Assembly: GCF_014652455.1 (NCBI RefSeq)
Contig: NZ_BMYV01000001.1
Span: forward strand, 682,001-746,000
Direction of reading: 5' to 3'
Length of the DNA stretch: 64,000 nt
Source of the DNA: Litorimonas cladophorae
GTDB taxonomy: Bacteria; Pseudomonadota; Alphaproteobacteria; Caulobacterales; Maricaulaceae
This document shows, piece by piece, positions 1 to 64,000 of this stretch; positions within the stretch are counted from its first letter, which is position 1; each line of letters opens with the position of its first letter. The translations under genes were made by a program, and so were the position numbers. Below the pieces are notes generated by a model. It saw only the letters and a list, made by a program, of their open reading frames with translations. It was not told the origin of the DNA and searched no databases.

Positions 1-867
1 GCGTTGAAGCTCCGATTCAACGTCATCCAACTTCACTTGGCTACTGACGTCGCCATTTTGAACAGATCGATCATAGAGACGCTTTGCCTTCAGCAAAACA
101 TCATGAAGTATCTCGGTTTCTTCGCGGGCTTGGTCTTCAATTTCTGAACACAACAATTCGCACGTTTCAACAAAATCAAAGATCCACAGAGGTAGGTCGA
201 GGGAATCCTGATCAATGACCTCCGCCCGATTACCAAAACTCTTTGAATACTCATTGTGCGGATCAAACAGAACAACATGTCCCATCGGGTTTTCCTTCAG
301 GATCGCCTGAAGAACGAGCGCAACCGTACAGGATTTCCCTGACCCCGTGGAGCCGATGATCGCAAAATGCTTTGAGAGTAGATCATCAACGCGGACCTTC
401 GCGACAATTGAGCTGTCCTGCTGAAGGCGTCCAACCTCAATACAGGCCTCGCCTTCTCGATTAAAAATTAAAGTAAGCTCAGCCGGAGACATATTATAGA
501 CGGCCTCGCCTAAGACCGGGAAAGACCGAACTCCGCGGAAGAACTTCGTCTCACGTGTTGTCTCATTGGTTGTGATTTCGCCCATGATGTTCAATTGCGC
601 GAGACAGCCATCCGACATGCCTTCATCGTCAGCGGCGCCAATCTTGAGCGACCCTACCATAGCGACAACAATGGATTTGCTCGTCACAATTTTTAGGATT
701 GTGCCAATTTGGGCGAGTTGGAGCTGATTGTTCCGAATTATGGACTTGTTTATTGAGATTGTCGCAACAGATGAGCCGACGTTACGAATGCGGCCGATTT
801 CGACTTGTTTGAACGCTTTTGCACGTTCGAGCGGTACGACGCGCTTTGACTGATCTGAAATGCTCAT
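1..867 (-). CDS. HerA-like (DUF87) ATP-binding protein, partial at the window edge
   Basis: The frame opens with ATG at 865-867 and stays open for 289 codons to base 1, so the C-terminal part lies outside the window. Residues 1 to about 150 look like the small beta-barrel (HAS-barrel) that precedes the motor domain in HerA-type ATPases. A P-loop GSTGSGKS follows near residue 170, and [10 protein letters not shown] resembles the segment after it in DUF87/FtsK-HerA translocases. The family consists of hexameric ATPases that pump DNA, often with a nuclease partner; no partner is visible here because the gene is cut. tRNA-Pro begins about 90 bp upstream. Family assignment is fairly safe; the specific role is unknown. 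Confidence 0.8.
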
Positions 868-955
868 AGATGTTTTCCCAACGACAGGGACACATCTAAC
901 GCAAATGGCTTATCAAAGCCTTACGTTGCTCAATCAAAATATATGGGAAAAACCG

Positions 956-1032
956 TGGTCGGGGCGGCAAGATTCGAACTTGCGACCCCCTGTTCCCAAA
1001 ACAGGTGCGCTACCAGGCTGCGCTACGCCCCG
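956..1032 (-). tRNA. tRNA-Pro (anticodon TGG)
   Basis: Read on the minus strand, a 7-bp acceptor stem CGGGGCG/CGCCCCG closes a cloverleaf. The anticodon loop is TTTGGGA (anticodon TGG), the T arm contains GTTCGAATC, the discriminator base is A and the CCA end is encoded (956-958). This tRNA reads CCA/CCG-type proline codons. A second proline tRNA (GGG) lies at 8732-8808. Confidence 0.95.
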
Positions 1033-1115
1033 ATCACGGTGGAGCGCTAAGTAGCGCGACCGCCGTAAAAGGCAAGTAAAGAGTTCAAGGAAATTCAGTT
1101 CTTTGTGTATTTATC

Positions 1116-1586
1116 TCAGTTACCAAAAAACGGGTGTTTGATTGTATCGCCAGGGCGGATGCCGCGAGCCTTCGCTTCGCCGCCCTTCAATTCGACAACC
1201 GCCGCAACAACGGCCTCCGAGGACGCGCTCCGCAGAGTGTAGGGCGTGTGAGAATGTTCTATTTTCAGAATTTTGCCATTTGATCGGACGAATAAGATAT
1301 CCAAGGGAATGGATGTATTTTTCATCCAAATGGTTGCGATCTTCGGCTCATCGAACTCAAATATCATTCCTGTATCTGGATCCATAGAATCACGGAACAT
1401 CATGCCGCGCGCTTGTTGCGCCAGAGTTTTCGCCTCATCTACCATGAACGCGTGGTCACCCTGCTCCGTTACAATCGTCAGGGGTTTAGGAGCGCCAAAA
1501 TCGACAACATCATTTCGGGACGTCTGTGCAAACACAGGTGCCGCCAATAGCGCGAACGTAATGGATAGTGAGATAAGACGTTTCAT
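1116..1586 (-). CDS. Secreted DUF192 family protein
   Basis: A 156-residue protein beginning MKRLISLSITFALLAAPVFA, a clear signal peptide with an AxA-type cleavage site, so the mature domain is probably periplasmic. The rest matches the DUF192 pattern: GMMFRDSMDPDTGMIFEF, then IWMKNTSIPLDILFV, ending in IRPGDTIKHPFFG. The family is small, widespread and biochemically uncharacterised. An earlier in-frame start (1613) would put nine residues before the signal peptide and is less likely. The gene stands alone between two tRNA genes. Confidence 0.85.
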   Translation of the reverse strand: MKRLISLSITFALLAAPVFAQTSRNDVVDFGAPKPLTIVTEQGDHAFMVDEAKTLAQQARGMMFRDSMDPDTGMIFEFDEPKIATIWMKNTSIPLDILFVRSNGKILKIEHSHTPYTLRSASSEAVVAAVVELKGGEAKARGIRPGDTIKHPFFGN

Positions 1587-1678
1587 GGCGCAGACATACA
1601 GTCCGACTGGCATGGATGTAAATTACAAATGCAAAGGATATACAGCGCCGAAAGCGCACCACGCGCTTGTTTACTGAA

Positions 1679-1753
1679 TGGCAGTCCCTAGGGGAATCGA
1701 ACCCCTCTTTCCAGGTTGAAAACCTGGCGTCCTAACCGATAGACGAAGGGACC
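1679..1753 (-). tRNA. tRNA-Glu (anticodon TTC)
   Basis: The minus-strand cloverleaf starts GGTCCCTTCGTCTATCGG, has anticodon stem CAGG/CCTG around the loop TTTTCAA (anticodon TTC), and T arm GGGGTTCGATTCCCC. The acceptor ends AGGGACT with an encoded GCCA. The terminal acceptor pair is G-T. Confidence 0.95.
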
Positions 1754-1772
1754 GCATCAGTCAGTGGAGCGC

Positions 1773-1801
1773 GATATATAGACGGATTTCCAACCTTGCA
1801 A
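1773..1801 (-). promoter_or_regulatory. Putative sigma-70 promoter of tRNA-Glu
   Basis: On the minus strand TTGCAA (1796-1801) and TATATC (1773-1778) are separated by exactly 17 bp and end about 20 bp before the tRNA 5' end. Spacing and position fit a housekeeping promoter. Assigned by eye only. Confidence 0.5.
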
Positions 1802-1820
1802 GTGGCTTTTATATGAAAAA

Positions 1821-3590
1821 TCAGTCTTCTACTGCAGCCAGATCAGACAAATGAAAATCAATACGGGTCCGACCCTGCCAAACGTTGGGTTTTAGGAGGC
1901 CCAAAGCGTGAAAACGGGTATTTCCAGCCGTCAGAAGGACTTCATCCAGTCTTGATTCGCCAGCCCTGAAACAAATGCCTGATATAGTTGCTCCCCCAGA
2001 ATCGGTTAGAGAGAATCTCACGTGATCCCCTTTCGTCCGTTTGGCGAATGTCACCCGCACATCGGAGAACGCAAAAACAGGTTGGGGATTGCCTGCACCG
2101 TAAGGACCAACACGTTCGACCAGGTCCATCAGCCCCTCGCTAACGGCGGATAAACCCAAAACGTAGTCCACCCGCGACGAATCCTTGCTCAAGGCTTCCA
2201 TTACATCTTCACCGAGCTCACCAGCCATAAAGGCGCGGAGATTATCGATTTGCGCTGGGTCCATAGAGAGCCCCCCCGCCATAGCGTGTCCACCACCGGA
2301 GATAAGCAAGCCGGCCTCAGCCGCTGCGGAGATCGCACTTCCTAAATCAACACCATTGATGGATCGGCCAGACCCTTTCGCGACCGGGGGATTCGCATCA
2401 TTGTCAATTCCAATGACGATTGATGGTTTTCGGAAACGGTCTTTCAGCCGGCCCGCCACAATCCCGATGATTCCTGGGTGCCAATCTTCCATCGCAACAA
2501 TAATCACAGCCTCATCTTTTTGAGTCTGCGCCGCGTCCAAGGCTTCATTGAGGATATGATCTTGCATTTTACGTCGCTGCGCATTGACGCGGTCTAGCTC
2601 TGCTGCGTGAGCGTAGGCTTCTTGAGAGTCCTCAGTCGAAAGCAATCGCGCACCCATATCGGCGCGTCCGATTCGGCCTCCAGCATTGATTCGTGGACCC
2701 AATACAAATCCTGCATGATAGGTCGTAAAAGGGGGCTCAGCACTGGCAACATCTGCGAGCGCTTGCACCCCAATGTTCTTATTTGACGACAGAACCTTCA
2801 ATCCTTGACGGACAATAGCTCGATTTAAGCCGCGCAATGGCACTACATCGCAAATCGTCCCCAAAGCCGTCAGGCCTAGGAGCGATTTCAGGTCGACGGA
2901 ATTCTCCAGGCCCCGCGCCCGCGCCTCACGCTGCAAGGCAACAAGCAACATGAATGTCACGCCGGCAGCCGCGAGGTGGCCTTGGCAAGACCCATCATCT
3001 TGGCGATTCGGATTAACGAGCGCCAAGGCAGGCGGCGGCGTATCGCCCATCAAATGATGATCAACCACGATAACGGGCAGAGCGATTTGATCAGCGTGTT
3101 CTAACGCGGCCTGAGCCGCAGCACCACAGTCCAATGTGATAACCAGGTCCGTTTGCTCAGCTTTCAGTTGGTCGAAAGCAGCAATAGACGGACCGTATCC
3201 CTCTTTGACGCGATCAGGAACGTAGAGGCCGAAGCTGTAGCCTAAACCCCTACCCCAACGAATCAATTGGGCCGCCGACGTCCCACCATCAACGTCATAA
3301 TCCGAAAATAGCGTCACGGTCTTATTGTCCGCGATATGATCGAGGATCAGCGCTGCAGCTTTGTCGACATCTTTGAGGCTAGACGGATTAGGCAGACTGT
3401 TTCGTAATGTGGGCGACAGAAAAACTTCCGTTTCGTCGGCAGTTACACCCCGTCCCAAGAGGAGAGCCGCTTGAAGCAGAGGCAAACCGGTGTCCGACGC
3501 GTAAGACTCAAGTGCCTCTGGATCATACCGAAATGTCCACTTACGTTGACGGATCGAGCTCCGCACATTCAAACAAAGTCTATCAGTCAT
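1821..3590 (-). CDS. recJ: Single-stranded-DNA-specific exonuclease RecJ
   Basis: RecJ degrades single-stranded DNA 5' to 3' in recombination and mismatch repair. The DHH-superfamily motifs are present: SDYDVDGGTSAA (motif I), LVITLDCG, then VVDHHLMGD, and the DHHA1 motif SGGGHAMAGG in the C-terminal half. A C-terminal OB-like region follows. About 589 residues is the normal length. I prefer the ATG at 3590 (MTDRLCLNV), which has a weak AGG upstream. An in-frame ATG at 3620 adds ten residues but has no visible ribosome-binding site. It lies downstream of the aminotransferase gene, with about a 110-bp gap. Confidence 0.95.
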   Translation of the reverse strand: MTDRLCLNVRSSIRQRKWTFRYDPEALESYASDTGLPLLQAALLLGRGVTADETEVFLSPTLRNSLPNPSSLKDVDKAAALILDHIADNKTVTLFSDYDVDGGTSAAQLIRWGRGLGYSFGLYVPDRVKEGYGPSIAAFDQLKAEQTDLVITLDCGAAAQAALEHADQIALPVIVVDHHLMGDTPPPALALVNPNRQDDGSCQGHLAAAGVTFMLLVALQREARARGLENSVDLKSLLGLTALGTICDVVPLRGLNRAIVRQGLKVLSSNKNIGVQALADVASAEPPFTTYHAGFVLGPRINAGGRIGRADMGARLLSTEDSQEAYAHAAELDRVNAQRRKMQDHILNEALDAAQTQKDEAVIIVAMEDWHPGIIGIVAGRLKDRFRKPSIVIGIDNDANPPVAKGSGRSINGVDLGSAISAAAEAGLLISGGGHAMAGGLSMDPAQIDNLRAFMAGELGEDVMEALSKDSSRVDYVLGLSAVSEGLMDLVERVGPYGAGNPQPVFAFSDVRVTFAKRTKGDHVRFSLTDSGGATISGICFRAGESRLDEVLLTAGNTRFHALGLLKPNVWQGRTRIDFHLSDLAAVED

Positions 3591-3698
3591 GAGTTGCCTA
3601 GGTCGCTTCGTAAGCGACATTATCGAATTTATTAAAAACGCGTGCGAATACTCCCGCGCAGAAGTTACAAAGAGAGCAACGCCGGAAATGCAGAAAAA

Positions 3699-4919
3699 TT
3701 ACTCCGCGACAGCAGGCTCGACCGCTTCTTGCATCATGAGCTTTATATTACGCGCCGCCTGACGAATACGTTGTTCGTTTTCAACAACCGCGATCCGCAC
3801 GTAACCTTCACCATTGGCGCCGAAGCCGACACCCGGGGAAACCGCGACACCCGCTTTGACCATCAAGAGTTTAGAAAATTCGACTGACCCTAAATGAGCA
3901 TATTTGGGCGGCAATGGCGCCCAAGCAAACATTGAAGCATCGGGCGATGGAATATCCCAACCCGCGCGACCGAAGCTCTCGACCAAAACGTCTCGGCGCT
4001 TGCGATAGATTTCTCTCGCTTCGGCAACACAGTCTTGAGGTCCGTCGAGCGCGGCACAGGCCGCGACTTGAATCGGCGTGAACGCACCATAGTCGAGGTA
4101 TGATTTTACGCGTGTCAGGGCGGCGATTAAACGACGATTTCCAACCGCAAACCCCATACGCCAACCTGCCATAGAGTAAGTTTTTGACAATGACGTCATT
4201 TCGATCGCCATAATGTCCTCGGGATCGACAAATTCAAAAATAGAGGGCGGCGCTTCGCCAAAATAGATTTCAGAATAAGCGAGGTCAGACAGGATAATAA
4301 TATCATTGGCCTTCGCGATCTGAATGATCTCTTCATAGAAAGCACGATCAGCCATCTCTCCAGTTGGGTTTGATGGAAAGCAAACGACAATAGCCATAGG
4401 CGGCTTGTCCGCTGTGGCCAATGCGGCTTTGACCCCGGCCAAATACTCATCAGCGGTGATGGCTGGGATCCCCTGTATTTTGGCACCCGCAATAATGAAT
4501 CCATAGGCGTGTAAAGGATATGATGGGTCTGGAGCGTAGATGACATCGCCGGGCGCGGTTATGGCCTGCGCCAAATTTGCGAACCCTTCTTTCGAGCCGA
4601 TCGTCGCGATAATTTGGTCTTCAGGATCAAGCTCCACTCCAAACCGTCGGTCATAGTAGCGTGAACACGCCTGACGCAGCCCCTTGATGCCGCGTGATGC
4701 CGAATAGCCTGTCGTCTTTGGCTTTTGAACCGTTTCGACTAACTTATCGATCACATGCTTAGGTGTGGGCAAATCTGGGTTCCCGAACCCGAAGTCTATG
4801 ATATCGTGACCCTCAGCCCTCAGCTCCGCCTTTAGTTTATTAACCTCGGCAAACACGTAAGGCGGCAAACGCTTGATACGATAAAACTCGTCCGCTGAAA
4901 GTTTTGGATTGGTCTGCAT
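3699..4919 (-). CDS. PLP-dependent class I/II aminotransferase, AlaC-like
   Basis: A fold-type I aminotransferase of 406 residues. The N-terminal EFYRIKRLPPYVFAEVNKLK and IIDFGFGNPDLPTP are typical of the AlaC/YfdZ branch (COG0436), which transfers amino groups between glutamate and pyruvate. The PLP-binding lysine is K246 in SLSKTYSMAGWRMGF, and FPSNPTGEMA contains the conserved Asn-Pro-Thr-Gly. In many alphaproteobacteria an alaC homologue precedes hom, glpX and recJ. Here hom and glpX are missing and recJ follows directly. An LL-diaminopimelate or aspartate aminotransferase role cannot be excluded from sequence alone. Confidence 0.85.
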   Translation of the reverse strand: MQTNPKLSADEFYRIKRLPPYVFAEVNKLKAELRAEGHDIIDFGFGNPDLPTPKHVIDKLVETVQKPKTTGYSASRGIKGLRQACSRYYDRRFGVELDPEDQIIATIGSKEGFANLAQAITAPGDVIYAPDPSYPLHAYGFIIAGAKIQGIPAITADEYLAGVKAALATADKPPMAIVVCFPSNPTGEMADRAFYEEIIQIAKANDIIILSDLAYSEIYFGEAPPSIFEFVDPEDIMAIEMTSLSKTYSMAGWRMGFAVGNRRLIAALTRVKSYLDYGAFTPIQVAACAALDGPQDCVAEAREIYRKRRDVLVESFGRAGWDIPSPDASMFAWAPLPPKYAHLGSVEFSKLLMVKAGVAVSPGVGFGANGEGYVRIAVVENEQRIRQAARNIKLMMQEAVEPAVAE

Positions 4920-4944
4920 GGGGGCGTTTCCCTATAGCCTGAAT

Positions 4945-5340
4945 TTATTGTCTCGGTTTGTATGCAGGGAAGCCCTGTATGGGTCCCGTCGCGGGATCAT
5001 CTTTCTTGTACGCCTGAACTTTGGCTTTCAAAGCGTCGAAATCTGCTTTGGATTGTTCGGGATCGGGGCCAGACACCAAACTATATTGGCCATTTTCATC
5101 GCGTAGCCTCTGCAGTGCAATGGCATCTTGATCCCATTGCTCCGCCGAACGAATATCGTCTGGTGCTAAAGGTGCATCTTTGACCCTCGGATAACTCGTC
5201 TCAATGTTTTTTGCTTCTTCGCTAAATTCGGAAGACTTCATCAAGTCAATTTTCGGCATTGATACAGTCTGACAAGCCGCCAATGTCAGCCCCAAAAGGG
5301 GAGCCAGAAGAATCCGAAAATTTTTTGGTTGCATGATCAT
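4945..5340 (-). CDS. Hypothetical lipoprotein
   Basis: About 131 residues with a lipoprotein signal: a basic start (MIMQPKNFR), a hydrophobic stretch, then the lipobox LTLAAC, so it is probably anchored to a membrane through the cysteine. The mature part is charged and contains no family I recognise. It lies between argC and the aminotransferase (25 bp before the latter), so it may be cotranscribed with them. ATG codons at 5340 and 5334 are both possible; an upstream TTG at 5358 is less likely. Confidence 0.6.
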   Translation of the reverse strand: MIMQPKNFRILLAPLLGLTLAACQTVSMPKIDLMKSSEFSEEAKNIETSYPRVKDAPLAPDDIRSAEQWDQDAIALQRLRDENGQYSLVSGPDPEQSKADFDALKAKVQAYKKDDPATGPIQGFPAYKPRQ

Positions 5341-5393
5341 GTTTTTCTTATGCGACAAAGCGGCCTGAACGTCATCCTAATAATCGTCCAGAT

Positions 5394-6431
5394 TTATGGG
5401 AATACGCCAACACCTGTCAGGCCTAACGTTTCATCCCAACCTTGGGTCAAGTTATAGTTCTGAATGGCTTGACCAGATGACCCCTTGGTCAAATTATCAA
5501 TAACAGAAACGATGACAGCTGATCCGGGGGTGCGGTCTGCGAATACGCCGATCTGGCAATGATTACTGCCGCGAACGTGACGTGTTTGCGGAACTTGTCC
5601 TGCGGCCAGGACATGGACGAACGGTTCAGACTTATATGTGTCTTCATAATGCGCACGCAGCGTATCCACGCTCACGCCGTCCGAAAGCTCCACATGGCAG
5701 GTCGCGATCATACCCCGGTTCATCGGCAGAAGATGCGGCGTGAACCGGACCTTGGCACTAACGCCGGCGAAGTCTTTCATGGCTTGGTCCATCTCTGGCG
5801 CATGACGATGCGCTCCAATGGCATAGGCTTGCGCACCATCCGTTGTTTCTGAATAAGCAAAACTCAGGGACGCTTTGCGCCCTGCTCCAGTAACGCCAGA
5901 TTTCGCGTCCACAATGAGGCGCTCTGGGTCAATGAGTCCCTCTGCGAGACCCGGCAATAGCGCCAGCATCGTGCACGTTGGATAACACCCCGGACACGCC
6001 ACGAGCTTCGCACCTTTGAGCAGGTCCCGTGCAAACTCGCTCAGGCCATAAACCCGTTGCGATAGAAGTTCCGTGAAATCGTGTGGCCGCCCATAAGTAT
6101 CGGCATAAAGCTCTGGGTCAGACAGACGGAAATCAGCTGAGAGGTCGATGACCGTTTCAACTCGGTTATAAATCTTAGCAATCGTTTCCTGACTGGCGCC
6201 ATGCGGCAAACAGGCGAAGACGACATCAATCTCGTCCCAATTGACCTCATCGGCGGTCACCAAAGCGGGTAAATCCTGCCCCGCAAAGTTTCGAAAAACA
6301 TCCGAATACACTTCGCCCGCACGACTATAGGCCGTCAAAGCCGTTAGTTTTAGCTTTGGATGGCCAAGAATAAGGCGCACGGCTTCTGCGCCCGTGTATC
6401 CCGACGCGCCTAAAACAGCTGCATTTTTCAT
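5394..6431 (-). CDS. argC: N-acetyl-gamma-glutamyl-phosphate reductase ArgC
   Basis: ArgC catalyses the third step of arginine synthesis, the NADPH-dependent reduction of N-acetylglutamyl phosphate to the semialdehyde. The sequence opens with the dinucleotide-binding ASGYTGAEAVRLI and contains the active-site motif ACPGCYPTC. GSNHCQIGVFAD lies near the C-terminus. The length of 345 residues is typical. The rpsI transcription terminator ends only about 15 bp before the argC start codon, although rplM-rpsI-argC is a common alphaproteobacterial order. argC may depend on read-through or on a promoter overlapping the terminator. Confidence 0.96.
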   Translation of the reverse strand: MKNAAVLGASGYTGAEAVRLILGHPKLKLTALTAYSRAGEVYSDVFRNFAGQDLPALVTADEVNWDEIDVVFACLPHGASQETIAKIYNRVETVIDLSADFRLSDPELYADTYGRPHDFTELLSQRVYGLSEFARDLLKGAKLVACPGCYPTCTMLALLPGLAEGLIDPERLIVDAKSGVTGAGRKASLSFAYSETTDGAQAYAIGAHRHAPEMDQAMKDFAGVSAKVRFTPHLLPMNRGMIATCHVELSDGVSVDTLRAHYEDTYKSEPFVHVLAAGQVPQTRHVRGSNHCQIGVFADRTPGSAVIVSVIDNLTKGSSGQAIQNYNLTQGWDETLGLTGVGVFP

Positions 6432-6445
6432 CTTAAATCACCCAC

Positions 6446-6479
6446 AAAAAAAAAGGCGCCTCGGAATTCCGAAGCGCCT
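6446..6479 (-). terminator. Rho-independent terminator after rpsI
   Basis: On the minus strand an 11-bp stem AGGCGCTTCGG / CCGAGGCGCCT (one imperfect pair) with an AATT loop is followed by a run of nine T. It lies between the rpsI stop and the argC start. Confidence 0.85.
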
Positions 6480-6510
6480 GAAAACATAGACCAAAAAGGT
6501 CGGTAAACGA

Positions 6511-7026
6511 TTAACGCTTGGAGAACTGGAAGCTCTTACGCGCCTTGGCACGACCATACTTCTTACGTTCAACAACACGCGAGTCACGTGTGATAAAGCC
6601 AGCCGCCTTGAGTGGCGCGCGAAGAATTGGCTCATAATACGTCAAAGCTTTTGTGATGCCGTGACGCACAGCGCCCGCTTGACCGGACAAACCGCCGCCT
6701 TTGACAGTCGCCATGACGTCATAGGAGTCAACACGATCAGAGACTTGGAAAGCCTGAGCAATGATAAGGCGTAGAACTGGACGTGCGAAATATACTTCGA
6801 CGTCGCGGCCATTTACCGTGATCTTGCCATTGCCAGGTTTGATCCAAACGCGGGCGATGGAGTTCTTACGCTTACCCGTAGCATAAGCACGGCCAAGTTC
6901 GTCAATTTTTGGCTCAGGTAATGTCGCAGGATCGATGGCCTTAACGTCACCGCCGGCAGTGCCAACAGTTCCGTCAACAACGTTTTTGAGGTCCGCAAGG
7001 GACTGTACTGTATCTGTGTCAGCCAT
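6511..7026 (-). CDS. rpsI: 30S ribosomal protein S9
   Basis: The C-terminal about 130 residues are a standard uS9: [29 protein letters not shown] and the basic tail ending SFQFSKR, which reaches the ribosomal P site. The first 40 or so residues form an acidic, low-complexity extension not present in the E. coli protein; extensions of this kind occur in alphaproteobacteria. The gene lies 4 bp after rplM and shares its promoter. Confidence 0.97.
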
Positions 7027-7030
7027 GGTC

Positions 7031-7501
7031 TTAACCTCGCTTCACGTTTTTAGGGCTCATCGATGCGAAATCGATAACTTCTGGCGTCTGCGCCGTGTGC
7101 TCATGTTCCGCACCAGCATAAACGCGCAAGTTGGAGAGCTGCTTGCGGGCAAGCGGGCTTTCTTTCGGCAGCATACGCTGCACAGCTTTGCGCATCACGC
7201 GATCAGGAAAGCGCCCGTCGAGGATTTTGCCAGCTGTTGTTTCTTTCAAACCACCCGGATGCCCCGTGTGACGATAATAAACTTTGTCAGCGCGCTTTTT
7301 ACCTGTGAGGTGAACTTTGTCAGCATTGATGATAATAACATTGTCGCCGCAATCCATGTGTGGCGTGTAGTCGGGGCGATGCTTTCCGCGAAGGCGCATG
7401 GCAACAAATGTAGCCAAACGACCGACGACGACATCTTCCGCGTCGACGAGAATCCATTTCTTCTCAATCTCAGCGGTTTTCAAAAACTTTGTCGTTTTCA
7501 T
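7031..7501 (-). CDS. rplM: 50S ribosomal protein L13
   Basis: uL13 of 156 residues, an early-assembly protein of the large subunit. Recognisable segments are [16 protein letters not shown] near the N-terminus, [13 protein letters not shown] in the middle and [12 protein letters not shown]. It is the first gene of the rplM-rpsI pair, with a good promoter about 50-80 bp upstream. Confidence 0.97.
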
Positions 7502-7552
7502 GATAAACCTTAGAATGTGTACGACCCAAAGTGGGCCGAACTGCGATGGCGC

Positions 7553-7581
7553 TACCTACGCAAGGCAAACCCTATCGTCAA
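7553..7581 (-). promoter_or_regulatory. rplM: Putative sigma-70 promoter of rplM-rpsI
   Basis: TTGACG (minus strand, 7576-7581) and TAGGTA (7553-7558) are separated by 17 bp. Transcription would begin near 7546, giving a leader of about 45 nt. Identified by eye. Confidence 0.6.
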
Positions 7582-7643
7582 CAGGCCAAATCAGGGACCC
7601 TTGTTAAAAAGCTATTTTAAAACAACGGGTTAAGAAATAGGTA

Positions 7644-8669
7644 TTATTTTACCGTATATCGAGAGCGCCAATTAACGCCAATAACAGCCAGAAAGACGAA
7701 GATCGAAGAGAACTGGTGCAAAAGCGACAAATTGAGAGGAGCTACTGCCAATAAGGTCCAGATTCCTAATCCTACCTGCCAGAGCAAGACCGCAAAAAAG
7801 ACGACCATAGCCGGCTGAACCGCACGACTTCGCCGCATCGACCACCCCACCCAAATCGCGACGGCCAGTAATATATATGCCAGAGTCCGGTGGTTGAATT
7901 GAATTGCAGCAGAGTTCTCGAACATATTGCGCCAGAATGGGGTCTGTATTCCGTAACCTTGCGGAATAAAGTCACCATCCATCAGCGGCCATTCATTATA
8001 AGTATGGCCAGAATATGTACCCGCCATGAATGCCCCACCGATAATCTGAAGATAAACGAGACCAGCAAGTAGTTTCGTTCGCCCTCGCCCCAACATACTC
8101 GGGGCACGATCCCAACCACTCGCCTGCCGCTTATATAGCCAATAGAGAACACCCAAGATAATGAAGGCGATGCCCAAATGGGTCGCTAGACGATATTGAC
8201 TGACGCTGACCATACCCTCCTGAAGACCGCTGTGAACCATCCACCAGCCTACTGCACCCTGCATGCCAATTAGCAATGCGACGGAGAAAAATTTCCACCT
8301 ATGGCCGCTCGCGAATTTCCCGCGCAGGAGGAAAAAGAAAAGTGGCAGCGTATAAGCCAATCCAATAAATCGACCTAGCTGGCGATGCCCCCACTCCCAA
8401 AAATAGATAAATTTGAACCCCTCAAGGTCCATTCCAGGATGCTCGGCTTCGAACTCTGGAATAAGTTTATATTTTTCAAATTCAGCCTTCCACGCCTCTG
8501 TTGACAGGGGGGGCAGCGCGCCGCGAATTGGCGCCCACTCAGTGATGGAAAGACCTGAGTTTGTCAGTCGCGTCGCGCCACCCACGACAATCATCGCGGC
8601 AACTAAAAACATCATGAATAGGAGCCAATACTCCACAGATTTGGAACGTGTCTCGGTCATAGAACGCAT
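7644..8669 (-). CDS. ctaA: Haem A synthase, COX15/CtaA family
   Basis: An integral membrane enzyme that oxidises haem O to haem A for cytochrome c oxidase. About eight hydrophobic segments are visible. Candidate haem-ligand histidines lie in EWGHRQLGR, ATHLGIAF, QFNHRTLAY and LLHQFSS. VVGGATRLTNSGLSITEW near the N-terminus is a COX15 hallmark. The open frame extends upstream into the tRNA-Pro gene, so the longest start (8816) is rejected. ATG at 8669 or 8660 gives about 340 residues, the usual size. No clear ribosome-binding site decides between these two. Confidence 0.93.
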   Translation of the reverse strand: MRSMTETRSKSVEYWLLFMMFLVAAMIVVGGATRLTNSGLSITEWAPIRGALPPLSTEAWKAEFEKYKLIPEFEAEHPGMDLEGFKFIYFWEWGHRQLGRFIGLAYTLPLFFFLLRGKFASGHRWKFFSVALLIGMQGAVGWWMVHSGLQEGMVSVSQYRLATHLGIAFIILGVLYWLYKRQASGWDRAPSMLGRGRTKLLAGLVYLQIIGGAFMAGTYSGHTYNEWPLMDGDFIPQGYGIQTPFWRNMFENSAAIQFNHRTLAYILLAVAIWVGWSMRRSRAVQPAMVVFFAVLLWQVGLGIWTLLAVAPLNLSLLHQFSSIFVFLAVIGVNWRSRYTVK

Positions 8670-8731
8670 ATAGCGCGAGAGACGCCAGAGTCGACGCGTC
8701 AAATCAGTCGCAGTCTGAAGAAAAAACGAGA

Positions 8732-8808
8732 TGGTCGGAGTAGTAGGATTCGAACCTACGACCCCACGCCCCCCAGGCGTGTGCGCTACCGGACTGCGCC
8801 ATACTCCG
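8732..8808 (-). tRNA. tRNA-Pro (anticodon GGG)
   Basis: The minus-strand acceptor stem CGGAGTA/TACTCCG closes a cloverleaf with anticodon stem CACGC/GCGTG around the loop CTGGGGG (anticodon GGG). The T arm contains GTTCGAATC and the CCA end is encoded (8732-8734). Confidence 0.93.
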
Positions 8809-8828
8809 CCGTCCATCTCGTGAGTGGC

Positions 8829-8857
8829 GCTATAGAAAATACCGATGAGGCAAGCAA
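8829..8857 (-). promoter_or_regulatory. Putative promoter of tRNA-Pro(GGG)
   Basis: TTGCTT (8852-8857) and TATAGC (8829-8834) on the minus strand, 17 bp apart, end about 20 bp before the tRNA 5' end. The position fits a tRNA promoter; both hexamers are imperfect. Confidence 0.45.
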
Positions 8858-8877
8858 GGAGTGATTACCTGCTAATG

Positions 8878-9450
8878 TTATGAGGATTTACCGTCTTCGC
8901 GGAAAGCGGCCAACCGCGACTTTAGGCCCTGCAAACTTTCGAGGGCGGCTCTAAGGGCATCTTGATCAGAGGTCTTGGGGGTGGCGGGTGGCGCCAGCGG
9001 GCGTTCAGGCTGAACGGTCTGCCGTATAATGGGTTCTGATACGACCTTCGCTGGCCTCGGAGGAGTGGCGACGCTTGGCTTTGACAGTGGTGCTGCGGGT
9101 CGATCGGCGGATTTAATACGCTTCGGAAGAAGGTCTGTCTCTGCAACGGGTCGATCTTTAGCCGCTTTCTCAACAGAGCGCCCAAGCTCAATGATGCGAT
9201 TCGCACCCTTTTTCTGAATTAGCTTTTGAACATCTTTTATCGGATGTTTCTCATCATGGAGGAGCTTTTTGATACCGCGAATGAATTCGATATCTTCGGG
9301 TCGGTAAAAACGACGTCCTCCCCCACGTTTTATTGGTTTGATTTGGGAGAACTTAGATTCCCAGAAACGCAAGACATGTGGCTGCAAACCCAGCTCTTCG
9401 CCAGCTTCGCTGATGGTTCTAAACGCTCGTGTTGTTTTTGCTTGGCTCAT
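8878..9450 (-). CDS. MerR family transcriptional regulator
   Basis: Residues 10-80 form a MerR-type winged helix-turn-helix: [19 protein letters not shown], then [20 protein letters not shown]. The remaining 110 residues are rich in proline, alanine and lysine, with no ligand-binding cysteines, so it does not resemble the metal-sensing MerR proteins. In alphaproteobacteria this regulator is regularly found next to ihfA, as here (53 bp downstream). Its target and signal are unknown to me. Confidence 0.85.
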
Positions 9451-9503
9451 TCTCGCTGCATCATCCCGCTACGCCGAATCGTTCGACTGCGAGTCGCAGG
9501 CTA

Positions 9504-9827
9504 TCACGATTTGGTGGATAATGCCGAATCGACGCGTTCACGCAGAACTTGCGAAGGTTTGAAGACCAAAACGCGGCGCGGTGTGATTGGAACTTCTTCA
9601 CCTGTCTTCGGGTTTCGACCAATACGCTCGCTTTTATCTCGCAAAGAGAATGTTCCGAATCCTGCTAGCTTAACGTGCTCACCTTTTTCGAGTGAGTCGC
9701 CGATGTGGTCGATTACAGATTCGACCAACGTCGAACTTTCCGAGCGTGACAAGCCGATTTCCCGATAAACGGCCTCGGCCAAATCTTGTCGTGTAACGGT
9801 CTGTGTGTTTGCAGTTGATCCGGCCAT
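9504..9827 (-). CDS. ihfA: Integration host factor subunit alpha
   Basis: A 107-residue HU/IHF-fold DNA-bending protein. [30 protein letters not shown] and the DNA-intercalating arm [20 protein letters not shown] are all present, with the proline that wedges into DNA. The N-terminal [18 protein letters not shown] separates alpha from beta subunits. IHF alpha pairs with IHF beta, which is not in this window. Confidence 0.95.
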
Positions 9828-9901
9828 GCGCGCATTAAAGCAAATCTAAGCGCCATAGCGCAAGCTAAGACTTTGATAATTGTTAGATTATTTTACGACG
9901 C

Positions 9902-10858
9902 CTAATAACGCAGCAACGCAGCGCCCCATGTGAAACCGCCACCAAATGCTTCCAGCATCACCAAATTGCCTCTTTTTATGCGTCCATCCTTAACGGCGCA
10001 ATCCATCGCAAGGGGCACTGAGGCTGCGGACGTATTCGCATGGTCACCGACTGTCGAGACGACTTGTTCAGGTCTAAGCTTCAATCGCTTTGCGACAGCG
10101 GTCAAAATGCGTTGGTTCGCCTGATGCGGCACAAACCAATCAATGTCCGACATTTCGACATCTGCTTGTTCCGCGCAATCGCGGATAACTTGTGCGATAT
10201 CTGTCACAGCATGTTTGAAAACTTGGTTCCCCAACATTCTCAAATGTCCAACGGTTTGAGTTCTAGACGGCCCGCCGTCGACGTAGAGCATATCACGATG
10301 ACGACCGTCTGATCTAACAAAGGTCCGTAAAACACCTTGCTCGGTATCTTCAACGGCTTCCATGATGACCGCCCCTGCCCCATCGCCAAATAACACGCAG
10401 GTTCCGCGGTCGGTCCAGTCGAGGATGCGCGAAAATGTTTCAGCACCGATCAAAAGGACGCGTTTTGCGCCCCCAGACTGCAAAAGCGAATTCGCCACAT
10501 GCATGCCATAGATAAAACCAGAGCATACTGCTTGAATATCAAAGGCAGCGCCGTGGTGCATTTCCAATTTCTCTTGGATAATCGTCGCTGTTGAAGGAAA
10601 TGTAAGGTCCGGCGTTGAAGTAGCGACAATAATCAAATCAATGTCAGCCGCCCGCATTCCGGCGTCATCTAAAGCGCGCTTTGCCGCTTCGTAACCCAGA
10701 TCAGAGGTATACTCGCCTTCGCTAGCAATGTGCCGCTTCCGAATACCAGTTCGCTCTTGTATCCAAGCATCCGAAGTGTCGACGCGTTTGGATAAGTCCT
10801 CGTTACTCAGAACTTGCTTAGGCAGATAACTTCCGATCCCGCGGATGACGGCCCTCAT
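9902..10858 (-). CDS. fabH: 3-oxoacyl-ACP synthase III FabH
   Basis: FabH starts fatty-acid synthesis by condensing an acyl-CoA, usually acetyl-CoA, with malonyl-ACP. The Cys-His-Asn triad is visible: cysteine in AVCSGFIYG, histidine in [11 protein letters not shown] and asparagine in [13 protein letters not shown]. The length of 318 residues is standard. It overlaps the plsX stop codon by 4 nt (ATGA), so the two are translationally coupled. Confidence 0.97.
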
Positions 10859-11910
10859 GATATGAAACCGATGTTGTCATCTTCATCATGCAAAGCATCC
10901 AAGCGCGCGTCGATTACGTCTTGGAAATCACTCTCGGCCAATCCCATGGCAATGTTTAGAGCATTGGCAAAGCCAACGCGGTCCGTGCCGCCATGGCTTT
11001 TGACGGCGACCCCATTGAGCCCCAAGAAAACTGCGCCATTTGCCCGTCTAGGATCCATCTTCTTTTTAAGCTTATGCAGAGCCCATCCGTTCAATGCCGA
11101 CGTAAACTTCGACCATATATTCCGTGTCAGGGCTTCCTTGACGAAGCTCTCCACCAATTTGGCGGTACCTTCCGCTGTTTTCAGTGCGATATTTCCCGTA
11201 TAGCCATCTGTGATGACCACATCGACGGTCCCTTTGGAAATGTCGTGTCCTTCAACAAATCCCAGATAATTCAGGCCAAGTTGCGATTGGGACAGCCGTT
11301 CATTAGCAATCTTGACGACGGCGTTTCCCTTTCCCTCTTCAGTGCCGACGTTTAACAAGCCGACTGAAGGCTCACTCTTTTTGTAAATAGCCCGATAATA
11401 CGCCTCACCGAGAACAGCAAATTCGGCGAGTTGCGCGGCGTCACATTCAACATTGGCCCCAACATCTAGAACGACCGTCATATCGCCAGAGAGATTCGGC
11501 CAGCTAGCTGCTAGGGCTGGACGCTGAACGCCCTTCTTCGCGCGGAGTTGCAATTTAGACATCGCCATAAATGCGCCGGTGTTACCAGCCGAGACAACCA
11601 CACCCGCCTGACCGCCTTTTACTGAGGCAACGGCATTCCACATACTTGTGCCTTTACCCTTCCGGAGAGCTTGGGAGGGCTTGTCGTCCATCGCGATGGC
11701 GGACTCTGTGTGATAAACTTCAGATCGCTCTCGCGTGCGCGGTGCTTTTTCCAAAAGTGGAGCTAGAGCTTCGGCATCACCGTGCAATAGGAAACGCGCG
11801 CGACGCCCCGAACCTTCATGGCTCAAGAAGTATTCAATGCCTTTGATCACGATATCAGGCGCATTATCGCCCCCCATCGCGTCAATTGATATGATTATTC
11901 CGTCAAGCAT
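10855..11910 (-). CDS. plsX: Phosphate acyltransferase PlsX
   Basis: PlsX converts acyl-ACP to acyl phosphate for phospholipid synthesis. The N-terminal [19 protein letters not shown] is diagnostic, and [11 protein letters not shown] and [16 protein letters not shown] follow. The length of 351 residues is typical. A DUF177/YceD gene often precedes plsX, but only 65 bp separate it from the upstream chaperone gene here. Confidence 0.97.
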
Positions 11911-11975
11911 TCCGGGTTCCTATTGAAGGGCGGGTATAATCATCGAGGCGCATGACGCAAAGCCCTAAACGTGTG

Positions 11976-12542
11976 TTAAGCGGAGAGAGTTGGAAACTCA
12001 AAATTGGTGAGCGCAATATCGCCAATAGATTTCGAACTGAGCGATTGATCAAACGTCTGCAAATAGTTTGAAATCTGTACAGAAAATGGCTGGCCACCAT
12101 CCCCAAACGACTTCGTTTTAGCGGTATCTGGAAGCGTCTCAATAAAAACAGAATTTACGGCAACCGAAGGGTCATCGGCGTGAAGGGCTTCAGCATATCG
12201 CTTCACGCGGTCGTAAAATAACGAGATCATGGGTTGAATGCGTTTTTTGACACTGGCGTCAGATAACGCTTCCTCACGCAGAGCGATTTCAAAGTCGTCC
12301 TTCATTTCATCGAACAAAGCCTGCCCCAAACGCTCCCCATTCTGACCGAAACGGTTCAGATTAGACAGGATCGCTGCGATGTGCAGCGTCAAAACATCGA
12401 TACGTCCATCGTAATCATCGTTGAAACGCCCTGCTGCGTAAAACTGGGGGTCACGCGATTGCGCCATAAGTTTCCCGTAAATTCGCCGCGCATCAATGGT
12501 CGCTGCGTCATCGCGTCGGAATAGCTTATTCAAAAATCCCAT
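11976..12542 (-). CDS. Ubiquinol-cytochrome c chaperone (CBP3/UQCC1-like)
   Basis: A protein of about 188 residues related to the CBP3 family, which in mitochondria helps cytochrome b assembly into the bc1 complex. Recognisable features are the N-terminal ARRIYGKLMAQSRDPQFYA and the central ILSNLNRFGQNGERLGQALFDEM segment. I take the ATG at 12542 (MGFLNKLFRR) as start; the frame runs 21 residues further upstream to 12605. It is divergent from bamE, a common arrangement in alphaproteobacteria. Confidence 0.85.
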   Translation of the reverse strand: MGFLNKLFRRDDAATIDARRIYGKLMAQSRDPQFYAAGRFNDDYDGRIDVLTLHIAAILSNLNRFGQNGERLGQALFDEMKDDFEIALREEALSDASVKKRIQPMISLFYDRVKRYAEALHADDPSVAVNSVFIETLPDTAKTKSFGDGGQPFSVQISNYLQTFDQSLSSKSIGDIALTNFEFPTLSA

Positions 12543-12679
12543 AAGTCTTAACCTTCTTGAGCCTGGTTTTTCGTTCACTTTGACTAAGCGTGACCAAATC
12601 TTCACGCAGTTGGAGTCTTGCCCTTCATATGGTGGAGGGCTAGGGCGTACACAACCAAAGACTCTACGGGCGAACCCCT

Positions 12680-13189
12680 ATGAACGTGCCAACCAAAATT
12701 GCAATTCTCCTGAGCGCGGCTTTGCTCTCAACCGCGTGCAACCCAATATTGCGAACGCATGGCTATGTGCCGACCGCCGAACTTCCGCAAGAGGTCAACC
12801 CTGATACAGATACGAAGTCGTCTGTTCTGGCTCGTTTAGGAAACCCGTCGGTCAAATCTACTTTTGACGAAGATATAGACGACGACGTTTGGTATTACAT
12901 CACCTCGGTGCGACAGCGTTACGCTTACCTGCGTCCACAAATTGAAGACCGCACCATCACGGCCATTCATTTTAATCCAGACGGACAAGTCGAAAAAGTC
13001 GCAGAATATGGGTTAGAAGACGGTGTACCTGTGAATTACGTCGACAGAACAACACCCACCCGGGGTCGTGAGTTGTCGGCCTTGGAGCAAATTTTCGGCA
13101 CAATTGGTCGTTTGCCAACCGATCGTTTAACTGGCGCAAATAGCCCAACAGGCGGCGGGGGCGGTGCTGGCCAAACTGGCGGGCGCTAA
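12680..13189 (+). CDS. bamE: Outer membrane assembly factor BamE (SmpA/OmlA lipoprotein)
   Basis: A 169-residue lipoprotein with signal sequence and lipobox LLSTAC. The SmpA/OmlA fold is seen in KSSVLARLGNPSV, DDVWYYITSVR and ITAIHFNPDGQVEKV. BamE is a small lipoprotein of the BAM complex that inserts beta-barrel proteins into the outer membrane. The glycine-rich C-terminal tail (TGGGGGAGQTGG) is outside the conserved fold. Confidence 0.9.
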   Translation: MNVPTKIAILLSAALLSTACNPILRTHGYVPTAELPQEVNPDTDTKSSVLARLGNPSVKSTFDEDIDDDVWYYITSVRQRYAYLRPQIEDRTITAIHFNPDGQVEKVAEYGLEDGVPVNYVDRTTPTRGRELSALEQIFGTIGRLPTDRLTGANSPTGGGGGAGQTGGR

Positions 13190-13214
13190 ACTTTCGCGCC
13201 TACCCCCTCAGAAT

Positions 13215-14195
13215 TTAGACGTGTCGATATCCTTTTTTCGGCCACGCTATTTCCTGACCTTCGACATCAATGCAGACTGAACCTTCGCCCGGCAGGATCG
13301 ATCCGACAAGTGTCATCTGGAGACGCCCTTCCCTAGCTGCGTCAAAGATTGCCTGTCTGTCCTTAGGCGACGACGTAAAAACAATTCCATAATCGTCGCC
13401 AAAACTCGCGAGCTCGATGCGCGCGGCTATTGGGTCATTTTGCCCATCGGCCCAAATTTCTCCACCCATGGAAAATGGCAAAGCGTCAAAATTCAATGCG
13501 GCGCAGGCTTTGGATAGACGAGATATGTGAGCGACATCCGCCATCAGGCCATCAGAAATATCGGCAGCGGCCGTCGCATATTCCCGCAAGATTGTTCTGA
13601 GTTTCACCGCCGGCTCTGGTCGCCAGTAAGCTGATTCAAAACGGTAAATGTCCTGACCATTCGGCGCTGGAGAAATGAGTTGGTTCGTCACCAAATGGCA
13701 GCCCAGCATTGCGTCACCCAAGACGCCACTCACCCAGATATCATCGCCGATGACCGCCCCATTGCGTTGCACCATTCCGTGCTTGGGAACCTCTCCAATA
13801 AGCGTGATCGAAAAGACGGCTTTCCCCGACGTCGCCGTCGTATCGCCTCCCCAAAGGGTGCATCCAAATTCGGATTGGGTCGTTTCGAGGCCCTTCGCAA
13901 ATGCGGGAAGCCACTGCTCCATTAGCTCAGAATTCATCGCGACGCTTAGTAAATAACCGCGCGGTGTGCCGCCTTTCGCCGCAATGTCTGACAAATTTGT
14001 TCTTAAAAGTCGCTCTGCGACGTCGGCCCCATACATTCCATCCGGGAAATGCACGCCCTCCACAAATGTATCCATTGTGATCACGAGTTCGCAATCATCG
14101 CGTGGTGTATATAACGCGGTGTCGTCTTTAAGCCGTAGGCCTTCAGGTCCCGCCAATGGGGCGAAACAATGTTCAATCAGCTCAAATTCATTCAT
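13215..14195 (-). CDS. thiL: Thiamine-monophosphate kinase ThiL
   Basis: ThiL phosphorylates thiamine monophosphate to the active cofactor thiamine pyrophosphate. The sequence has DDCELVITMDTFVEGVHF, the LSDIAAKGG segment and DISDGLMADVAHI, all typical of the PurM-like ThiL family. I start at ATG 14195 (MNEFELIEHCFAPL), which overlaps the nusB end by 8 nt; the frame runs upstream to 14249 inside nusB. It is the last gene of the glyA-rib operon. Confidence 0.95.
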   Translation of the reverse strand: MNEFELIEHCFAPLAGPEGLRLKDDTALYTPRDDCELVITMDTFVEGVHFPDGMYGADVAERLLRTNLSDIAAKGGTPRGYLLSVAMNSELMEQWLPAFAKGLETTQSEFGCTLWGGDTTATSGKAVFSITLIGEVPKHGMVQRNGAVIGDDIWVSGVLGDAMLGCHLVTNQLISPAPNGQDIYRFESAYWRPEPAVKLRTILREYATAAADISDGLMADVAHISRLSKACAALNFDALPFSMGGEIWADGQNDPIAARIELASFGDDYGIVFTSSPKDRQAIFDAAREGRLQMTLVGSILPGEGSVCIDVEGQEIAWPKKGYRHV

Positions 14196-14721
14196 TTTCA
14201 GCGCTAGGAACGGGTGAAGGCACCACAGTCGACTTTGTATCAGGCGCAATATGAGAGGCTGTCAGACCAAACTCGGCGGACCGAACGGTCTTCGCGATTT
14301 TGTCCAAAACCCCGTTGACCATTCCTGGCTCCTTGCCGGAGAAGAAATCCGTCGCAATTGCCATATACTCTGTAATAATAACGACGGCGGGCACGTCTGG
14401 ACGACGCATGATCTCGTATGTTGCTGAGCGTAGCAACGCGCGCAAAGTTGCATCTAAACGTCGCAAAGGCCACTTCTCTGTCAGATGTTTGGATATTGCT
14501 GTGTCGATGTCGACTTGGTTAGCCACAACACCTGCCATGATATCTTCAAAATAGGCTTCGTCGGCATGGACCATGCCGGGTTCTTCATCATAGCCGAAGC
14601 GGTGATCCAAAAACTCTTTGACAACCTGCGCATTCGTAACGCCAGAAACGTCCATCTGGTAAAGTGCTTGAACGGCGCTCACGCGTGAGACGCGGCGCAG
14701 TTTTGGGTTCGCGCCGCTCAC
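14188..14721 (-). CDS. nusB: Transcription antitermination factor NusB
   Basis: A 177-residue all-helical protein that binds boxA RNA with S10 and supports rRNA transcription. SRVSAVQALYQMDVSG at the N-terminus and LDATLRALLRSATYEIM in the middle are NusB signatures. A short tail of about 15 residues follows the domain. It overlaps the ribH end by 4 nt (ATGA) and thiL by 8 nt. ribH-nusB-thiL is a widely conserved order. Confidence 0.95.
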   Translation of the reverse strand: MSGANPKLRRVSRVSAVQALYQMDVSGVTNAQVVKEFLDHRFGYDEEPGMVHADEAYFEDIMAGVVANQVDIDTAISKHLTEKWPLRRLDATLRALLRSATYEIMRRPDVPAVVIITEYMAIATDFFSGKEPGMVNGVLDKIAKTVRSAEFGLTASHIAPDTKSTVVPSPVPSAENE

Positions 14722-15146
14722 GACTTATTCAACTCATCGCGAAGTTGGATCATTCGGATGACTGCAGACGCTGCGAAGCCGCCCTTGTCCTTTTGATCCG
14801 GCTTGGACCGCGCGATCGCCTGCGTTTCGTTTTCAACGGTTATGATACCGTTGCCGATGGCAAGTTGATGATCGACCGCAAGATCCATCAAGGCGCGTGC
14901 AGACTCGGCACAAACATAGTCGTAATGGGTTGTTTCACCTCGGATCACACAGCCTAGTGCGACATATCCGTCGTAACCTGCCCCAGCTTTCTCCGCATAA
15001 GAAATAACATGAGGAATTTCCAAAGCGCCCGGCACATTCACCTTCACGATTTCAGCATCAGCGGCCTGCAACTTGGCCAATGCGCCCTGCAGAAGATCTT
15101 CGGAAATTGACTCGTAATAGCGAGCTTCAATGACAAGAATTTTCAT
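14718..15146 (-). CDS. ribH: 6,7-dimethyl-8-ribityllumazine synthase RibH
   Basis: Lumazine synthase, the penultimate step of riboflavin synthesis, joining the ribityl-pyrimidine with dihydroxybutanone phosphate. VPGALEIPHVISYAEK and GCVIRGETTHYDYV are the conserved substrate-binding motifs, with the catalytic histidine in the latter. The length of 142 residues is typical. Confidence 0.96.
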   Translation of the reverse strand: MKILVIEARYYESISEDLLQGALAKLQAADAEIVKVNVPGALEIPHVISYAEKAGAGYDGYVALGCVIRGETTHYDYVCAESARALMDLAVDHQLAIGNGIITVENETQAIARSKPDQKDKGGFAASAVIRMIQLRDELNKS

Positions 15147-15150
15147 GGCG

Positions 15151-16293
15151 CTAGGCCCTTGTGTTTTTCAATGGAGTGATGCCCACGAGTTCAAGATCAT
15201 AAGCTTCAAGGCCGATAATCTTCGGCATCACATTCGTAATCAAGCGCATTTTTGTAACGCCTTGATGGGATAGGATTTGTGCACCCACGCCATATTCACG
15301 AATTGTTTGTTGCTTTCGGTCACCCGACGGTTGTCGCGCGCCGAGACGTTCGAGTAAACTGTCAATTGAACCCTCGCGGATCAGAACCAAAACGCTATGC
15401 CCGTCATGAGCTGCCAGTTGCTTCATCGCGTCCCAAATCAAACCAGATCGCGGGCTAGCTTCCGATAAGATGTCGCCAGCAAAATCAATTTTATGGACGC
15501 GAACAAGGCTTTCTTTGCCTTTCACGGCACTTCCTTTGGAAAGCGCGACATGTTCCTTATTGTCTAGGAAATTTCGATAGACGTGAATTTTAAACTCATC
15601 GCCATTCTGAGACTTAAAATCACTGCTCGCGATGTGGCGAATGAAGTGATCTTTCTGCAAACGATAGGCAACGAGGTCTTCAATCGTACCAATGTTCATA
15701 CCGTGTAATTTAGCAAATTCGATCAGATCCGGTAACCGCGCCATAGTGCCATCATCATTCATGATTTCACAAATAACAGCCGATGGGTTCAGACCCGCAA
15801 TCCGTGATATATCAACGGACGCTTCGGTATGGCCTGTGCGGACAAGAACGCCGCCATCCTTGGCGATCAGCGGAAACATATGACCGGGCGTTACAATGTC
15901 GTCTTGGCGACTGTTCGGGTCAATCGCCGTCTTAATCGTCAAGGCTCTGTCGCCTGCACTGATCCCTGTGGTTACACCTTCGCGAGCCTCAATCGACTGC
16001 GTGAATGCGGTCTCGAACCGCGATCCATTGTTCTTATTCTGCGGCTCTAATCCGAGTTTTTCCGCATGAGCGGCCTCAAGAGACAAACAAATCAGACCTC
16101 TGCCATGTTTGGCCATAAAATTGACGGCTTCTGCCGTGGCAAATTCACCTGGAATAATCAGGTCGCCTTCATTTTCGCGATCTTCTGCATCGACAAGAAT
16201 ATACATCCGTCCATTGCGCGCATCGTCAATTATCTCCTCAGGCGATGCGAGTTTAAAATCGCCGTCAAAGGTCGTTGTATTCGGTTCGGTCAA
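15151..16293 (-). CDS. ribB: RibBX-type protein: DHBP synthase with a degenerate GTP cyclohydrolase II-like domain
   Basis: Residues 1 to about 210 are 3,4-dihydroxy-2-butanone-4-phosphate synthase, which makes the four-carbon unit of riboflavin from ribulose 5-phosphate. The acidic loop DAEDRENEGDLIIPGE and RTGHTEASVDI are intact. Residues 210-380 align with GTP cyclohydrolase II, but the zinc cysteines (HSECLTGD and LRCDCG in E. coli RibA) are replaced here by HKIDFAGD and EASPRSG. This domain should therefore not open GTP. The architecture matches the RibBX variant known in Proteobacteria, so a separate RibA is expected elsewhere in the genome. Confidence 0.9.
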   Translation of the reverse strand: MTEPNTTTFDGDFKLASPEEIIDDARNGRMYILVDAEDRENEGDLIIPGEFATAEAVNFMAKHGRGLICLSLEAAHAEKLGLEPQNKNNGSRFETAFTQSIEAREGVTTGISAGDRALTIKTAIDPNSRQDDIVTPGHMFPLIAKDGGVLVRTGHTEASVDISRIAGLNPSAVICEIMNDDGTMARLPDLIEFAKLHGMNIGTIEDLVAYRLQKDHFIRHIASSDFKSQNGDEFKIHVYRNFLDNKEHVALSKGSAVKGKESLVRVHKIDFAGDILSEASPRSGLIWDAMKQLAAHDGHSVLVLIREGSIDSLLERLGARQPSGDRKQQTIREYGVGAQILSHQGVTKMRLITNVMPKIIGLEAYDLELVGITPLKNTRA

Positions 16294-16312
16294 ATCATTT
16301 TCCTATCGGCGC

Positions 16313-16930
16313 TTAGGCGCTGGGGTCTTTCATATGACCCAAGTAACGCGCGACATAGCGGGCGATCAGGTCGATTTCCAGATTTACTTCGTCCCCGACC
16401 TGTAATCCACCCAATGTCGTTGCGGTGGCCGTATGCGGGATGATATTTACGGAGAATGTGGACCCCTTCGCGGTGTTCACAGTTAACGACACGCCCTCAA
16501 TGGTGATTGACCCCTTGGGCGCAATGCCAAATGCGATGTGCGCCGGTGCAGTGAAATCCAATTTGATTGACCCCGCGATCTCTTCCCGAGCCGTCAAAGT
16601 CCCAACGCCGTCGACATGTCCCGTGACCAAATGACCGCCTAATTCGTCCGCACCAGTCAAGGCGCGCTCCAAATTGATCTTCTGACCAACTTTCCACGCA
16701 CTCATAGTCGTTTTATCCAGGCTCTCGTCAGAAACTTCAAAAGCGTACCAATTCGGGCCTTTTTCAATGACAGTCATGCAGGCCCCTGCATGAGAAATGG
16801 ACGCGCCAATATCGATTGAGGATGTGTCATAGGCGCAGGTGACTTCCATGCGAGTATCACCCCACTCGCCCCCAGTGTCGCGTGTGATCGCGCGAACTGT
16901 GCCAATATCCGTAATGATCCCCGTGAACAT
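16313..16930 (-). CDS. ribE: Riboflavin synthase subunit alpha
   Basis: About 205 residues with the internal duplication of riboflavin synthase, which dismutates two lumazines to riboflavin. The first barrel starts MFTGIITDIGTV; the second contains GHLVTGHVDGVGTL and IEGVSLTVN. The ATG at 16930 overlaps the TGA stop of the preceding gene by one base (TGATG), so it is likely translationally coupled. A TTG one codon upstream is not needed. Confidence 0.95.
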   Translation of the reverse strand: MFTGIITDIGTVRAITRDTGGEWGDTRMEVTCAYDTSSIDIGASISHAGACMTVIEKGPNWYAFEVSDESLDKTTMSAWKVGQKINLERALTGADELGGHLVTGHVDGVGTLTAREEIAGSIKLDFTAPAHIAFGIAPKGSITIEGVSLTVNTAKGSTFSVNIIPHTATATTLGGLQVGDEVNLEIDLIARYVARYLGHMKDPSA

Positions 16931-17580
16931 CAATCTGCCTTTATATATACTTCATGGAGATCATGCCCGACCTCAGTAAACTTCATACGGTGCAGACGCA
17001 CAACTTGGCCCATATTTGTTAAGCTGAGCGCACCTACGCAGTCCCGACCGTCCCCGCCCAGCAAAACAGGAGCACGATACCAATGCAAAGTGTCATAGAG
17101 ACCTGCCCGAATAAAACTCGCAATCAGCGTACCGCCCCCCTCAACCAACAGAGACCGAACCCCGGCTTCTCCGAGGCGTGAAAGCGCTTCGGTTAGGCTC
17201 AGTCCGTTTTTATCCGTGACCGAATGTACGATAACGCCTTTTTCTCGCAGAATATCTGCCTTAGCTTCAGTCCCCTCGCGGGTAAAAACCCAGGTCGGCG
17301 TGTCCTTAGCCGTGGTGACGAGGTGTGAGGTAACATCAAGCCGCAAGGTCGTATCGAATACGACTCGAATGGGGTTTGAACGCCCCAAGACGCGGGTTGT
17401 TAAATGTGGATTATCAAGTTCTGCTGTATTTGCGCCAACCGCGATTGCGTCATTATCGGCGCGCAAATAGCGACCATGGGCGCGAGACGCTTCTGATGTC
17501 ACCCACTGGGATTCCCCATTGGCGAGCGCAATTTTGCCATCAAGAGAGGTGGCCAGTTTAAGTGTGATTTTAGGAAACAA
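16930..17580 (-). CDS. Stand-alone RibD C-terminal reductase domain
   Basis: A 216-residue dihydrofolate-reductase-like protein equal to the second half of RibD, 5-amino-6-(5-phosphoribosylamino)uracil reductase. KLATSLDGKIALANGESQWVT at the start, VGANTAELDNPHLTTR and LLVEGGGTLIASFI are characteristic. The N-terminal zinc deaminase domain (HAE and PCxxxGxTPPC motifs) is absent, and nrdR ends only 2 bp upstream, so it is not lost by a local frameshift within this gene. The deaminase must be encoded elsewhere or replaced. Position inside the rib operon supports a riboflavin role. Confidence 0.88.
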   Translation of the reverse strand: MFPKITLKLATSLDGKIALANGESQWVTSEASRAHGRYLRADNDAIAVGANTAELDNPHLTTRVLGRSNPIRVVFDTTLRLDVTSHLVTTAKDTPTWVFTREGTEAKADILREKGVIVHSVTDKNGLSLTEALSRLGEAGVRSLLVEGGGTLIASFIRAGLYDTLHWYRAPVLLGGDGRDCVGALSLTNMGQVVRLHRMKFTEVGHDLHEVYIKAD

Positions 17581-17582
17581 AC

Positions 17583-18047
17583 CTATTCATCCTCATCCGA
17601 AAGTTTTTCATCTTGAATGAAGGTTCCAAAATCCTCTGTCGCCCGAAAGTCTTTGTAAACAGACGCATAGCGGACATACCCAATCTTATCTAAGCTCGAC
17701 AAACCTTCCATCACAAGCTCACCAATGCGATCAGATTCTATCTCAGGTGTTCCCCCCGCCTCTAGTTGACGCACAACACCAGAAATCATTTGTTCAACGC
17801 GCTCAGGGTCAACAGGTCGTTTTTGCAAAGCAATCAAAACGGATCGCGCAAGCTTATCCCGGTCAAACGGGGTTCTTCGCCCAGATTTTTTTATGACCAT
17901 CAATTCGCGCAGCTGAACACGTTCAAAGGTCGTAAAACGCCCGGCGCAGCTGCCACACTGTCGGCGACGGCGCACGGCCGTATTATCCTCGGCCTGGCGA
18001 GAATCTTTGACTTGTGTGTCTTCAGAGGAACAGAATGGGCAGCGCAT
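17583..18047 (-). CDS. nrdR: Transcriptional repressor NrdR
   Basis: A 154-residue regulator of ribonucleotide reductase genes. The zinc ribbon is intact (CPFC near the start and [13 protein letters not shown] further on), followed by an ATP-cone domain ([20 protein letters not shown]). NrdR binds NrdR boxes in nrd promoters when dATP is high. It lies 2 bp before the RibD-like gene in the glyA operon. Confidence 0.96.
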
Positions 18048-18115
18048 TTTAGCGATATAGGGTGAGTTGGACTAAAAGACCAATTCAAATCAGCTCCCTG
18101 CGGGAGGCATAGGCC

Positions 18116-18460
18116 CTATTCATCCAACACTAGTGCGGCTTCCCAACCCTCATAATCGCCAGAGAACTCAGCTGCCAAATTACGGATGGTCGACAAACGT
18201 TCGCCAATGTCGGCTTCGATCAGTGTTCCGTCGTGATGGGCGCGTACAACAAATCCATCATCTCCCTCGTCCGCCCCGGGCTGACCCAATGCGACGTCAT
18301 GGAAGCCTTTGCTAAAGAGGGATTTAGCAAAGGACCGTGCTTGATCTTCTTCTTCAAAATAAGTGTAGTGGATGACGTCGCGGATAGCGGTTTTATTATC
18401 ACCGTGAGCCGCTAACGCGTGCAGTGTTTCGAAGTCTGTCGGTTCAAGCAAAGTCTTCAT
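18116..18460 (-). CDS. RraB-like protein (regulator of ribonuclease E activity B family)
   Basis: A 114-residue acidic protein. VIHYTYFEEEDQARSFAKSL, the GF after it, FVVRAHH and the closing GDYEGWEAAL fit the RraB fold (PF06877), whose E. coli member inhibits RNase E by binding its scaffold region. It overlaps the upstream small membrane gene by 4 nt (ATGA). Whether it controls RNase E here is not shown. Confidence 0.75.
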   Translation of the reverse strand: MKTLLEPTDFETLHALAAHGDNKTAIRDVIHYTYFEEEDQARSFAKSLFSKGFHDVALGQPGADEGDDGFVVRAHHDGTLIEADIGERLSTIRNLAAEFSGDYEGWEAALVLDE

Positions 18461-18687
18461 TCGCTATTCTCTTTAACAGACGCATAGAGATAAACTAGAA
18501 AAACCACGGTGCACAATACCAAGGTGATAGAACATCCGACAAGTGATACAGCCAAGTCACTATGACCAGAGTTATTTGGCTCGCTCACCGATATGTAAAT
18601 CATACCCAAAATGATCATCACCGAAATAGGAGATGATCGAATCAACGATTTTTTTACAGCGCTTTTTTGGTGGTTATCAGTCCGCAT
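18457..18687 (-). CDS. Small two-helix membrane protein, unknown function
   Basis: A 76-residue protein with a basic N-terminus (HQKSAVKKS) and two hydrophobic segments, roughly residues 20-34 and 47-69. I recognise no family. It overlaps the glyA 3' end by 11 nt and the RraB-like gene by 4 nt. This packing is the main evidence that it is a real gene. Confidence 0.55.
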
Positions 18688-19984
18688 AAATCGGGAAGCG
18701 TGAGGTCAGTGCGATGACGCGGTCTTTCACACTGGCTTCGATCTCTGGATTGCCCTCTGGGTTTGCAGCCAATCCGTCGAGGACTTCGACCATCAACTGA
18801 CCGATCTCGCGGAATTCCGCAGGACCAAAGCCACGTGTTGTTCCCGCTGGCGAACCAACCCGGATACCAGATGTGATCGTGAATTTCTCTTTATCGAAAG
18901 GAATGCCGTTCTTGTTGCAGGTAATGTAAGCGCGTCCGAGCGCGGCTTCAGCGGCATTGCCCTTCACGCCTTTAGGCGAGAGATCGATGAGCGCCAAATG
19001 CGTATCTGTGCCGCCAGAAACAACGGCGTAACCACCCTCAACCATAGCAGCCGCCATCGCTTGGCAATTGTCGATAACGCGTTGAGAATAAGCTTTAAAT
19101 TCGGGTTTAAGCGCATCACCAAAGGCGACAGCCTTACCTGCGATGACATGCATCAATGGTCCACCTTGCAAGCCTGGGAAAATCGCTGAGTTGAACTTGC
19201 GTGCAAGCTTCTTGTCGTCCGTCAGGATCATACCGCCACGTGGGCCGCGCAATGTCTTATGTGTTGTTGTCGTTGCCACATGTGCGTGTGGGAATGGCGA
19301 GGGGTGCGTTCCGCCCGCTACGAGGCCAGCAATATGCGCCATGTCCACGTGAAGATAAGCGCCAACCATGTCAGCAATCTCGCGGAAGCGTTTAAAATCA
19401 ATCTGCCTCGGATAAGCAGAGCCGCCACAGATTATGAGTTTGGGCTTATGCTCTTTGGCAAGGGCTTCGACATTATCATAATCAATCAAATGCGTGTCTT
19501 CGAGCACGCCATAGGTGATGGCATTGAACCATTTCCCTGACATGTTTGGCGGTGCGCCATGGGTCAGATGCCCACCCGATGCGAGGTCCATACCGAGGAT
19601 AGTGTCGCCCGGTTGAAGCAGCGCGAGGAAGACGCCTTGGTTGGCCTGTGAGCCCGAGTTCGGTTGAACGTTTGCATAACCAACATTGAAGAGCTTACAC
19701 GCACGCTCAATCGCGAGATTTTCGGCGACATCAACATGTTCGCACCCGCCGTAATATCTCTTTCCTGGGTAACCCTCGGCATATTTGTTTGTAAGGACAG
19801 ACCCTTGCGCTTCGAGGACAGCCTTTGAGACAATATTCTCGGAGGCAATCAATTCAATTTCATGCTGCTGACGATGCAACTCGTCCTGCATAGATGCAAA
19901 TAGTTCAGGATCACGATCCTTCAGGCTTTGCGTGAAATAGTTGCTCAAATGTGCAACACCTTGGTCATTGGCAACGGCGGTCAT
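18677..19984 (-). CDS. glyA: Serine hydroxymethyltransferase
   Basis: GlyA interconverts serine and glycine with tetrahydrofolate, feeding one-carbon units to purine and thymidylate synthesis. The PLP lysine lies in [36 protein letters not shown] and [20 protein letters not shown] are family signatures. The length of 435 residues is typical. It appears to head the operon running through nrdR and the riboflavin genes to thiL; a weak TTGCGT-N17-TATCCC promoter can be drawn upstream. Confidence 0.97.
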
Positions 19985-20064
19985 GGAAGTCTCCGAGTTC
20001 GATACGGGAGCGGGATAGGAAAACTACGGCCTTGACGCAATGGGGCGATGCAACGCAGCTGTGA

Positions 20065-20481
20065 CTAATCGCGTTTTCGAGAATACTGGGTTATGACCAC
20101 GTCATGGCTGTGACCCGTGGAAATGACGATATCCTCTGTTTGGCCAGAAGACCTACGATCAAACAACGCCCATCCACCAAGCGGCTCTAATTTTCCTGTT
20201 ATACAACGCTGTTCAGGCAATTTTGTTATAGGCTCATTGGACAACCAATTTACCCCTAGTCCAGCGGCGGTATCGCGCCAATTCCCGTCGCGATGCTCCG
20301 TAATTCGGACATTCTCAAATTGTTTAGTCGCCACACCGCAAACTTTTACAAGTTTGTCGCGATATTCAACAGTGTTATCCGTCGCCTGTTTGAGCGTCAA
20401 AGATTTTACGTTCAGCGCTTGTGATTGGCACCCGCAAAGGAGAAGTGCCACGAAGGCAAAAAGAAAAGCGCAAGCTTTCAA
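20065..20481 (-). CDS. Hypothetical lipoprotein downstream of hemA
   Basis: 138 residues with signal peptide and lipobox LLCGC. The mature part (VEYRDKLVKVCGVATKQFENV and later GKLEPLGGWALFDRR) hints at a small beta-barrel of the kind used in nucleic-acid or ligand binding, but no family is assigned. The only sensible start is TTG at 20481, just after the hemA stop (20483-20485), suggesting coupling to hemA. Confidence 0.55.
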   Translation of the reverse strand: MKACAFLFAFVALLLCGCQSQALNVKSLTLKQATDNTVEYRDKLVKVCGVATKQFENVRITEHRDGNWRDTAAGLGVNWLSNEPITKLPEQRCITGKLEPLGGWALFDRRSSGQTEDIVISTGHSHDVVITQYSRKRD

Positions 20482-20482
20482 A

Positions 20483-21718
20483 CTAAGCGACTTTTTCGCG
20501 CTTCAATCCATATTCCGCCCAGACCGTTTCAAGCGCCGACATCAACTCATCCATCATGATATCATCGTGGAACGGGCTAGGCGTGAAACGCAGGCGTTCT
20601 GTCCCGCGTGGAACAGTTGGGTAATTGATCGCCTGAGCGTAAATCCCGTAATCATTGATCAAAGTGTCGGAAATGGCCTGACATTTCACCGGATCACCCA
20701 CCATGAGCGGCACAATATGCGTGTCGCCATCGATGAAATTATAGCCGCCTGCCCGTAAGCGCGATTTTAACTCATTCGCGCGCTCTTGATGCTGCTCGCG
20801 CTTTTCCGGTGTTTGCTTGAGCACCTTGACGGAACGCAGAGCGCCCGCGGCAGTGGACGGCGGAATAGATGTTGTAAAAATGAAACCAGACGCCGTTGAA
20901 CGAACAGCATCGATGATGACGGAGTCAGCGGCGATATAGCCGCCCACCATGCCATAGGCTTTGGCAAGCGTGCCTTGGATAATGTCGATGCGGTCCATCA
21001 GACCGCGCTCTTCGGCGACACCACCCCCATGGGGGCCGTACATGCCAACAGCATGGACTTCGTCGATGTAGGTCAATGCGCCATATTTATCCGCAAGATC
21101 GCAAATCTGCTCAATCGGCGCAATGTCGGCATCCATTGAATAGACAGATTCGAAAGCGATAAGCTTCGGCTGATCTGCCGGTATTTTTTTCAGCTTTGCT
21201 TCGAGGTCTGCCAAATCATTGTGCTTGAAAATGACCTTCTCACATCGCGCACGTTGAATACCCGAAATCATCGACGCATGGTTCATTTCATCAGAGAGAA
21301 TCACAAGACCAGGCAGAATTTTGCTCATGACACCAAGGGTTGCTTCATTTGCCACATAGCCAGAGGTTAGAACGAGCGCAGCGTCCTTGTCATGCAAATC
21401 GGCCAATTCGGCCTCTAACTGCACATGATAGCGCGTGGTGCCGGAGATATTACGTGTACCACCAGAGCCTGTACCTGCTGCGTCCACTGCAGATTTCACA
21501 GCCTCAACGACGCAAGGGTTTTGCCCCATTCCTAAGTAATCATTGGAGCACCAAACGGTGATATTTTGCTCGGACTTATCATCTTTAAACCATGTGGCGC
21601 GGGGGAAAGCCCCAGCTTTACGGCGAATATCGCGAAAAATGCGATATCGCCCTTCCTCGCGGACAGTTTCAACTGCAGCCTCGAATGCTGCGCGGTAATT
21701 GACGGCTTTGGTTTCCAT
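20483..21718 (-). CDS. hemA: 5-aminolevulinate synthase
   Basis: The C4 (Shemin) route enzyme that condenses glycine and succinyl-CoA, characteristic of alphaproteobacteria. The PLP lysine is in [47 protein letters not shown] and [17 protein letters not shown] are intact. The length of 411 residues is normal. It is divergent from hemB, the next enzyme of the pathway, across 128 bp. Confidence 0.97.
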
Positions 21719-21846
21719 GCCCAGTCCTTAGTCGACCGAACGCGGCCGTTTCTGACATCAGTCGTATATATAGGTATGGTCGCTTTTCCAATGACAAATG
21801 CTTGCATGGCCGCTATGTCGCGCCGACTGCTAAATAAGGGCCGATT

Positions 21847-22839
21847 ATGTCTGTTTTTCCGCAAATGCGCCTGCGCCGTCTCCGTCGCACCGATTGGATG
21901 CGCCGCATGGTCGCCGAAACACATTTAACAGTGAATGACTTGGTTCTCACGGCGATTGTTTCTGATGCGGGTCCTGACCGCGTAGATATACCGAGCTTGC
22001 CAGGCGTACAGCGTCTTTCCGTGAATGCCCTCGTCGAAGAGGCGCGTCGCGCTGCCGACCTCGGCATTCCTGCGATGGCTATTTTCCCAAATATTTCAGA
22101 AAATGAAAAATCAGAAGACGCGGCCGAAGCCGCCAATCCCAAAGGTTTGGTGCCCCAAGCCGTTCGGGCAATCAAGGACGCGGTCCCTGAGATCGGAGTC
22201 ATCGTTGATGTGGCGCTGGACCCCTATACAAGCCACGGACATGACGGATTGATGGAAGGGGACATCATCCTCAACGACCCGACCGTCGAGATGTTGGCGA
22301 GGGTTGGTGTCATGCTGGCCGATGCTGGCGCAGACATTGTCGCTCCAAGCGACATGATGGATGGTCGAATAGAGGCTGTGCGCCAGGGTTTGGATGACGC
22401 AGGCCACACAGATATATCGATCTTGTCCTATGCTGCAAAATTCGCTTCTGGGTTTTACGGCCCCTATCGCGACGCGATTGGAACGAAAACCGCCTTAAAA
22501 GGTGACAAGCGCACCTATCAAATGAACCCCGCCAATATTGATGTGGCCTTACGCGAAGTCGAGTTGGACCTCGCTGAGGGCGCAGATATGGTCATGGTCA
22601 AACCGGGCATGCCTTATCTCGATGTGATCTCTGCGATCAAAGCCGAATTTGCGCGGCCGACTTTTGCATTCCAGGTCTCTGGCGAATACGCGATGATGAA
22701 AGCCGCAGGGCAAAATGGCTGGTTGGACTATGATCGCATAATGATGGAATCTTTGATGTCCTTCAAACGCGCAGGATGCGACGGCATTTTGACTTATGCC
22801 GCGATTGAGGTTGCAGAACGCTTGAAAGAATCTCACTAA
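21847..22839 (+). CDS. hemB: Delta-aminolevulinic acid dehydratase (porphobilinogen synthase)
   Basis: HemB condenses two 5-aminolevulinates to porphobilinogen. Both Schiff-base lysines are present (SYAAKFASGFYGPYRDA and MVMVKPGMPYLD). The metal loop is VDVALDPYTSHGHDG, in which the zinc cysteines are replaced by aspartate, alanine and related residues. That is the magnesium-dependent, zinc-free type known from Pseudomonas and Rhizobiales. The stop codon overlaps that of the convergent gene by 2 nt. Confidence 0.97.
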   Translation: MSVFPQMRLRRLRRTDWMRRMVAETHLTVNDLVLTAIVSDAGPDRVDIPSLPGVQRLSVNALVEEARRAADLGIPAMAIFPNISENEKSEDAAEAANPKGLVPQAVRAIKDAVPEIGVIVDVALDPYTSHGHDGLMEGDIILNDPTVEMLARVGVMLADAGADIVAPSDMMDGRIEAVRQGLDDAGHTDISILSYAAKFASGFYGPYRDAIGTKTALKGDKRTYQMNPANIDVALREVELDLAEGADMVMVKPGMPYLDVISAIKAEFARPTFAFQVSGEYAMMKAAGQNGWLDYDRIMMESLMSFKRAGCDGILTYAAIEVAERLKESH

Positions 22840-23702
22840 GTCTTTGATTTCAGTCGCGCTAAAAGACTAGACGTATCCCAACGATTTCCACCCATGGCTT
22901 GAACCTCTGCGTAATAGCTATCAACAAGCTCCGTCACGGGCATGTCGAGGTCCAAGGCTTTCGCTGTGTCCAATACGATACCTAAATCCTTACGCATCCA
23001 ATCGACGGCAAAGCCAAATTCATATTCACCCTTGGCCATTGTTGTGGCGCGGTTGTCCATTTGCCAACTTTGCGCGGCGCCTTTTCCAATCGCCCCGACG
23101 ACTTCATCCATATCCAAACCTGCGGCTTGGGCGAAATTTACGGCCTCAGAAAGCCCTTGAAGCATCCCTGCGATGCAGATTTGATTGACCATTTTCGTGA
23201 GCTGACCCGCCCCAACTGGCCCCATCAGTTTCACGGCTTTCGCATAGGCATCAATGACGGGCTTAGCGCCGTCAAAATGGGTTTGGTCGCCGCCGCACAT
23301 CACAGTCAATTGGCCCTTAACCGCGCCAGCTTCACCGCCAGAAATAGGGGCATCAATAAACCCAAGACCGGCCTCGGCACATAATTTGCCGACTTGCTTG
23401 GCACATCCATCAGATGCCGTTGTGTGATCGACCAATATAGCCCCTGTCTTCATCGCCGGGACCGCGCGGCTGGCAACGTCCAGAACGTCAGCGTCCTGAC
23501 CCACGCACATCATCACGACGTCCGCGCCCGAAACGGCATCTGCGACTGCGCCATTCGTTGATCCATCATACTCGGACCCCCATCGTTCCGTGACCGATGC
23601 CGTGCGATTCCAAACTGACACATCATGTCCTGCGGCGACTAAATGCCCTGCCATCGGATAGCCCATCACGCCCAAACCCAAAAACGCCACTTTAGTCATC
23701 AC
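22836..23702 (-). CDS. NAD(P)-dependent beta-hydroxyacid dehydrogenase (3-hydroxyisobutyrate dehydrogenase family)
   Basis: A two-domain oxidoreductase of 288 residues. The Rossmann motif FLGLGVMGYPMAGHL is at the N-terminus. FIDAPISGGEAGAVKGQL binds substrate, and the catalytic lysine lies in GAGQLTKMVNQI. The family includes 3-hydroxyisobutyrate, tartronate-semialdehyde and glyoxylate/succinic-semialdehyde reductases. Sequence alone does not pick the substrate, and the neighbours give no hint. Confidence 0.85.
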   Translation of the reverse strand: MMTKVAFLGLGVMGYPMAGHLVAAGHDVSVWNRTASVTERWGSEYDGSTNGAVADAVSGADVVMMCVGQDADVLDVASRAVPAMKTGAILVDHTTASDGCAKQVGKLCAEAGLGFIDAPISGGEAGAVKGQLTVMCGGDQTHFDGAKPVIDAYAKAVKLMGPVGAGQLTKMVNQICIAGMLQGLSEAVNFAQAAGLDMDEVVGAIGKGAAQSWQMDNRATTMAKGEYEFGFAVDWMRKDLGIVLDTAKALDLDMPVTELVDSYYAEVQAMGGNRWDTSSLLARLKSKT

Positions 23703-23780
23703 TAATCCTCATTCAGTTCTTGTCTTGTCCGTCCCTATGCCTTCAAATGACAATATGGCAAGACAGTACCCCCTCGTTCC

Positions 23781-25598
23781 ATGATCGCATTACCTGAAAT
23801 TTGGCAAATGTGGTCGGTCTTCGGCATCGTTGCCGTGGGCGTGTTTTTCTATGTGCGTGAGAGTTTTACCATTGAAGCGATCAGTGTCGGTATCATCCTT
23901 GCGCTCATGGTCTTTTTCCATCTGTTTGGCGCGCCTGGTACGATCAAAAATGGACAGTTGCTTTCAGGCTTCGCGGCCCCTGCGCTCGTTACGATCATGG
24001 CATTGCTGGTCGTCGGACAAGGCATGTTTCAGACAGGGGCGCTGGAAGGCCCAATACTGAAAATCAATAGCTCTCTGGACAAGTCTCCACGTCGAACCCT
24101 TCTCATGGTCTTTACCATCGCCTTTGCGGTGTCGATGTTTATGAACAACACGCCTGTCGTGGTCATGTTCATTCCAGTCATGGCGGCCATGGCGGCGCGC
24201 CTGCGCAAAAAGGCTTCCCGATATATGATGCCGCTGTCTTTCATATCCATTTTGGCGGGAATGACGACCTTGATCGGCTCGTCAACGAACCTCTTGGTCA
24301 ATGATGTTTTAGTCCGCACGACAGAATTTGAACTCTCATTCTTCAGCCAGTTTGTGCCTGGTATGACCTTGGCCATTATCGGCGCTATCTATATCATTAT
24401 TATGGCCCCTATCCTGCTTCCAGAACGTGAAGGATTGGACGCCGAAATCACATCGACGGGCCACCAATATATTGCGCAGATTCAGGTATCTCCAAACCAC
24501 CCACTTATTGGCGCGAAGCCTGTCGCGGGCCTATTCCCGACTTTGCGCGATGTCACAGTTCGTATGGTCCAACGCGGCGAGCGCTCAATGTTACCCCCTT
24601 TCGAAGACGCACTGGAATCAGGTGATATTCTCATCGTAGCTGCGACGCGGGGAAGCCTTTCCAAGCTACTGTCTTCTCAGCCAGAATATTTACGGGGCAT
24701 GTTAAATATTGGCGGGTTTGAAGCCGAAGCAGATACTGCCGAACCCATTGTCATTTCCGAAGCCGTCGTCGCGCCCGGTTCGCGGATGATCGGGCGAACG
24801 ATCGAACAAATTGGTTTTCGTCGCCAAACAGGGACCTTGGTTCTAGGTGTTCAACGTCGCTCTCGTATGATCCGAAAACGCATGTTGGAAATTCGCTTGG
24901 AAGCGGGCGATGTTTTGCTCTTGTTTGGGTATGACAGCGACATGCGCGCGCTGCGGAACGATCGCGATCTTCTGCTATTGGATTGGTCCATGGTCGAACT
25001 ACAAGACATCCGAAAATCATTCCTTGCCAGAGTGATCTTTATCGTAACGATTGCCTTTGCCGCGACATCAATTCTGCCTATCGAGATCGCAGCACTCGGC
25101 GGCGCCTTAGGCATGATCGCAACAGGTTGTCTAAATGTCCGACAAGCCATACGGGCATTGGATATGCGAATCTTCCTCTTGATTGGCGCGGCCTTCGCGA
25201 TGGGTTTATCGTTGGAACAAACAGGTGGCGCGGCTCATATTGGGCAGCTGATCGTCAATGCGTTCATGCCATTTGGCAATCAAATTTTAATCGGCGCAGT
25301 CTTTATCGTTATCGCCTTCTTCACCAACATTATAAGCAATAGCGCGGCAGCACTCCTGTTCTCCCCCATCGCATTGGAGATCAGCGCCCAAACGGGAATC
25401 GACCCGATTGCAATGGTGCTCACGGTGATCTTTGCGGCCAATTGTTGCTTTGCCACACCTATTGCTTATCAGACGAATTTACTGGTTCTTGGGCCGGGAC
25501 ATTATCGGTTTGGGGATTTTATCCGATTTGGCGGGCCTCTCATCTTGTTGCTTTGGATTTCATACACCCTGCTTGCGCCCGTCTTTTTCCAGCTCTAA
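23781..25598 (+). CDS. SLC13/DASS-type permease with central RCK (TrkA-C) domains
   Basis: A 605-residue membrane protein. Residues 1-220 and 410-605 are hydrophobic and contain the paired Asn-Thr/Ser anion-transporter motifs FMNNTPVVVMFIPV, LIGSSTNLLVND and FFTNIISNSAAALLFSP. Between them lie two soluble RCK_C modules (around VRMVQRGERSMLPP and LVLGVQRRSRMI). This layout belongs to a family of sodium-coupled anion (sulfate, dicarboxylate or similar) permeases. Substrate is unknown; there is no sulfate gene next to it, although a sulfate-activation operon lies 25 kb away. Confidence 0.85.
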   Translation: MIALPEIWQMWSVFGIVAVGVFFYVRESFTIEAISVGIILALMVFFHLFGAPGTIKNGQLLSGFAAPALVTIMALLVVGQGMFQTGALEGPILKINSSLDKSPRRTLLMVFTIAFAVSMFMNNTPVVVMFIPVMAAMAARLRKKASRYMMPLSFISILAGMTTLIGSSTNLLVNDVLVRTTEFELSFFSQFVPGMTLAIIGAIYIIIMAPILLPEREGLDAEITSTGHQYIAQIQVSPNHPLIGAKPVAGLFPTLRDVTVRMVQRGERSMLPPFEDALESGDILIVAATRGSLSKLLSSQPEYLRGMLNIGGFEAEADTAEPIVISEAVVAPGSRMIGRTIEQIGFRRQTGTLVLGVQRRSRMIRKRMLEIRLEAGDVLLLFGYDSDMRALRNDRDLLLLDWSMVELQDIRKSFLARVIFIVTIAFAATSILPIEIAALGGALGMIATGCLNVRQAIRALDMRIFLLIGAAFAMGLSLEQTGGAAHIGQLIVNAFMPFGNQILIGAVFIVIAFFTNIISNSAAALLFSPIALEISAQTGIDPIAMVLTVIFAANCCFATPIAYQTNLLVLGPGHYRFGDFIRFGGPLILLLWISYTLLAPVFFQL

Positions 25599-25607
25599 CA
25601 CAGACGC

Positions 25608-26336
25608 ATGAGCCACCCGTTCGACCCGAACCAATTGCAGTTTTATCTGACGATTCCTGCCCCCTGCCCTTACTTACCGGACAGGATGGAGCGAAAGATC
25701 TTCACGCAACTAGATCCGCTCGATGGACCTCACCTCAACAACTACTTGACACATGCGGGCTTTCGCCGGTCTCAGAACGTAATCTACCGTCCCGCCTGCG
25801 AGACCTGCCGCGAATGCCGCAGCCTGAGAGTCGACGCGCGCGCGTTCACGCCGGGAAAAACATTTCGGCGGACACTCAACCGGAATGCCGACCTGAAAAT
25901 TGCTATCAAATTTGCGGCTGCCACGGACGAGCAATTTGATTTACTCCAACGATACCTCAATCATCGTCACGCCGATGGCGGCATGACGAATATGGATTTC
26001 GAACGTTATGAAATGATGGTTGAGGAATGCGCGTCAGAAACTGAGATCACAGAATATAGAACGCCCGAAGGTAAATTGATTGCGGCCATGTTAGTCGATC
26101 ATCTGACCGATGGGATGTCGCTAGTTTACAGCTTTTTTGACCCTGATTACTCAGACCGTTCTCTGGGTAATTTTATGGTCCTGACCCATTTGCGGATGTG
26201 CCAAGAGCAAGATATGGACTTTCTCTATCTCGGCTATTGGGTGCCAGATAGCCCGAAGATGTCATACAAAGCCCGCTTCCGCCCCTGTCAGACTTTGACG
26301 CATGCCGGATGGCGCACTCTCCCGAGCTCGACATGA
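25608..26336 (+). CDS. bpt: Aspartate/glutamate leucyltransferase Bpt
   Basis: Bpt adds leucine from Leu-tRNA to N-terminal Asp or Glu, marking proteins for ClpAP degradation by the N-end rule. The N-terminal module has the CPYLPDRMERKIFTQL and ACETCRECRSLRVD cysteine clusters. The GNAT-like C-terminal part contains YSFFDPDYSDRSLGNFM and YLGYWVPDSPKMSYK. It starts 9 bp after the permease, so the two may be cotranscribed. Confidence 0.93.
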   Translation: MSHPFDPNQLQFYLTIPAPCPYLPDRMERKIFTQLDPLDGPHLNNYLTHAGFRRSQNVIYRPACETCRECRSLRVDARAFTPGKTFRRTLNRNADLKIAIKFAAATDEQFDLLQRYLNHRHADGGMTNMDFERYEMMVEECASETEITEYRTPEGKLIAAMLVDHLTDGMSLVYSFFDPDYSDRSLGNFMVLTHLRMCQEQDMDFLYLGYWVPDSPKMSYKARFRPCQTLTHAGWRTLPSST

Positions 26337-26364
26337 CAACGACCCAATCAAAGCGAATCCAATC

Positions 26365-27513
26365 ATGAGCATTAAACGCCGCGATATTGTCGCAGGTGCG
26401 GCTGCCCTCGCGACAGGCGCAGGGGTCGTAGGCGCCCTTCGCCCAAAAGGGACTGGCGGAAACGCGCCAAACCGCAGCGACACACTTTCGGCGCCAAATC
26501 TCTCACAGAATCGTAAGCAATTCCGCATGGCGACAAGCTGGCCAAAGGATTTCCCTGGTCTTGGGCAAATGCCCAATCGTTTCGCCGAGGCGATGAAACT
26601 GATGAGTGATGGCCGCATTGAGGTTAAAGTTTACGCGGCGGGTGAATTGGTCGGCGCAACTGAATGCTTTGATGCCACCAGTACAGGCGCGGCCCATATG
26701 TATCATGCCGCCGAATATTACTGGCAGGGTAAATCCCACGGATTTTCTTTCTTCACCGCTATTCCCATGGGCATGACCGCAGCTGAAATTATGGGATGGG
26801 TCGATTTCGGCGGCGGACAAAAACTTTGGGATGAGCTATCCGCAAAATTCAACATAAAGGCCTTCCAAGCTGGAAACACAGGTCATCAAACGGGCGGTTG
26901 GTTCCGTAAGAAAATGGAAACACTGGACGACTTCAAAGGGCTGCGGATGCGAATGCCGGGCCTCGGCGGAGAGATCATCCGCGAGTTGGGCGGGACCGCC
27001 GTCACCTTACCAGGTGGGGAAATCTATCAAGCTTTGCAGTCGGGCAGCATTGACGCGACCGAATGGGTGGGACCTTGGAATGACCTCGCCCTCGGGTTTT
27101 ACCGCGAGGCCCCATATTACTACGCCCCGGGATTTCACGAACCGGGCGCATCTTTGTCTTTAGGCGTAAACCTTGACGTCTGGAACGGCCTGAGCCTCTC
27201 GGATCAAAATATGATCCGTTTTTCTTGTAAGGCCGCCAATGACCAATCCATCGGCGAATATACTTATAAAAACGCACAAGCGCTCGAGGAATTGAAGACA
27301 AGATACGGTATCGAACCGCAATTCTTCACCACAGAAATTCTAAAGCGTGTCGGTGAAATATCAGATTCCGTCGTTGATGATTTTGGCAGTTCAGATGAGC
27401 TGACACGGCGCATCGCGGATAGCTATTTCAAAACGCGGAACCAAATGCGCTATTGGACGGAAATGTCCGACGGTCGCTTTATCGCCGCGCGCGAAGCCGC
27501 GCTAGGAAAATAG
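26365..27513 (+). CDS. TRAP transporter solute-binding protein (DctP family)
   Basis: 382 residues with an N-terminal export signal of Tat appearance (MSIKRRDIVAGAAALATGAG). The binding-protein core shows FRMATSWPKDFPGLGQM, GLRMRMPGLGGEIIRELGG and the long-helix region after EIYQALQSGSIDATEWVGPWND. The close relatives I recall are the TakP-like group, annotated for 2-oxo acids or mannitol/chloroaromatic compounds, so a carboxylate ligand is likely. ATG 26365 is chosen because it begins the signal peptide; the frame is open to 26302 within bpt. Confidence 0.88.
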   Translation: MSIKRRDIVAGAAALATGAGVVGALRPKGTGGNAPNRSDTLSAPNLSQNRKQFRMATSWPKDFPGLGQMPNRFAEAMKLMSDGRIEVKVYAAGELVGATECFDATSTGAAHMYHAAEYYWQGKSHGFSFFTAIPMGMTAAEIMGWVDFGGGQKLWDELSAKFNIKAFQAGNTGHQTGGWFRKKMETLDDFKGLRMRMPGLGGEIIRELGGTAVTLPGGEIYQALQSGSIDATEWVGPWNDLALGFYREAPYYYAPGFHEPGASLSLGVNLDVWNGLSLSDQNMIRFSCKAANDQSIGEYTYKNAQALEELKTRYGIEPQFFTTEILKRVGEISDSVVDDFGSSDELTRRIADSYFKTRNQMRYWTEMSDGRFIAAREAALGK

Positions 27514-27518
27514 CCGAT

Positions 27519-28184
27519 ATGACTGGGGGGATATTGCAAGCGATTGGCTGGGCGTTTCTCCCCTTTATCGCGTGGCCACTGGTTCATCTTCTCGCAGGCC
27601 AAAGAAAGGGGGTTCTGAGTTTCAGCCAAGCGCTGATCACGCTCATTGACCAGATCACCTTTTTTATCGGCGAGGCGACGAAGTGGTTGTTACCTTTGCT
27701 GGTCATCTCTGTTGCGGCGTCTGTCTTCGCCCTTTCCATCTTTGGCGTCACCACCACGAAATGGCTAGAGTCGGCAAAATACCTACAAGCGATCATCATT
27801 ATGTTCGGCGCGGGCGCAACTTTGCTGGCAAGCCAGCACGTTCGCGTAGATATTTTCCACACAAACATGACGGATATTGGCAAAGCCCGCGTGGACCTCT
27901 TTGGATACTTCCTCCTCATGGTACCCGTCTGCATCTTGCTGGTTTGGAACGCGCAGAGCTTTGTCGCCTTTGCTTGGGCTATTCGTGAAGGCTCCAGCGA
28001 AGCGAATGGCATTCGGGGTGTATATCTTCTGAAAACGCTCATTCCTGTCTTTGCGATTACCATGATGGCGCAAGGCCTCGCGATAGCGACCCGCGCCGCC
28101 ATGTGCCTGTCTGGTCAGGACCGTCCCTTGCGTCCTCGGGGGATACCTCCCTTCTTCCGATCACCTTGGGAGAGGCCTCAATGA
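27519..28184 (+). CDS. TRAP transporter small permease (DctQ-like)
   Basis: About 221 residues with four to five hydrophobic helices, including ITFFIGEATKWLLPLLVISV and YFLLMVPVCILLVWNAQSF. ASQHVRVDIFHTNM matches the conserved DctQ segment HVRVD. The start at 27519 has AGGAAAA upstream and lies 5 bp after the dctP stop. The gene ends in a 4-nt ATGA overlap with the large permease. Confidence 0.88.
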   Translation: MTGGILQAIGWAFLPFIAWPLVHLLAGQRKGVLSFSQALITLIDQITFFIGEATKWLLPLLVISVAASVFALSIFGVTTTKWLESAKYLQAIIIMFGAGATLLASQHVRVDIFHTNMTDIGKARVDLFGYFLLMVPVCILLVWNAQSFVAFAWAIREGSSEANGIRGVYLLKTLIPVFAITMMAQGLAIATRAAMCLSGQDRPLRPRGIPPFFRSPWERPQ

Positions 28185-29773
28185 GTGGCGCAGAAATTCT
28201 CGCCGCAATGATGTTTATCTCGGTCTGCGGCGCACTCATGGCAGGCTATAATGTTGCCTTTACATTGGCGGGTGTGTCCCTTTTCTTTGCAGGCATCGGC
28301 GTTTTGACGGGCACGTTTGATGCGGTCTATTTGCTCTCAACACCGGGCCGGATTTATCCCTTGATTACACGTGAAATTCTCATGGCTGTGCCCCTCTTTG
28401 TTTTCATGGGGGTGATGCTAGAGAAATCCCGCATCGCGGAAGATTTGCTAGAGAATATGGGAACGCTTTTCGGCCCTATGCGGGGCGGGCTTGGTATTTC
28501 TGTCATTTTCGTCGGTGCATTATTGGCGGCAAGTACGGGCATTGTCGGCGCAACGGTCGTCACAATGGGCCTCTTATCTTTGCCGACAATGTTAAATCGA
28601 GGCTACGCGCCGTCGCTGGCTTCTGCGTCAATTGCCGCCTCAGGGACATTGGGGCAAATCATCCCGCCCTCTATCGTCTTGGTCATTTTGGCCGACCAAA
28701 TCTCAAATGCCTTCCAGGAAGCTCAACGCAGCTATGGCTTAGATACCGACAAAATTGTATCTGTCGGCGACCTCTTCGCGGGAGCGCTTTTACCAGGGTT
28801 CATCCTTGTGGGAGCCTATGCGCTCTATATTTTCTTTGTTGCCGTTATCCGTCCAGATGACGCCCCTGCACAAGACTGGCCCGAGGGTGCAAATGCAAAA
28901 GCCCTGCTTTGGCAGTCCTTCTTGTCCATGCTGCCTCCCATCTTCCTGATCATCGCCGTGCTGGGCTCAATTCTTTCGGGATATGCGACGCCAACTCGTG
29001 GGGCTGCTCTGGGCGCCTTAGGGGCGATATTGCTCGCTTGCTACAAAATACAAACTCCAACGCGATGGGGGCGCTGGGCGCGGCGTTTAGCATTTATATC
29101 GGCGGGGGCGCTCCTCGGTCTGGTCGCGCTTGATCTGACGGGTATCGATTTGCGTTTGTCGCAATCGGACTGGTCCGGCCAAGAACGCATTGCTGTTTTC
29201 ATGGCCGGGGCATTAGCCCTCTTGGGCGGTTTGGGGGCCTTGATCGCAATGTTGCGATTAGGTCGGACAGGTGCGCTGGGCGATGTCTCACGCTCGACCC
29301 TGCACATCACAGCTATGGTCTTTGTCATCCTTATCGGCGCAACGATCTTCAGCCTCGTATTCCGCGGTTTTGGTGGCGATGAGATGGTTGCCCGTATGCT
29401 GGAACATGCCCCTGGAGGGCCAACTGGCGCGTTTATCCTTGTTATGGTGATGATGTTTATCTTGGGCTTCTTCCTCGACTTTATCGAAATTACCTTTGTT
29501 ATCGTCCCGCTTGTCGCCCCGCCCTTGTTAGCCACTGGAATGGATCCCGTGTGGTTAGGTATCGTTATGGCCCTAAACTTACAGACCAGTTTTCTGACAC
29601 CGCCATTTGGTTTCGCCTTATTTTATCTACGAGGTGTTGCGCCCCCCGAAGTCACGACCACGGCGCTGTACAGAGGTGTCCTTCCGTTCATCGCGATACA
29701 AATCGCTGTCATCGCACTTGTGATCGTCTTTCCCCAGCTCGCCACAGCCATCCCTGAGAGCCTACAGAAGTAA
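28181..29773 (+). CDS. TRAP transporter large permease (DctM-like)
   Basis: A polytopic protein of about 530 residues, the main translocation subunit. LSTPGRIYPLITREILMAVP, VFMGVMLEKSRIAEDLLE, SIAASGTLGQIIPPSIVLVI and LQTSFLTPPFGFALFYLRG are DctM hallmarks. It is about 100 residues longer than the usual 430. The extra region, roughly residues 250-390, holds additional hydrophobic helices, as in the larger mannitol/chloroaromatic-type DctM proteins. ATG 28181 has GGGAGAGG upstream. Confidence 0.9.
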   Translation: MSGAEILAAMMFISVCGALMAGYNVAFTLAGVSLFFAGIGVLTGTFDAVYLLSTPGRIYPLITREILMAVPLFVFMGVMLEKSRIAEDLLENMGTLFGPMRGGLGISVIFVGALLAASTGIVGATVVTMGLLSLPTMLNRGYAPSLASASIAASGTLGQIIPPSIVLVILADQISNAFQEAQRSYGLDTDKIVSVGDLFAGALLPGFILVGAYALYIFFVAVIRPDDAPAQDWPEGANAKALLWQSFLSMLPPIFLIIAVLGSILSGYATPTRGAALGALGAILLACYKIQTPTRWGRWARRLAFISAGALLGLVALDLTGIDLRLSQSDWSGQERIAVFMAGALALLGGLGALIAMLRLGRTGALGDVSRSTLHITAMVFVILIGATIFSLVFRGFGGDEMVARMLEHAPGGPTGAFILVMVMMFILGFFLDFIEITFVIVPLVAPPLLATGMDPVWLGIVMALNLQTSFLTPPFGFALFYLRGVAPPEVTTTALYRGVLPFIAIQIAVIALVIVFPQLATAIPESLQK

Positions 29774-29849
29774 AGCGACTCGCAAGAATGGCTTGCACTG
29801 ATAGGGTATTCGGCCCTATTTCGACTGTAGTGAAACAAGGGGAATACCT

Positions 29850-30413
29850 ATGACCGTCCTTCTAATTATACTCGGTATCATCGCGCTGCTCGCGGTGTTT
29901 ATTATCGGGATCTATAACCGCCTCGTCGCCTTGCGTCAGACGACCAACCAAGCTTGGTCGGATATTGAAGTCCAACTCAAGCAACGCCAAGACCTGGTCC
30001 CGCAGCTCGTCGCAACCGTCAAAGGTTATGCCAAACACGAAAAGTCGACATTCGAAGAAGTCGTCCAAGCCCGCGCCGCCGCAATGGGGGCCACGACGGT
30101 TCAAGGCCAAGCGCAAGCAGAAGGCATGCTCACCGCCGCCCTTGGCAAAATGTTTGCTTTGGCCGAAGCTTATCCGGAATTGAAAGCCAATACGAACTTC
30201 TTGCAACTGCAAGATCAGCTTTCAGATGTAGAGAACAAGATCGCCGCTGCGCGCCGCTTCTACAACAACTCCGTACAAGAATATAATACGGGCCGTGAAC
30301 AGTTCCCAGCCGTCCTTATTGCTGGACCTTTCGGGTTCCGTGAGCGTGAATTCTTCGAAGCCCCTGAGGGTCGCGAAGTCTTGCAAACGGCCCCCGAAAT
30401 CAACTTTGACTAA
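29850..30413 (+). CDS. LemA family protein
   Basis: 187 residues: one N-terminal transmembrane helix (LIILGIIALLAVFIIGIYN) followed by the helical LemA domain with LRQTTNQAWSDIEVQLKQRQDLVPQLV and a C-terminal AARRFYNNSVQEYNT. A strong ribosome-binding site (AAGGGGA) precedes ATG 29850. LemA genes are often next to membrane zinc proteases of the HtpX type, as here. Molecular role is not known. Confidence 0.92.
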   Translation: MTVLLIILGIIALLAVFIIGIYNRLVALRQTTNQAWSDIEVQLKQRQDLVPQLVATVKGYAKHEKSTFEEVVQARAAAMGATTVQGQAQAEGMLTAALGKMFALAEAYPELKANTNFLQLQDQLSDVENKIAAARRFYNNSVQEYNTGREQFPAVLIAGPFGFREREFFEAPEGREVLQTAPEINFD

Positions 30414-30456
30414 GGCAGTTAACCACGCTCGCCTGAATTTTTAGAAACGACCGCCC

Positions 30457-31524
30457 ATGCTCGAAGCCTATGGCCTCAGGACGCATATTTGGAACAATAA
30501 TCTCCGCAGCATTTTCCTGCTGATCGCGTTCCCAATTCTGCTTCTGTTTTTGGCCTATGGCATCCTGCTTGTGTTCTACGGCTTCACAAGTGACGGAAAT
30601 ATTGAGCAAGGTCTGCAAGCCGCGACAAACGCCATTCCGATGGCAGTACCAGCCACACTGGGTCTTGCGGGTGGTTGGTTTGGTATCGCCTTTTTCGGCC
30701 ATCAAAAAATCATCAGCGCCTCTGTCAAATCTCGGGCGCTGAGCGAGTCTGAAGAACCCCGCGCCTACCGCATGTTGGAAGAGCTTTGCATCAGTCGCGG
30801 CCAGACCATGCCGCGCTTGAATGTCATTGAAACCCCGCAGATGAATGCTTTCGCCTCGGGAATACGCGACAGTAATTATCAAATAACCCTGACCCGCGGC
30901 CTTATGGATCGCTTGGACGATGCGGAGCTCAATGCCGTCATCGCCCATGAACTTTCTCACATACGGAACAAAGACGTTCGCATGTTGATCATCGCCGTTA
31001 TCTTCGTTGGGATTTTTGCCTTTGTCGGTGAAAGTGTCGTGCGGGGCATATTCAGAACCAATCTCGGACGCACGAATAATCATCGGCGCAGCGGTGGCGG
31101 CAACGCGGGAGCCCTCATCGTTTTCGGATTTGTCATTATCGCCGTCGCCTATCTTTTCGCGGTTTTGATCCGTTTTACGCTCAGTCGGAAACGCGAATAT
31201 ATGGCAGATGCGGGGGCCGTCGAGTTGACGAAAGACCCTGACGCCATGATACGCGCGCTCGAGAAAATTTCCGGGAATGCACGATTGCAAAACGTGCCTG
31301 ATGAAATCCGCGAGATGGCCCTGCATAATCCACGTGTCGGTCTTGCGGGTGCGTTTGCAACCCACCCCCCTATCGAAAAACGCATAGACGCGATCGTCAA
31401 ATTTGGCGGTGGTCGTCGCGGAACACAAAGTGCCCCGCGTTCAAGATTACGCGAGACGGTGGAAACAAATGCCTTAAATGCACAGAAAACTGGCAAACCA
31501 CGCGTCAATCCGTGGCAACGTTAA
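30457..31524 (+). CDS. M48 family membrane metalloprotease (HtpX-like)
   Basis: 355 residues. Two N-terminal membrane helices (about 18-42 and 62-80) lead into a cytosolic protease domain with zinc motif HELSH at 164-168 and the third ligand in KREYMADAGAVEL. A further hydrophobic pair lies between them. M48 proteases of this type degrade misfolded membrane proteins. The lemA-M48 pair, 43 bp apart, is probably one operon. Confidence 0.92.
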   Translation: MLEAYGLRTHIWNNNLRSIFLLIAFPILLLFLAYGILLVFYGFTSDGNIEQGLQAATNAIPMAVPATLGLAGGWFGIAFFGHQKIISASVKSRALSESEEPRAYRMLEELCISRGQTMPRLNVIETPQMNAFASGIRDSNYQITLTRGLMDRLDDAELNAVIAHELSHIRNKDVRMLIIAVIFVGIFAFVGESVVRGIFRTNLGRTNNHRRSGGGNAGALIVFGFVIIAVAYLFAVLIRFTLSRKREYMADAGAVELTKDPDAMIRALEKISGNARLQNVPDEIREMALHNPRVGLAGAFATHPPIEKRIDAIVKFGGGRRGTQSAPRSRLRETVETNALNAQKTGKPRVNPWQR

Positions 31525-31599
31525 GCATGGCTTTGCCGCCGACTGCCTGATAGGCATAGCGCTAAACGATAAACCAAAACATGCCTTCAGGGGATCTAA

Positions 31600-34491
31600 A
31601 TGACGTCCAAAATCAAATTACTCTTAGCATCAGCAGCAATTGGTCTCGCACTTTCGGCCTGTGGCGCCACAGATAGTGTCACCCCTGAAACACAAATTTC
31701 ATTACCCACGGGCGTTACGCTAGTCGAAACGGTTAGTCCCGCAACAGGCGATCAAGTCGTTATTCCCTACACTAAATACAAACTCGACAATGGCCTGACA
31801 GTTGTGCTCCACGAGGACAAATCCGACCCTCTCGTCCATGTCGATGTCACCTATCACGTAGGTTCAGGCCGTGAAGAACCTGGTCGCTCTGGCTTTGCGC
31901 ATTTCTTCGAACATATGATGTTTCAAGGCTCAGAGAACGTAGCCGACGAAGAGCATTTCAAAATTATCAGCGAGTCTGGCGGTACGCTGAACGGAACGAC
32001 AAATGCGGACCGTACAAATTATTTCGAAACTGTTCCGTCTAACCAGTTGGAAAAAATGCTTTGGTTGGAAGCCGACCGCATGGGATTCTTCCTCGACGCC
32101 GTCACGCAACAAAAGTTTGAAGTTCAGCGCGAGACTGTGAAAAACGAACGCGGCCAGCGTGTAGATAACCGTCCCTACGGCCTTCTTTTTGAACGTGTGG
32201 GCGAAGCCATGTACCCTGAGGGCCACCCTTACAGCTGGTCAACAATCGGCTATCTCGAAGATCTTGACCGCGCCAGCCTTACAGACCTGAAAAAATTCTT
32301 CCTTAAATGGTACGGTCCAAACAACGCGACCCTCACAATTGGCGGTGACATGGACCCTGTGCAAACACTGGAGTGGGTCAAAACTTATTTCGGTACAATT
32401 CCCGCAGGACCAGAACATGACGATCCGGTCTTTGAGCCGATCACTTTAGACCAAGATCGTTATATTTCGCTGGAAGATAATGTGCAGTTGCCATTAATTT
32501 ATATGGCGTGGCCAACCGTCCATGCGAACCATCCCGACGAAGCGCCTCTCGATGTGCTCGCCAATATCCTCGGCCAAGGCCAAACATCTTTGCTCTACCA
32601 AAGTGTCGTAAAACCTGGATTGACAGTCCAAGCGTCTTCAGGTCATGGCTGTCGCGAAATTCACTGTACGCTGACGCTACTCGGTGTTGCCAACCCGGCT
32701 AAAGTCCAAAAGCTTGGCGATCTTGAAGCCATCATGCGTGAAGCCTTCACAGAGTTTGAAGCCAGGGGCGTGATGGATGATGATCTGACTCGCGTAAAAT
32801 CCGATATTGTATCGGGCATGATTTATGGCCTCGAGTCTGTTTCGGGGAAGATCAGCCAACTTGCGGCCTATGAAACCTATCGTGATAATCCAAACGGGAT
32901 CGGCGACGATATTGCCCGCTATGAAGGCGTTACAAAAGCTGACGTCCTGCGGGTCTATGAGCAATATATCAAAAGCAAACCAGCTGTCGTCATGTCCATC
33001 GTGCCAAAGGGCAAGCCCGAAATGATCGCCAAAGCCGATACGTGGCAGCGCTACGAGCGCACCCTCCCCGACTTCTCTGGCGAAACTGACGAATTCAACT
33101 GGACGCGACCAACGGACCCAGAAGGTTTGGACCGTTCTGTTATGCCTGAACCCGGCCCGAACAACCCGCAAATCAAAGCCCCAGATACGTATGAGTTCTC
33201 TGTCGGCGACGGCATTGAAGTCTTGGGTGCGCGCAACACAGAAGTCCCCACAACGACCATCAGCTTGCGCATCAAAGCGGGTCAATCCCATGAAACCCTC
33301 GATAAATTGGGGCTAGCGGCAATGACGGCAGGCTTGTTGAACGAAGCGACCACGGAACGCACTGTCGAAGAGCTATCCAATGAGCTCGATAAACTTGGCT
33401 CATCTGTCTCGTTTAACGGCGGAGACACATTCTCAACGATGTATATTCGAACGCTATCCAAGAATCTCGACGCCACTATGGCGATTGCGATGGAAAAACT
33501 GCTCAAGCCCAAGTTTGATCAGGTCGATTTTGATCGCGATAAAGCAAACGCTTTGCAGGGCATCAAAGCCAATAAGAAAGAAGCCAGTGGCGTTGCTTCC
33601 AACCTCTTTAACAAAATTATGTATGGTACGGATAATCCGACGGCATATGCGGGTACCGGTACCGAAGAGACTGTCGAGAATATCACGCTGGACGATGTTA
33701 AAGCCTTCTATGCCGCGCATTATTCGCCAAAGATTGCATCAATTGTCGCCGTAAGTGACTTGGACGAAGCCGCGATGAAAAAAGCCCTCGCGCCTCTGTC
33801 GCAGTGGACAGGGGACGACGTGGCTGCAGCGGAAATGAAGCCCTTCCCGCAACTCTCGGGTGGTACGCTTTATTTCGTCGACAAGCCTGATGCAGCGCAA
33901 AGCGAAATCCGCATCGGTAAACGCGCGTTGCCTTACGACGCAACGGGCGAATACTATAAATCCAACATCATGAACTATCCGCTCGGCGGCGCGTTCAACA
34001 GTCGGATCAATTTGAATTTGCGTGAAGATAAGGGCTACACTTATGGTGCGCGCTCCTTCTTCAACGGCGATGAAAAAGGCGGCTGGTACCGCGCAGGTGC
34101 TGGTGTCCGCGCCGACGCAACAGCCGCTTCGATCGTCGAATTTGTCAATGAAATCAGATCCTACCATGAAGATGGCGCTACCGCCGAAGAACTTGCATTT
34201 ACGCAAGCGTCTCTGGGTCAGTCCGACGCCAGAGCCTATGAAACCCCGCGTCAAAAGCTGGGTTTCCTTTCGCGTATGTCGACATATGGCTTGAAAGCCG
34301 ACCACGTCGACGAGCAAGCGAAAATCCTTGAAGGAATGAGCAAAGCTGACATGGATAAATTGGCGGCAACGCATCTCAACCTGGATGACATGATCATGAT
34401 CGTCGTCGGGGACAAAGCCAAAGTTTACGACGAGGTTGCCGCCCTCGGATATACAATGGTAGAAATCGACGCGGACGGTAACCCGATCTAG
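31600..34491 (+). CDS. M16 family zinc peptidase, duplicated insulinase-type, lipoprotein
   Basis: A 963-residue protein with lipobox (LALSAC, C21), so it is probably periplasmic and membrane-anchored. The first M16 half is catalytic, with inverted zinc motif HFFEH at 101-105 and the distal glutamate in QRETVKNERGQR. The second half (from about residue 520) lacks that motif but keeps the substrate-clamp arginine-tyrosine region (LREDKGYTYGARSFF). ATG 31600 has CAGGGGAT upstream. The substrate is probably peptides or signal-peptide fragments, by family. Confidence 0.92.
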   Translation: MTSKIKLLLASAAIGLALSACGATDSVTPETQISLPTGVTLVETVSPATGDQVVIPYTKYKLDNGLTVVLHEDKSDPLVHVDVTYHVGSGREEPGRSGFAHFFEHMMFQGSENVADEEHFKIISESGGTLNGTTNADRTNYFETVPSNQLEKMLWLEADRMGFFLDAVTQQKFEVQRETVKNERGQRVDNRPYGLLFERVGEAMYPEGHPYSWSTIGYLEDLDRASLTDLKKFFLKWYGPNNATLTIGGDMDPVQTLEWVKTYFGTIPAGPEHDDPVFEPITLDQDRYISLEDNVQLPLIYMAWPTVHANHPDEAPLDVLANILGQGQTSLLYQSVVKPGLTVQASSGHGCREIHCTLTLLGVANPAKVQKLGDLEAIMREAFTEFEARGVMDDDLTRVKSDIVSGMIYGLESVSGKISQLAAYETYRDNPNGIGDDIARYEGVTKADVLRVYEQYIKSKPAVVMSIVPKGKPEMIAKADTWQRYERTLPDFSGETDEFNWTRPTDPEGLDRSVMPEPGPNNPQIKAPDTYEFSVGDGIEVLGARNTEVPTTTISLRIKAGQSHETLDKLGLAAMTAGLLNEATTERTVEELSNELDKLGSSVSFNGGDTFSTMYIRTLSKNLDATMAIAMEKLLKPKFDQVDFDRDKANALQGIKANKKEASGVASNLFNKIMYGTDNPTAYAGTGTEETVENITLDDVKAFYAAHYSPKIASIVAVSDLDEAAMKKALAPLSQWTGDDVAAAEMKPFPQLSGGTLYFVDKPDAAQSEIRIGKRALPYDATGEYYKSNIMNYPLGGAFNSRINLNLREDKGYTYGARSFFNGDEKGGWYRAGAGVRADATAASIVEFVNEIRSYHEDGATAEELAFTQASLGQSDARAYETPRQKLGFLSRMSTYGLKADHVDEQAKILEGMSKADMDKLAATHLNLDDMIMIVVGDKAKVYDEVAALGYTMVEIDADGNPI

Positions 34492-34514
34492 TCAAACCAA
34501 TCTAATATTCGTTG

Positions 34515-34542
34515 AAGCCCGGCCTGAGCGTCGGGCTTTTTT
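34515..34542 (+). terminator. Rho-independent terminator after the M16 peptidase gene
   Basis: AAGCCCG and CGGGCTT form a 7-bp stem with an 8-base loop, followed by TTTTTT. It begins 24 bp after the M16 stop codon. Confidence 0.85.
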
Positions 34543-34579
34543 ATGCTCATTGATTGAGGCGGCCAAACAGGAGTTTCCG

Positions 34580-35266
34580 ATGCGATCTCTTTTCCGAAAC
34601 AACATCTTTCGCTTCGGAATGACTTTGTTTTTGACAGGGCTATACAGCCTCTTGCGCAACACAGAATGGTCAAGTGTCGTTAAACCCCTGCCGATCATCT
34701 TCTGGGCGTTGGTTGTAATGTTTTCGGCGAAACGTCCTGCTGCAGAATGGGTGGTCGCAAATCTATTTGCTGCAGCTCTTGGCGACGTATTATTGGACCT
34801 AGGGCCAGATTGGTTGCTGATCGCAACGCTACCATTTCTGGGGTCGACGTTACTCTTAGCGCTGGCTTTCCACCTTCGAGGACATGCTTTGGACGTCAAC
34901 CTTGGACGAGGCGAAGACCTGCTGCTGTTGCTCCCTATCATTGCGCTGGCCGTGGGGTTTCATCTTTTCATGGCGCCAAGATTAGCAGATGCCGCTACGG
35001 TTGGTGCCGCTCTCTTGCTAATCTCATCTCTTTTACTCTGGAGAGCCCTTTCTCTTGTCATCAGCAGAGGAAATGCAGTCGACCCAACTCCAGTGCGGTT
35101 CATCGGTTTCCTGGGGGCTTGCGGCATCGTTACGAATTACATTTTGTATTCTATCAATATCGGATTGCACCCCGTTCCGCGCGATCTCGTCATACATGTT
35201 TATTTCTGGGGCCAGGCTTTCGCGGCTTGGAGTTTTCTTAAACCCGCTTGGAAAGTGCGGCGATAA
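34580..35266 (+). CDS. YhhN/TMEM86 family membrane protein (lysoplasmalogenase-like)
   Basis: About 228 residues with eight hydrophobic helices. The family motif is present in WVVANLFAAALGDVLLDLG and LGSTLLLALAFHLRG, with conserved acidic residues in the membrane. Mammalian TMEM86B hydrolyses lysoplasmalogens; bacterial substrates are largely unknown. ATG 34580 is preceded by AGGAG at 8-bp spacing. The 3' end overlaps the convergent aldolase gene by 29 nt. Confidence 0.8.
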   Translation: MRSLFRNNIFRFGMTLFLTGLYSLLRNTEWSSVVKPLPIIFWALVVMFSAKRPAAEWVVANLFAAALGDVLLDLGPDWLLIATLPFLGSTLLLALAFHLRGHALDVNLGRGEDLLLLLPIIALAVGFHLFMAPRLADAATVGAALLLISSLLLWRALSLVISRGNAVDPTPVRFIGFLGACGIVTNYILYSINIGLHPVPRDLVIHVYFWGQAFAAWSFLKPAWKVRR

Positions 35267-36272
35267 AGCGATCGACTTGCGCCTCTGGCGTGGCCCATGA
35301 TGTGACCAATCGTAGGGTCGCGTGATCTTCACCATGAGGTTCCCAAACATAAAACTTAAAATCCGCTTCCAGAGATTTCACAAGATGATTGGGAAGCATT
35401 GGGAAGATTTGATTTGTCTGTGTTTGACTGGCTAGCGCAAAGCCATTCGCCACAATACCTTTTGATAGTTTGGAAGCTAAATCATTCGCGTAGCGACTAG
35501 CATTGAAAAACAAATCCGTTTCGAACAAAATTTGAAACTGGAGCCCGAATAGCCGCCCTTTGGCCAGCAAGGCACCGCGTTGTTTGACGTGAAACGCAAA
35601 GTCTTTCGCAAACTCAGGACGATTTATGACGATTGCCTCCCCGATCAGCGCGCCGGCTTTTGTCCCGCCAATCCAAAATACATCCGTCAGTTCAGCCAGA
35701 TCAGCCAAGGTCAGGTCGTTGTCTGCCGCGCACAGGGCGGCCCCCAATCGCGCGCCATCGACCATAAGAAGCAAATCATGAGATCGACACACCTGCGCTA
35801 AATCTGTCAAATCTGATTTGGTGTAGATGCGTCCAGTTTCGGTCGCGTTTGACAGATAAACAAGACGCGGCTTCACCATGTGGGGGGCTTGCGCATTTTG
35901 CGCCAACACCGACAAGACATCCTCTGGCGCGAGCTTTCCGCAAGGCTTGTCAACGGTCAGGATTTTATGCCCTACCGCCTCAACCGCCCCTGTCTCACGG
36001 GACACGATATGACCCGTTGCAGCGGAGATGATGGCTTCATGCGGCCTTAAAAGACTCGCGATGATCGTCAGATTTGCAAGCGTTCCTCCCGCGACGAAGA
36101 AAATGTTGGAATCTGCATGACCCAAATGCGCGCGGATAAGCTCTCGAGCGCGAATGGAGAAGTCATCTGCGCCATAGGCCGTCTGCTGAGACATGTTCGT
36201 CCGCGCCAACGCTTCCAATATCGTAGGGTGACACCCCTCGCTGTAATCATCCAAAAAGCTAAATTTTTCCAT
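35238..36272 (-). CDS. Low-specificity threonine aldolase family protein
   Basis: About 344 residues of a PLP fold-type I enzyme that splits threonine or allo-threonine to glycine and acetaldehyde. FLDDYSEGCHPTILEAL corresponds to the family's FxSDNxxGxxP start. MVDGARLGAALCA and the PLP lysine in WIGGTKAGALIGEAIV are conserved. I use ATG 36272 rather than the upstream 36311, which adds 13 residues outside the family alignment. The start motif is somewhat atypical, so another beta-elimination or aldol activity is possible. Confidence 0.85.
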   Translation of the reverse strand: MEKFSFLDDYSEGCHPTILEALARTNMSQQTAYGADDFSIRARELIRAHLGHADSNIFFVAGGTLANLTIIASLLRPHEAIISAATGHIVSRETGAVEAVGHKILTVDKPCGKLAPEDVLSVLAQNAQAPHMVKPRLVYLSNATETGRIYTKSDLTDLAQVCRSHDLLLMVDGARLGAALCAADNDLTLADLAELTDVFWIGGTKAGALIGEAIVINRPEFAKDFAFHVKQRGALLAKGRLFGLQFQILFETDLFFNASRYANDLASKLSKGIVANGFALASQTQTNQIFPMLPNHLVKSLEADFKFYVWEPHGEDHATLRLVTSWATPEAQVDRFIAALSKRV

Positions 36273-36877
36273 GATCTCATCTAGGGACAAAAGACGAGGC
36301 AGTGCAATCACTTCAACTGCGGGAAGCTACACAGTGTTGAAGTCTGGATGGATAACGCCTTTCAATGAGAGGCATTCTAAAACCGGTAGAAACAGTGAAC
36401 GGGATTATTGATCCGCACTTTTCCAGCGTAAACAGAGATATTGAACAAATGAAATCAAGGATTTGAAACTATTTCAAAGAGATGCGTCCCCGCTCTGCTT
36501 TTCAGCCTTATGTTTAAATGGTTCTTTCGGACACGGGACAGGCAAGTGATCATTGACTGTGCAGTGTTTTTAAAAAACATCGCACTGGTGCATTTTACCT
36601 TCGGTATATTGCGCTAGCTCGTTCGGAAGACGGTGTGCTTAGGTATATTTGGTAATGCGAATATACAGGAGCCTGAGGGTGTGAGCAGAACTGTCTGGAA
36701 CGACAGGATATAAATTCCGGCCGCCTTCCGCAAAACACCGCCGCGTGGTCGTGCAATTTAGCGAGAGTTAAAATGCACATCGATATTCGCGTAAAATACT
36801 TTCCTATCTCGGTACTCCGTCGTGAGTATCGGCCACGCGGACTGTCCCGCCTACTTTCGGCCTTTCCCAAGATGGAC
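36273..36877. other. Long intergenic stretch without a convincing gene
   Basis: About 600 bp between the aldolase start and the asd 3' end. Short frames occur on both strands, but none has a ribosome-binding site, a signal peptide or familiar motifs, and all have gene-unlike composition (many Arg/Ser/His). The only structure seen is an imperfect palindrome at 36559-36585. The region presumably holds the aldolase promoter. Confidence 0.6.
36559..36585. repeat. Imperfect 27-bp palindrome in the long intergenic region
   Basis: GTGC-AG-TGTTTTT and AAAAACA-TC-GCAC form inverted arms around an A/T-rich centre, with two mismatched positions. TTGACT lies just to the left (36554-36559). It could be an operator or a small hairpin; there is no independent support. 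Confidence 0.35.
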
Positions 36878-36897
36878 GGCAGGCGTCTCCGCCTGCC
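36878..36897 (-). terminator. Stable hairpin after asd, possible terminator without a T run
   Basis: GGCAGGCG and CGCCTGCC form a perfect 8-bp stem closed by a GAGA tetraloop (minus strand), starting 8 bp after the asd stop. No run of T follows, so it may stabilise the mRNA end or act with Rho. Confidence 0.4.
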
Positions 36898-36904
36898 AGA
36901 CACA

Positions 36905-37933
36905 TTACTTAGACTGCGCGTTCCGTGGCAATTTACGGTTGGCGAGCAATTCTGCGATTTGAACGGTGTTCAAGGCTGCACCTTTGCGGAGGTTATCAGA
37001 CACAACCCACATGTTCAGCGTGTTATCCTGCGTGCTGTCTTCGCGAATACGAGAAACGAATGTTGCGAACTCGCCCACACATTCAACGGGTGTAACATAG
37101 CCGCCGTCTTCGCGTTTATCGACAACCATGATACCCGGGCTTTCACGCAGTAACTCATGCGCATCCTCTGCGCTCAACTCATTTTCAAACTCAATGTTTA
37201 GAGCTTCGGCATGGCCGACAAATGTAGGCACGCGGACACAGGTGGCTGTAACTTTGATCTTTGGATCGAGAATGCGCTTCGTCTCAACATTCATCTTCCA
37301 CTCTTCTTTCGTCTCACCACTATCCATGAAGATGTCGATATGCGGAATCACGTTGAAGGCGATTTGTTTGGTGAAGTTGATCGGTTGGAAATGATCGTTG
37401 GAATAAATGCCCTTGGTCTGCAACCAAAGCTCATCCATATTTTTCTTCCCTCCACCCGACACGGATTGATAGGTCGAAACAACAACGCGTTTAATCGTGG
37501 CGCGATCATGCAGCGGCTTTAGCGCAACAACCATTTGGATTGTCGAACAGTTCGGATTTGCGATGATCCCTTTTTTGAAATTCATGACTTCATCGGCATT
37601 CACTTCTGGCACGATCAAAGGCACGTCTGGGTCCATACGCCAAGCCGAGGAGTTATCGATCACAATTGCGCCCGCAGCGGCAATCTTAGGCGACCAAATT
37701 TTCGATACGTCACCGCCAGCACTCATCAACGCGATATCAACTGTGGTGAAATCAAACTTATCGAGATCGACGCATTTGAGGTCTTTGTCGCCGTAGCTGA
37801 CAATGCGGCCGACGGATTTGCGACTGGCAACGGCGTGAACTTCGTCAACTTGAAGGTCGCTCTCGGACAAAATCGTGAGCATTTCTGTCCCGACGTTACC
37901 TGTGGCACCCACGACGGCGATACGATAGCCCAT
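36905..37933 (-). CDS. asd: Aspartate-semialdehyde dehydrogenase
   Basis: Asd reduces aspartyl phosphate to the semialdehyde, the branch point to lysine/diaminopimelate, threonine and methionine. The N-terminal VVGATGNVGTEMLTIL binds NADP; the catalytic cysteine is in ANPNCSTIQMVVAL, and SGGGKKNMDELWLQ is conserved. About 342 residues. I choose ATG 37933, which has GGAG 8 bp upstream; the ATG at 37945 contains that ribosome-binding site and is less likely. Confidence 0.96.
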   Translation of the reverse strand: MGYRIAVVGATGNVGTEMLTILSESDLQVDEVHAVASRKSVGRIVSYGDKDLKCVDLDKFDFTTVDIALMSAGGDVSKIWSPKIAAAGAIVIDNSSAWRMDPDVPLIVPEVNADEVMNFKKGIIANPNCSTIQMVVALKPLHDRATIKRVVVSTYQSVSGGGKKNMDELWLQTKGIYSNDHFQPINFTKQIAFNVIPHIDIFMDSGETKEEWKMNVETKRILDPKIKVTATCVRVPTFVGHAEALNIEFENELSAEDAHELLRESPGIMVVDKREDGGYVTPVECVGEFATFVSRIREDSTQDNTLNMWVVSDNLRKGAALNTVQIAELLANRKLPRNAQSK

Positions 37934-38017
37934 GATGATCTCCAATATGATCGGTTAAGAAAAGCGTGCGGGCCATACGCGGAAGCCCCGCTAATCGCAA
38001 GGCTTTCTGCCGTCAAA

Positions 38018-38323
38018 TTACCGTTTTCGGCGCATCCGTAGCCAAACCGAAAATGCAATCAGTCCAACGAAGCCAAAGCCTGCGGCTTCCAGCTTTGTCA
38101 CGCCAAATAACCAAGGGGACGTCCAGCCCGACATGCCTTCAAATCCACCCGAAACACCGTTCAGCATGATTACGCCTAAAAGCACTGCGAAAAGTGCTAA
38201 AACGCCCATGATCATAAACATGGCGTTGTAGAACCGTTGATCAGACGCACGCTGGCTCGCTTTACGTTCTTGAACACGTTGATAGCGCGATGCGCGGCGG
38301 AGGCGTTTATCTGGATCCGTCAT
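38018..38323 (-). CDS. Small membrane protein, unknown function
   Basis: 101 residues: a very basic N-terminus (KRLRRASRYQRVQERKASQR) followed by two hydrophobic helices, about 34-55 and 72-94, and a basic end RMRRKR. By the positive-inside rule both ends should be cytoplasmic. No family is recognised. It lies 84 bp upstream of asd on the same strand. Confidence 0.55.
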   Translation of the reverse strand: MTDPDKRLRRASRYQRVQERKASQRASDQRFYNAMFMIMGVLALFAVLLGVIMLNGVSGGFEGMSGWTSPWLFGVTKLEAAGFGFVGLIAFSVWLRMRRKR

Positions 38324-38373
38324 GACCGAACCCTAACATGGCATCTGCGCAAATCCATGCTAAAGCTTCAGTT

Positions 38374-38850
38374 ATGAGATATGTCACCCTGCTCCTGATG
38401 ATCACAATTTCGTTGTCTTGGCCGTTGTGCATTAGCGCTCAAGCCCAAAATATGGGACCTGATGAGAGCTATCCCGATGTCGAATATGAAAAGCCACTTT
38501 CCCAAGAACAGCTCAGCTTGGTCTTCAGCGGCAAGACCCATCAAGGCAGCTATAATTTCCTCAATCGCGACATTTCAACCTTCGCCTTTAAAGAAACCAC
38601 GGCCAAAGACGGTCGCATTCGTCACGTTCAACAAGGGCATGTGGACACTGGGACTTGGAACATTGCGGGAGATCAGATCTGTTATAATTATGACGATCCA
38701 AGACTGCTTCAGGCCTGTTTCAAAATCTATGCGCGTGGTAATTGCTATTATCATTACCAAGTCAGTGTTGAAGGCACGCCTCAATTCGGTTTCACCGCCC
38801 GAACAATCATTGCTGGTCAGACACCAAGTTGCGAGCCGTCCCTTGTTTAA
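38374..38850 (+). CDS. Secreted protein of unknown function, first of a tandem paralogous pair
   Basis: About 158 residues with a signal peptide (MRYVTLLLMITISLSWPLC then ISAQA). The mature part has LVFSGKTHQGSYNF, GTWNIAGDQICYNY and ACFKIYARGNCYYHY, and about four cysteines that could form disulfides. The same three blocks recur in the next gene, so the two are duplicates. The layout suggests a small beta-rich periplasmic domain. I do not recognise a family with confidence. Confidence 0.6.
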   Translation: MRYVTLLLMITISLSWPLCISAQAQNMGPDESYPDVEYEKPLSQEQLSLVFSGKTHQGSYNFLNRDISTFAFKETTAKDGRIRHVQQGHVDTGTWNIAGDQICYNYDDPRLLQACFKIYARGNCYYHYQVSVEGTPQFGFTARTIIAGQTPSCEPSLV

Positions 38851-39322
38851 GCCGCATGTCATACCGCGCACTATTCTCTCCATCGCCTGTTGGGCTTTGC
38901 CGCAAAGCGGTGTGGCACAAACGCAAGACACAGATATTCGGCCCAATGCCAATCAACTCGTCGGAGATGAGATTAAATCCGTATTCTCTGGCGCAACAAT
39001 GGACGGTGCCTATAATTTCGGTCGTAACGGTATGGCGCAATCCTTCTATGTGGAGGAACATAAGCCGGACGGCACTCTAACTTACCGTGAAGGTGACGAC
39101 ATAGAGCCGGGGCGTTGGTTCGTTCGGCGCGACGCCATATGCTATATGTATCCGTCCAATCAACTCGCCGGGGGCTGCTTTCGCGTTTACCAAATAAAGA
39201 ACTGTTACTACTTCTATTCAACATTGCGGCAGCAAGCGCAGCATGAGCTAGGAGAAGACTATTGGACGGCTCGCTCAGTTAAAAAGGGAGAACGAGCTGG
39301 CTGCGAACAAGCCGTTAGCTAA
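38843..39322 (+). CDS. Secreted protein of unknown function, second of a tandem paralogous pair
   Basis: The frame shares VFSGATMDGAYNF, GRWFVRRDAICYMY and GCFRVYQIKNCYYFY with the preceding gene. No ATG begins this domain in frame. TTG 38843, overlapping the previous stop by 8 nt, gives a plausible signal peptide (RTILSIACWALPQSGVAQ) and a 159-residue protein. The open frame continues much further upstream, out of frame inside the first gene, and that part should be ignored. A frameshift near the start is an alternative to TTG initiation. Confidence 0.5.
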   Translation: MFKPHVIPRTILSIACWALPQSGVAQTQDTDIRPNANQLVGDEIKSVFSGATMDGAYNFGRNGMAQSFYVEEHKPDGTLTYREGDDIEPGRWFVRRDAICYMYPSNQLAGGCFRVYQIKNCYYFYSTLRQQAQHELGEDYWTARSVKKGERAGCEQAVS

Positions 39323-39912
39323 GCCCCATCTTCATAGGGCGGTTTGAGGTCGACTTTTGGCCAGCCCTGAACCCGTTCGAAGGCGCGAATATCAATTCGG
39401 TTTTCATCTAGCTCGCGCTGCAATCGACGTTCTTTCTTGCGCAGGCGCTTGCGTTCATCTGCATCTAATGTTTGGACTGAGAGGCGGCCTGACACATTCA
39501 TCAAAGCCGTTCGCGTTGCCTCATAGGCCTCTAACAAATCATCATATTCACGTCGGATTTCATAGAGGACTCGGCCTTCATCATATCCATCGAAATATGG
39601 GGTCGCATTGATTTCACGACATTCAGGTTTCAAAGAACTTCCATCTTCGCCGTGATTAAACCCACGGTCATATGAACAATATAGCGGCAATCCTTGGTCA
39701 TAACCCAGTCGGTATTGGGCCGCATTGGCAGACACGCCATATTTGGCGCAGGTTTCGGCGATTTTGGTAAACCTCCCCCGCGACTCACCATTTCGACCAT
39801 CTTCATACCCAAGGGATTCCCAACTCCCTGCGATGCAGCTATCCTCAGAGATGGTTGCGCACCCCGTCGACAGAACCGCGAAACTCGCCAATATCCAAGA
39901 TGTGCGTAACAT
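39319..39912 (-). CDS. DUF2799 family lipoprotein
   Basis: 197 residues with lipobox (VLSTGC). Repeated Gly-Tyr-Asp/Glu-Gly patterns follow: WESLGYEDGRNGES, YRLGYDQGLPLYC, YDRGFNHGEDG and FDGYDEGRVLYE. They are typical of DUF2799 and GxxxG-like low-complexity lipoproteins. The C-terminal 80 residues look like a charged coiled coil (ERKRLRKKERRLQRELDE). GGAGGG precedes the ATG at good distance. Function unknown. Confidence 0.75.
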   Translation of the reverse strand: MLRTSWILASFAVLSTGCATISEDSCIAGSWESLGYEDGRNGESRGRFTKIAETCAKYGVSANAAQYRLGYDQGLPLYCSYDRGFNHGEDGSSLKPECREINATPYFDGYDEGRVLYEIRREYDDLLEAYEATRTALMNVSGRLSVQTLDADERKRLRKKERRLQRELDENRIDIRAFERVQGWPKVDLKPPYEDGA

Positions 39913-40023
39913 TTTGCCCTCCAGTTACCCTGTTGAACCATACTCCACCAAAATAAAGCCTGAAGCCCGTGTTCATTCTCAACTCATCTTGCGCATGAGG
40001 CATCTTTTGTACAGAGTCACACA

Positions 40024-41049
40024 ATGCGGATCGAACCACACTCACTTGGAACAGGCCAACGCGCCCCCATTGGATTAGCCCTAGGTGGCGGAGTTGCGAG
40101 AGGTTGGGCCCATATTGGCGCGATGCGAGCCTTGATTGAGGCTGGCATCAAACCCGATATTATTGCCGGAACGTCAATTGGCGCAATTGTTGGCGCGGCC
40201 TATCTATCAGGCAAACTTGACGTATTGGAGAAATGGGCGCGATCTCTCACGCAACGCAAGATGATGGGATATATGGACGTCCGCTGGGGAGGATCAGGCC
40301 TCATGCGCGGCGAACGGCTTGCCAGAGTTTTGAACCATTATATGGGCGACGTAAATATTGAAGACCTCGACCGAAAGTTTGCCGCCGTCACATGTGATCT
40401 CCGCACTGGATATGAAGTCTGGTTGCAACGCGGACCCATAGTTCCAGCCATCCGCGCCTCCTATGCCCTACCTGGTGCATTTGAACCCGTCAAAGTCGAC
40501 GGCCGCTTCATGATAGACGGTGCATTGGTCAACCCAGTTCCAGTCTCCGCCTGCCGCGCCTTGGGCGCACATATGGTGATTGCTGTTAGTTTGAATGGCG
40601 ATGCTTTCGGTCCGATGGGAACCAGCCACGAATTAGATATGGATGATGATGGGGAAGAGGACGACACCGACCCCTTCGGAATTGCAAGTCACAGTCTAAA
40701 CAAGTTGCGGCCCGATCGACTGCTTCTTAAATCTATGCTTGGTGGCGTTAAACCTGGCAAAAGCCCAAAAATTGGGTCTGTGATGATGGGGACACTGAAT
40801 ATCGTTATGGATCGAATTTCCCGTTCTCGTTTGGCGGGTGACCCGCCAGATGTCTTCGTCGCGCCCCGAATCGGTCACATCGGCATGCTGGAATTTACAA
40901 AAGCAGATGAGTTGATCGAACGCGGTTACGCCGCCATGCAACATGAAATTCCGTTGATTCGGTCCGTAATGGACGTGCTGTCTCAAATGCCCTCTGCTGT
41001 GCCACTCGCCGACGCAGAAACCCCGCCCCAGAACGCCTCCACAAAGTAA
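40024..41049 (+). CDS. Patatin-like phospholipase family protein (RssA-like)
   Basis: 341 residues. The oxyanion loop GLALGGGVARGWAHIGAM, nucleophile elbow GTSIG and the Ser-Asp dyad partner DGALVNPVPV are all present, so it should be an active lipid acyl hydrolase. The patatin core ends near residue 200. A variable acidic linker (MDDDGEEDDTDPFG) and a C-terminal extension follow. There is no signal peptide, so it is cytoplasmic. Confidence 0.9.
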   Translation: MRIEPHSLGTGQRAPIGLALGGGVARGWAHIGAMRALIEAGIKPDIIAGTSIGAIVGAAYLSGKLDVLEKWARSLTQRKMMGYMDVRWGGSGLMRGERLARVLNHYMGDVNIEDLDRKFAAVTCDLRTGYEVWLQRGPIVPAIRASYALPGAFEPVKVDGRFMIDGALVNPVPVSACRALGAHMVIAVSLNGDAFGPMGTSHELDMDDDGEEDDTDPFGIASHSLNKLRPDRLLLKSMLGGVKPGKSPKIGSVMMGTLNIVMDRISRSRLAGDPPDVFVAPRIGHIGMLEFTKADELIERGYAAMQHEIPLIRSVMDVLSQMPSAVPLADAETPPQNASTK

Positions 41050-41172
41050 AAAGCGTCTTTAAACAAAGCTAGGGTGGTTAATCTTCTCCCCGCGGCTTCC
41101 TCATCGACAAAGTCTTCGCCTTTAAGGTGAACTTACTCGCGTGGTTTGATCTTCAATGCCAAAGACCAATTC

Positions 41173-42513
41173 ATGTCGCAATTGCAGTCTTTCATCGGTG
41201 CCAATGACAATTCCCCAGCTTGGGTAATGCGCTCGCACTTGCCTGATCGGAAGAAGACTGCCCCTCGTCTGCAATTGCTTCCGTCTCCGAAAAAAGAGCG
41301 GTCATTTGCAACGGGATTCATGTGGCTAGTTCCATTAGCCGCGTTTGCAGCCGGCCTGGCCGCATGGTGGTATCGTTTACCAGCCGAAAATCTAGTTTGG
41401 CCAGCCGCTTCAATTGGAACCATACTGATCGGTGTTGCCGCATTGTCTCGTTCGGCTTGGCGGATCAAAAACTTCAGCACACTCATGGCGATAGGCGCCT
41501 TTTCCACCGCGTTATTCGCGGCCGCATCTCAAGCGGGAATAACGCTATATGCGACTGACATTTCGGTGATAGCCTCTGCAACGTCTATTACACTCGCATG
41601 GGTTTTTAAATCCCGACCTGCCTTGATGTTAAGTGGGTTCTCGGCCTTGGTCTTGTTGGCCAGTTTAACCCCCGAAATCAGTACGGGACTAGGGATCGGC
41701 GCACCAACATCACAAGGTTGGTTACCCCTGTTTCCCGTGCTGATCGGAGCACAGGCACTCTTAGCCATGAAAGTCGGCTCACATGGCACTTTGTTTGTCA
41801 CGATAGTCGCCGCTTACGGATATGTTGTGACAATCGGTTCTGGTCTTCCGCCCCTACCGCTTGCAGGGTTTATATTTGCCGTGGCTGCAGCCCATTATCG
41901 TCTAGGGAAAGCTTGGGCTGATACTGCTGTCTTCGCCGCGCGGCTGCATATCAATATAGGGTGGGTTATGGCTTTGGGCGCAGCCTTTTATGTACAGTCT
42001 CATTGGTTAACTGCAGACGCCAGCCACACAGAAACGCTTTGGCCTGCCAACCGAATGTGGATGACAGCAGTCGGACTAGCTGCATTCGCGCTCTTTTTGT
42101 CATCAATAATGAGATACAAGCACTCCCAGATAACGCTCACAGGGATATTTCTGGTCAGTTCCTCTGCACTCGTAATTCCTGTCGCGTCTGTTCGCCCCGA
42201 CTTGTTGTATTTTGTATTTGACGCTGTGCCAGGTTTGCCAGCACGCCCCGGTTTCGGCGTTCTCATTGGCGCTGTTATAATTGCCAGCGGCGTCGCGTGG
42301 GTCGTGAATGGAATTCGAAAATCAGAGTTTTTTGAAATGACACTCGGAGCACTGGTCATCGTGATGCAGGTTTTAATCCTGTTCAATCCAAATTTTATGA
42401 CGATGGATTTTGCAATCGTCTTCACTCTGGCACTCATCTGCGCCCTCTGTGTTAGCGGGCTAATCGCAGGCACGAGTTTAAATCATGCCAGACCCGCGAA
42501 GCGCTACGGTTAA
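41173..42513 (+). CDS. Multi-spanning membrane protein, unknown function
   Basis: About 446 residues. A soluble, basic N-terminus of about 55 residues (SHLPDRKKTAPRLQLLPS) is followed by roughly twelve hydrophobic helices, with few charged residues in loops. No transporter or enzyme motif is recognised. The earlier in-frame TTG (41146) is less likely than ATG 41173. The GYF_2 gene follows 38 bp downstream on the same strand. Confidence 0.65.
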   Translation: MSQLQSFIGANDNSPAWVMRSHLPDRKKTAPRLQLLPSPKKERSFATGFMWLVPLAAFAAGLAAWWYRLPAENLVWPAASIGTILIGVAALSRSAWRIKNFSTLMAIGAFSTALFAAASQAGITLYATDISVIASATSITLAWVFKSRPALMLSGFSALVLLASLTPEISTGLGIGAPTSQGWLPLFPVLIGAQALLAMKVGSHGTLFVTIVAAYGYVVTIGSGLPPLPLAGFIFAVAAAHYRLGKAWADTAVFAARLHINIGWVMALGAAFYVQSHWLTADASHTETLWPANRMWMTAVGLAAFALFLSSIMRYKHSQITLTGIFLVSSSALVIPVASVRPDLLYFVFDAVPGLPARPGFGVLIGAVIIASGVAWVVNGIRKSEFFEMTLGALVIVMQVLILFNPNFMTMDFAIVFTLALICALCVSGLIAGTSLNHARPAKRYG

Positions 42514-42551
42514 AGCTATCCCAAAGCCTCGAATCAAGTGTATCAGGGCCT

Positions 42552-43094
42552 ATGCAGCCTAACGAAGGACACTCACAACCACCCGCCGGCGATCAGCGCC
42601 AGTGGTTCATCCAAGTTGAAGGCCAAGCCTACGGGCCATTCGAAGACCGCACGTTGTGGCAATATATGAATGAAGGACGTGTCAGTGCTCAGTCTCTGAT
42701 CAGCAAAGCGCCAAACACAGGGTATCTTCCCGTATCTGCCGACCCTAGCCTGATGAATTGGCTGGCGCAGATTCCTGCGGCCGCCCCTGCCGAGCCTGAA
42801 AAAGACGCCGCGCCGACCGTATTCATGATCATGGGCGAAATCCGTTCAGGTCGCGGGATGGATTTCATGCAAACGTTACAAAGCCTAGGGCCGACACAGC
42901 GTCTAGGATCAACGGTTTGGTTATTACAGACCAGAACGGATGCCGAAACGCTTCGCGATATTCTGAGCCAACCGTTATCTTCAAACGACCGATTATTCGT
43001 CTTAGACAGTTTTGCCAATCAAACCGCTTGGTTCAATTTGTCACCCGAGATGGATACCCAAATTCCTGCGCTCTGGGATATCGAACGACCTTAA
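42552..43094 (+). CDS. GYF_2 (DUF4339) domain protein
   Basis: 180 residues. The N-terminal 55 residues are a GYF_2 domain: QWFIQVEGQAYGPFEDRTLWQYM then VSAQSLISKA, a module thought to bind proline-rich peptides. The C-terminal 110 residues (VFMIMGEIRSGRGMDFMQTL, LFVLDSFANQTAWFN) resemble a small alpha/beta fold with no family name known to me. The stop overlaps that of the convergent carbonic anhydrase gene by 4 nt. Confidence 0.75.
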   Translation: MQPNEGHSQPPAGDQRQWFIQVEGQAYGPFEDRTLWQYMNEGRVSAQSLISKAPNTGYLPVSADPSLMNWLAQIPAAAPAEPEKDAAPTVFMIMGEIRSGRGMDFMQTLQSLGPTQRLGSTVWLLQTRTDAETLRDILSQPLSSNDRLFVLDSFANQTAWFNLSPEMDTQIPALWDIERP

Positions 43095-43615
43095 TCGACG
43101 CGCTCTAGACCTTTGCGGAAACGAGAGGCATTTGCGACGTAGAACTGCGCACCTAATTTCACTCTAGCCGCTTGCTCGGGCGTTAGGGTCTTTACGACCT
43201 TCCCTGGCGAACCCATGACGACAGAGTTATCTGGAATGACTTTGCCCTCTGTGATTAAGGCATGCGCGCCGATCAGACAGTTTTCCCCGATCTGCGCCCC
43301 GTTCAAAATCGTCGCACCGATCCCGACAAGGGTTCCGTTTCCAATCGTGCAGCCATGTATCATAGCCAAATGCCCAATCGTCACATCTTCGCCTATTTTT
43401 AGAGGCGATCCCGGATCGGAATGACAGACAGAGCCATCTTGAATATTTGAGCGAGCGCCAATTTGGATCGGCTCATTATCGCCACGAACTGTCGCGCCGA
43501 ACCAAACCGAACTCCCTTCGGCCATGATAACATTACCGATAACTGAGGCCGTTTCCGCAACCCAAGCACTGTCGTGGCAATCAGGCGAATGCGAATCGAG
43601 TCGATAAACAGCCAT
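43091..43615 (-). CDS. Gamma carbonic anhydrase family protein (hexapeptide repeat)
   Basis: 174 residues of left-handed beta-helix with hexapeptide repeats (IGNGTLVGIGATILNGAQIGENCLIGA). The zinc histidines correspond to those in SVCHSDPG and GHLAMIHGCTIG. It belongs to the YrdA/PaaY/CaiE group, where only some members hydrate CO2. It lies 10 bp downstream of the DUF3126 gene in the cysE cluster. Confidence 0.88.
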   Translation of the reverse strand: MAVYRLDSHSPDCHDSAWVAETASVIGNVIMAEGSSVWFGATVRGDNEPIQIGARSNIQDGSVCHSDPGSPLKIGEDVTIGHLAMIHGCTIGNGTLVGIGATILNGAQIGENCLIGAHALITEGKVIPDNSVVMGSPGKVVKTLTPEQAARVKLGAQFYVANASRFRKGLERVD

Positions 43616-43624
43616 TTACGCCCC

Positions 43625-43840
43625 CTAGCCTGCGTCTAAATCGTCTTGCAGGATAGAGATATTCAAGTCGTAAGAGATGTCATCTTTGTCTTCATCATCA
43701 ATATATAAAAGTCCGAGAATCTCGTCATCAAGATAGACTTCAACACTGTCTTTGACCTTCCGCGGCTTTAACGTCACGGTTTCTGTTCCGAAACGTTTGC
43801 GCAAGTAAGACTGAACCTGAGAGATTTGCTGAGGAGTCAT
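43625..43840 (-). CDS. DUF3126 family small protein
   Basis: 71 residues: a helix (PQQISQVQSYLRKRFG) followed by beta strands ending in an acidic patch (IDDEDKDDISYDL). It matches DUF3126, a short alphaproteobacterial family usually found beside cysE, as here (9 bp after the cysE stop). A good ribosome-binding site (GAGG) lies on the other strand's complement only weakly; the start is fixed by length. Function unknown; an accessory of CysE is conceivable. Confidence 0.8.
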   Translation of the reverse strand: MTPQQISQVQSYLRKRFGTETVTLKPRKVKDSVEVYLDDEILGLLYIDDEDKDDISYDLNISILQDDLDAG

Positions 43841-43849
43841 AATTCTATC

Positions 43850-44668
43850 CTAAAGTGTTTGATCCATTGAATCGGCAGGATTTCCGCAGCACGGTCCGCC
43901 GATAGGTTTGGCAGGTACACCTGCCACTGTACAATTATCTTCCACAGGCTTCAAAACGACGGACCCAGCCGCAATTTTTGCTCCATTTCCGATGCGAATA
44001 TTTCCGAGAACCGATGCATTTGCGCCAATCAAAACGCGATCACCGATTTTAGGATGACGGTCTTCTTCTGCTTTGCCCGTACCGCCCAATGTAACGCCCT
44101 GCAAAATTGAGCAATCATCGCCGACCACCGCAGTTTCACCCATGACGAACCCTGTCGCATGATCAAGCATGACGCCGCAGCCAATACGAGCGGCTGGGTT
44201 AATATCCACGCCGAAAAGCTCAGAGCTGCGATTCTGCAGATGGAACGCCACGAGATCCCGGCCCTCATTCAACAGGGCATGAGCTAATCGATGCGTTTGG
44301 ATTGCCATGAAACCTTTGAAATAAAGGAAGCATTGCAGGTAGGTTTGACAGGCTGGATCACGCTCCCGCACGGCTTCCAAATCTCGTGCAATACACGCAA
44401 TAAGGCTGGGGTCACTTGATATGGCTTCGCTCAACACTTTGCGCATTTTCAGTGCCGAAAAATCAGACGTCGCGAGTTTCTCGGACAAGTGATTGACGAG
44501 TGCTCCACCCAAATCGTTTTGGTCTAGTATCGTCGCATGTAACAGCGAAGACATTGCGACCTCGCGCACAGCATAGGATGCTGCTTCTTCTTGCAAAACA
44601 GACCAGACGCAAACGTCCTTTGTGTCGTTACAGTCTTCCATATGATTTGAAACAATCAAGCTCGGCAT
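43850..44668 (-). CDS. cysE: Serine O-acetyltransferase
   Basis: CysE makes O-acetylserine, the carbon skeleton for cysteine. The helical N-terminal domain (LQEEAASYAVREVAMSSLLH) and the left-handed beta-helix with GVDINPAARIGCGVMLDHATGF and GVTLGGTGKAEEDRHPKIGD are standard. The catalytic Asp-His pair is in LDHATG. About 272 residues from ATG 44668, which has AGGA about 10 bp upstream. The frame extends to 44737. Confidence 0.95.
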   Translation of the reverse strand: MPSLIVSNHMEDCNDTKDVCVWSVLQEEAASYAVREVAMSSLLHATILDQNDLGGALVNHLSEKLATSDFSALKMRKVLSEAISSDPSLIACIARDLEAVRERDPACQTYLQCFLYFKGFMAIQTHRLAHALLNEGRDLVAFHLQNRSSELFGVDINPAARIGCGVMLDHATGFVMGETAVVGDDCSILQGVTLGGTGKAEEDRHPKIGDRVLIGANASVLGNIRIGNGAKIAAGSVVLKPVEDNCTVAGVPAKPIGGPCCGNPADSMDQTL

Positions 44669-44764
44669 AGTCGGCGTCCTAACGCGGTTCGTCCCTAACC
44701 TAGATGTGAAGCGGCTCAAACCCAAGTAAAAAGCCATAAATGGCTATATTACGATTCCGTGACC

Positions 44765-45223
44765 CTAACCGCGACCTCGGTATGGTGGCACGCCTTGATC
44801 TGGTATCCACAGGCCTTCAGGGGCTTTGCCGAATTGATAAAACACATCAATCGGAATCCCCCCGCGCGGATACCAATATCCGCCAATACGGAGCCATTTA
44901 GGCGCAATTTCTTTTACAAGTCGCTGCCCAATACCTGTTGTACAGGCTTCATGAAAATCGCCATGATTTCTGTAACTTCCAAGGAACAGTTTAAAGGCTT
45001 TGCTTTCGACAATCCATTCGTCAGGACAATAATCAACGACCAAATGCGCGAAATCAGGCTGACCTGTCACAGGGCAAATTGACGTAAATTCGGGCGCAAC
45101 GAGGCGGACCATATACTGCTCATCACATGGGTTTTTCACACGTTCCAAAATCGCTTCATCTGGATTTTGCGGGAGACCTTGCTGTTGGCCCAACTGGTCT
45201 AATTTTTCGTAACGATCTGACAT
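44765..45223 (-). CDS. queF: NADPH-dependent 7-cyano-7-deazaguanine reductase QueF
   Basis: QueF reduces preQ0 to preQ1 in queuosine tRNA modification. The nucleophilic cysteine is in [15 protein letters not shown] and the QueF motif is [20 protein letters not shown]. About 152 residues from ATG 45223 matches the short unimodular form. The frame runs upstream to 45259, inside the acyltransferase gene, but those twelve residues are not part of the family. Confidence 0.95.
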
Positions 45224-45233
45224 AACGGGCGCG

Positions 45234-46397
45234 TTAACCTGAAGAACCTGAATTCGCAACCCGCTTTTCAGACGCAGGCCAGTTCCGGATCATCCGGCCA
45301 CCCGGCAACTCAACAAATCGATAGGTCAAAGTTGACACGCCGATAACAACGCAGAGGTATAAAATTAGCCACGCATCGCCTTCCCAACCTGAGGGCAGTC
45401 CTCCCGTCAGTCGTTTGATCAATATTGCGAAACCAATCGCAATGATTACGTGCGTAAGATAAACTGAGTAGGAAATCTTGGCGAGATACCGAAAAATTGG
45501 ATGCGACATGAACCGTGATATGGCGCCACCATCCATAGCAAAGACCAAAATGAAGACAAAAAGGATCGGCGCGACGAAGAATTGTCCGGAACCGCCCGAA
45601 TAAATAACAAAGCAAATGCTGGCGCCGACGACAACGCACTCGACTATAGTGCGACCAAAACCCGGAAGATTGCTAAAAGCGTTGCGAACGCGGTTAAAAC
45701 TCGCAGCAGCGAGAACACCCGTAAAAAATCCAGCGAGACAGCGCCAGAAACCATAATCATATGTGATATTCATGTCCGGTTTTACGCGGGAAAGCGCGAA
45801 ATAAATTACAGCGACGCCGAGACCTATGATCAGAAAATGAGTCAACCGTTTTGGCTTCACCCACAACATCAAGCACACGAATACGATATACGTCCAAAAC
45901 TCCGCTCCAATCGTCCAGCTTGGAGGATTGAAGGTCAAACTATCTGAAAGCCCCATTGTATGGGTGAGCGTTAAGTGTTGCAGGAGAGCAAACCAGTTGT
46001 CCTGCGCACCGTCATGAAACGGTAGAATCTCGCCAGGGAGGTGCTCCGCAAGCCCCACTTTGTGAGCCAATAGTCGCGTCATAGCAAAGGCAACGAACAC
46101 AATCAGCATGAAAAGGTGCAACGGATAAAGCCGTGCAAAACGCCGTTTTAGAAACTTCCGCGCATCCCCCACAGAGTCAAGTTTTTCGGCATATAAACGC
46201 CACATGAGAAAACCAGACAGCGCGAAAAAAAGATCAATGATCACAGGGCCATTGTTAAAGAAGGCCCAGCCATTGGGATGGCTCAGCCAGATCGTATGGT
46301 AAATCGCGACAAAAACGGCTAAAAGCCCTCGGAACCCATCCAGTGCGGCGAAATATTCGGTCGTCTCCCGCATTTGATGTGATCCGCTAGCGTTCAT
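45234..46397 (-). CDS. Acyltransferase family 3 (OafA/YrhL-like) membrane protein
   Basis: 387 residues with about ten hydrophobic helices. [18 protein letters not shown] contains the conserved arginine and histidine of acyltransferase-3 proteins, and [14 protein letters not shown] and [17 protein letters not shown] follow. Such enzymes O-acetylate surface polysaccharides or lipids. ATG 46397 or 46373 are both possible. It is followed directly by queF (10-bp gap), but no functional link is evident. Confidence 0.88.
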
Positions 46398-46455
46398 AAC
46401 GATGGCATAGGAGATTTAGGCCAATATCAGGTTAATTCCCGCCAAGTTTCAGTGA

Positions 46456-47217
46456 TTAGATGTAGCGATGCGCCCAAGCAGCCAGAACATGCGCCACATA
46501 TTCTGCATCCGCCGGATTTCGAAGCAATAAATGATCCGCTCCGTCGAGGCTGACGAAGCTTTTCGGGTGTTTCGCGTGACGGTAAATGTGCGCCGCGTTG
46601 TCTATCCCGACGACGCGATCTTGGGGGGAATGAAAAATCAACAAACCGCGTTCAAGATTGCTAATTTCCATGGCGATATCATGGTTCTCAATGTCTTCCA
46701 AAAACTGCTCTTTGATAACAAACGGTCGCCCCCCAAGGAGCACTTTGGCTTCGCCCTCCTCGACAATTTCCTCAAGCTGATCGGCGAACTGATGAACGAT
46801 GTGGGTCGTGTCGCAGGGACTCCCTATCGTCGCAACCGCTTTGACTTGTGGGATCTCATCAGCAACCTTCAGCGCCGCGGTGCCTCCAAAACTATGCCCG
46901 ATCAAGACACACGGGGGACCGTAGTTCTCGGTCAAAAATTTCGCTGCCTGTCGGATGTCTTCGCAATTAGTCGTGAAATTCGTGTCGGAAAAATTACCTT
47001 CACTCTCGCCAAGCCCAGTAAAATCGAAACGCAACATGCCGAATCCGTCTTCTACGAGGCTACGAGATATTGTTCGGATGGGCTTCAGATCTTTTCCAAT
47101 CGAAAACCCATGAGCAAACAGCACCCATGATTTTACTTTTCCATCATCGGGGCTATCGATCTTTGCGGATAATGTGTCGCCTAAAGCGCCTTTAAACGTA
47201 ACTCTTTCGCTAGGCAT
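46456..47217 (-). CDS. Alpha/beta hydrolase family protein
   Basis: 253 residues of alpha/beta hydrolase fold. The oxyanion loop is LFAHGFSIGKD, the nucleophile elbow GHSFGG, the acid in SPQDRVVGID and the histidine in DGADHLLLR, so a catalytic triad can be drawn. The sequence resembles the hydrolase half of the hydrolase-OsmC fusions found in Gram-negative bacteria, but without the OsmC half. Substrate unknown. Confidence 0.85.
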   Translation of the reverse strand: MPSERVTFKGALGDTLSAKIDSPDDGKVKSWVLFAHGFSIGKDLKPIRTISRSLVEDGFGMLRFDFTGLGESEGNFSDTNFTTNCEDIRQAAKFLTENYGPPCVLIGHSFGGTAALKVADEIPQVKAVATIGSPCDTTHIVHQFADQLEEIVEEGEAKVLLGGRPFVIKEQFLEDIENHDIAMEISNLERGLLIFHSPQDRVVGIDNAAHIYRHAKHPKSFVSLDGADHLLLRNPADAEYVAHVLAAWAHRYI

Positions 47218-47281
47218 AAGGTTTGTCCGATTACTGATCTTTGCGAGGAGCGTATCAGCTTAAGCGCTCAACACCTATAGG

Positions 47282-48223
47282 TTAGAACGCCGTGCGAAAT
47301 GCTTTTAAGAACCTGTCCAACTCACTGTCTGGAAGATGATTAATACCGGCTGCAGCTGAACGGCCACCCCCAGTCTCAAATTGTAGAGCCAAGCTGTCAG
47401 CACCAGAACGGCGCGCCAGTGGTGCGCGGATGGAAACAAGATAGCCTCCCTCTTGCGCAGTTAGGATCGCATGCGCGCGATCAGGGTATTCTTGCGCGAG
47501 CTGATTTCCAAACATACCTGAAACGCGACGCGAGGCGGCAGCGTCAGGCAAGACCCGGACTTCACCATAATCTTCCGAAACTAGAACTTTCGACTTATCT
47601 GCAAATAAAAAGTCATCATAATATCCGTCAGTTAGCTTTTGAACGACTTCAGGTTTGGATGACAAAAAGGCCATAGGCGTCGGAAACCCGGCCATCTCAC
47701 GATAAAGGTCGGCAGGATGAAAGTGAAGGTCAGCTTCCGACCCGCCATAACCATTATAATTCACCATTTCGCCCAATTCACGAAGGTTTGACAAAGGCAG
47801 ATCACGACCTTCGGCCAAACGCTCTGCCATACGGGGGAAATTATCACCATAGCATCCAGCAATGGCCCAAGCCCGATAGGCACCCTTGAGGAATTGATCA
47901 ACGAGGACGGCTGTGCAAACCTCACTCGACGTATTTATGTGAGCGTCTAAATCAGGGTGCTCAATACCGTTCCCCGCGTTGTGATGATCGAAATATTGAA
48001 CCGAAGCCCCATCGTTCAGAATACGCCGCAGCTCAGGTTCATTTGAGCGCATAGAGATATCTAAAACCGTTACACGGTCCCCATCTATTGCGGGAACACG
48101 ATCAAGCAATTTGATATCACGCTTTCGTCCAGTTACGAGTTTGGACTCACGGGGGTCGCTCAGTCGCAGCTGAACGAGAGATAGAATTCCGTCGGCGTCT
48201 CCGTTGAAGACATCATAATCCAC
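47282..48223 (-). CDS. DHH family phosphoesterase in the cys operon; candidate PAP phosphatase
   Basis: 313 residues. NGDADGILSLVQL, VTVLDISMR and FDHHN (DHH 79-81) form the metal-binding core, and GGGRSAAAG (about 285) is the DHHA1 motif with Arg in place of the usual His. GTG 48223 lies 2 nt after the cysNC stop, so it is very probably cotranscribed and coupled. Sulfate activation yields adenosine 3',5'-bisphosphate (PAP), which must be hydrolysed. DHH/NrnA-like enzymes are known to do this in other bacteria, so this could take the place of CysQ. The role is inferred from context; NanoRNase activity is an alternative. Confidence 0.75.
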   Translation of the reverse strand: MDYDVFNGDADGILSLVQLRLSDPRESKLVTGRKRDIKLLDRVPAIDGDRVTVLDISMRSNEPELRRILNDGASVQYFDHHNAGNGIEHPDLDAHINTSSEVCTAVLVDQFLKGAYRAWAIAGCYGDNFPRMAERLAEGRDLPLSNLRELGEMVNYNGYGGSEADLHFHPADLYREMAGFPTPMAFLSSKPEVVQKLTDGYYDDFLFADKSKVLVSEDYGEVRVLPDAAASRRVSGMFGNQLAQEYPDRAHAILTAQEGGYLVSIRAPLARRSGADSLALQFETGGGRSAAAGINHLPDSELDRFLKAFRTAF

Positions 48224-48225
48224 AA

Positions 48226-50139
48226 TTAAGACCCGCCAACGTTAAAGAAGCCACGGTCCGACAGATACTCAATCACCATGTCGGCGGCTTCCTCAGCACT
48301 CATCTTGACGGTATCTACAACAATTTCTGGGTCGACTGGCGGTTCATATTCGGAATCAATGCCTGTGAAATTCTTGATTTCGCCAGCACGGGCGCGGGCA
48401 TATAGGCCTTTTACGTCGCGGGCTTCAGCGACGGCCAGCGGCGTATCGACATGAATTTCAATGAATTCCCCAACCTCCAATAACTCGCGAGCCATCTGCC
48501 GTTCTGCGCGATAAGGCGAAATAAAACTCGCCATGGTGATCAAACCTGCATCTACCATCAATTTTGCGACTTCACCTATCCGACGAATATTTTCAATGCG
48601 GTCGGCCTTGGAGAAGTTTAGATCACGGTTCAATCCATGACGAACATTGTCTCCGTCCAGCGTATAAGCATGACGCCCCATGTCCATGAGGCGTTTGTCG
48701 ACAAGGTTAGCAATTGTCGATTTCCCTGAACCAGATAGTCCCGTGAACCACAACAGAGCGGGCTTTTGGCCTTTTTGATCTGATCGGGCGGATTTATTTA
48801 CATCTTGATCCTGCCACACAACATTTTTCGCACGTCGCAAAGAGAAATCGAGCATTCCCGCACCGATCGTCTCGTGAGTTTGCCGGTCAATGAGAATGAA
48901 TGCTCCGGTAGCGCGGTTATCCGCGTAGGAGTCAAAAGCGATCGGCGCGCTCAGACTCAATGTGACAGTGCCGATTTCGTTCAAATCTAACGTATTCGCC
49001 GACACTTCAGAAAAATTATTGATATCAACGCGATGCTTTAACTTACTGACCCTTGCAGGCACGGTCTTATTCGTCGTTTTTAATAGATACTCACGACCGG
49101 GATAGAGCTTTTGCTCAGACATCCAGATGACATGAGCCTGAAACTGATCGGCTTGTTCAGCTGGCGCGTCAGTTTTGCAAATGACGTCACCGCGCGAAAT
49201 GTCGATTTCATCCGTGAGGGTCAAGGTGATCGCCATATCTTGGCGAGCTAACTCACGGTTTCCGTCAAAGGTCACGATTTCCTTGACGCTGGAGCGCTTT
49301 CCTGAGGGGCTTACAATTACGTCGTCACCAACCGCAATCTTCCCAGATGCGATGGTTCCACTAAAACCCCGAAAATCAAGGTTCGGTCGATTGACCCATT
49401 GTACAGGCAGACGGAACGGCGCGTCCAACGACGCGGTTTCTACATCCACTGACTCTAGATAACTTAACAAAGTCGGGCCGTTATACCAATTCGTGTTCAA
49501 AGATGGCGTGATCACGTTATCACCGTCCAAAGCTGACATGGGAATACAGGTGATTTCGTCAAAGCCTAAATCGGCAGCGAACTCCCTAAAACTCGCATCA
49601 ATATCATTGAAAGTGCGTTGATCAAAATCAAGTAAATCCATTTTATTGACGGCCACAACAACATGACGAATGCCGAGCAATGACGCGATAAAGGAATGTC
49701 GACGCGTCTGTTCCTGAACGCCATAGCGCGCATCAATCAGAAGAACTGCGACATCCGCTGTCGAGGCCCCCGTCGCCATATTTCGTGTGTACTGCACATG
49801 TCCCGGCGTGTCCGCGACAATAAACTTGCGCTTGTCCGTTGAGAAAAAACGATAAGCTACATCGATCGTGATGCCCTGCTCTCGTTCTGCTGCGAGCCCG
49901 TCTACGAGAAGCGCTAAATCAATTTTATCGCCTTGCGTGCCTGACTTTTTACTATCTTTCTCAATGGTTGCGAGTTGATCCTCATAGATGAGTTTTGAGT
50001 CATACAGCAGTCGACCGATCAGCGTCGATTTGCCGTCATCAACACTGCCGCAAGTGATGAAACGTAAATAAGATTTGTTCTCTTGCGCGCGTAAATAAGC
50101 GTGGATATCGCTGGCGATAAGTTCATCGTGGTGGGCCAT
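48226..50139 (-). CDS. cysNC: Bifunctional CysN/CysC: sulfate adenylyltransferase GTPase subunit and APS kinase
   Basis: 637 residues. Residues 25-440 are CysN, an elongation-factor-like GTPase that drives ATP sulfurylase: P-loop [35 protein letters not shown] and NKMDL. Residues 460-637 are CysC, APS kinase, with P-loop GLSGSGKST (about 467-475) and [17 protein letters not shown]. Together with CysD the protein makes PAPS from sulfate and ATP. It overlaps the cysD stop by one base region (ATG at 50139) and is followed at 2 nt by the DHH gene. The fusion itself is common in Proteobacteria. Confidence 0.96.
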
Positions 50140-51245
50140 TAGAAATACCCTTCCTGCTTTTTCTGCTCCATCGAAGCACCTGCGTCCGAGTCAATTACGC
50201 GGCCTTGACGCTCGCTGGTTGTCGTAAGCAACATTTCTTGGATAACATCTGGCAATGTGACCGCTTCACTCTCAACAGCGCCCGTCAGCGGGTAGCAGCC
50301 TAACGTGCGGAACCTGACCATTTTCTCTTCAATGATCTCATCTGGTCCAATCGGCATACGATCATCATCGACCATGAAATATACCCCATCCTTTTTTACA
50401 ACAGGGCGTTTTTTCGACAGATACAGATCTGGGATTTCGATCTTTTCACGCTCAATATACTGCCAGATATCCAACTCGGTCCAATTTGAGATTGGGAAGA
50501 CACGCATGCTTTCACCGTTGTGAACGCGCGTGTTGTAAATATTCCAAAGCTCTGGGCGTTGGTTCTTGGCATCCCAGCGGTGATTTTCCGAACGAAATGA
50601 AAAAATACGTTCTTTAGCGCGAGACTTTTCTTCGTCGCGGCGCGCGCCGCCAAAGGCCGCATCAAACTTATATTTATCCAGCGCTTGCTTGAGGCCCTGT
50701 GTTTTCATGACATCGGTATGCACAGCAGACCCATGCGTGAACGGCCCCATGCCCTGGTCTACGCCATCTTGATTGATGTGGACAATCAACTCCATACCAG
50801 CTTCCTTGGCACGCCGATCGCGAAATTCGATCATTTCCTTGAACTTCCAAGTCGTATCGACATGCATGAGTGGAAAAGGAGGTGGCGCGGGATAAAAGGC
50901 CTTCTGTGCCAAATGCAGCATAACTGAACTGTCTTTACCTACAGAGTAAAGCATGACGGGATTTTCGCACTGACTGGCAACCTCACGCATGATGTGAATA
51001 CTTTCAGCTTCCAACCGATCCAGATGCGTCATCCGCAAAGCGTCTCGACCGTCCGCGTGTGCTTCAAGCTCGGCCAATTTATTCATTGCCGCGTCCAGCG
51101 TTTTAATGGTCATTTGCCCACCTTCGCGCAGGCGAGCGACGCCTTTGCCATCATTGAAAAGTTTACGAGACAACGTGGATACTGACTGGCCTGAGCGATC
51201 AGACAGTGCATCGACACGGCTTAGGAATGTTTCAATTAGACTCAT
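50139..51245 (-). CDS. cysD: Sulfate adenylyltransferase small subunit CysD with an N-terminal helix-turn-helix domain
   Basis: 368 residues in one frame. Residues 72-368 are standard Cys[19 protein letters not shown], the PP-loop [16 protein letters not shown] and [16 protein letters not shown]. Residues 1 to about 65 are extra. [37 protein letters not shown] and [16 protein letters not shown] form four helices like the small phage-repressor-type regulators of alphaproteobacteria, with GKGVARLR as probable recognition helix. Two palindromes bracket the promoter, so the protein may repress its own operon. An internal ATG (51032) could produce free CysD. Without the fusion the usual size is about 300 residues. 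Confidence 0.9.
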
Positions 51246-51264
51246 AACGGGCTCGCTTGACGAT

Positions 51265-51280
51265 GTGGGACCAATCCCAC
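51265..51280. promoter_or_regulatory. Palindromic operator candidate, downstream site at the cysD transcription start
   Basis: GTGGGA-CCAA-TCCCAC, a perfect 6-bp inverted repeat with 4-bp spacer. It begins 7 bp after the -10 box, at about +1 to +16 of the predicted transcript, where a bound protein would block initiation. Its half-sites equal those of the site at 51322-51339. Confidence 0.65.
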
Positions 51281-51287
51281 GAACCTT

Positions 51288-51316
51288 TAGATAGGCAAGA
51301 TAAACACAAACGTCAA
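51288..51316 (-). promoter_or_regulatory. cysD: Predicted sigma-70 promoter of cysD-cysNC-DHH
   Basis: TTGACG (51311-51316) and TATCTA (51288-51293) on the minus strand are separated by exactly 17 bp. The transcript would start near 51281 with a leader of about 36 nt. It sits between two identical-half-site palindromes. Confidence 0.7.
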
Positions 51317-51321
51317 TTCAA

Positions 51322-51339
51322 AGTGGGATATATCCCACT
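51322..51339. promoter_or_regulatory. Palindromic operator candidate, upstream site of the cysD promoter
   Basis: AGTGGGATATATCCCACT, a perfect 18-bp palindrome, ending 5 bp upstream of the -35 box. Its centre is 58 bp from the centre of the other site, about 5.5 helical turns. Spacer differs (TATA instead of CCAA), so the conserved parts are GTGGGA and TCCCAC. Confidence 0.65.
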
Positions 51340-51351
51340 CACTAAAAAGTG

Positions 51352-51379
51352 TTGCGCCTTTCGCAGGCTTTGATATGGC
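51352..51379 (+). promoter_or_regulatory. Possible promoter of tRNA-Leu
   Basis: TTGCGC (51352-51357) and TATGGC (51374-51379) with 16-bp spacing, ending 12 bp before the tRNA 5' end. It is divergent from the cysD promoter. Weak match. Confidence 0.35.
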
Positions 51380-51391
51380 GTGTTTTCCGCT

Positions 51392-51478
51392 GCGGCCGTG
51401 GTGGAATTGGTAGACACGCAAGACTTAAAATCTTGTTCCAGTAATGGAGTGCGGGTTCGATTCCCGCCGGCCGCACCA
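51392..51478 (+). tRNA. tRNA-Leu (anticodon TAA)
   Basis: GCGGCCG/CGGCCGC acceptor stem, anticodon stem CAAGA/TCTTG around CTTAAAA (anticodon TAA), a long variable arm (GTTCCAGTAATGGAGT) typical of leucine tRNAs, T arm GGGTTCGATTCCC and an encoded ACCA end. Confidence 0.96.
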
Positions 51479-51577
51479 TCCCCTTACTCATCCCCGACAG
51501 TGCCAGTACTTATCGCCTCCGTAGAGTTCCTGAGGGCAAAAGCGATATAGTCTTGTCAATCATCGTATTAAGGCAGT

Positions 51578-52312
51578 TCAGAGAAGCGATTTCACCAGCG
51601 CCTCAAGCTGCAGACGAACGCGCTCAAGCTGGGCCTTGTCCCTCCCGCGCGCGACGAAGTTGATTCCTCGGAGGTCGTCATTAAACCAAGGATAGCTCCC
51701 GATTGAGACGCCAGGGTTCTGCCGCTCAACCTCAGCCAACCCCTCGGCCGCGTCGCCCTCGCCTATATTTGAGGTGCTTATCGTGATTTGGTAGACCTTC
51801 GCCCCGCCTTCGATACGGTGTGTAATATCAGCCAACATTCCGCGCATGATTTGCGGAACACCCGCGAGCGTGAAAACATTGCGGGTTTGAAATCCTGGCG
51901 CTTGGCTAACTGGATTGTCGATGAGTGAGGCCCCATCGGGAATGCGAGCCATTCGCCGCCGTGGCGCGTTCAACTCTTCCTCTGCGTAACGCTGACGCAA
52001 CATATCCAACGCATCTTCTCGCTCTGATATGCCCAAGTCAAAAGCAGCCGCGATACAATCTGCGGTTATATCGTCATGGGTCGGACCGATGCCGCCCGTC
52101 GTGAACACATAGTCAAACGCATCCGAAAAAGCGCGAACGCTGTCACGAATCGTCTCAGCGTTGTCTGCCAGAATACGCGCTTCACCCACTTGAACACCCA
52201 AAGGGGCAAGGAATTTAGCGATTTCCGCCAAATTTGTATCTTGGGTGCGGCCTGAAAGAAGCTCATCGCCAATTAAGAGTACGCCTGCGGTGACGGTTTT
52301 AAAATTTGTCAT
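51578..52312 (-). CDS. MoCF-biosynthesis domain protein (CinA N-terminal-like)
   Basis: About 244 residues. VLLIGDELLSGRTQDTN, VFTTGGIGPTHDDITADCIA and VFTLAGVPQIMRGML match the molybdopterin-binding MoCF domain of the competence/damage-inducible protein A family. The C-terminal nicotinamide-nucleotide amidase (PncC) part is absent. Members act on ADP-ribose or related compounds. ATG 52312 begins the domain; the frame is open to 52438, which would overlap the divergent map gene. Confidence 0.88.
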   Translation of the reverse strand: MTNFKTVTAGVLLIGDELLSGRTQDTNLAEIAKFLAPLGVQVGEARILADNAETIRDSVRAFSDAFDYVFTTGGIGPTHDDITADCIAAAFDLGISEREDALDMLRQRYAEEELNAPRRRMARIPDGASLIDNPVSQAPGFQTRNVFTLAGVPQIMRGMLADITHRIEGGAKVYQITISTSNIGEGDAAEGLAEVERQNPGVSIGSYPWFNDDLRGINFVARGRDKAQLERVRLQLEALVKSLL

Positions 52313-52378
52313 GACTGCGCCGTTACAACTCTGCATTTCTGGTGGCAACAAGTCAAAGAGCCCCCTATATCGCATATT

Positions 52379-53200
52379 ATGAATTATATAGATGCAGCAG
52401 ACGCCCCCGACCTTCGCGATGGGGCGATTAAAATCCACACCCCTGAAGATTTCGCAGGCATGCGTAAGGCTGGGCAGCTATCCGCACGATGCCTCGACAT
52501 GCTCGTTCCCATGGTTAAGCCAGGTGTGACGACAGGTGAGTTGGACCGCGCTTCAATGGAATTTATTCTCGACCATGGCGGCGTTCCCGCATGTTTAGGG
52601 TATCGAGGCTATCAACATACCGTCTGCACGTCAGTTAATCACGTCGTTTGCCACGGTATTCCAAATGATAAGCCGCTTAAAGACGGTGATATTGTCAACA
52701 TTGATGTGACAGCGATTGTCGATGGTTGGCATGGCGACACGTCTCGCATGTATCCCGTGGGCGAAGTTAATCGACGCGCCGAACGGCTAACACAAATAAC
52801 CTATGATTCGCTCATGTTGGGTATTGCGGCCGTCAAACCAGGCGCGACCACCGGCGACATTGGTCATGCTATTCAGAAATTTGCTGAAGCCGAGCGCTGT
52901 TCGGTCGTGACAGATTTCTGTGGCCATGGTTTAGGCAAGCTGTTCCATGACAGCCCCAATATCCTGCATTACGGCCGCCCTGGCGAAGGAGAAGTCTTGC
53001 GTGAAGGCATGTTCTTTACGATAGAACCCATGATCAACTTAGGACGCCCCGACGTTAAAATTCTTTCGGACGGCTGGACTGCGGTCACGCGGGATCGAAA
53101 ATTAACCGCGCAATTCGAACACTCGATTGGTGTTACGGCCACTGGCTGTGAGATTTTCACAGGCTCACCGGCTGGATTGCACCGCCCGCCTTATCTCTGA
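52379..53200 (+). CDS. map: Methionine aminopeptidase, type I
   Basis: 273 residues. Map removes the initiator methionine. Five metal ligands are seen: VNIDVTAIVDGWHGDTSRM (two Asp), CGHGLGKLFHD (His), FTIEPMINLG (Glu) and TAQFEHSIGVT (Glu). A 20-residue N-terminal extension precedes the IHTPEDFAGMRKAGQLSA start of the catalytic domain. It is divergent from the MoCF gene. Confidence 0.96.
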   Translation: MNYIDAADAPDLRDGAIKIHTPEDFAGMRKAGQLSARCLDMLVPMVKPGVTTGELDRASMEFILDHGGVPACLGYRGYQHTVCTSVNHVVCHGIPNDKPLKDGDIVNIDVTAIVDGWHGDTSRMYPVGEVNRRAERLTQITYDSLMLGIAAVKPGATTGDIGHAIQKFAEAERCSVVTDFCGHGLGKLFHDSPNILHYGRPGEGEVLREGMFFTIEPMINLGRPDVKILSDGWTAVTRDRKLTAQFEHSIGVTATGCEIFTGSPAGLHRPPYL

Positions 53201-53885
53201 GGCGCCCAAACCCAAACCGCATTATGCGGACCATCGTGACCGCTTGCGCGCGCGGTTTCGCGATGCAGGGCCATCTGCGCTGCAAGAATATGAGTTGTTA
53301 GAACTGTTTCTCTTCAACTCCATCCCTCGAAGAGATGTCAAACCGATCGCAAAAGACTTACTCTCCCGATTTGGGAATTTGGGCGAGGTGTGTGGCGCCC
53401 CGCTTCATCGCTTGACCGAGGTTAAAGGCATTGGCGAGAAAACTGCGCTAGATTTGAAACTCCTACACTCAATTGGCGCCCACATGGGCCGCGAACGAAT
53501 CATTGGCCGTCCTATTCTCTCAAGCTGGTCCGCCCTCCTCGATTATTGTCGGACAGCCATGCAATACGAAGCTGTGGAGCAGTTTCGCGTTTTGTTTGTG
53601 GATAATAAAAATCGCCTGATCGCCGACGAGGTTCTTGGCAGAGGCACGATTGACCGCGCCCCCGTTTACCCGCGAGAAATCGTGAAACGCGCCCTCGCAC
53701 TAGAAGCGAGCGCTATAATACTGACTCATAATCATCCCAGCGGGGACACAACTCCAAGCAAAGCCGATATCGACATGACTTTTACCGTCACAGAGGTTTG
53801 CAATGCCGTTGGGATATCTGTGCACGACCATCTCATTATTGGTCGGGAGAAAATAGCAAGTTTCAAAATGTTAGGCCTTATGTGA
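53127..53885 (+). CDS. radC: RadC family (JAMM) protein
   Basis: Up to 252 residues. A helix-hairpin-helix region (LTEVKGIGEKTALDLK) is followed by the JAMM zinc motif: THNHPSGDTTPSKADID, with glutamate in DEVLGRGTID. Despite the name, a role in DNA repair is not established for the family. The 5' end overlaps map by up to 74 nt and no ATG is in a sensible place, so the start is uncertain: TTG 53127 or GTG 53148. Confidence 0.88.
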   Translation: MVLRPLAVRFSQAHRLDCTARLISEAPKPKPHYADHRDRLRARFRDAGPSALQEYELLELFLFNSIPRRDVKPIAKDLLSRFGNLGEVCGAPLHRLTEVKGIGEKTALDLKLLHSIGAHMGRERIIGRPILSSWSALLDYCRTAMQYEAVEQFRVLFVDNKNRLIADEVLGRGTIDRAPVYPREIVKRALALEASAIILTHNHPSGDTTPSKADIDMTFTVTEVCNAVGISVHDHLIIGREKIASFKMLGLM

Positions 53886-53940
53886 CTTGACCCCTCGTTG
53901 CTTTGCCTTTCTTGTAAAAGAAAACGAGACGGGAAATTCA

Positions 53941-55275
53941 ATGAAAGACGCACCGGTAATGAGCGAGAGCAAACGCTATCGCACACTTGTCCTTTGGCTC
54001 CTTACACTCATGTATGTCATGAGTTTCATCGACCGACAAATTATTGGGATCTTATCGCCATTTATAAAGGCGGAAATGGGCTTCACCGACGCGCAACTCG
54101 GCTGGCTAAAAGGCCTGGCGTTTGCGTTGCTCTATTCAATAGTTGGTATTCCAATCGCATGGTTGGCCGATCGCTATAGCCGTAAAAAAATCGTAACGAT
54201 TTCTTTGATTGCTTGGAGCGCCTTCACGGCGCTCACGGGTACGGCGAATAGTTTCCTACACATGTTCCTCGCGCGTGTTGGCGTCGGAATTGGCGAAGCT
54301 GGCGGCTCACCTCCGGCCCATTCCATGATATCGGATTTGTATCCGAAAGAACAACGAGCTTCGGCGCTCGGGGTTTACTCTCTCGGCATTCCGATTGGAA
54401 TTGGCTTTTCATATCTCTTAGCGGGCGCGCTCGTCGAATCACTTGGCTGGCGCGGAACATTATTGTTCTTGGGTATCGCAGGCATCGCGCTGGCAATCGT
54501 TTTGGCACTTGTCATAAAAGAGCCCAAACGCGGGCAGCTGGACGGCCATGACATCCAGCTCAAGTCTGTAGGCATTGGCGAATCCATTTCCACCCTTGCC
54601 AAGATCCCAAGCTGGTGGGCCATGTGTATGGGCATCGCGTGGGTCAGTTTCGGCGGATACGCAGTTTCCGCTTGGGGCATTGATTACGTCATGCGGTTTA
54701 AACCAGAATACATGCCCAACCCCGACAACAATAACTTCGAATGGCTAATGTTTTGGTTCGGCATGATTCATTTATTTGGTTATGGTGCCGGTACGTATTT
54801 TGGCGCTGTGATTACAGAGAAGCTCGCGAAGAAAAACATTAGCTTTTACGGGATTATGCCTGGAGCCGTGCTGTTCATTGGGGTTCCAGCCTTGATTGGG
54901 GCGTTTTGGGTTCAAAATATCCATCTGCACTTGTTGCTCGTGACCATATATCTGCTCTCAGCTGGCGTTTATCTTGGACCGAGCTTCGCTGCGGCCCAAA
55001 CATTGGCACCGATCAATATGCGGGCGATGTCGACTGCTCTATTTTTTCTGATTCTCAACATTATCGCACTGGGTGGCGGACCAACTTATGTAGGTTGGAT
55101 GAGCACCTTCTTGACCGAGGCTCATGGAGAGACGCATGCCCTACGCTTGGCGATATCGTCTTTGGTCGTCCCCTACGTCATTTCAATAATTGCGTTTTTT
55201 TTGGCGGCTAAGACATTGCCAAAGGACTGGGCAGAGGCCGAATCCAGAAACAAAATAATGGCAAACCAAGAGTAG
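53941..55275 (+). CDS. MFS transporter, spinster-like
   Basis: About 444 residues with twelve hydrophobic helices. MYVMSFIDRQIIGILSPFIKA in TM1, the loop WLADRYSRKKI between TM2 and TM3, and EAGGSPPAHSMISDLYP resemble the spinster/Spns branch of the major facilitator superfamily. ATG 53941 is preceded by GGGA; ATG 53959 is an alternative, and the frame is open from a TTG at 53887. Substrate is unknown; lipids or aromatic acids are possible. Confidence 0.82.
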   Translation: MKDAPVMSESKRYRTLVLWLLTLMYVMSFIDRQIIGILSPFIKAEMGFTDAQLGWLKGLAFALLYSIVGIPIAWLADRYSRKKIVTISLIAWSAFTALTGTANSFLHMFLARVGVGIGEAGGSPPAHSMISDLYPKEQRASALGVYSLGIPIGIGFSYLLAGALVESLGWRGTLLFLGIAGIALAIVLALVIKEPKRGQLDGHDIQLKSVGIGESISTLAKIPSWWAMCMGIAWVSFGGYAVSAWGIDYVMRFKPEYMPNPDNNNFEWLMFWFGMIHLFGYGAGTYFGAVITEKLAKKNISFYGIMPGAVLFIGVPALIGAFWVQNIHLHLLLVTIYLLSAGVYLGPSFAAAQTLAPINMRAMSTALFFLILNIIALGGGPTYVGWMSTFLTEAHGETHALRLAISSLVVPYVISIIAFFLAAKTLPKDWAEAESRNKIMANQE

Positions 55276-55334
55276 ACTTGACCTGCCGCGCCGCCTGATG
55301 TCCAAGGCGGCGCGCATATATAGGTGAGTCTGAA

Positions 55335-56666
55335 ATGATTGAACGTTACGCCCGCCCCGAAATGACGGCCATCTGGTCGGCGGCTTCTAAGTACAGAATT
55401 TGGTTTGAAATTGAGGCTCACGGCTGCGATGCTTTGGCCGAAATCGGGGTGATCCCAAAGTCAGCGGCGAAAAACATCTGGGAACGGGGCGGTTCAGCGG
55501 AATTTGACGTTGCAAAAATTGACGAGATCGAACGCGAAGTTAAGCATGATGTGATCGCGTTTCTCACCCATCTCGCAAGTTTCATTGGTGATGACGCCCG
55601 CTTCGTTCATCAGGGTTTCACGTCTTCAGATATTCTAGACACCACATTATCGGTTCAGCTAGCACGGGCAACCGACCTACTCCTCGTAGGAATGGACCGC
55701 GTTCTCACTGCCCTCGAAACACGCGCGCAGGAACACAAACACACAATTACAATCGGGCGCAGCCACGGCATTCATGCTGAGCCGACAACATTTGGGGTCA
55801 AGCTCGCGCGGTTCCACGCCGAAATGGCTCGCGGACGCAAACGCTTGGTAGCAGCTCGTGAAGAGATCGCGGTATGCGCCATCTCTGGAGCAATCGGAAC
55901 ATTCGCCAATATTGACCCAATCGTAGAGTCCCATGTCGCCGATAAGATGGGATTAGGCATTGAGCCCGTATCCTCACAAATCATCCCGCGGGATCGTCAC
56001 GCTGCCTATTTTGCGACACTCGGAGTCATAGCGTCATCGATTGAAAATATTGCAACAGAAATCCGCCACATGCAGCGCACCGAAGTCTTGGAGGCCGAAG
56101 AGTTCTTCTCCAAAGGTCAAAAAGGCAGCTCGGCGATGCCCCATAAGCGTAATCCAGTTCTAACAGAAAACCTGACAGGTCTCGCGCGTCTGGTGCGTAT
56201 GGCAGTCGTTCCAGCGATGGAAAACGTTACGCTTTGGCATGAACGTGATATCTCCCACAGCTCGGTAGAACGCGGAATTGGCCCAGACAGCACGGTTCAT
56301 CTCGATTTTGCGCTGCACCGTTTGGCAGGGGTAATTGAGAATTTGGTGGTCTATCCCGACAAGATGAAAGCCAATATGGATCGCCTTGGCGGACTGCATA
56401 ACTCGCAACGTTTTCTTCTTGCCTTAACTCAAGCCGGTGAACAGCGTGAAAGCGCCTATCGTTTGGTCCAACGCAACGCGATGCAGGTCTGGGAGCTTTT
56501 TCGGACAAAGGGTGATGCCGGCGATGGCGCGTTCCTTGAACTGCTACTTAAAGACAAAGATGTTCGCGCTTTGCTCTCTGAAAAAGAGATACGGGACATG
56601 TTTGACGATGGATACCATCTGAAACACGTCGACACGATATTTGCTCGGGTCTTCGGAACCGCCTAA
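55335..56666 (+). CDS. purB: Adenylosuccinate lyase
   Basis: PurB acts twice in purine synthesis, cleaving SAICAR and adenylosuccinate. The signature GSSAMPHKRNPV is intact, with the general-base histidine in GRSHGIHAEPTTFG and EEFFSKGQKG before it. 443 residues, typical of the shorter form. It sits apart from the purCSQL cluster, 2 kb away on the same strand, and ends with a clear terminator. Confidence 0.97.
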   Translation: MIERYARPEMTAIWSAASKYRIWFEIEAHGCDALAEIGVIPKSAAKNIWERGGSAEFDVAKIDEIEREVKHDVIAFLTHLASFIGDDARFVHQGFTSSDILDTTLSVQLARATDLLLVGMDRVLTALETRAQEHKHTITIGRSHGIHAEPTTFGVKLARFHAEMARGRKRLVAAREEIAVCAISGAIGTFANIDPIVESHVADKMGLGIEPVSSQIIPRDRHAAYFATLGVIASSIENIATEIRHMQRTEVLEAEEFFSKGQKGSSAMPHKRNPVLTENLTGLARLVRMAVVPAMENVTLWHERDISHSSVERGIGPDSTVHLDFALHRLAGVIENLVVYPDKMKANMDRLGGLHNSQRFLLALTQAGEQRESAYRLVQRNAMQVWELFRTKGDAGDGAFLELLLKDKDVRALLSEKEIRDMFDDGYHLKHVDTIFARVFGTA

Positions 56667-56741
56667 ATCGGTTAAATTCCGTTAGGAAGCCTGACTTTCC
56701 AGTAAGGCTTCAGCAATAAAGCCCTTAATTTCAGTTTAAAG

Positions 56742-56766
56742 AGGCACCCCTTGAGGGTGCCTTTTG
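56742..56766 (+). terminator. Rho-independent terminator after purB
   Basis: AGGCACCC and GGGTGCCT form an 8-bp stem with a 5-base loop (CTTGA), followed by TTTTG and further T-rich sequence. It lies about 75 bp after the purB stop. Confidence 0.8.
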
Positions 56767-56977
56767 CGTTTTTGTGTAGAAGTTATAGATTTTTTCAGAA
56801 AAAAATTATTCTGCATTTTCAGGGCGTTAGATTCAAAATTAACGATTGTGGAAACTATCCTAAACGACACCCTAACGCCTGATTCGGACGCTGTTTACCA
56901 ATCGGCGTTATAGCTTGGGTCATAAGAACAATAACAATTGTGAACCCTAGACCTAACCGAGACCAAGGATTGAAACC
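56767..56977. other. Upstream region of the first thioredoxin-like gene, no gene seen
   Basis: About 210 bp after the purB terminator. AT-rich at the start (TATAGATTTTTTCAG), then mixed. It presumably contains the promoter for the gene at 56978, which has AAGGA at a good distance. No convincing -35/-10 pair was found. Confidence 0.5.
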
Positions 56978-57463
56978 ATGAAACTCATCTCCTCCATTTT
57001 GGCTGCGGCTGTGCTTTCAACAGCTTTTGCAGCGCCTGCCTTCGCCGCCTCACCAGACGTCTATGTCGTCAATTTCCGCAATGCACAGGACACAAATTCA
57101 ATGCGCCTTGACGGCCAGCTTGCCTCAGCGTTGGCAATCTCTGGTGTAAACGCTGAAGAAGTCGTTATCGATACATCAACAGCTGCAAAATGGGAAAAAG
57201 GCGCACATGAAGCCTTTGATCGCGATATCGTCCCTGTTTTCAATCAGTGGGTCGGCCTTCCAGGTTTCGCCGCTGTTGTTGATGCTAAATCCAAGCGCGT
57301 CATCGGATGCGTCAACGGAACCTTCACAGCCAACGAGATGGCTGAGAAAATCCGCCAGATGGCATCTACTTCGACAGGTTCAGCTTACATGAGCCGCGCT
57401 TCTGTTTCGACCAAAACAACTCGCTGTCCGGCAGCGCATAACGTTGATCCAGGCGGAAACTAA
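56978..57463 (+). CDS. Secreted thioredoxin-like protein without CxxC
   Basis: 161 residues with signal peptide (KLISSILAAAVLSTAFAAPA then FA). The mature part shares with the next gene DVYVV-F, then a strand-helix pattern, then PVFNQWVGLPGFAAVVDAKSK and the C-terminal CPAA-N. Where the paralogue has FRADYCAPCKVVEP, this protein has FRNAQDTNSMRLDG, so both active-site cysteines are absent. Two other cysteines remain (GCVNG and RCPAA). A redox role by dithiol exchange is therefore unlikely. It may bind or cap a partner. Confidence 0.65.
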   Translation: MKLISSILAAAVLSTAFAAPAFAASPDVYVVNFRNAQDTNSMRLDGQLASALAISGVNAEEVVIDTSTAAKWEKGAHEAFDRDIVPVFNQWVGLPGFAAVVDAKSKRVIGCVNGTFTANEMAEKIRQMASTSTGSAYMSRASVSTKTTRCPAAHNVDPGGN

Positions 57464-57489
57464 AACCCGCCAATACCGACTAGGGAGAA

Positions 57490-57516
57490 GCTCGAAGCCA
57501 ATGGTTTCGGGCTTTT
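57490..57516 (+). terminator. Rho-independent terminator between the two thioredoxin-like genes
   Basis: GCTCGAAGCC and GGTTTCGGGC form a 10-bp stem including two G-T pairs, with loop AAT, followed by TTTTCT. It separates the paralogues transcriptionally. Confidence 0.7.
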
Positions 57517-57608
57517 CTCATTCTAGCAACCTGACTTTGCCAAGAATTTGAGTTCACTGAAAAGTGAGACAAAGTTTCATGCCATGTTCACGCACAGCGA
57601 GTAAACCT

Positions 57609-58076
57609 ATGACCATGAACAAGTTTTTGAAATCTTCTTTAGCAGCTTTTGCCCTCACCTTTGGTTTAGGGAGCCTCGCTAACGCGTATCAAAACACGGC
57701 GCCAGACGTGTATGTTGTGATGTTCCGTGCCGATTACTGCGCCCCGTGCAAGGTTGTTGAACCTGCCCTTGATCAAGCCCTTCGTAGCATCGCCGACCCT
57801 CGAATCGAGTATGTACATCTGGATACAGGCGGGGGCTACGGCGAGCGCAACGCGCACTTAGTTTTCGACCGCGGTCTTGTGAACCAATATAATATGTGGT
57901 TGGGCGTCACGGGCTTTGCCGCCATCATTGATGGCGACACAAAACAGACATTAGGCTGTATCAATATGTCTTACGACACACAGTCAATGGCGATGCATAT
58001 ACGCAACCTGCAAGCAGCAGCGCAAAGAAATCAGCCGAGCTTTGATCTTACCTGCCCGGCTGCCAACAACCTATAA
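57609..58076 (+). CDS. Secreted thioredoxin-fold protein with CAPC active site
   Basis: About 155 residues, signal peptide MNKFLKSSLAAFALTFGLGS then LANA. The mature domain has DVYVVMFRADYCAPCKVVEPAL, the thioredoxin CxxC with the usual downstream lysine, and the cis-proline region is unclear (VTGFAAIIDG). The C-terminal GCINM and TCPAANN mirror the paralogue. Probably a periplasmic thiol oxidoreductase. ATG 57609 is chosen because it begins the signal peptide; the frame opens with GTG at 57564. Confidence 0.75.
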   Translation: MTMNKFLKSSLAAFALTFGLGSLANAYQNTAPDVYVVMFRADYCAPCKVVEPALDQALRSIADPRIEYVHLDTGGGYGERNAHLVFDRGLVNQYNMWLGVTGFAAIIDGDTKQTLGCINMSYDTQSMAMHIRNLQAAAQRNQPSFDLTCPAANNL

Positions 58077-58087
58077 AACGCAGACTT

Positions 58088-58408
58088 TTACGAGCCGTAG
58101 ACGGCCTCGCGAGCCGCTGTTAGCTCTAAAGCCATACGCGCACGAATCGCATCATCAGTGATCTCACAATTTGCTGCAGTCAGATCGCTACGAAGTTTGC
58201 GGAAGACATCGTCATCGCCGGCTTCTTCCATATCCGCCATTATCACTTCCAAAGCGTATTTATCAGCTTCAGCATCAGTTTTGCCCATCAGACTCGCGGC
58301 CCAATGCCCTAAGGCTTTATTGCGTTTAGCTTCGGCTTTAAATTCTTTCGCGGCGTCTAGTACGAACTTGGTTTCTTGCGCATTCGCGCGGTCATCAAAG
58401 CTGCTCAT
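58088..58408 (-). CDS. DUF1476 protein, F1-ATPase zeta-type inhibitor
   Basis: 106 residues, all helical and charged. It matches DUF1476: FDDRANAQETKFVLDAAKEFKAEAKRNK, LGHWAASLMG and YALEVIMADMEEAGDDDV. In Paracoccus the zeta subunit of this family blocks ATP hydrolysis by the F1Fo ATPase; the N-terminus inserts into F1. It is divergent from purC, a common alphaproteobacterial arrangement. Confidence 0.9.
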   Translation of the reverse strand: MSSFDDRANAQETKFVLDAAKEFKAEAKRNKALGHWAASLMGKTDAEADKYALEVIMADMEEAGDDDVFRKLRSDLTAANCEITDDAIRARMALELTAAREAVYGS

Positions 58409-58586
58409 ATCAAAAAATCCTGATTGGTTTTGTTCCGTGGTTTACATCTATGGATGCCCCTGCCCCGCTTCAAGCTGGAAAACCCCCAAAATCTACACAG
58501 CCTCGCATTGTCCCGAGGCTTAACACCGTCTATGGGTCCCACACCATGGCGCGGGGCTGACTCGCGCCTCACTGTCGGAGCCGCAC

Positions 58587-59375
58587 ATGAGCCGCCGCAA
58601 ACAAATATACGAAGGCAAAGCCAAGATCCTCTATGAAGGACCTGAACCAGGCACGCTTGTTCAATATTTCAAGGATGACGCAACGGCTTTCAACGCCCAA
58701 AAGAAAGCTGTTCTTGACGGCAAAGGGGTACTGAACAATCGCATTAGCGAGTTTGTAATGCTGCGCCTCGAAGAAATTGGTATCCCCACCCACTTTATCA
58801 AACGCCTGAACATGCGAGAGCAATTGATCAAAAAGGTGGAGATTATCCCGCTTGAAGTGATCTGTAGAAATGTTGCCGCTGGGACAATGGCAAAACGATT
58901 AGGCTTGGATGAAGGGACAAAATTGCCACGCTCGGTCGTAGAATTTTGCTTAAAGCGTGACGACTTAGGTGACCCTCTTGTTGCGGAAGAACACATTCAT
59001 ACATTCGGGTGGGCGACGCATGCCGAAGTCGACGAAATGATCACGATGACATTGCGTATCAACGACTACCTTCGCGGGATGTTCGGCGGCATTGGCATTA
59101 ACCTCATCGACTTTAAGATCGAATTTGGACGCCTCGATGTCACGATGGAAAACGGCTCGGTGGCGCATCAAGTCATTCTTGCTGACGAAATCAGCCCAGA
59201 CAGCTGTCGCCTTTGGGATCGCGAAACCGATCGAAAGATGGACAAAGACCGCTTCCGCCGGGATATGGGCGGGGTGACAGAAGCTTATACCGAAGTCGCG
59301 ACAAGGTTGGGCATCCTCAAAGAAGCCAATAATGTGCATGCACCGAAGCTTTCGGTCGTGTCCAACGACGATTAA
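58587..59375 (+). CDS. purC: Phosphoribosylaminoimidazole-succinocarboxamide synthase
   Basis: PurC ligates aspartate to [27 protein letters not shown]-type N-terminus, the ATP region [17 protein letters not shown] and [10 protein letters not shown], and SPDSCRLWD are conserved. 262 residues. It heads purC-purS-purQ-purL, with CGGAG upstream of the ATG. A 7-bp inverted repeat (AGCCTCG/CGAGGCT, 58499-58519) lies in the leader region. Confidence 0.96.
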
Positions 59376-59385
59376 AGGAAGTTTT

Positions 59386-59631
59386 ATGAAAGCGCTCGTC
59401 TATGTCGGTCTTAAGCCCGGCGTCCTCGACCCTCAAGGTCGGACAATTGCTCGCTCCCTTAATGATCTTGGGTTTGGTGAGGTCGAAAGCGCCCTTCAGG
59501 GCAAAGTGATTGAGTTGGATCTAACTGGCGATGATCTGACGGCGGCTGAAGCCCGCGTCGTTGAAATGTGCGAAAAACTTCTGGCGAATACCGTCATCGA
59601 GAATTATCGCATCGAAATGCGCGCGGAATAG
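59386..59631 (+). CDS. purS: Phosphoribosylformylglycinamidine synthase subunit PurS
   Basis: 81 residues; the small bridging subunit of the three-part FGAM synthase. [21 protein letters not shown] is the family signature. AAAGGA precedes ATG 59386, 10 bp after the purC stop. The frame extends upstream but those residues lie within purC. Confidence 0.95.
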
Positions 59632-59635
59632 CGCC

Positions 59636-60298
59636 ATGCAAACTGCTGTCATCCGCTTTCCCGCGTCGAACTGTGATCGCGATGCTGCCGTCGCCCTAGA
59701 AAAGCTCACAGGACGCAAACCGCTGATTATTTGGCACCGCGAAACTGAATTGCCTGCGGGCGTGGGTTTCGTCGTCATGCCTGGCGGTTTCTCCTATGGC
59801 GATTATCTGCGCAGTGGCGCGATCGCGTCCCGGTCCCCTATCGTGCAGGACATCAAAGCAAAATCAGAACGCGGCCTTGCCGTCGCAGGATTTTGCAATG
59901 GCTTCCAAATTCTAACAGAAGCAGGAATGTTACCAGGCGCGTTGATGCGAAACAAAAACCTCAAATTTGTCTGCCGCCCAGAAAAGCTAACCGTCACCCA
60001 TTCAAATTCTAAATTCACGTCAAAATATGAAGCCAAGTCTGAGGTCGTTTTCCCAGTCGCCCACCATGACGGCAACTATTTCGCCGACAAAGAGACTGTT
60101 GGCAGGTTGGAAAAAGAAGGTCGTGTACTCTTCCGCTATACAGATAATCCGAATGGTTCAGTCAATGACATCGCAGGAATCGTCAATGAAGGCGGCAATG
60201 TATTTGGCATGATGCCGCATCCAGAACGCGCAATTGATCCCCTACATGGCGGAACAGACGGAATTGACTTGTTCAAATCCATCTTGGAGACACTTTAA
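59636..60298 (+). CDS. purQ: Phosphoribosylformylglycinamidine synthase subunit PurQ
   Basis: The glutaminase subunit, about 220 residues. The nucleophile cysteine is in [13 protein letters not shown], and histidine and glutamate lie in [27 protein letters not shown] is conserved. It starts 4 bp after purS and ends 2 bp before purL. Confidence 0.96.
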
Positions 60299-60300
60299 AG

Positions 60301-62514
60301 ATGGCACGTAAACAGTCTGAAATTACACCCGAAATTGTGGCCGAGCACGGACTTTCGGTAAGCGAATATGAAATCGTCTTGGACAGACTGGGCCGAGAAC
60401 CAAATCTAACCGAGCTTGGTATTTTCTCGGTCATGTGGTCAGAACATTGCTCCTACAAATCTTCGCGACGTCACCTCGGAAAATTTCTGACGACGGGTGA
60501 TCGGGTGATCCAAGGACCCGGCGAAAATGCAGGTGTAATCGACATCGACGATGGTGACGCCATCATATTCAAGATGGAAAGCCACAATCACCCGTCCTTC
60601 ATTGAACCTTATCAAGGGGCAGCTACGGGCGTTGGCGGTATCATGCGCGACGTCTTCACAATGGGCGCCCGCCCCATCGCGCTGCTGAACGCTTTGCGTT
60701 TCGGTGAGCCAGACCATCCTAAGACCCGCACACTTGTCAGCGGCGTTGTCGCCGGAATCGGTGGGTACGGGAACTGCGTGGGGGTTCCTACTGTCGGCGG
60801 AGAAACCAACTTTCATAAAGGTTACAACGGCAATATCCTTGTGAACGCGATGTGTGTTGGCTTGGCTCGCGCCGATAATGTTTTCTATTCCGCTGCAAAA
60901 GGTGTTGGAAATCCAATTTTCTATGTCGGTTCTAAGACTGGTCGCGACGGTATTCATGGCGCAACAATGGCGTCGGCAGAATTTGACGACGATAGCGACG
61001 AAAAACGCCCGACTGTTCAAGTCGGTGACCCCTTCACCGAGAAGTTATTGATCGAAGCTTGCCTCGAGTTGATGGCGACTGATGCAATCATCGCGATCCA
61101 AGATATGGGAGCAGCAGGCCTGACCTCTTCGTCTATTGAAATGGCGGATAAGGGCGGCGTAGGTATTGAGCTAAACCTGGATAAGGTCCCACAACGCGAG
61201 CCGAATATGACGGCTTACGAAATGATGTTGTCTGAAAGCCAAGAGCGCATGCTAATGGTTATTAAACCAGGTAAAGAGCAACTGGCGTTTGACGTTTTTG
61301 AGAAATGGGAACTTGATGTTGCCCAAATCGGGAAGACGACAGACACTGGTCATCTAGTCTTAAAACATCACAAGAAGAAGGTCTGCGACATCCCGATTTC
61401 TCCGCTAGCGGATGATGCGCCGAATTATGACCGTCCTCACACCAAGACAGCTCCCCGCCCTGTTCTAAATGCTGCAGATATACACGAGACGCAGGATTAT
61501 AATGATGCGCTTATGCGGATCATCTCATCGCCGAATATCGCCTCCAAACGCTGGATTTGGGAGCAATATGACCGTCATGTTATGACCGATACCGTTGACA
61601 GCAGTCAAAGTGGCGGCGACGCAGCCATCGTGCGTATTCACGGCACAAATAAAGCCGTCGCAATTACGACAGACTGTACACCGCGTTATGTGGAGGCAGA
61701 TCCTTATGAAGGTGGCAAGCAATGCGTTGCTGAAACTTGGCGGAACCTGACCTGTGTGGGTGCAGACCCCATTGCGATTACGGATTGTTTGAACTTCGGC
61801 AATCCCGAACGTCCAGAAATCATGGGACAGTTGGTTGGCGCTATCGAAGGCATGAATGAAGCTTGCCATACTTTTGATTACCCGGTGGTTTCGGGAAATG
61901 TCTCCCTTTATAACGAGACCAATGGTCAAGCCATTCCACCAACACCTGCGGTTGGCGGCGTAGGCCTCATTCCAGATCTACATAAATTCGCAACGCTTTC
62001 TGGCGCAAAATCAGGCGACACGCTCATCTTGATCGGTGAAACTACGGGTTGGTTAGGCTGTTCAATTTATCTCTCCGAGATACTATCTCGCGGAGACGGC
62101 GCACCGCCCCCTGTCGATTTATCCGTTGAAAAACTTAACGGCGACTTTGTTCGCAAACTTATTCGCAGTCGTCGGGTTTCCGCGGTGCACGATCTCTCCG
62201 ATGGTGGTCTGGCGGTTACGGCCTGCGAAATGGCATTCGCGAGTGGACTCGGTATTAAGCTTGCCAAATCGCCTCTCGCTGAGCGTCACGGTTGGCTGTT
62301 TGGCGAAGACCAAGCGCGTTACCTGATCTCAGTTGAAAAGAATTCAGTAAATCCTGTGCTTTCCACTGCGAAAGCGAAGAGTATTTCAGCCCAGATCGTC
62401 GGCACCGTAGGTGGGGACCGTTTGACGGCTGAAGGTGCTTTTGATCTCTCCATTGCTGATTTGCGGCAGGCCAATGAAAACTGGCTCCCGAACCTCATGG
62501 CTGGAGATAAATAG
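60301..62514 (+). CDS. purL: Phosphoribosylformylglycinamidine synthase subunit PurL
   Basis: The 737-residue synthetase subunit, short form requiring PurS and Pur[41 protein letters not shown] and the second PurM-like half with [15 protein letters not shown] are intact. It converts FGAR to FGAM using ammonia from PurQ. The bolA gene starts immediately after the stop codon. Confidence 0.97.
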
Positions 62515-62745
62515 ATGGCGATGTCAGAAGATGACATCGTTGCCATGATCAAGCAGGCGCTACCAGATGCTGAAATCGAGATGACTGATTTGGCGGGCGA
62601 CAATGATCACTGGAAGGCCGTAGTGACAAGCGCAGCCTTTGTCGGCAAATCGCGCGTTGCGCAGCATCAGCTGGTTTACGCGGCCCTCAAGGGAAACATG
62701 GGTGGCGTTTTGCATGCTCTCGCTCTTGAGACCCGAACGCCCTAA
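62515..62745 (+). CDS. BolA family protein
   Basis: 76 residues with the class-II KH-like fold: IVAMIKQALPDAEIEMTDLAG, then DNDHWKAVVTSAAFVGKSRVAQHQLVYAAL. The histidine in HQLVY is the usual iron-sulfur ligand shared with CGFS glutaredoxins. It starts on the base after the purL stop and lies 102 bp before grxD, its expected partner. Confidence 0.92.
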   Translation: MAMSEDDIVAMIKQALPDAEIEMTDLAGDNDHWKAVVTSAAFVGKSRVAQHQLVYAALKGNMGGVLHALALETRTP

Positions 62746-62847
62746 CCGACCTGCCTCAAGTAAACATTTAAACCGCGTCACTGGGCCTATCTTGATATTC
62801 TCGCGCGAACGCCCATTTGCACGTGGCAAGCCAAAACGGAGACCGAC

Positions 62848-63174
62848 ATGTCTGCAGCAGAACGAATTCAAAAAACCGTCAGTGAAAATGACGTAGTCCT
62901 TTACATGAAAGGAACGCCCGTATTCCCACAATGTGGGTTTTCATCGACCGTCGTTCAAGTTTTTGACTATCTGGGGGTCAATTACGCGAGCGTGAACGTG
63001 CTTGAGGATATGGAAATTCGTCAAGGCATTAAGGACGTCAATAACTGGCCGACGATCCCTCAGGTCTTCGTTAAAGGCGAATTCATTGGCGGATGTGATA
63101 TCGTCCGCGAAATGTTCGAAAATGGCGAGCTTAAAGCTCTGCTCACTGAAAAGGGTGTCGCAACCGCGAACTAA
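62848..63174 (+). CDS. grxD: Monothiol CGFS glutaredoxin
   Basis: 108 residues. The active site PQCGFSSTVVQ, KGTPVFP before it, NWPTIPQVFVKGEFIGGCDI and the glutathione-binding GG-CD are conserved. CGFS glutaredoxins carry [2Fe-2S] clusters and often form a heterocomplex with BolA, whose gene precedes this one. Confidence 0.95.
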   Translation: MSAAERIQKTVSENDVVLYMKGTPVFPQCGFSSTVVQVFDYLGVNYASVNVLEDMEIRQGIKDVNNWPTIPQVFVKGEFIGGCDIVREMFENGELKALLTEKGVATAN

Positions 63175-63411
63175 AAAACACGCAATTTTTAACCGTCAAA
63201 GATGTGTACTTCGACGAATTTACCCAGCTTTGCAGGTTGCGATATCCTCGCACCCTGCACCTGTCACACCAATTTCTACCGATAAATACAAGAGTTTCAA
63301 TTTCCTACGTAGTTATTGACTCACTAACTTCAGCTTAAACTGACGATAACTGCCTGTGTGCTAACCTCCTACCTGCGACGCTGTGGGGGCTGAGCAAAAG
63401 GAGATATCGAA

Positions 63412-64000
63412 ATGCCGATGTTTGGAATGAAAGTGAAGTCGCGCCGAAAGGCGGGCGCACAAGGTTTCAATGTAGAATACCTGAACAACAAGACAGCAAT
63501 CCGACAGCGTAAGCAAATAGGCTATATCCGCTCCATTTTTTCCGCGCTCTCGTTGCTCTTCGGCGCATTTATGATTTACGTCGCAATGCACTATCTTCCC
63601 GCGTTGGTTCAGCCCAAAAAAATCCTCAAGATTGCCTCGGGCGACTCTGCCGCCAGCAAGACTTATGATTTCGAGAGAAGCTCAAAACTGCACAATGTTA
63701 TCGCGCCTTATGTTGAGATGTTTCAATTGGATCGTGCTTATATGGGCGACGGTCAAAGTGTAAGTATCAAGTATGACCTTCCTGCTGGAGCTTATGCCGA
63801 TCTGAATATCATACAATGTCATCGCGCTTGGGTCGTTGAAATTTTTCAATGCAAAGTCGTTAGCCAATATGATGCACGTACAAAACGGCAAAAAGGCGTT
63901 GAGTCCTTCACGTTAAAGAAGGGCGGGTTCTATCATTTCAGGCAACAAGTGCACGGCATTCAAAATGACGAACCCTATCGTATTGTTTGGGAGCGGAGCG
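63412..64000 (+). CDS. Membrane-anchored protein of unknown function, partial at the window edge
   Basis: ATG 63412, with a strong AGGAGAT ribosome-binding site 7 bp upstream, opens a frame that runs 196 codons to the end of the window. A basic, cytoplasmic N-terminus (KVKSRRKAG) leads to one hydrophobic helix (SIFSALSLLFGAFMIYVAM, about residues 44-62). The rest, with KYDLPAGAYADLNIIQCH and KGGFYHFRQQVHGI, looks beta-rich and would be periplasmic. No family is recognised. Confidence 0.65.
   Translation, partial: MPMFGMKVKSRRKAGAQGFNVEYLNNKTAIRQRKQIGYIRSIFSALSLLFGAFMIYVAMHYLPALVQPKKILKIASGDSAASKTYDFERSSKLHNVIAPYVEMFQLDRAYMGDGQSVSIKYDLPAGAYADLNIIQCHRAWVVEIFQCKVVSQYDARTKRQKGVESFTLKKGGFYHFRQQVHGIQNDEPYRIVWERS

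Follow-up and report, generated by a model that had tools for sequence, protein, structure and literature searches.

A predicted DNA-binding domain on CysD and a promoter palindrome that tracks it suggest autogenous control of sulfate activation

In the 64,000-nucleotide stretch of Litorimonas cladophorae DNA analysed here (the window), the gene for the ATP sulfurylase subunit CysD carries an additional N-terminal domain. On the strength of sequence comparisons, we consider it highly probable that this protein, HTH-CysD, is an autogenous enzyme-repressor of the cysD-cysNC operon. The original prediction, made from the letters of the window, was that a DNA-binding domain on CysD controls the enzyme's own operon. 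Our analysis supports it: a promoter palindrome tracks the domain across genomes. In the genome of the window its exact copies lie at cysD only, and the same is true of the 13 relatives, among 15 chosen, that have an exact copy.

A complete CysD with an N-terminal extension

The fused gene and its neighbourhood comprise the following features.

50139..51245, minus strand: HTH-CysD fusion gene, 368 amino acids (open frame; TIGR02039 and NF009214 over cut-off; 1ZUN chain A)
51045..51245, minus strand: N-terminal helix-turn-helix (HTH)-like domain, about residues 1-67 (conservation, purifying selection, weak HTH_3 profile similarity, phrog_7669 matches)
50139..51035, minus strand: catalytic CysD part with PP-loop and a second conserved block (profile matches, motifs, 1ZUN chain A)
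48226..50139, minus strand: cysNC, large subunit fused to APS kinase (open frame and profile matches)

As first described, cysD is one uninterrupted frame of 368 codons with an ATG start and an extra N-terminal part. The curated CysD model TIGR02039 matches residues 75-368 over its full length (502.7 bits against a cut-off of 396.6), and the solved CysD structure 1ZUN chain A aligns to residues 71-368 (E 3.1e-140). Canonical CysD therefore begins at about residue 71-75 of the fusion protein, in agreement with the residue 72 proposed originally, and is preceded by about 67 additional residues. By sequence, the catalytic part is a complete CysD, with its motifs and its cysNC partner present, and sulfurylase activity is predicted. 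The ATG of cysNC overlaps the stop codon of cysD (TAATG), so the two genes probably form a single operon. Of the 76 fused loci with sufficient sequence, 75 have cysN downstream; another 13 fused loci were too short to score. Immediately downstream of cysNC, a frame at 47282-48223 (minus strand) encodes 313 amino acids that show weak similarity to DHH/DHHA1 (E about 0.01).

We searched 137 genomes of the family, 113 of which gave a match at E 1e-30 or better. The extension is present in at least 51 of the 137 (51 loci in 51 genomes, covering 9 of 19 genera), and 39 of the 90 loci examined are without it; a further 35 matching rows, none aligning before query residue 30, were left out, and some of these could be partial or divergent. 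Searches of the order (398 genomes) and the class (385 genomes, partly overlapping) revealed CysD copies with the domain outside the family as well: a second family, within the order, gave 45 strong rows, of which 33 were translated, and two families of the class gave five loci. A contig scan, for which the best 80 of 588 matches were inspected, returned CysD loci without the domain, except one in Aestuariivirga (L167, from position 2995). Its CysD extension is only distantly alike (E 0.0002 in a four-sequence search) and lacks the site described below; it is perhaps an independent fusion. Three other candidates were rejected as having no such domain: a locus whose match starts at residue 2 (L191), and plasmid hits from Sinorhizobium medicae and Paracoccus pantotrophus that apparently reached into the extension.

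Two palindromes bracket a possible cysD promoter

Upstream of the window's cysD we identified two operator-like palindromes, with a possible promoter between them.

51265..51280, minus strand: operator-like palindrome 2, GTGGGATTGGTCCCAC, 19 nt before the ATG (sequence, genome scan, upstream scoring)
51323..51338, minus strand: operator-like palindrome 1, GTGGGATATATCCCAC (sequence, genome scan, upstream scoring)
51288..51316, minus strand: possible promoter, TTGACG-17 bases-TATCTA (by eye)

Both palindromes share the consensus GTGGGA-N4-TCCCAC, and both fall inside the fragment 51250-51345 that the original prediction had put forward for a binding test. The two sites bracket the possible promoter, for which a scan for sigma-70 promoters between the palindromes gave no hit; by eye, TTGAC or TTTACA is similarly placed in several of 20 chosen upstream regions.

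The placement of the sites bears on the direction of control. The domain could bind its own promoter as an activator, for example by raising cysD transcription in sulfur starvation. In E. coli the genes for sulfate use are controlled by an activator, and one site in the window lies upstream of the presumed -35 element, a frequent activator position. Against this, in each of the 20 chosen upstream regions no more than 43 nt separate the nearest site from the ATG, and in four of them the site directly abuts the ATG, a position that suits blocking. We therefore regard activation as unlikely and repression as the better reading of the same sites.

The palindrome accompanies the domain across genomes

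For each locus we scored the best site within 250 nt upstream, with a threshold of 10 of 12 bases, and called fusion by HMM. A site was found at 85 of 89 distinct fused loci, against one of 115 loci scored as unfused; the loci are related, so these counts are not independent events. At 11 of 12 bases or better, none of the 115 unfused loci has a site. The motif was derived from the window, which is thus not independent evidence, and the other loci are independent of it apart from common descent.

Within the family, all 51 fused loci reach 10 of 12 bases, 48 reach 11 and 32 are perfect, and a single one of 39 unfused loci (L081) has a 10-of-12 match, with none at 11. In other families, 34 of 38 distinct fused loci carry the site (39 of 43 rows, five of which, L119, L121, L123, L125 and L126, repeat genomes that are in the count already). 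Among the 76 named loci scored as unfused, which include the Aestuariivirga locus, none has the site; four of the original 80 were left out, two being too short and two having no recognised CysD. Dinucleotide shuffling gives an expectation of 0.40 of 51 and 0.23 of 43 for the two fused sets, and of 0.30 of 39 and 0.68 of 76 for the two unfused sets.

Searching whole genomes allowed us to ask where else the motif occurs. The window's own genome (3.02 Mb) contains two exact copies of GTGGGAN4TCCCAC, both at cysD. Fifteen fused relatives, selected among the family's other 50, hold 15 exact sites in 13 genomes, all of them, by coordinates, just upstream of the fused cysD; the two relatives with no exact copy have imperfect sites at cysD (L013, L048). 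Across the 16 genomes, exact copies therefore occur only before the fused cysD. A control pattern, the motif written backwards, is as frequent as the motif in the window's genome once one mismatch is allowed (five sites each) and matches exactly in 4 of the 15 relatives. What is telling is therefore where the sites lie, at cysD, and not how many there are. We considered a larger regulon and rejected it: in the genomes searched whole, exact sites lie at cysD alone, and the three one-mismatch sites of the window's genome lie within open frames and the pattern is no commoner than its control.

A FastTree phylogeny of 204 CysD sequences places six domain-less copies within a clade of 55 (node 0.99), the other 49 members of which are fused. 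One domain-less copy (L053) adjoins five fused copies (0.901), three (L054-L056) stand beside eight fused copies (0.813), and two Hyphomonas copies (L156, L158) stand beside the fused L041 (0.948). None of the six has the site. The original prediction had named orthologues without the extension as evidence against itself. Some close orthologues do indeed lack it, and since they also lack the palindrome, their existence is compatible with a domain and a site that belong together. The 38 fused copies from other families group in a separate clade (0.919), and unfused copies part the two fused clades at weak nodes (0.269 and 0.641). The tree may reflect one origin of the fusion or several, and the six domain-less copies may be losses or have arisen otherwise.

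Outside the family, four fused loci score under the threshold. One of them (L245) retains the core GGGA-N4-TCCC. The other three (L249, L250 and L252), all from one genus (g27), have, by eye, a pair of TTCCCACG half-sites in place of the usual palindrome, and the presumed recognition helix of their domain reads RI(K/R)NGGG, where the others compared read RL..GGQ. These three may represent a shifted DNA specificity.

Upstream of the fused cysD of 15 second-family loci (L122, L124, L127, L129-L132, L231, L232, L236-L238, L240, L245 and L251) we also observed a further palindrome, TTTCTGTCATRACAGAAA, about 165-200 nt before the domain.

The domain, in some cases with the core of its site, also occurs on other proteins

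The domain is not confined to CysD. Among 26 loci that carry it on other proteins, one of which (L229) looks like a LacI-type regulator, six have the core GGGA-N4-TCCC within 250 nt upstream and 20 do not; mononucleotide shuffling gives an expectation of 0.19. One carrier, an open frame extending to position 5302 (L214, G004:C3), fuses the domain to a glutamine-dependent NAD synthetase (NAD_synthase, E 1.9e-23, and CN_hydrolase), with TCAAGGGATTTGTCCCTTGA (AAGGGA-N4-TCCCTT) just upstream; it is a possible second self-regulating enzyme. The domain also sits on a conserved protein of 460-530 residues (L216, L218, L220-L224, L228, L258-L261 and L263, of which L260 is shorter). By eye this protein looks like a SAM-dependent methyltransferase; one member of the family that was searched had no Pfam or NCBIfam match, and L259 has GTGGGAAATATCCCAC upstream. 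In addition, the domain occurs in open frames of 78-108 residues. The core upstream of the domain on some non-CysD proteins indicates that the site is tied to the domain rather than to cysD.

This matters for a second alternative, in which a separate regulator binds the palindrome and the extra domain on CysD does another job, for instance in assembly with CysNC. In most cases a symmetric site close to a cys promoter is that of a stand-alone regulator, and a gene for an HTH_3-domain protein adjoins the sulfite reductase cluster in the window's own genome. That gene, at 4048-4656 (minus strand) of the region G000:C1:558000-572000 (L102), encodes 203 residues and is divergent from the cluster containing the sulfite reductase gene; its product may regulate sulfate reduction at its later steps, and its region contains no site at 10 of 12 or better. 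A separate regulator is nonetheless very unlikely in our assessment: site and domain are present together and absent together, exact sites are found at cysD only, and the core also lies upstream of some genes in which the domain is joined to an NAD synthetase, to a methyltransferase-like protein or to a small protein. We thus retain HTH-CysD itself as the candidate that binds the palindrome.

The N-terminal domain is a selected protein segment

Thirteen residues are invariant across 27 aligned members of the domain. In 12 of 12 tested pairs, non-synonymous change in the domain is lower than synonymous change (pN 0.022-0.215 against pS 0.24-0.83), and in 11 of these pairs pN is higher in the domain than in the CysD part. 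The N-terminal domain is under selection at the protein level.

The original prediction had allowed for failure if orthologues start at the internal ATG at 51032; at that position, 86 scored fused loci have methionine in 46, leucine in 39 and isoleucine in one, so that 40 lack the required residue. Although the window does have an ATG at the canonical CysD start, the reading of the fusion as an annotation or assembly artefact, with the real start at 51032, was rejected as having practically no chance of being correct, given these counts, the purifying selection and a frame conserved in 51 family genomes and 38 other distinct loci.

Resemblance to helix-turn-helix domains

The extension had been likened to small HTH regulators, and for this part of the prediction the sequence evidence is weak. 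Compared with 24 HTH_3 domains drawn from 30 loci, two alignments of the domain scored above all 300 column shuffles made of each in hhalign (23.6 against a maximum of 18.9, and 21.6 against 16.5); the probabilities were just 50% and 36%, and the two alignments were in different registers. The wider one (A3, 42 columns) pairs STLSRKLF with what we take to be helix 2 of HTH_3 and a 12-residue segment with the presumed recognition helix, close to the HTH originally read from the sequence. The narrower one (A2, 16 columns) is in a shifted frame and places STLSR on the recognition helix.

Family searches gave a similar picture. In Pfam, nothing matched the window's domain at E up to 1, and the curated HTH cut-off was not reached. 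For the 27 members, the matches were to HTH_3 (one, 0.0066), IclR (one, 0.0072), LacI (three, best 0.041), DUF6364 (ten, best 0.0031) and Cgl0159 (seven, best 0.0096), with no E below 0.003; the domain of a single relative matched HTH_26 at 0.017. A sequence search of solved structures with the domain returned nothing convincing. Overall, these comparisons point weakly to an HTH fold, most likely of the Cro/C1-like type.

The domain also resembles a phage protein family, phrog_7669, which is matched by all 27 aligned N-terminal domains (best E 2.5e-8; the window's own, 3.4e-5). This family has 105 positions and is listed as of unknown function, and the search output links it to no enzyme. A tblastn search with the 71-residue domain against phage and plasmid records gave no match, and in the window's own genome no second copy of the domain was found at E up to 1 besides itself.

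A model of autogenous repression

In the scheme we propose, the N-terminal domains of HTH-CysD would bind as a pair to the GTGGGA-N4-TCCCAC sites, which lie on either side of the cysD promoter or overlap it; we infer pairing because the site is symmetric. Bound HTH-CysD would then block transcription of cysD-cysNC, both direct binding and repression being inferred from the arrangement described above. In its most speculative step, the repressing form would be CysD that is idle with respect to CysNC turnover or that holds its product, APS. The operon might thereby be closed at times of sufficient activation capacity or product. Our tentative preference for a repressor that is idle or loaded with APS comes from the fact that CysD and NAD synthetase both form adenylates (in CysD, APS) and that BirA represses with its adenylate, biotinyl-AMP, bound.

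A broader reading takes the domain and its own GGGA-N4-TCCC operator as a portable self-repression cassette, grafted onto unrelated alphaproteobacterial enzymes (CysD, NAD synthetase and the methyltransferase-like protein), each of which would sense and repress its own operon. By analogy with biotinyl-AMP in BirA, the adenylate in the active site of CysD or NAD synthetase could then be the corepressor. We put this forward tentatively, as an idea with slightly less in its favour than against it.

Comparison with known systems

To our knowledge, little has been described of how many Alphaproteobacteria control sulfate activation. The present case names an enzyme together with its predicted DNA-binding part and its putative operator, which makes self-control of ATP sulfurylase testable with a single gene and a 100-bp fragment. 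If the model is true, sulfate activation would join the short list of pathways with a trigger enzyme, and the same small domain points to other enzymes that are possibly self-regulating.

The original prediction knew of no described system of this kind. Within the open-licence literature that we searched, this holds: we found no description of a DNA-binding domain on CysD and no trigger enzyme for sulfate activation, and PMC5343134, searched for CysD, contains no such description.

Judged as a trigger enzyme, HTH-CysD combines an enzyme that is intact by sequence with a putative DNA-binding part on one chain, and a specific site that tracks the domain lies before its own gene. Compared with CysD as represented by TIGR02039 and 1ZUN chain A, it has the same catalytic part, the same motifs and the same operon with cysN, and adds the N-terminal domain and the promoter palindromes. 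The nearest sulfur case that we found is PAPS reductase A of Tuber melanosporum, a moonlighting transcription activator (PMC4848566). Like HTH-CysD in our model, it is an enzyme of sulfate assimilation that acts on transcription, but it is fungal, it activates, and it does so through a transplantable C-terminal peptide. BirA, PutA and NadR are presented in the relevant passages of PMC8249747 and PMC6978683 as trigger enzymes with a DNA-binding part. They resemble HTH-CysD, as modelled here, in being metabolic enzymes that also regulate transcription of genes of their own pathway, whereas no enzyme named in those passages belongs to sulfate activation. HTH-CysD differs from them further in that its domain belongs to a small HTH-like family with no good Pfam match and that its exact sites were found at a single operon.
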